A program made the position numbers and the translations under genes. Positions 1-19,407 of a stretch of DNA of 19,407 nt are shown piece by piece. Each line of letters starts with the position of its first letter. Position 1 is the stretch's first letter. A model generated the notes under the pieces. The model was not told where the DNA came from. It was given only the letters and a program-made list of their open reading frames with translations, and searched no databases. The stretch lies in contig JAUZQH010000002.1 of NCBI GenBank assembly GCA_030951065.1, positions 1 through 19,407 of the forward strand, given 5' to 3'. Origin of the DNA: Mariprofundus sp. GTDB taxonomy: Bacteria > Pseudomonadota > Zetaproteobacteria > Mariprofundales > Mariprofundaceae.

Positions 1-342
1 TGCGAACTGGAAATCCACGCCGCCAACAACGCTTATTATGATATCGAACGCTTCGGTATCCATTTCACCGCCAGCCCCCGTTTTGCCGATATGTTACTGG
101 TAACCGGGCCTGTCACCCGCAATATGGAAACGGCCCTGAAAATGACGTTCGATGCCATGCCGCAGCCTGCGCTGGTGGTGGCTATGGGCGATTGCGCTGC
201 CAATTGCGGCGTATTCGGCAAGGACAATTATGCCATCGCCGGTGCGGTTGCCGATATTATTCCGGTGGATGTGGTGATTCACGGTTGCCCGCCGACACCC
301 ACTGATATTATTCGCGGCATTCTTCACGCCATCGGAGAATAA
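1..342 (+). CDS. NuoB/HycG-family Fe-S subunit of a complex I-like or group 4 hydrogenase-like complex (C-terminal fragment)
   Basis: The open frame enters from the left edge and gives the last 113 residues. The family (NADH-quinone oxidoreductase subunit B, hydrogenase-4/formate hydrogenlyase small subunit) carries one [4Fe-4S] cluster that passes electrons in a membrane-bound complex. Visible cluster Cys candidates are C1 (probably the second Cys of a CxxC-E motif cut by the edge), C65 in GDCAANC and C96 in GCPPTP. An extra Cys, C69, lies near the second motif. The sequence around residues 5-37 (HAANNAYYDIERFGI then LLVTGPV) is closer to HycG/HyfI-type subunits than to respiratory NuoB, as I remember the families. 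The partner genes would lie upstream, outside the window. Whether the complex is a hydrogenase or a complex I-like module cannot be decided without its large subunit. Confidence 0.85.
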   Translation, partial: CELEIHAANNAYYDIERFGIHFTASPRFADMLLVTGPVTRNMETALKMTFDAMPQPALVVAMGDCAANCGVFGKDNYAIAGAVADIIPVDVVIHGCPPTPTDIIRGILHAIGE

Positions 343-361
343 ACACTGCTGCACAGTGTTT
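341..361 (+). terminator. Hairpin after the Fe-S subunit gene, possible weak terminator
   Basis: An 8-bp perfect stem, AAACACTG (341-348) with CAGTGTTT (354-361), encloses a 5-nt loop and starts on the stop codon of the upstream gene. It is not followed by a T-tract (CCCGAC comes next). It may be a Rho-linked end or an mRNA-stabilising hairpin. The next 78 nt up to purD hold only a possible weak promoter (TTTCCG at 394-399, 17 nt, TGTAAT at 417-422) and the purD ribosome site GAGG at 431-434. Confidence 0.35.
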
Positions 362-439
362 CCCGACTTGCCTAAGTTTTTCAATCTCCTAGCTTTCCGC
401 TTTCTGTTGCAGGATATGTAATAGTCCAATGAGGTATCC

Positions 440-1714
440 ATGAAAGTTCTCGTAGTCGGTGGCGGTGGTCGTGAACACGCATTATGCTGGAAATTAAAGC
501 GTTCGCCTTCGGTTGGTGAAGTGGTGTGTGCGCCGGGAAATCCGGGCATTGCCGTTGAGGCGCGTTGTATGCCGGTCGGGGCGGAAGATATCGACGGGTT
601 GATGGCATTGGCGGCTGCCGAACAGCCTGATCTGGTCGTTGTCGGGCCGGAAGTGCCGCTGGTGGCAGGCTTGGGCAACCGCTTGCGTGAGAAAGGCTTT
701 GCTGTGTTCGGACCGGACAAGGCCGCTGCGAATCTGGAAGGCAGCAAATCATTCTCCAAACGCCTGATGCATGAAGCCGGTGTACCGACGGCACGTTTTG
801 AAGTGCATGTGAATATCGATGAAGCGATTGAGACAATCTGCAGCTGGGGTGCGCCGATTGTGGTCAAGGCATCGGGTCTGGCGGCTGGCAAGGGTGTGAT
901 TGTCGCCCAAACCGAAAAAGAGGCTATCGATGCGGTGCGTGATATGCTGGCCGGCAATGCATTCGGCGAGGCCGGAGCGCAGGTGGTGATTGAGGAGTGC
1001 CTGATCGGGGAAGAGGCCAGTTGTTTGTTTATTGTTTCCGGCGATACGATTGTGCCGCTGGCATCATCACAGGATCATAAAGCATTGCTGGAAGGAGATC
1101 AGGGACCGAATACCGGTGGTATGGGGGCCTATTCACCGGCGCCGTGTGTGACCGATGCTGTGGCGGATGAAATATTGGAAACCATTGCCCGGCCCATTAT
1201 CGCCGCTTTGAAAAAGAAGGGCGCCGAGTTTATCGGCACCCTGTACGCCGGTGTGATGTTGACTGATGATGGCCCGAAAACACTGGAGTTTAATGTACGC
1301 TTTGGTGATCCGGAATGCCAGCCGCTGATGCGTCGTTTGAAATCCGATCTGGGTGAAGTATTGCTCGCTGCTGCTGAAAAACGGCTGGATGGCATCGAAC
1401 TGGAATGGGAAGAAGGCTCAGCACTGTGCGTGGTCGTGGCATCCGACGGTTATCCGGGCAGCTTTGAAAAAGGCCAGCCCATTGGTGGTCTTGATGCGGT
1501 AGCCGCAGCGGGAACGACTGTATTTCATGCCGGCACTGCCGAAAAAGACGGCGTGATTGTGAATGCCGGTGGCCGTGTGCTGGGCGTAACCGCCGTGGCA
1601 CCTACGGTTCGGGAAGCACAACAAACAGTTTACCATGCCCTGGAATATCTGGATTGGCCGGGCGGATTTTATCGACAGGATATTGGCTATCGCGCTGTCG
1701 AAAGGGAGAGTTGA
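440..1714 (+). CDS. purD: Phosphoribosylamine-glycine ligase (GAR synthetase)
   Basis: This is the ATP-dependent ligase joining glycine to 5-phosphoribosylamine, an early step of cytosolic de novo purine synthesis. The 424-residue length is normal for a monofunctional PurD. The N-terminal Rossmann-like domain opens with VLVVGGGGREHAL (residues 3-15) and has VVGPEVPLVAGL at 67-78. The ATP-grasp core has PIVVKASGLAAGKGV at 139-153, the loop GPNTGGMGAYSP at 222-233 and the metal-site region EFNVRFGDPECQ at 283-294. A C-terminal barrel domain follows. The ATG at 440 is preceded by GAGG at 431-434, 5 nt away. purE begins at the very next base after the TGA, so the two are probably co-translated. 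No purM, purN or purK is visible, so the rest of the pathway is elsewhere. Confidence 0.97.
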   Translation: MKVLVVGGGGREHALCWKLKRSPSVGEVVCAPGNPGIAVEARCMPVGAEDIDGLMALAAAEQPDLVVVGPEVPLVAGLGNRLREKGFAVFGPDKAAANLEGSKSFSKRLMHEAGVPTARFEVHVNIDEAIETICSWGAPIVVKASGLAAGKGVIVAQTEKEAIDAVRDMLAGNAFGEAGAQVVIEECLIGEEASCLFIVSGDTIVPLASSQDHKALLEGDQGPNTGGMGAYSPAPCVTDAVADEILETIARPIIAALKKKGAEFIGTLYAGVMLTDDGPKTLEFNVRFGDPECQPLMRRLKSDLGEVLLAAAEKRLDGIELEWEEGSALCVVVASDGYPGSFEKGQPIGGLDAVAAAGTTVFHAGTAEKDGVIVNAGGRVLGVTAVAPTVREAQQTVYHALEYLDWPGGFYRQDIGYRAVERES

Positions 1715-2188
1715 GTGGAACCTTTGGATGTATTGATATTGATGGGAAGTAAATCTGACCGGCCGATTATGCAGAAAGCCGAGGCTGTGCTTGATGAGTT
1801 CGGCGTGGCATATAAAACCCTGATCCGTTCTGCTCACAGGACGCCGGAGGCAACGGAGCAGGCGGTCAGAGATGCCGAAGCCGCCGGTTGTAAGGTGTTT
1901 ATTTGCGCAGCCGGAATGGCAGCGCATCTGGCTGGTGTGGTTTGCTCCAAAACCGTGAAACCGGTCATTGGCGTACCCATTGCTTCAGGCCCGTTACAGG
2001 GTGAGGACGCACTGCATTCCACGGTGATGATGCCGCCGGGATTGCCGGTGGCGACTGTTGGTATCAACGGTGCCAGGAATGCCGGCCTGCTGGCCGTGCA
2101 GATGCTGGCCCAGAATGATGAAACACTGACCCGGCTATTGAAGGCTGACCGAATAGCGCAGGCCGAGGCCATTCTTTCTGAGGTATAA
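1715..2188 (+). CDS. purE: 5-(carboxyamino)imidazole ribonucleotide mutase, PurE class I
   Basis: PurE interconverts N5-CAIR and CAIR in purine synthesis. The 157-residue protein has the nucleotide-phosphate loop MGSKSDRPIMQKA (10-22), SAHRTPE (39-45) with the conserved His of the family, GMAAHLAGVV (67-76) and the PLQGEDALHSTVMMPPG segment (93-109). The overall layout fits the bacterial class I mutase that works with PurK. PurK is not in the window. The start is GTG at 1715, directly after the purD stop, with AGGGAGAG at 1703-1710 as ribosome site. The downstream hairpin at 2209-2226 may end or attenuate the purDE message. Confidence 0.95.
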   Translation: MEPLDVLILMGSKSDRPIMQKAEAVLDEFGVAYKTLIRSAHRTPEATEQAVRDAEAAGCKVFICAAGMAAHLAGVVCSKTVKPVIGVPIASGPLQGEDALHSTVMMPPGLPVATVGINGARNAGLLAVQMLAQNDETLTRLLKADRIAQAEAILSEV

Positions 2189-2208
2189 TCAAACCCGGGG
2201 TAAACTGG

Positions 2209-2230
2209 CAGCGCTGCGAAGCGCTGTTTT
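2209..2230 (+). terminator. Hairpin with short T-run at the purE / TsaC-like junction
   Basis: A 6-bp GC-rich stem CAGCGC (2209-2214) / GCGCTG (2221-2226) with a 6-nt loop is followed by TTTT (2227-2230). It resembles a short intrinsic terminator or attenuator for purDE. It overlaps the TTG proposed as start of the next gene and the conserved helix apparently encoded before it, so it may control that gene instead. The stem is short and the T-run is only four, so this is tentative. Confidence 0.35.
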
Positions 2231-2744
2231 GCTCAGGCAGGGCGGGCTGCTTGCACATCATACCGCAACGCTGCCCGGCGTTGCCGGCAATCCGAATTCT
2301 CCAGCATCTATCGCTAAACTCATCCGGTTCAAACAACGTTCAGGGCCATTCCTGCTGCTGGCTGATTCGATTGCAACGGCAATGTCGCTGGCGCGGTTTC
2401 ACTCTCCGGAACTCAGACGTCAGGCCCGGACTGTATGGCCGGGAGCGGTGACGCTGATGTTTGCCGCCAGGCCCGGGTTACCGTCATGTTGTTATCATAA
2501 AGGCATGATTGCGGTGCGAGTGGATGGCAGTGTGCAGACACGCCAGCTGGCCGCAGCATGCGGTGGGCTGGTCATCTCCAGCAGCCTGAACCGCAAAGGG
2601 AAAAAGCCATCACAGTCGGATTTAACATACGCCATGCGTTTGCACCGTTTTGGCCTCACTTGCCTTGCCGGGGAGGCGTTTTCCGGCAAAGCCTCATCGA
2701 TATTACGTGTATGGCGCAATGATTCCACCATAATCCGGCCATGA
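2229..2744 (+). CDS. Divergent TsaC/YrdC/Sua5-like protein (threonylcarbamoyl-AMP synthase fold)
   Basis: The family makes threonylcarbamoyl-AMP for the t6A modification of ANN-decoding tRNAs. Alignment by eye to E. coli TsaC matches the fold in order: GGLLAHHTAT for the usual GGVIAYPTE, AKLIRFKQR for the basic KxR motif, VWPGAVTLMF for WPGPVTFVF, GMIAVRVD for the S/G-LAVRV strand, and GLVISSSLN for LVSTSAN. The PT-x-T signature and the usual KPL after KxR are lost, so activity is uncertain. Start choice is difficult. TTG at 2229 leaves only four residues before the GG. The upstream in-frame codons from CTG 2205 (LAALRSAVLLRQGG) look like the family's first helix, and GGGG at 2197-2200 is a possible ribosome site for that CTG. 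No ATG exists in frame between the upstream TAG at 2154 and here. It may be a paralogue of a canonical TsaC elsewhere, or a decaying copy. Confidence 0.7.
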   Translation: MLRQGGLLAHHTATLPGVAGNPNSPASIAKLIRFKQRSGPFLLLADSIATAMSLARFHSPELRRQARTVWPGAVTLMFAARPGLPSCCYHKGMIAVRVDGSVQTRQLAAACGGLVISSSLNRKGKKPSQSDLTYAMRLHRFGLTCLAGEAFSGKASSILRVWRNDSTIIRP

Positions 2745-2758
2745 CGCAGCAATGATGA

Positions 2759-3037
2759 ATGGCTAACATGCCGCGCATGCAAACTTTACCCGATCTATTG
2801 AAATCACTGTGGCAGCGCATCGGCTCGATGTCGCTGGCTATTATTCTTCTCGTAGTACTGTCGATCGCATCGGTGATTGGCACGGTGCTGCTGCAAAATC
2901 AGGACCAGGCTGATTATCTGCAGCAGTTCGGGCCGTTGTGGTACTGGGTGTTCCGTTCGCTGGGCCTGTTTGATATGTACCATACATGGTGGTTCATGAG
3001 CATGCTCGGTTTTTTGATGGTGTCGCTGTCATCATGA
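2759..3037 (+). CDS. resB: Cytochrome c biogenesis protein ResB, N-terminal part ending at an in-frame TGA
   Basis: ResB (also named CcsB or Ccs1) pairs with CcsA to move haem across the membrane and ligate it to apocytochrome c in System II. These 92 residues hold the first two membrane segments: about 20-42 (SLAIILLVVLSIASVIGTVLL) and about 68-90, including the family motif YHTWWF. The frame stops at TGA 3035-3037 and continues in the same frame for 473 more residues of clear ResB sequence, so this is the front of a full-length gene of about 566 codons. Start ATG 2759 follows the TsaC-like stop by 14 nt with no good ribosome site. ATG 2768 or 2777 are alternatives. Alone, this piece lacks the large periplasmic domain and should not function. 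Confidence 0.85.
   Translation: MANMPRMQTLPDLLKSLWQRIGSMSLAIILLVVLSIASVIGTVLLQNQDQADYLQQFGPLWYWVFRSLGLFDMYHTWWFMSMLGFLMVSLSS
3035..3037 (+). other. In-frame TGA at the position of a conserved Cys in resB
   Basis: The reading is MVSLSS-TGA-LWRTVPKMLKEM. ResB proteins as I remember them read like VSTSLC-xx-RNAPKMLKEM here, so the TGA falls on the Cys codon (TGT or TGC in relatives) with no frame change on either side. TGA is an ordinary stop in this genome (purD, the TsaC-like gene, proB, rlmH and others end with it), so a global recode of TGA is excluded. Explanations are a base-call or assembly error, a new nonsense mutation, or local readthrough or selenocysteine. Confidence 0.75.
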
Positions 3038-4459
3038 TTGTGGCGCACTGTACCGAAAATGCTCAAGGAAATGCGCACGCGCAAAGCCACCGTGGCCGAA
3101 AAGTCCCTGAAGCGATTCCAGTATCTGCATGACTGGAGGCTGCCTGCGGAAATGGATATTGCGCATGTGCAGCAGACTTTCCGAAAACGCCTTCGGGGCT
3201 GGGAGTTTAGAGAAGCAGAACAGGATGGCGTGCAATATATTCGTGCCGATAAAGGACGCTGGAATAAATGGGGCTATATTCTGGTGCATTCAGCGATTCT
3301 GGTTATTCTTGTCGGTGGCTGGATGGGTTCGGAGTACGGATTCCGCGGTAATATGGCGGTGCCCGAAGGCCAGTCAGAGAGTGAAATTTCCTTCCTGCAG
3401 GGTACGGAAACAGGGCATTTGAAAATGCCGTTTGAAGTGCGCTGTAACAGTTTTTCGATCGATTTCTTTCCGACCGGAGCTCCCAAGGAGTTCCGCAGTA
3501 ACCTGACCATTATCGATAACGGCAAGGAAGTACTGACCAGCGATATTATCGTCAATGAGCCGCTGTACTATAAAGGTGTGCGAATTTATCAGGCCAGTTT
3601 CGGTGATGGGGGTTCGGATATCACCTTCAAGCTGTTTCATATGGATGGCTCGGAGAAGATCAGCTATGCCAAGGTGCAGGTCTATAAAACATGGAAGGAT
3701 GAAAAGACCGGCACGTCGATCAAGGTGACCGACTTCAAGCCGTACAATGTCGAGAATATGGCCAATCCGGGGGAGCCCAAAGATTTTCAGGATCTGGGTC
3801 CTGCGGTTGAATATGAGCTGCGCGGCCCCGGTTTGAAGCCGGTCAAGATCAAGGCGTTCATGAATCCGTTTATAGATGCCAAAGGTGTTAATCAGGGTTC
3901 GTTTTTGATGGTGTCCCTGACCGGTGACAAACAAGACTACAAACCGGTGGCGCTGGGGCTGGATTTGACCAATCCGGTGGAGTGGAAGCTGTTTCATGCT
4001 TTTATGCGGCAGCTGGCCGTAGTCGGCAAACAATCCAAACAGGCCAATTTGACCGCATTTAAAAAGGCGATGGCCGAAGTGTTTGGCGAAGGTAATCGAC
4101 CGGAAGGTTTCCAGGCCATGGCCATGCGTACCTTACAGGCGATCAATATGTTGTCAGCTCTGCCTTGGCCGTTGCTGCCGATGCTGGACGATTTCGATCA
4201 GCATTATTACACCGGCCTGCAGCTGGCCAAGGATCCGGGCATGAATGTTGTCTGGTTTGGCAGCGCCATGCTGGTGATTGGCCTGTGCATCATGTTCTAT
4301 ATGCCGCATCGCAAACTGTGGTTGATTGTCAGACCTGTATCGGGTGCTTTGCACATCAGTCTGGCGGGTATGGCAAATCGCAATCACCTTGTTTTTAATC
4401 AGGCTTTTAATGATATATTCACACAACTTGATAAGGATTTCGCCCAGGGTAAATCCTGA
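3038..4459 (+). CDS. resB: Cytochrome c biogenesis protein ResB, remainder downstream of the in-frame TGA
   Basis: This is the remaining 473 residues of ResB, in the same frame as the segment ending at 3037. It contains the cytoplasmic linker, the third membrane segment around 80-95 (GYILVHSAILVILVGGW, with the conserved haem-related His at 84), a long periplasmic domain (about 100-400), and the last membrane segment at about 402-422 (NVVWFGSAMLVIGLCIMFYM) followed by PHRKLW with His 424. No other stop or frameshift is present. If translated alone, it could begin at TTG 3038 or ATG 3059, but neither has a convincing ribosome site. ccsA follows 58 nt downstream and is the functional partner. 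Confidence 0.88.
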   Translation: MWRTVPKMLKEMRTRKATVAEKSLKRFQYLHDWRLPAEMDIAHVQQTFRKRLRGWEFREAEQDGVQYIRADKGRWNKWGYILVHSAILVILVGGWMGSEYGFRGNMAVPEGQSESEISFLQGTETGHLKMPFEVRCNSFSIDFFPTGAPKEFRSNLTIIDNGKEVLTSDIIVNEPLYYKGVRIYQASFGDGGSDITFKLFHMDGSEKISYAKVQVYKTWKDEKTGTSIKVTDFKPYNVENMANPGEPKDFQDLGPAVEYELRGPGLKPVKIKAFMNPFIDAKGVNQGSFLMVSLTGDKQDYKPVALGLDLTNPVEWKLFHAFMRQLAVVGKQSKQANLTAFKKAMAEVFGEGNRPEGFQAMAMRTLQAINMLSALPWPLLPMLDDFDQHYYTGLQLAKDPGMNVVWFGSAMLVIGLCIMFYMPHRKLWLIVRPVSGALHISLAGMANRNHLVFNQAFNDIFTQLDKDFAQGKS

Positions 4460-4517
4460 ACACTGTAGGTGATCAACCCCGTAGGGCGACCTTGGGAAAT
4501 GAATAGAGGAGAAGTTT

Positions 4518-5762
4518 ATGACTGCTACGACTGCTGAAACCGGTTTTGCGACCATGCTAAATCAGGGGCGATGGGCATGGATGCGCTTTACAGCCTATCT
4601 TGGCGCGATGGCGGGCATTGCTGCTATGGCCATGTATGGTTCTTCAGGTGCGTATGAAGAAAATGCCTTTTTGTATCAGATATTAAGTATGAAAGGCTTG
4701 CTATGGGGTGGAACTGGCGCGCTGGCCGGGTGCGGCCTGGCTGTTGTTGCAAGTACCCTCAAGCCAACACTGCTGGAGACCAAAATGGCGCGTAATACGG
4801 TGCCATGGCTGGATGGCTTCGTCTTGATGGTCATACTGGCTTCTATCTGGGCGCTGTTCGAACCGAGCCAGAGCCAGATTTCCTATCAGGATCAGTCCAA
4901 TCTGTTTGCCGGTCGTGTTATTATGGCGATGAATGTGATCTTTATCTTTTCGGCTGTATCCTATATCGCGTATCTGTTTGCGCCGGAGTCATTTATCGGT
5001 CGTATCGCCACCTGGTCTGCCTATGCCGGCATCTATCTTGGCGGTTCAGCGTTATTGTTGCGCTGGCATGAGTCCTATCTGTTTGATATGGAAATCGGCC
5101 ATGCGCCGGTATCCAATCTGTATGAAGTCTTTATCCTGCTATTCTGTATTACTGCGGCGGTTTATCTGGCGCTGGAGAAACGTTACCAGGCCAAGGCTAT
5201 GGGGGCGTTTGTTCTTACGCTGGTATCCGTCGGTGTGTTTTTCGGTATCTGGCTGGATTCCGTCGGTCAGGGCGATATCAAACCGCTGGTTCCCGCGCTA
5301 CAATCCTACTGGATGAAGATTCATGTGCCGATGAATTTTGTCGGTTACGGTTCCTTTGCAGTGGCATGTGGTGCAGGGATGGCTTATCTGGTTCGTTATC
5401 GTCTTGAAGCGAGTGGCGGCAAATCAAAAATGCTGGCGATTTTCCCATCACTGGAGCAACTGGACCAGCTGGCTTACAAAGCTGTGGCGATCGGATTCCC
5501 TGCTTTCACACTGGCAACGATTCTGGGAGCTGCATGGGCTGCTGAAGCATGGGGTGGCTATTGGTCATGGGATCCAAAAGAAACATGGGCTCTTATTTTA
5601 TGGCTGATCTATGGTGCTTATCTGCACGCCCGCGTTTCACATGGCTGGCATGGCAAGGCACTGGCCTGGTGGGCTGTAGCCGGGTTCCTGGTGACGGTAT
5701 TCTGCTTCCTTGGCGTGAATATGTATCTTTCCGGCTTGCATTCATACGGTCGTCTCACATAA
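4518..5762 (+). CDS. ccsA: Cytochrome c biogenesis protein CcsA (ResC), haem exporter/lyase subunit
   Basis: CcsA is the multi-pass membrane protein that, with ResB, handles haem and attaches it to CxxCH motifs of c-type cytochromes outside the membrane. The 414-residue protein has about eight hydrophobic segments. The tryptophan-rich WWD haem-handling motif is WGGYWSWDPKETW at 345-357. Flanking family landmarks are APVSNLYE (196-203), LQSYWMKIHV (261-270, His 269) and GVNMYLSGLHSYG (399-411, His 408). The ATG at 4518 has a strong ribosome site, GAGGAGAAG at 4506-4514. The N-terminal extension, with membrane segments at about 25-40, 60-80 and 98-114 before the core domain, resembles proteobacterial versions. 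Presence of this pair implies System II rather than the CcmA-H system for at least one set of cytochromes. Confidence 0.95.
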   Translation: MTATTAETGFATMLNQGRWAWMRFTAYLGAMAGIAAMAMYGSSGAYEENAFLYQILSMKGLLWGGTGALAGCGLAVVASTLKPTLLETKMARNTVPWLDGFVLMVILASIWALFEPSQSQISYQDQSNLFAGRVIMAMNVIFIFSAVSYIAYLFAPESFIGRIATWSAYAGIYLGGSALLLRWHESYLFDMEIGHAPVSNLYEVFILLFCITAAVYLALEKRYQAKAMGAFVLTLVSVGVFFGIWLDSVGQGDIKPLVPALQSYWMKIHVPMNFVGYGSFAVACGAGMAYLVRYRLEASGGKSKMLAIFPSLEQLDQLAYKAVAIGFPAFTLATILGAAWAAEAWGGYWSWDPKETWALILWLIYGAYLHARVSHGWHGKALAWWAVAGFLVTVFCFLGVNMYLSGLHSYGRLT

Positions 5763-5782
5763 GTCACATTCCTGTGTTATCA

Positions 5783-5949
5783 TTGCCCCCAAGCTAGGGT
5801 TACGCTGATTCGCAGGCTACCTTGCAGGCCATGGATGGCCTGCCCAAACCAGGGGCTGCAAGTGTCTGGTTTGTAAGCGGGGGTAAAACCATGCTTTTGC
5901 CCGAGTGAACTGATTTTTTTCCGGAGGGGAATAAATCAGTATCTCCCTC
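5783..5949 (+). ncRNA. Candidate structured leader RNA (possible riboswitch/attenuator) upstream of galU
   Basis: The 200-bp gap between ccsA and galU holds no ORF of note but is packed with complementary segments. P1 pairs TTGCCCCC (5783-5790) with GGGGGTAA (5879-5886). P2 pairs 5790-5797 with 5817-5824, with one mismatch. P3 is a near-perfect 20-bp palindrome at 5824-5843. P4 pairs CAAACCAG (5845-5852) with CTGGTTTG (5866-5873). P1 would close P2-P4 into a cloverleaf-like junction. P5 pairs GGGTAAAA (5881-5888) with TTTTGCCC (5895-5902) and shares bases with P1, so the two exclude each other. P6 is a hairpin of about 13 bp, 5909-5922 with 5927-5940, containing T7 and a GGAGGGG stretch. I could not match it to a known riboswitch class. 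A start of transcription near 5790 is possible (TATCAT at 5778-5783) but the -35 region is poor. Confidence 0.5.
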
Positions 5950-5962
5950 AAGGGGCCTTATA

Positions 5963-6835
5963 TTGAAGCCATTACGTAAAATTATCTTTCCGGCTGCAGG
6001 TATGGGGACGCGGTTCCTGCCTGCAACGAAAGCCAGCCCGAAAGAAATGCTGACGATTGTTGATAAACCGCTGATTCAGTACGGCGTTGAAGAAGCGTTG
6101 GCGGCCGGTATGGAACAGATTATTATGATTACCGGTCGCGGCAAACGCGCTATCGAGGATCATTTTGATATTTCGGCCGAGCTGGAAGCCAACCTGAAAA
6201 GTGCCGGCAAGGAAAAACTTTATAAAAAAGTATCTTATGTCGCACGTATGGCCGAAGTGATTTATGTACGTCAGAAACAGGCGATGGGACTCGGGCATGC
6301 TGTCCTCTGCGCCCGTCACTGGGTTGCAGATGAAGCCTTTGGCGTTTCGCTGGCAGATGAATTGATTATACACGACAAGCCTGCCATGCAGCAATTGCGC
6401 GAGGTATATGAACAAACAGGTTGCTCGGTACTTGGTTTAATGCAGGTACCCGCCGATCAGGTTTTCAAATATGGAATTGTTGATTATCAGGCTGATGAAA
6501 ATGGTCTCCTCAGATTGACGGATATGGTTGAAAAGCCGGCACCGGAAGATGCGCCATCGAATATGGCTATTGTAGGGCGATACATTTTTACGCCACGACT
6601 GATGGAACTGTTACGTGAAACCAGGCCGGGTAGCGGCGGCGAAATTCAGCTGACTGATGCGATTGCGGTACTGGCAAAAGAAGAGCCTGTGTACGGGGTC
6701 CTGCTTGAGGGTCAGCGTTTTGATGCCGGGAATCCGGAGGGCTTTTTACTGGCGAATACCCTGCTCGGGCTCCAGCATGAGCAATACGGAAAAGCATTGC
6801 GGCAGGCGCTTAAGGAAGTGCTGAACAAACCATGA
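5963..6835 (+). CDS. galU: UTP-glucose-1-phosphate uridylyltransferase
   Basis: GalU makes UDP-glucose from UTP and glucose-1-phosphate, the donor for LPS, capsule and other glucans. The 290-residue protein has the nucleotidyltransferase signature FPAAGMGTRFLPATKASPKE (9-28), the VDKPLIQYGVEEA segment (33-45), GLGHAVLCA (109-117), the metal-site strand LADEL (130-134, Asp 132), VEKP (189-192) and GEIQLTDAI (226-234). The start is TTG at 5963, preceded by AAGGGG at 5950-5955 at good spacing. No ATG at the right place exists. Its 200-bp structured leader separates it from ccsA and suggests independent control. The C-terminal FDAGNPEGFLLAN (253-265) replaces the more common D-C/V-G-D/S-KLGYL form, a mild divergence. 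Confidence 0.95.
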   Translation: MKPLRKIIFPAAGMGTRFLPATKASPKEMLTIVDKPLIQYGVEEALAAGMEQIIMITGRGKRAIEDHFDISAELEANLKSAGKEKLYKKVSYVARMAEVIYVRQKQAMGLGHAVLCARHWVADEAFGVSLADELIIHDKPAMQQLREVYEQTGCSVLGLMQVPADQVFKYGIVDYQADENGLLRLTDMVEKPAPEDAPSNMAIVGRYIFTPRLMELLRETRPGSGGEIQLTDAIAVLAKEEPVYGVLLEGQRFDAGNPEGFLLANTLLGLQHEQYGKALRQALKEVLNKP

Positions 6836-6986
6836 TCCGCGATGCCGCATGTAAAATGAATGATTTCAGCGTTAAAGATTTGAGCCATAGCAGTGCTATG
6901 CCTTGCTGTCTTTGCCTTGAATTCATCCATTCTCCATTGCCGTCTGATCGAACCGGATTTACTCATAACTTCTCTGAAGAACACTT

Positions 6987-7697
6987 GTGACAAATCCGAA
7001 CCATCATATCAGCAGGCAGCCGAATATTCTGGCGCTGGACACGGCTTTCGGCGAAATTGCCGCCTGCATTATCAAAGGCGGGCAGGTTTATATATCGCCT
7101 CCGGATGCGCGCAGTGCCGGTAAAACCCGCTCCACCAGCATTATTCCAACGATTCACCAGTTGTTGCTACAGGCCGGATTGAACTGGAAGCAGCTTGATG
7201 TGCTGGCGTTTGGTGCCGGCCCGGGTTCTTTTACCGGCCTGCGTATCGGGGCGGCAACGCTTGCCGGCATGAATGCCGGGTTGCATATGCCTGTTGTGCA
7301 TCTCTCCTCGCTGGCCATTACAGCCAGACAGGTTGTAACAGGATTGGCCGAACCAGGAGAGCCTGCAACAGAAAAAGCCATTTATGTGCTGGAAGATGCC
7401 AGAGCCGGTGAAGTGTTTGTCGGGCATTATCAGAATGGCAGGGCCATGCAGCCAGATGCCTGTTTGAGCTGGCAAGATGTAGATGCATTTACGCCGGAGC
7501 TGTTTTGCTGCAACAGTACACCGCCGGTTCAACTGAATCATTGGCAGCGTTTGCCACTCACCATACCACGCAGTCGGGCGCTGGCGGTTGAGGCGGAAGC
7601 GGTTTGTTCGCGGGTGAAGGAATTGAGCTGTCTGCCTGTATACCCGGCACCTGTTTATCTGCAATTATCTCAGGCGGAGCGGCAGGCGAATGGATAA
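6987..7697 (+). CDS. tsaB: tRNA threonylcarbamoyladenosine biosynthesis protein TsaB
   Basis: TsaB is the non-catalytic ASKHA-fold partner of TsaD; with TsaE they transfer the threonylcarbamoyl group to A37 of tRNAs. The 236-residue protein opens with NILALDTAFGEIAACI (13-28) and has the family hallmark GPGSFTGLRIGAATLAG around 78-94. The C-terminal half is variable, as usual. The GTG at 6987 follows GAAGA (6975-6979) and adds 12 residues before the conserved strand, so a slightly later start cannot be ruled out. The 151-bp gap after galU shows only a short palindrome CATAGCA-G-TGCTATG near 6891-6905 and no clear promoter. The end overlaps the phosphatase gene by 8 nt. The TsaC-like gene at 2229 would act one step earlier in the same pathway. 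Confidence 0.93.
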   Translation: MTNPNHHISRQPNILALDTAFGEIAACIIKGGQVYISPPDARSAGKTRSTSIIPTIHQLLLQAGLNWKQLDVLAFGAGPGSFTGLRIGAATLAGMNAGLHMPVVHLSSLAITARQVVTGLAEPGEPATEKAIYVLEDARAGEVFVGHYQNGRAMQPDACLSWQDVDAFTPELFCCNSTPPVQLNHWQRLPLTIPRSRALAVEAEAVCSRVKELSCLPVYPAPVYLQLSQAERQANG

Positions 7698-8163
7698 TCG
7701 TAAAACACGCGTATTGTTTGTCTGTCTGGGCAATATCTGCCGTTCACCGCTGGCAGAGATCATCGTCAGGGCGGCAGCGGAAACCCGCAGTCTGCATCAT
7801 TACCATTTTGAGTCAGCCGGTACAGGAGACTGGCATGTGGGTGGTTCTGCTGATCCGCGCTCTGCAGCCAAGGCGCGCGAATACGGGCTGGACCTGAGTG
7901 CACACAGGGCGCAGCAAATTACAGCGCAAAATTGCAATAACTGGGACTGGTTTGTTGCGATGGATGCTGAAAACAGGTCGGAATTACTGCGTATGGGGGT
8001 ACCGGAGTCGCGATTGTTGATGATGCGGCAATTTGAAAACGAAGCACATATTGCTGATGTACCTGACCCATATTATGGTGGCCCGGATGGCTTTGAGCAT
8101 GCGTTCCGGATGTTGGCGGAAAATGCAGAGGCTTTGCTGGATTATCTGGAAAGTCAGCAATGA
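7690..8163 (+). CDS. Low-molecular-weight protein tyrosine phosphatase family protein
   Basis: The 157-residue protein carries the complete LMW-PTP active site near its N-terminus: P-loop C12-LGNIC-R18-S (CX5R) and the general-acid Asp 126 in DPYYGG (126-131). All catalytic residues are present, so it should be active. Family members dephosphorylate tyrosine kinases in polysaccharide export (Wzb) or phosphoarginine (YwlE); arsenate reductases share the fold. Nothing here separates these roles. The aromatic pair after DP is typical of tyrosine phosphatases. ATG 7690 overlaps the end of tsaB by 8 nt, pointing to co-translation. No kinase or exporter gene is next to it. Confidence 0.93.
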   Translation: MDNRKTRVLFVCLGNICRSPLAEIIVRAAAETRSLHHYHFESAGTGDWHVGGSADPRSAAKAREYGLDLSAHRAQQITAQNCNNWDWFVAMDAENRSELLRMGVPESRLLMMRQFENEAHIADVPDPYYGGPDGFEHAFRMLAENAEALLDYLESQQ

Positions 8164-8174
8164 TACCATTCATG

Positions 8175-8233
8175 CGGTTTGTTTGAGCCATTATTTCTGA
8201 TGAGATGGAAGAAAACATCACAAACCGGATTTT
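8175..8233 (+). other. Long-loop hairpin after the phosphatase gene
   Basis: CGGTTTGT (8175-8182) is perfectly complementary to ACAAACCG (8220-8227), enclosing 37 nt, and is followed by TTTT (8230-8233). It lies just past the phosphatase stop and before the rpmE promoter, so it may mark the end of the tsaB unit. The large loop and short T-run make it a poor intrinsic terminator. Confidence 0.3.
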
Positions 8234-8238
8234 AGCGC

Positions 8239-8267
8239 TTGATTAATTGGTCCGGCGGCGCTAGAAA
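8239..8267 (+). promoter_or_regulatory. Candidate sigma-70-type promoter of the rpmE-rplU-rpmA unit
   Basis: TTGATT (8239-8244) and TAGAAA (8262-8267) are separated by 17 nt and each match four of six consensus bases. Transcription would begin near 8275, giving a leader of about 90 nt before rpmE. That leader contains a small hairpin CCTGA-CTTTT-TCAGG (about 8285-8299). Placement ahead of three ribosomal protein genes supports the call, but no experiment does. Confidence 0.45.
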
Positions 8268-8365
8268 TCGCGCCCCTTTAATGGGCCTGACTTTTTCAGG
8301 ACGTGATGCTGATCTATTTCACGGATTGAATAAGGCCGGAGCCTAGAATACTACGGAGAAATGAC

Positions 8366-8578
8366 GTGAAAGCTGACATTCATCCAGAATATCTTGCATC
8401 CAGGGTAACTTGTGCTTGCGGGAATACATTTGAAACGCGCTCAACCAAAGGCGACATTCATGTCGAAATTTGTTCTGCTTGCCATCCCTTTTATACCGGC
8501 AAACAGAAGATTGTCGATACTGAAGGCCGTGTTGAACGTTTCTACAAGAAATACGGCAAGCCTGCGAAAGCTGCGTAA
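8366..8578 (+). CDS. rpmE: 50S ribosomal protein L31, zinc-binding (C+) type
   Basis: L31 sits at the 50S/30S interface of the ribosome. The 70-residue protein has the expected MKADIHPEY start and the motif HPFYTGKQK (40-48). Cys residues at 16, 18, 36 and 39 form the zinc ribbon of the C+ form; the zinc-independent paralogue lacks them. Start GTG 8366 has GGAGAA at 8355-8360. It is first in a tight rpmE-rplU-rpmA run, with 15 nt to rplU. In other bacteria, C+ L31 can be swapped for a C- copy under zinc limitation; no Zur-like operator was recognised here. Confidence 0.96.
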
Positions 8579-8593
8579 GGCACGGAGATTTAT

Positions 8594-8917
8594 ATGTACG
8601 CTGTAATTAAAACAGGTGGTAAACAGTACCGTGTCCAGGAAGGCGATATCCTGCGCGTTGAAAAACTGGATACTGAAGCCGGCAATGAAATCACCTTTGA
8701 CGAAGTTCTCATGGTTGGTGAAGGCGCGGCAATCAAGGCGGGTGCCGATGCGGCCAATGCAACGGTCACCGGTGTTGTGACTGAAAGTGGTCGTGGTCAG
8801 AAGATTGTGGTGTTCAAGAAGCGTCGCCGCAAGAATTATCGTTTGACCCAGGGACATCGCCAGAGCTACAGCTCTGTTCGCATCGAAAAAATCAACACGA
8901 CAGTTGGCAAGGAGTAA
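8594..8917 (+). CDS. rplU: 50S ribosomal protein L21
   Basis: L21 binds 23S rRNA in the large subunit. The 107 residues show the complete family pattern: MYAVIKTGGKQYRVQEGD at the start, the basic loop KIVVFKKRRRKNYRLTQGHRQ (about 75-95) and a short C-terminal strand. Length is normal (about 103 in E. coli). A GGAG site at 8584-8587 precedes ATG 8594. rpmA follows 3 nt after the stop, the near-universal rplU-rpmA pairing. Confidence 0.97.
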   Translation: MYAVIKTGGKQYRVQEGDILRVEKLDTEAGNEITFDEVLMVGEGAAIKAGADAANATVTGVVTESGRGQKIVVFKKRRRKNYRLTQGHRQSYSSVRIEKINTTVGKE

Positions 8918-8920
8918 CCC

Positions 8921-9169
8921 ATGGCACATAAGAAAGCTGGTGGTTCCAGTCGTAATGGACGCGATTCTAATTCCAAGCGCCTTGGCGTAAAGAAATATGG
9001 CGGTGAAGCAGTGATCGCCGGTAATATTATTGTACGTCAGCGCGGCACAAAAATCCGTCCGGGTGACAATGTAGGCTGTGGTCGTGACTACACCCTGTTT
9101 GCTTTGGCCGACGGTAAGGTTGAATATTACAAGCGTGCCGGTCGTACAACCGTTCGTATTACCGAATAG
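8921..9169 (+). CDS. rpmA: 50S ribosomal protein L27
   Basis: L27 reaches toward the peptidyl transferase centre with its N-terminal tail. The 82-residue protein starts [16 protein letters not shown], with no N-terminal extension of the kind cleaved by Prp in Firmicutes. It then shows [12 protein letters not shown] and [16 protein letters not shown] ribosome site AAGGAG lies at 8909-8914, overlapping the end of rplU. A strong terminator starts 21 nt after its stop, so this three-gene ribosomal unit is closed here. Confidence 0.97.
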
Positions 9170-9190
9170 GATTGCTTGAGTTCGAAGTTC

Positions 9191-9223
9191 AAAGGGGGTG
9201 CGCTGGTCGCACCCCCTTTTTTT
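9191..9223 (+). terminator. Strong intrinsic terminator after rpmA
   Basis: A perfect 12-bp stem AAAGGGGGTGCG (9191-9202) / CGCACCCCCTTT (9208-9219) with the 5-nt loop CTGGT ends in a run of seven T (9217-9223). This is a textbook Rho-independent terminator and separates rpmE-rplU-rpmA from obgE. Confidence 0.95.
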
Positions 9224-9236
9224 GTAAAAACATTTT

Positions 9237-9347
9237 ACCACGAAGACACAAAGGCCCAAAGAAAATCAAGACGGGTTTTTACTTTGTGCCTTCATCCCCC
9301 AGGGATATGCTCTTTCGGGGGCGAAATTCACCTGATGCCTTTGTGGT
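9237..9347. repeat. Inverted-repeat intergenic element (CCACGAAG/CTTTGTGG type)
   Basis: A segment of about 111 bp is bounded by ACCACGAAG (9237-9245) and CTTTGTGGT (9339-9347), complementary with one G-T pair. Inside lie a second complementary pair, CACAAAG (9247-9253) / CTTTGTG (9282-9288), another CAAAG (9257-9261), and a hairpin CCCCC (9296-9300) / GGGGG (9317-9321). The style (ACCACGAAGACACAAAGGC with its mirror) resembles dispersed CCACGAAGACACGAAGG-type intergenic repeats I know from several proteobacterial and Nitrospirae genomes. No second copy is present in the window, so repeat status is inferred. Confidence 0.55.
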
Positions 9348-9369
9348 TCAGACTTTTTAATGGTGTAAT
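9341..9369 (+). promoter_or_regulatory. Candidate obgE promoter, possibly giving a leaderless mRNA
   Basis: TTGTGG (9341-9346) and TGTAAT (9364-9369) are spaced 17 nt apart; the -10 box matches five of six bases and the -35 box three. The start of transcription would fall at or near the obgE ATG at 9375, and no Shine-Dalgarno sequence is visible before that ATG. The -35 box lies inside the right arm of the inverted-repeat element. Confidence 0.35.
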
Positions 9370-9374
9370 ACAGC

Positions 9375-10451
9375 ATGCGTTTTATTGATGAAGTAAAAAT
9401 CGAGGTTCGCGCCGGCAATGGCGGTGCAGGGTGCACGTCATTTCGGCGTGAAAAGTATATTCCCAAGGGTGGACCGGATGGTGGTGACGGCGGTCGTGGC
9501 GGGCATGTTGAATTTGTGGCATCCGGCAGGAAAAACACCTTGCAGGAACTGTATCTGCGTAAACGGCTGATTGCCAAAAATGGTCAGCCGGGTATGGGTT
9601 CGGATTGCCATGGCAAAAACGGCGAAGACATCATTATGGAAGTACCCATCGGAACCATGGTACGCGATGAGGATGGACACTTGCTGGCTGATCTGTCGGT
9701 AGAAGGCGAATCCTATATTCTGGCCCGTGGCGGTGAGGGCGGTCTGGGGAACGCCCGTTTTGCTACCAGCACCAATCGGGCACCGCGTTATTCACAGTCG
9801 GGAACTGAAGGTGAGCAGGGTATTCGCTTCCTTGAGTTGAAATTAATGGCAGATGTTGGCCTGGTGGGATTACCCAATGCCGGGAAATCGACATTGCTCG
9901 CCCGTATTTCCAATGCCAGGCCCAAGATTGCTGATTACCCCTTTACAACCTTGAAGCCAAAACTGGGCCAGGTGTTTATGGATGACGGTGACGGTTTTGT
10001 CGTAGCCGATATTCCCGGCCTGATTGAGGGTGCCCATGAAGGGCGAGGGCTGGGCGATCGCTTTCTGCGCCATATTGAACGTACGGCCGTGCTGTTACAT
10101 CTGGTTGATGCCTGTTGCGAAGATGGTAAAAGTGTAGCTGAGCAGATTGCTGAAATTGAAATCGAGTTGAAAGGGTATGGCGAAACGCTATGGCAAAAGC
10201 CGAGACTGTTGGTGCTGAACAAAATCGATGCATTACTGGACGAAGAGAAAGAGATGGCTCTTACCGCTGCCAGACAGACAGGAATGCAGATATTTATGAT
10301 TTCAGCAGTCAGCGGTGAGGGTGTGCAGCAACTGTTGCATCATATCTATGCACGGGTTCTGGATGTGCGCCAGCAGACCCAGGCCAGGAAAACAGTCGGG
10401 CACGAGACAGATCATGATGGCATTGAGGATGAGGCTGGAGCATCAAAATGA
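9375..10451 (+). CDS. obgE: GTPase ObgE/CgtA, 50S assembly factor
   Basis: Obg GTPases bind the 50S subunit late in assembly and respond to ppGpp. The 358-residue protein has the glycine-rich Obg fold first (1-158, with GNGGAGCTSFRREK at 14-27 and GGDGGRGG at 36-43). The GTPase domain follows: G1 GLPNAGKST (165-173), G2 YPFTTLKP (188-195), G3 DIPG (212-215), G4 NKID (282-285) and G5 SAVSGEG (310-316). A short acidic C-terminal tail ends the protein. ATG 9375 lacks a ribosome site; the start is fixed by the conserved MRFIDEVKI. The upstream gene is sealed off by a terminator, so obgE needs its own promoter. It overlaps proB by 4 nt (ATGA), so the two should be translated together. Confidence 0.96.
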   Translation: MRFIDEVKIEVRAGNGGAGCTSFRREKYIPKGGPDGGDGGRGGHVEFVASGRKNTLQELYLRKRLIAKNGQPGMGSDCHGKNGEDIIMEVPIGTMVRDEDGHLLADLSVEGESYILARGGEGGLGNARFATSTNRAPRYSQSGTEGEQGIRFLELKLMADVGLVGLPNAGKSTLLARISNARPKIADYPFTTLKPKLGQVFMDDGDGFVVADIPGLIEGAHEGRGLGDRFLRHIERTAVLLHLVDACCEDGKSVAEQIAEIEIELKGYGETLWQKPRLLVLNKIDALLDEEKEMALTAARQTGMQIFMISAVSGEGVQQLLHHIYARVLDVRQQTQARKTVGHETDHDGIEDEAGASK

Positions 10452-11587
10452 TTCATTGTAGAGCTGACCTTGCGAATGTTCGCCGTGTGGTGGTGAAAAT
10501 TGGCAGTTCTCTATTGGCCGATGCCGAATCCGGTATCCGTCAGGACGTGGTAGATCATCTGGTTGATGAACTGGCCGGGCTGATCGTTGCCGGTAAGCAG
10601 GTTGTGGTAGTGACGTCCGGCTCAGTGGCGCTGGGGCGGGTGCGTCTGGGCTGGGTGGGTCGTAAACTCTCTGTGCATGAAAAACAGGCGGCGGCGGCTA
10701 TTGGCCAACCCAAGCTGATGCGTGCCTATGCCAGAGCCTTTGCCCGTCATGATCTGAGTGTGGCGCAAATGCTGCTGACCAAGGATGATCTCAGACATCG
10801 CCGCCGTTATCTCAATACCAGCAATACCAGTGAAACACTGTTTTCAGCCGGTGTGGTCCCCATAGTGAATGAAAATGACACGGTCGTGGTGTCTGAAATC
10901 AAATTTGGCGATAATGACAGTCTGGGTGCACTGGTAAGCCTGGTTGTTGATGCTGATCTGGTCGTTATGCTGACCGATGTGCCCGGACTTTACGACCGTA
11001 ACCCCGCCGAGCATGAGGATGCCAGGCGCATTGGTATCGTACCTCACCTGAACGACGAACATATTGCCATGGCTGATGATACAGGTTCCTCTTTTGGAAC
11101 CGGAGGTATGGCAAGCAAGCTGGCTGCCGCCCGCGTGGCGACCCGGGGCGGTGTGGCTGCTGCTATTATCAGCGGCAAGGAAAAGGGGATGCTAACTCGG
11201 TTGTTGGCTGGTGAAGATGAAGGCACATTGTTTCTTTGTGGTGTGGATCGGCAGAGCAAGCGTCAGCACTGGATCACTGAAGTGCTGCATTCGGCAGGAG
11301 AGATTCATATTGATGCAGGAGCAGCCAGAGCATTGCTGGAACAGGGAAGCAGTTTACTGCCGGTGGGCGTAACTGCAGTGGAAGGGGTGTTCGACAAGGG
11401 CGATTGTGTAGAAATTGTTGGCCCGAATGGTGTGATAGCAAAAGGGTTATGTAATTATACAGCTGAAGAGATGCGTCTCATTATGGGGCATGCCAGCAGC
11501 GACATTGAGGCTATTCTCGGGTTCCATGACTTTTCATCGGTAATCCATCGCGATAATCTGGTTTTGATCCCGCAAAAAGCACTCTGA
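10448..11587 (+). CDS. proB: Glutamate 5-kinase with C-terminal PUA domain
   Basis: ProB phosphorylates glutamate to glutamyl-5-phosphate, the first and usually proline-inhibited step of proline synthesis. The 379-residue protein has the amino acid kinase domain (about 11-260) with VVKIGSSLL (15-23), VVVTSGSVALG (53-63), VNENDTV (140-146), FGDNDSLGA (153-161) and GTGGMASKLAAA (217-228). The PUA domain (about 280-365) follows. Full length and all motifs are intact. The start ATG overlaps the obgE stop. proA follows after an unusually long, structured 192-bp spacer rather than a short operon gap. Confidence 0.96.
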   Translation: MIHCRADLANVRRVVVKIGSSLLADAESGIRQDVVDHLVDELAGLIVAGKQVVVVTSGSVALGRVRLGWVGRKLSVHEKQAAAAIGQPKLMRAYARAFARHDLSVAQMLLTKDDLRHRRRYLNTSNTSETLFSAGVVPIVNENDTVVVSEIKFGDNDSLGALVSLVVDADLVVMLTDVPGLYDRNPAEHEDARRIGIVPHLNDEHIAMADDTGSSFGTGGMASKLAAARVATRGGVAAAIISGKEKGMLTRLLAGEDEGTLFLCGVDRQSKRQHWITEVLHSAGEIHIDAGAARALLEQGSSLLPVGVTAVEGVFDKGDCVEIVGPNGVIAKGLCNYTAEEMRLIMGHASSDIEAILGFHDFSSVIHRDNLVLIPQKAL

Positions 11588-11632
11588 TATGGGTGTCCAC
11601 AGCAACGCATGCAGCGGTTTTGCCTTTGCTTA

Positions 11633-11708
11633 CAAATCAAGCACTTGCGTGTTTGATTTGGCAGCCCGTCCGTGGGCTGCACGGAAGCACTGACACATCA
11701 GCGCTTCC
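11633..11708 (+). other. Three tandem hairpins in the proB-proA spacer
   Basis: Hairpin 1 is a 12-bp stem, 11633-11644 with 11649-11660, around loop TTGC. Hairpin 2 is a perfect 7-bp stem GCAGCCC (11661-11667) / GGGCTGC (11674-11680). Hairpin 3 pairs GGAAGC-A-CTGA (11683-11693) with TCAG-C-GCTTCC (11698-11708), with one mismatch and loop CACA. Hairpins 1 and 2 abut directly. Only a short TTAGGGTTTT follows, so this is not a simple terminator. It could be a small RNA, an attenuator, an RNase processing site or a repeat element. No proline-rich leader peptide was found. Confidence 0.6.
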
Positions 11709-11779
11709 TTAGGGTTTTCCTTCATGTTCGATGTGGTGAAGAATTAAGCAGTTTTAGTAAAACAGGGAGTAAAATAGTC

Positions 11780-13045
11780 ATGGGAACAGATGCAGTAACA
11801 GTGATGTCGGCACTGGGTCGGCGGGCAAAAGATGCAGCCAAAGCCATGCGCATGGCGGAAACATGCGCCAAGAACAAAGCGCTGCAGCTGGCTGCGGCTG
11901 TGATACGCCGTGAAATGAAGGAGATTCTGGCGGCCAATGCCATGGATATGCAGGCGGCCGAAAAGAATGGTCTCGATGCAGCGTTGAAGGACAGGTTGAT
12001 GCTCAATGGTGATCGCGTTGATGCCATGGCGGAAGGGCTGGAACAGATTGCAGCACTGCCGGACCCTGTGGGTGCTATTGATAACTTGCGCTACCGTCCT
12101 TCCGGTATTCAGGTTGGCCATATGCGTGTGCCTTTGGGTGTGATCGGGATCATTTATGAATCGCGTCCAAATGTGACTGCAGATGCCGCCGGTCTGTGTC
12201 TGAAATCCGGCAATGCGGCGATATTGCGCGGTGGATCTGAAGCCATTCACTCCAACCGGGCCATTGCGGCCTGTTTGCGACGCGCTCTGGTCGATTCCGG
12301 TTTGTCACAGGATGCGGTGCAACTGGTAGATTCAACCGACCGTGCGCTGGTCGGAGCGCTGTTGCAAAGCGAACAATATGTCGATGTAATTATTCCCCGT
12401 GGTGGCAAATCGCTGATAGAGCGCGTGGCGGCCGAATCGCGTGTCCCTGTGATTAAACATCTGGACGGTATTTGCCATGTTTATATTGATGCCGCAGCGG
12501 ATGCTGACATGGCATTGAACATTGCCATGAATGCCAAAACCCATCGCTACGGGGTATGTAATGCGATGGAAACATTATTGATTCATCAGGATGCTGTTTC
12601 AGCTTGTACCGCTGTGATTGTACAGGCCATGCTGGACAAGGGTGTGGAGGTTCGGGGCTGTGAACGAACAAGGACTGCAGCAGCAGGGCTGGATGTAAAA
12701 GCGGCAACGGATGAGGATTGGGCGACGGAATATTTGTCGCCGGTACTTTCCATTCGCGTGGTGGATAATTTTGAGCAGGCGGTAAATCACATCGCCGAGT
12801 TCGGTTCCGGCCATACGGAGAGTATCGTCACCGGAAGTTACGAGGCAGGGCAGCGGTTCCTGCGTGAAGTGGATTCCGCCTCGGTGATGTGGAACGCCAG
12901 CACCCGATTTGCCGATGGTTTTGAGTATGGCCTGGGTGCTGAAATCGGAATTTCAACTGATCGCTTGCACGTTCGGGGTCCGGTAGGTCTGGAAGGATTA
13001 ACCACGCAGAAATGGATTGTGCTCGGCAACGGTCAAGTGCGTTAG
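11780..13045 (+). CDS. proA: Glutamate-5-semialdehyde dehydrogenase (gamma-glutamyl phosphate reductase)
   Basis: ProA reduces glutamyl-5-phosphate with NADPH, the second step of proline synthesis, and acts on the ProB product. From ATG 11780 the protein has 421 residues, close to 417 in E. coli. The frame is open further upstream (to 11672), but the extra residues are not ProA-like and cross the hairpin region. AGGGAG at 11764-11769 supports 11780. Motifs are YESRPNVT (126-133), [15 protein letters not shown] (141-155), [10 protein letters not shown] (204-213) and the catalytic Cys 260 in [10 protein letters not shown]. The C-terminal [22 protein letters not shown] block is also present. Confidence 0.96.
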
Positions 13046-13073
13046 AGGTGCACTTGTTCAGAGGTTTTCCTGT

Positions 13074-13093
13074 AAAACGGGTGCCGTTTTTTT
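13074..13093 (+). terminator. Intrinsic terminator after proA
   Basis: A 7-bp stem AAAACGG (13074-13080) / CCGTTTT (13084-13090) with loop GTG runs into TTT (13091-13093), giving seven T in a row. It lies 28 nt past the proA stop and closes obgE-proB-proA. Confidence 0.8.
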
Positions 13094-13133
13094 ATTCTGC
13101 CGAGGATATTATGATCCTGTTATGCAGCAGAAT
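13094..13133 (+). other. Nested hairpin between the proA terminator and nadD
   Basis: ATTCTGC (13094-13100) pairs with GCAGAAT (13127-13133), and inside it AGGAT (13103-13107) pairs with ATCCT (13114-13118). The TATTATGAT stretch within it could also serve as a -10 box for nadD. Its role is unknown. Confidence 0.3.
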
Positions 13134-13172
13134 CAAATCAGGGCAGTCTGAAATATTGCGTTAGCATCTGTT

Positions 13173-13823
13173 GTGAATACGGCGTTGGCGGGAAAACACA
13201 TCGGGCTTTTTGGTGGTTCATTTGACCCGCCGCATAATGGGCATATGGCGCTGGTGCAGGCCGGTCTGGATATGGGGCTGGATGAGGTATGGGTAATTCC
13301 GGCGTTGCCGGTGCATCGTGAATTATCCGGTATGGCCGATGGAAAGACGCGTTTTGAGTGGCTGCAGCAGATATTTTCAGCTCAGCCCGAAGTCAGGGTG
13401 CTGGATTGGGAAATCGTGCAGAAAGCCCCCACACCGGCAGTGACGACATTACGTCGGTTCCAGCAGCAATTTCCGGAAACGGTGCCATGGCTGATGCTGG
13501 GAGCGGATGCCTGGGCAGGTCTGGAGTCGTGGCAGCAATACCCTGCCCATAGAGGCTTGTGCAATGTGGCCGTGTTTGCGCGCTCGGGAATTGCAGCAGA
13601 TATTGTTGCTTCCCATCAAGGCTGGCAGCGACTGGAATCCCGGGACTGGCCGGGTGCTGATGGTTCGGGGTACTGGTGTTATATCCCTGTCGATCTGCCC
13701 GATATTTCGGCTACGGAAATTCGCTACCGTATTGAACACGGGCGGTCATTGGCAGATCTGGTGCCGCCGGCGATATGCGATGACGTTGAAAAAAAATATA
13801 TCCTACTGAAGGAGAACATGTGA
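13173..13823 (+). CDS. nadD: Nicotinate-nucleotide adenylyltransferase
   Basis: NadD adenylates nicotinate mononucleotide in NAD synthesis. The 216-residue protein has the nucleotidyltransferase signature GLFGGSFDPPHNGH (11-24, HNGH being the catalytic HxGH) and the C-terminal ISATEIRYRI (178-187) corresponding to the ISSTxIR motif. GADAW (110-114) and W120 match the substrate pocket region. The start is GTG at 13173 with only a weak upstream ribosome site; TTG a few codons on is possible. It follows the proA terminator, so it heads the nadD-rsfS-rlmH-envC-like unit, and overlaps rsfS by 4 nt. Confidence 0.94.
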   Translation: MNTALAGKHIGLFGGSFDPPHNGHMALVQAGLDMGLDEVWVIPALPVHRELSGMADGKTRFEWLQQIFSAQPEVRVLDWEIVQKAPTPAVTTLRRFQQQFPETVPWLMLGADAWAGLESWQQYPAHRGLCNVAVFARSGIAADIVASHQGWQRLESRDWPGADGSGYWCYIPVDLPDISATEIRYRIEHGRSLADLVPPAICDDVEKKYILLKENM

Positions 13824-14185
13824 TAAAGGCAGTGCAAAGAAACGAAGATTTTGAAGCCATGACAGACGCACTTGTTGAGGCGCTGGAAGACAAAAAAGCA
13901 CAGGATGTACTGGTGCTTGATGTGCGCGGTCGTTGCGATTTTGCCGATCGCTTTATTCTGGCCAGTGGGCGCAGTGACCGACAGTTAAAAGCACTGGCGC
14001 AATCGGTAAGTGTTGTGGCGCACGACTATGATTTGGCGGCTAAAATTGAAGGGTTGGGGGCATCGGAATGGTTGCTGGTTGATCTGGGCGATGTCATTGT
14101 GCACCTGTTTTTGCCCGATGTGCGAGACAGTTTTCAACTGGAGCGATTGTGGTCGGCACCAACAGGCGCCGCTGAAACCCGGTGA
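13820..14185 (+). CDS. rsfS: Ribosomal silencing factor RsfS
   Basis: RsfS binds L14 on the 50S subunit and blocks joining with 30S, slowing translation during starvation. The 121-residue protein has the DUF143 pattern: DVLVLDVRGRCDFADRFILASG (about 29-50), then EWLLVDLGDVIVHLFLPDVRDSF (83-105) and LERLW (107-111). The start is GTG 13820, sharing GTGA with the nadD stop, behind AAGGAG at 13809-13814. The nadD-rsfS-rlmH order is widely conserved and supports the call. Confidence 0.95.
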   Translation: MIKAVQRNEDFEAMTDALVEALEDKKAQDVLVLDVRGRCDFADRFILASGRSDRQLKALAQSVSVVAHDYDLAAKIEGLGASEWLLVDLGDVIVHLFLPDVRDSFQLERLWSAPTGAAETR

Positions 14186-14631
14186 AAGTACGGTTGCTGG
14201 TGGTGGGCCGCGGTTCCAGAGAACTGTCCGGCTTCGAATCGAGATTTATTGAACGGCTCAAACCATTTTCAGACTGTCAGGTCATCGAGTTATCGGAAGG
14301 GCGTGGCAAGCAGGTCACCCAGCGCAAGCAGGAAGAGGAAAAACAGATTTTGAAGCACGTACGCCAAGGGTTTGTAGTGTTTGATGAACGGGGTTCACTG
14401 CACACCAGTATGCAGTGGGCGGATTATCTGGGCCGGCTGGCCGGCGATGTACAACAGGATTTTGTGATAGGCGGGGCTGATGGTGTTTCCGATGTGGTTC
14501 GGTCCAGGGCTGCGGCTTGCTGGAGCCTGTCAAAATTGACTTTGCCGCATCAGCTGGCGCGCGCAGTCGTACTCGAACAGCTATACCGTGCATTTACAAT
14601 CATTCAGGGCCACCCTTACCACCGCGTATGA
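14182..14631 (+). CDS. rlmH: 23S rRNA (pseudouridine-1915-N3) methyltransferase RlmH
   Basis: RlmH is a SPOUT methyltransferase that modifies pseudouridine 1915 in helix 69 of 23S rRNA. The 149 residues (about 155 in E. coli) include FDERG (67-71), the SAM-binding knot FVIGGADGVSDVV (94-106), SLSKLTLPHQLAR (115-127) and the C-terminal LEQLYRAFTIIQGHPYHR (131-148). GTG 14182 overlaps rsfS by GTGA, and its stop overlaps the next ATG by ATGA, so translation is coupled on both sides. Confidence 0.95.
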   Translation: MKVRLLVVGRGSRELSGFESRFIERLKPFSDCQVIELSEGRGKQVTQRKQEEEKQILKHVRQGFVVFDERGSLHTSMQWADYLGRLAGDVQQDFVIGGADGVSDVVRSRAAACWSLSKLTLPHQLARAVVLEQLYRAFTIIQGHPYHRV

Positions 14632-15791
14632 CATGGCTGTTTCGATTATTCGCATTATTACTGGTGGCCACCTGGCTGCCGGTGGCCGTCTGCACGGCCG
14701 GTTCAGGTCAGGGGATATCTACAGAACAGAAAATTGAGCGCGTCAAGAAAGAGCGCCAGCGTTTGGCGCAGGTGAAAAAGCAGCTTGAGCTGCAACTGGG
14801 CAGTATTGGCAAGGAGTTGCACAAGCTGGATATTGCCCTGACCACGGCACGAAAGGCCAGCCGGGATGTGCATGACAAGATAAAGGCCACTGATCAGCAG
14901 TTACTGGCATTGAAGCAACAGTCAAAGCAACTGGAAAAGCGTATAAGCGCCCTGAAACAGATCGTTCTGGATCAGGCTATGGCTGCATGGCAACACAGTT
15001 CGCATTCCTCCCAGTGGATGGGTGTATTGACCGGCGTATCGGTCAGCGATATCCCACATCGCCGCTTTCTGCTGAATCATGTGATGCGGTCGGAAGAGAA
15101 TGATCGCCGCGCCTATGCCGAGTCGGTAGCCGAACTTGCGCGGGTGGAAACGGAATTACAAACAAAGCGCCAACAGCTGGAATTATTGAGGCAGGAAAAA
15201 AAACAGGCCGAATCCAGACTGATGGCCAGCGTGACAGATAAACGCAAGATGATAAAACGGGTGCGCGATGATGTTCGTGCCAAGGCACGCAAGGACAGCC
15301 GTCTGGCACGCGAAGAGAAAGCACTGATGCAGATGCTGGATGATATGGGGGCGGACTTGCTTGCAATTGATCGCCAGCAAACTGCCGGGGTGAGTATTCG
15401 GAAGCGAAAAGGACACCTGAAATGGCCGATTCGGGGACGTATCGTGGCCAGTTACCATTCCCGGCCTAAAGCCGGAATGTCGCGCTTGCAGGGTGTCCAG
15501 TTAAGGCCGAAAAACCATGCCAGAACAGTGAAAGCCATGGCCGCCGGTCAGGTTCGGTATGCGGACTGGTTTGGCGGCTACGGTCTGATGACCATTATTG
15601 ATTACGGTGATGGTTTGCTCGGCGTGTATGCCCATAACAATGCCCTGTACAAGCAGTTGGGGGATTGGGTTGAAGAGGGTGAGGTTATTGCTGATGCTGG
15701 CAGTACCGGCTGGGTGAACTCGGTGACGCTGTATTTTGAGATCAGGGACCGTGGCAGAGCCGTGAATCCGAAACGCTGGTGTCGGCGTTAA
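14628..15791 (+). CDS. EnvC-like murein hydrolase activator with degenerate LytM (M23) domain
   Basis: From ATG 14628 the product has 387 residues: a signal peptide (about 1-25), a long Lys/Gln-rich coiled coil (about 31-115 and 155-250) and a C-terminal LytM domain (about 265-382). Although the frame is open to 14517, the ATG that overlaps the rlmH stop by 4 nt places the signal peptide correctly. The LytM domain lacks catalytic M23 metal ligands: the first HxxxD region reads LQGVQL and the HxH motif is LYFEIR (368-373). His 336 in VYAHN remains. E. coli EnvC is similarly inactive and instead activates the amidases AmiA and AmiB at the septum, so that role is the best inference. The neighbouring ctpA and yibQ-like genes repeat a common proteobacterial arrangement. 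Confidence 0.88.
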   Translation: MTWLFRLFALLLVATWLPVAVCTAGSGQGISTEQKIERVKKERQRLAQVKKQLELQLGSIGKELHKLDIALTTARKASRDVHDKIKATDQQLLALKQQSKQLEKRISALKQIVLDQAMAAWQHSSHSSQWMGVLTGVSVSDIPHRRFLLNHVMRSEENDRRAYAESVAELARVETELQTKRQQLELLRQEKKQAESRLMASVTDKRKMIKRVRDDVRAKARKDSRLAREEKALMQMLDDMGADLLAIDRQQTAGVSIRKRKGHLKWPIRGRIVASYHSRPKAGMSRLQGVQLRPKNHARTVKAMAAGQVRYADWFGGYGLMTIIDYGDGLLGVYAHNNALYKQLGDWVEEGEVIADAGSTGWVNSVTLYFEIRDRGRAVNPKRWCRR

Positions 15792-15940
15792 TCCACTGGC
15801 AGCTTGCGCTGTAGTTGACAGGGCGGCAGGCAGCAAAGCAGGTGCAGTCGTTTGTTTGCCAGTTTGGCCACAGGCCTTGCGGATACGACAGCTTTTTTAG
15901 AAGTCAGTATCCATAAGTTTGAAATGATATGGGGTAGATT

Positions 15941-17266
15941 ATGTCTTTGAAATTACGTCGTGTGCTAATGGGTACGGGAATAGCGCTGGTTCTGGCTGTC
16001 GGGGTGATGGTCTTGAAGCCGGGAAGTCTGTTCGTACAGGCCGATGCGGCTACGGATTACCAGCAGTTGCAGAAATTCTCCCGCGTCATGGAAATGGTGC
16101 GTCGGGCCTATGTTAAAGATGTGAGCGATGAGGAACTGATCGATGGCGCACTTTCCGGCATGCTGTCCAGTCTCGATCCACATTCCACCTATATGGACAA
16201 GGACATGTATAAACAAATGACAGTCGATACCAAGGGTGAGTTTGGCGGTCTCGGTATTGAAATCTCTGCGGCTGAAGGCGGTATCCGAATCGTATCACCC
16301 ATTGAAGATACACCTGCGGACCGGGCTGGCGTGAAGGCTGGCGATCTGATCATTAAAATCGATGATGAACTGGCGCGGGACATGTCGTTGTCTGAAGGCG
16401 TGAAAAAAATGCGGGGGAAACCGGGCACCAGCATTGTGCTGACCATTTTCCGCAAGGGCAGTGATACACCGCTGGAAATTAAAATTGTACGTGCCGTCAT
16501 CAAGGTCAAATCAGTCAAGAGCGATATGCTGGCACCGGGATATGCTTATTTACGCATTACCCAGTTTCAGGAGCGTACTGCCAGTTTACTGAAGAAACAG
16601 ATTAAAGAACTGCAAAAACGCGCTGGCGGAAAACTGACCGGTGCAGTGCTGGATTTGCGCAACAACCCGGGCGGACTGCTTAATCAGGCGGTGGAAGTAT
16701 CCGATATGTTTCTGGATAAGGGGAATATTGTCAGCACCAAATCCAGGGCGGGTAAAAATCTTTCTTTTGATGCGCGTCGTGGGGACGTATTGAACGGTTT
16801 GCCGCTGATTGTGCTGATTAATCACGGTTCGGCATCCGCATCCGAGATCGTCAGCGGGGCATTGCAGGATCATCACCGCGCTGTTCTGGTCGGCACGAAG
16901 TCGTTCGGCAAGGGTTCTGTGCAGTCGGTGGTGCCTCTGAATGACGGTACCGCTATCAAGATAACCACTGCATTGTATTATACGCCGAGTGGACGTTCTA
17001 TTCAGGCTACGGGTATTGATCCGGATATTGAGGTGGAACAGGTGTTGCACAAACCGGAAGAAACATCAGAAAGTAAACGCCCGCTGGTATCAGAACGTGA
17101 TTTGAAAGGGCATTTGGCCAATGGAAATGGCAACAAAAAGAAGGCAAAGCTGCAAAAGAGCAAGGCCGAAGGCCCCAGTGAAGCTATGAAGAAACGTTTG
17201 CCGCTGGATACGCAATTGCAGCGTGCGCTGGATTTGCTGAAGGGGTTGCATGCACTCGAGGGATAG
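15941..17266 (+). CDS. ctpA: Carboxyl-terminal processing protease (S41 family), CtpA type
   Basis: S41A proteases act in the periplasm and trim or degrade substrates such as murein hydrolases. The 441-residue protein has an N-terminal signal or anchor (about 7-26), a helical N-region with DPHSTYMD (79-86), a PDZ domain (about 100-185, GLGIEIS and DTPADRAGVKAGD), and the protease core. VLDLRNNPGG (236-245) leads to the Ser/Lys dyad: the GSASASE serines (296-302, most likely Ser 299) and Lys 324 in FGKGSVQ. A Lys-rich linker (380-420) precedes the C-terminal helix. ATG 15941 follows GGGG at 15931-15934. The 149-bp gap before it has a T6 run near 15893-15898 but no convincing terminator or promoter. 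Confidence 0.95.
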   Translation: MSLKLRRVLMGTGIALVLAVGVMVLKPGSLFVQADAATDYQQLQKFSRVMEMVRRAYVKDVSDEELIDGALSGMLSSLDPHSTYMDKDMYKQMTVDTKGEFGGLGIEISAAEGGIRIVSPIEDTPADRAGVKAGDLIIKIDDELARDMSLSEGVKKMRGKPGTSIVLTIFRKGSDTPLEIKIVRAVIKVKSVKSDMLAPGYAYLRITQFQERTASLLKKQIKELQKRAGGKLTGAVLDLRNNPGGLLNQAVEVSDMFLDKGNIVSTKSRAGKNLSFDARRGDVLNGLPLIVLINHGSASASEIVSGALQDHHRAVLVGTKSFGKGSVQSVVPLNDGTAIKITTALYYTPSGRSIQATGIDPDIEVEQVLHKPEETSESKRPLVSERDLKGHLANGNGNKKKAKLQKSKAEGPSEAMKKRLPLDTQLQRALDLLKGLHALEG

Positions 17267-17295
17267 TGTTTTCACGGTCTTCTTCTGATTAGCGG

Positions 17296-18276
17296 ATGGC
17301 ACAAAAAAAGAACATACCATTCTGGCTGGGGCTTGTGCTGGTCATGGTGCTGGTGGCGTTGCTGGCCTTGGTTTTTATGGCACCACAGACTGAAAATGAA
17401 ACAGAACAATTCAGTGTGCAAATACTGAAAAAACAGCCAGCGCACCCCCCGGCCAGGGAGCCTGCCCCACAGGCCACCGAGCCGATGCCCGAAGTCCCAT
17501 CCATAGGTCAGTTGATTGAAGCGCTACCGCCGGAGAAATCACTGACTACGATAAGGGCGGATCATGGACTTGCGCTGATCATAGATGATGTCGGTTACAA
17601 TCTATCTACTCTGAAACGGCTGTTGGCGTTATCGGTTCCGGTGGCCATCTCCGTGCTTCCCGAAGGGCCGTTCGCCGAACAGTCAGCCAGGCTGGCACAT
17701 CAGTCCGGACAGGTCGTGATGTTACATCTACCCATGCAGCCCATCGACCCGTCACTGCAAATGAGTGAATCATTTCTGCTTGAGGGTATGTCCGAAGAGG
17801 CATTGCGCGACACCTTCAAGCGCGACATTGATCGGGTGCCTTTTGCCGAAGGTGTTAATAATCATATGGGTTCGCAGCTGACACAGATGGAGGTACCCAT
17901 GCAGCAGGTCATGCAGCTATGCCTGGAGCATAGCCTGTTTTTTGTCGATTCGAAAACCAGCAGCAGCAGTGTGGCGGCGACTGTGGCGAAAAGCATGGGG
18001 GTAAACTGGGCATCACGACGTTTTTTTCTGGATCATATTATGAGTCCGGAAGCGATGCATCATGAATGGGAGCGTGCCCGTACCTGTGTGAAGAAAGGGC
18101 GCCGCTGTATTGTCATTGCCCACCCAAGAGCTGCGAGCGTGGCCTTTCTGGAAAACAACCTGACAAAAGAGGATGCGGCGAATATGGTGTCGATCAAACG
18201 GTTATTGAGAGGTGAGCCGCTCACAGGCCAGTCATTGCAACAGCACGATATACGGGGGATACGAAATAAACCATGA
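17296..18276 (+). CDS. Divergent polysaccharide deacetylase family protein (YibQ/DUF610-like)
   Basis: The family has the NodB-like (beta/alpha)7 deacetylase fold and is commonly found next to envC and ctpA. The substrate is not established. The 326-residue protein begins with a membrane anchor (9-29), then a Pro/Glu-rich linker (about 30-85). The catalytic-type domain has ALIIDDVGYN (93-102, with the paired Asp), HLPMQP (144-149), GVNNHMGSQLT (186-196), FFVDSKTS (215-222), FFLDH (243-247) and AHPRAASVAFL (275-285). All family motifs are present, so it should be folded and possibly active on a periplasmic glycan. It starts 29 nt after ctpA with a weak ribosome site and overlaps the DUF502 gene by ATGA. 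Confidence 0.9.
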   Translation: MAQKKNIPFWLGLVLVMVLVALLALVFMAPQTENETEQFSVQILKKQPAHPPAREPAPQATEPMPEVPSIGQLIEALPPEKSLTTIRADHGLALIIDDVGYNLSTLKRLLALSVPVAISVLPEGPFAEQSARLAHQSGQVVMLHLPMQPIDPSLQMSESFLLEGMSEEALRDTFKRDIDRVPFAEGVNNHMGSQLTQMEVPMQQVMQLCLEHSLFFVDSKTSSSSVAATVAKSMGVNWASRRFFLDHIMSPEAMHHEWERARTCVKKGRRCIVIAHPRAASVAFLENNLTKEDAANMVSIKRLLRGEPLTGQSLQQHDIRGIRNKP

Positions 18277-18881
18277 CCGCATTACGTAAATATCTGCTTG
18301 CAGGCATCGTGGCTCTGGCACCCATTCTGGTTGTGGCGGCACTGGTCAACTGGCTCATTTCGATTTCGGATCAGGCCGTGGCATTGATGCCGCCGGTATA
18401 CCGGCCGGAAGTCCTGCTCGGTATCGATATCCCGGGTCTGGGTATTATCCTGGCGCTACTGTTTATTATCAGTATCGGCGCCCTGACCACACATTTTTTA
18501 GGCCATCATCTGATGCGTTTGATCGACAGGGTCATGGAGCGCATTCCACTGGTTCGCACGGTGTACAAGGCGACACGCCAGTTGCTCGAAGCGATATTCG
18601 GGGACAGTTCAAATGCTTTCAAGGAAGTGGTTATGGTTCCCTTTCCGCACAAAGGCAGCATGGTCATGGGATTTGTCACCGGAGAAAGCCCGCTCCAGGT
18701 TTCCGATGGTGGTGAGCCGTGTGTCTCCGTGTTTGTGCCCTCCACTCCTTTGCCAACCACGGGCTGGTTACTGTTTGTCGAGACTTGCGAGCTGAAACAT
18801 CTGGATATCAGTGTCGAGGAAGGTATGAAATTGATACTGTCCGGTGGCGCTGTACCCGCCCTGAAAAAGGAAGCCCAATGA
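18273..18881 (+). CDS. DUF502 family membrane protein
   Basis: The 202-residue protein has two clear membrane segments (about 7-30 and 52-75) and a soluble C-terminal domain. Its DUF502 pattern includes LLAGIVALAPILVV near the N-terminus, IPLVRTVYKATRQLLEAI (91-108), VVMVPFPHKGSMVMGFVTG, and VFVPSTPLPTTGWLLFV. No biochemical function is established that I know of. It overlaps the YibQ-like gene by 4 nt and the DUF484 gene by 4 nt, so all three are probably made together. Confidence 0.9.
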   Translation: MTALRKYLLAGIVALAPILVVAALVNWLISISDQAVALMPPVYRPEVLLGIDIPGLGIILALLFIISIGALTTHFLGHHLMRLIDRVMERIPLVRTVYKATRQLLEAIFGDSSNAFKEVVMVPFPHKGSMVMGFVTGESPLQVSDGGEPCVSVFVPSTPLPTTGWLLFVETCELKHLDISVEEGMKLILSGGAVPALKKEAQ

Positions 18882-19407
18882 GCAAGAAAGCGGATGATGC
18901 CAAAGGCAAGGTAGAGGATCTCTCGAGCCGGCGTTTCCAGCAGCTGGCGGATGAAAATCGTGAGCTGAAAGCTTATGTTGCCGAAGTGATGCAGCGGCTT
19001 CGGCAGAATGAACGGCTGTTCTCCCGCATGTTCGAGCTTGAATCGCAGGTGTTGAAGTCCACCGATCCGGAAGACCTTTGTTTTACCCTGCTCAGGGCTT
19101 TGCGTTCAGGCTTTGAACTGGACTTTGTACGTTTCTGGCTGGATCGCTCCAGCTTTATCGGCGGAAGGAAGCTGGATGCATTGTCCGAGCGTGATCTGGT
19201 CTGGATTGAAGAAGGTGAAATTGCGCAGATGGGGCTGATGCGAAAACGCACCTGGCTGATGCAACTGTCATCCGACCATTCCTTTGACTGGCTGACTGAA
19301 AAAGACAGCCATCTGGGCTCGATTGCGCTGCTCACACTGGGTGATCAGGATAAGCCGTTCGGCATACTCGGTGTCGGCTCTGTGGACAGGGATCGTTTTG
19401 CCCCGAA
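18878..19407 (+). CDS. DUF484 family protein (N-terminal part, cut by the window end)
   Basis: ATG 18878 overlaps the DUF502 stop (ATGA) and the frame stays open to the last base, giving 176 residues. The N-terminus is a charged coiled coil (about 10-65, RRFQQLADENRELKAYVAEVMQRL), followed by a GAF-like domain with LDFVRFWLD (90-98) and, near the edge, GSIALLTLGDQDKPFGILGVGS. This fits DUF484, a GAF-like family that commonly precedes xerC in proteobacteria. Its ligand is unknown. xerC would be the expected next gene but lies outside the window. Confidence 0.85.
   Translation, partial: MSKKADDAKGKVEDLSSRRFQQLADENRELKAYVAEVMQRLRQNERLFSRMFELESQVLKSTDPEDLCFTLLRALRSGFELDFVRFWLDRSSFIGGRKLDALSERDLVWIEEGEIAQMGLMRKRTWLMQLSSDHSFDWLTEKDSHLGSIALLTLGDQDKPFGILGVGSVDRDRFAP

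Follow-up and report, generated by a model that had tools for sequence, protein, structure and literature searches.

The window analysed here is the whole stretch of 19,407 nucleotides, bases 1-19407 of contig C112, in a draft genome of 1,741,667 bases (229 contigs, 90.5% complete) that we infer to be metagenome-assembled or single-cell in origin and that probably belongs to an iron-oxidising marine bacterium. It carries resB, encoding a System II cytochrome c biogenesis protein, followed directly by its partner gene ccsA (Table 1). The frame of resB is open across 566 codons except for one TGA, which is in frame with both sides, and a search of the window's own genome likewise reported "1 TGA" inside the resB match. 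When the TGA is read through, the encoded protein (2759-4456) matches the Pfam family ResB over the complete profile (398.4 bits, profile positions 1-486 of 486), and the product of ccsA matches Cytochrom_C_asm with 173.9 bits (4518-5759). The locus is therefore like known ResB/CcsB systems in its full-length domain and in its adjoining cytochrome c assembly partner, and it differs from them in that an uninterrupted frame is lacking, owing to a TGA at a Cys kept in all compared relatives. The open frame and the full Pfam profile confirm the description in the initial annotation of a full-length resB with a single in-frame TGA. No NCBIfam family was assigned to the read-through protein or to its homologue P0002, and among solved structures two chains of CcsBA or CcsA matched weakly and in part, with residue 93 outside both matches.

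Table 1. Features at and around the interrupted resB gene (positions in the window)
Feature	Position	Strand	Basis or remark
resB (ccsB), System II cytochrome c biogenesis protein, one in-frame TGA	2759..4459	+	PF05140
In-frame TGA, residue 93 of resB	3035..3037	+	Cys in every relative examined
Private base making the TGA	3037..3037	+	In none of 43 distinct relatives
ORF of 473 aa after the TGA, beginning with TTG; might be a re-initiation product, a reading that is not favoured	3038..4459	+	ORF list
Stem drawn in the initial annotation; no support as a signal	3040..3078	+	Shuffle test, Rfam
Second private base, residue 97 to Thr	3048..3048	+	One other base common to all 43 relatives
ccsA (resC), partner gene, uninterrupted	4518..5762	+	PF01578 and ORF

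Conservation of the interrupted site was assessed at both the protein and the DNA level. The protein comparison used the best 120 of 785 homologues, spanning 541-618 aa, and the column of residue 93 was Cys in 120 of these 120. For the DNA comparison, 61 relative loci were assembled, 29 from one genome search (which had matched 41 relatives and returned loci for 29 of them) and 32 from a second contig search, and these reduced to 43 distinct sequences in which every pair was more than 5 codon differences apart. Across 61 genomes, a ResB match was present in 42, the window's own included, and the 19 without one comprised 18 outside the order and one, G037, within it. The codon of residue 93 was TGT in 31 and TGC in 30 of the relative loci, and TGA stood solely in the window's own row. 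The claim that the stop occupies a Cys site of relatives is thus borne out, and the recurrence of TGA, which the initial annotation had proposed looking for, was seen in 0 of the 43 distinct relatives and in 0 of the 120 listed proteins, although protein predictions made with the standard code would not reveal a UGA. All 17 differences between the window and P0002 lie downstream of residue 93, and only 4 of the 56 differences from P0005 lie before it, which makes the segment before residue 93 seemingly more conserved in general. The haem-binding Cys of B. subtilis ResB is probably Cys138, which would lie at the place matching residue 93. A review describes covalent haem binding by B. subtilis ResB, probably via a Cys (PMC3884852).

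The rest of the gene shows no sign of decay. The closest relative among the DNA sequences compared, MAG: Mariprofundus sp. isolate S139_64 (L040), shares 93.3% identity across 3398 bases, resB among them. Eight non-synonymous changes (the TGA included) and 20 synonymous changes in resB fall on the window branch, versus 7 and 24 on the L040 branch (Fisher p 0.77), with a further 4 non-synonymous and 26 synonymous changes that have no branch assignment. When residue 93 is taken as Cys, the window deviates at 0 of the 152 columns with at least 98% conservation among the best 120 of 785 homologues. Amino-acid changes are not in excess and conserved columns are kept, and the reading as an old pseudogene was accordingly rejected; constraint across the rest of resB is undiminished. 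The lineage, probably an iron-oxidising one, is taken to depend on c-type cytochromes. In the window's own genome (90.5% complete) one ResB was found and the System I protein CcmF gave no CcmF_C match; as far as a genome of that completeness shows, c-type cytochromes seem to be made by System II alone. Since only one ResB and no CcmF were found and ccsA is uninterrupted, a real loss of resB should be costly in an iron oxidiser.

We listed private bases, defined as window bases that are absent from all 43 distinct relatives, at codons for which 15 or more of these relatives had sequence; the list spans 1692 resB bases (564 of 566 codons). The window has just two private bases in resB, at 3037 and 3048, which are 11 nt apart and both non-silent; the base at 3048 was absent from the account in the initial annotation. 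At residue 97, which it changes, the best 120 of 785 homologues have Asn (98), His (21) or Gln (1), and Thr in none. A pair of positions drawn at random from 1698 would be separated by no more than 11 bases with probability 0.013, for a test picked after the data had been seen. Six comparison relatives have 1, 2, 7, 8, 7 and 7 private bases in resB, and one of these six, L045, has three inside 25 codons, two of them in a single codon, which shows that private bases do at times lie near one another. Elsewhere in the window, ccsA has one private base and galU four, the latter in a comparison with only 19 relatives. Copying of the private bases from a nearby repeat was ruled out, since the window holds matches of just 8-10 bases. 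The clustering of the two bases suggests either one local consensus error or one compound mutation.

Machinery for selenocysteine insertion was sought in 41 genomes: the window's own, 22 of the genus, two more of the family, four more of the order and 12 more of the phylum. Among the 29 genomes from the order, the own one included, selA had no match and neither selB nor selD exceeded the cut-off; the own genome (90.5% complete) has only matches below the cut-off, seven for selB and two for selD. The 29 include two genomes of the same genus, G007 and G011, that are single-contig and 99% complete and are without sel genes above the cut-off. Across all 41 genomes, selA was found, and selB scored above the cut-off, in one of the same phylum (G049), and selD scored above the cut-off in four, all of the same phylum (G045, G048, G049 and G051). 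The weaker matches, present in 41 of 41 genomes for selB and in 40 of 41 for selD, we interpret as other translation GTPases and as AIR-synthase-like proteins, respectively. G049, which besides selA and selB has a selD with an in-frame TGA (L074, G049:C4:87190-88110), probably encoding a selenoprotein SelD, served as a positive control.

Searching the own genome for tRNA-Sec (selC) yielded 13 matches, each of them below the gathering score, and all read as ordinary tRNAs: 12 as called by ARAGORN and one, at the start of C53, a cut-off tRNA-Ser as judged by eye. A UCA anticodon was found at 0 of 37 tRNA places (35 from ARAGORN and 2, truncated by contig ends, read by eye). As tRNA-Trp is likewise missing among the tRNAs read, the set is incomplete, and a missing selC alone is weak evidence. 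Release factor 2 (prfB) is present in the own genome, and TGA terminates 12 of the 20 window genes checked, resB included, which together rule out TGA as a genome-wide sense codon. The stem that the initial annotation had drawn downstream of the TGA can form as a pairing, but its reading as a signal is unsupported: the minimum free energy of the region is -11 kcal/mol, against a mean of -12.22 for dinucleotide shuffles (z +0.51), with equal or better folding in 135 of 200 shuffles. A bSECIS stem right after the UGA, as in bacterial selenoproteins, is thus not supported by the shuffle test, and Rfam gave no match at gathering scores across the window. The matches returned by a literature search on ResB together with selenocysteine had neither word in title or abstract.

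The window and 20 other contigs of the 229 (182,115 bases) were scanned, on the basis of coding potential, for in-frame stops flanked in both directions by 40 or more open codons. Ten candidates were obtained, nine of which read, by eye and not by homology, as neighbouring genes or antisense frames. With resB alone among the ten judged to be an interrupted gene, by eye and for in-frame stops only, the assembly is not riddled with stops.

Taken together, the sequence comparisons make a local base-level error in the draft genome consensus the explanation that we consider rather probable. One short bad patch, at about 3037-3048, would have introduced two wrong bases into resB, one of which happens to make the conserved Cys93 codon a stop, and the gene would otherwise be normal and functional; reads or cells would then be expected to lack the two private bases. 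An error is favoured because both private bases are non-silent and fall at sites under strong conservation, one being Cys and the other Asn, His or Gln in all 120 homologues compared. It is preferred over a recent nonsense mutation because the private bases cluster, no selenocysteine machinery was found, the TGA does not recur in relatives examined and constraint is undiminished. Several points count against it: (i) the rest of the assembly is little damaged by stops in the 182,115 bases scanned; (ii) the nearest relative compared at DNA level, L040, is only 93.3% identical, so that it offers no second sequence of the same strain; (iii) L045 likewise has clustered private bases; and (iv) a compound mutation could also put two changes 11 nt apart. 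Error or mutation had been the favoured prior of the initial annotation, and that preference is supported and strengthened. Since an error or a fresh mutation is indicated, and a special rereading of the stop is not, the finding is an ordinary one.

The main competitor, which we regard as possible though clearly the less probable of the two, is a genuine and very recent nonsense mutation, perhaps compound with the change at 3048 and either fixed or polymorphic in the sampled population. Under such a mutation, a 92-residue fragment would be made, and full-length ResB would arise only in traces by ordinary leaky reading of UGA. The base is present in the assembled consensus, little other damage by in-frame stops was seen among the 182,115 bases scanned, and a mutation too recent to have left its mark would likewise go with undiminished constraint. 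Strong counter-selection would, however, be expected in a genome (90.5% complete) with a single ResB and no CcmF found, and two private non-silent changes in 12 bases would require a special event.

It is highly improbable that ResB is made in two pieces, with residues 1-92 as one and, as the other, a protein of 473 aa whose translation restarts at the TTG immediately 3' of the TGA, even though the remaining frame is open. When the pieces of 473 aa and 92 aa were used to search for a recurrent split, the only suggestive case was P0122, a JGI metagenome protein of 466 aa that starts at the equivalent of codon 101. This start lies eight codons past the TGA site; the protein is just 71% identical, the longest contig encoding it measures 2767 bases, and a gene-calling artefact or another disruption may account for it. 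Against a split, the best 120 of 785 relatives are all 541-618 aa long, 0 of the 7 N-terminal fragments found end at residue 92, the in-frame fragments that pass the site (P0131 and P0132) both carry Cys, and the break would sit, by eye, at the end of a hydrophobic segment. A recurrent split at residue 92 is accordingly not supported, and the split ResB raised as a possibility in the initial annotation finds little backing. A similarly slim chance attaches to the TGA being real and tolerated, either through two pieces that assemble or through efficient reading of UGA by an unrecognised tRNA, with Thr97 compensating.

Selenocysteine insertion or another programmed read-through at the UGA, the alternative named in the initial annotation, is the least probable reading: the TGA does lie in a frame open on both sides, at a Cys kept by all relatives examined of a haem-handling protein, but the sequence evidence comes close to refuting it, since in the 29 genomes from the order selA was not found and neither selB nor selD exceeded the cut-off, the 13 tRNA-Sec matches are sub-threshold and ordinary with no UCA anticodon at the 37 tRNA places, prfB is present with TGA ending 12 of 20 window genes, the stem is no better than shuffles, and no relative examined has the TGA. 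In other words, resB resembles bacterial selenoproteins that have Cys homologues in having a TGA at the Cys site, and differs from them in the machinery not found, the unsupported stem and the want of any TGA in the family members examined. Were UGA recoded here, against this evidence, it would represent a new selenoprotein family in a lineage in which no known selenocysteine machinery was found. Where reads are lacking, a comparison of one genome with many relatives that picks out its private bases can help in telling a local fault from recoding.

The interrupted gene can also be set beside the sporadic interrupted genes of draft and metagenome-assembled genomes, which it resembles as an isolated stop in a conserved gene and from which it differs in the second private base 11 nt off, marking a local patch. 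In another draft genome of Mariprofundus, resB is interrupted by one TAG at the place matching residue 122 (L042, JAUZRH010000267.1, position 4364, equal to L016 position 1861), which indicates that scattered stops occur in such draft assemblies. Two other reports of internal stops in resB were rejected. The internal TGAs reported for G007 and G011 are taken as natural gene ends, the aligned resB of both being stop-free (L031 and L032), and the TAA reported in a second ResB of the draft genome G018 was discounted, aligned residues 17-557 being stop-free. That second ResB (L141, G018:C83) is 64% identical over the same residues, and it would reflect either a bin that mixes two lineages or a second gene copy.
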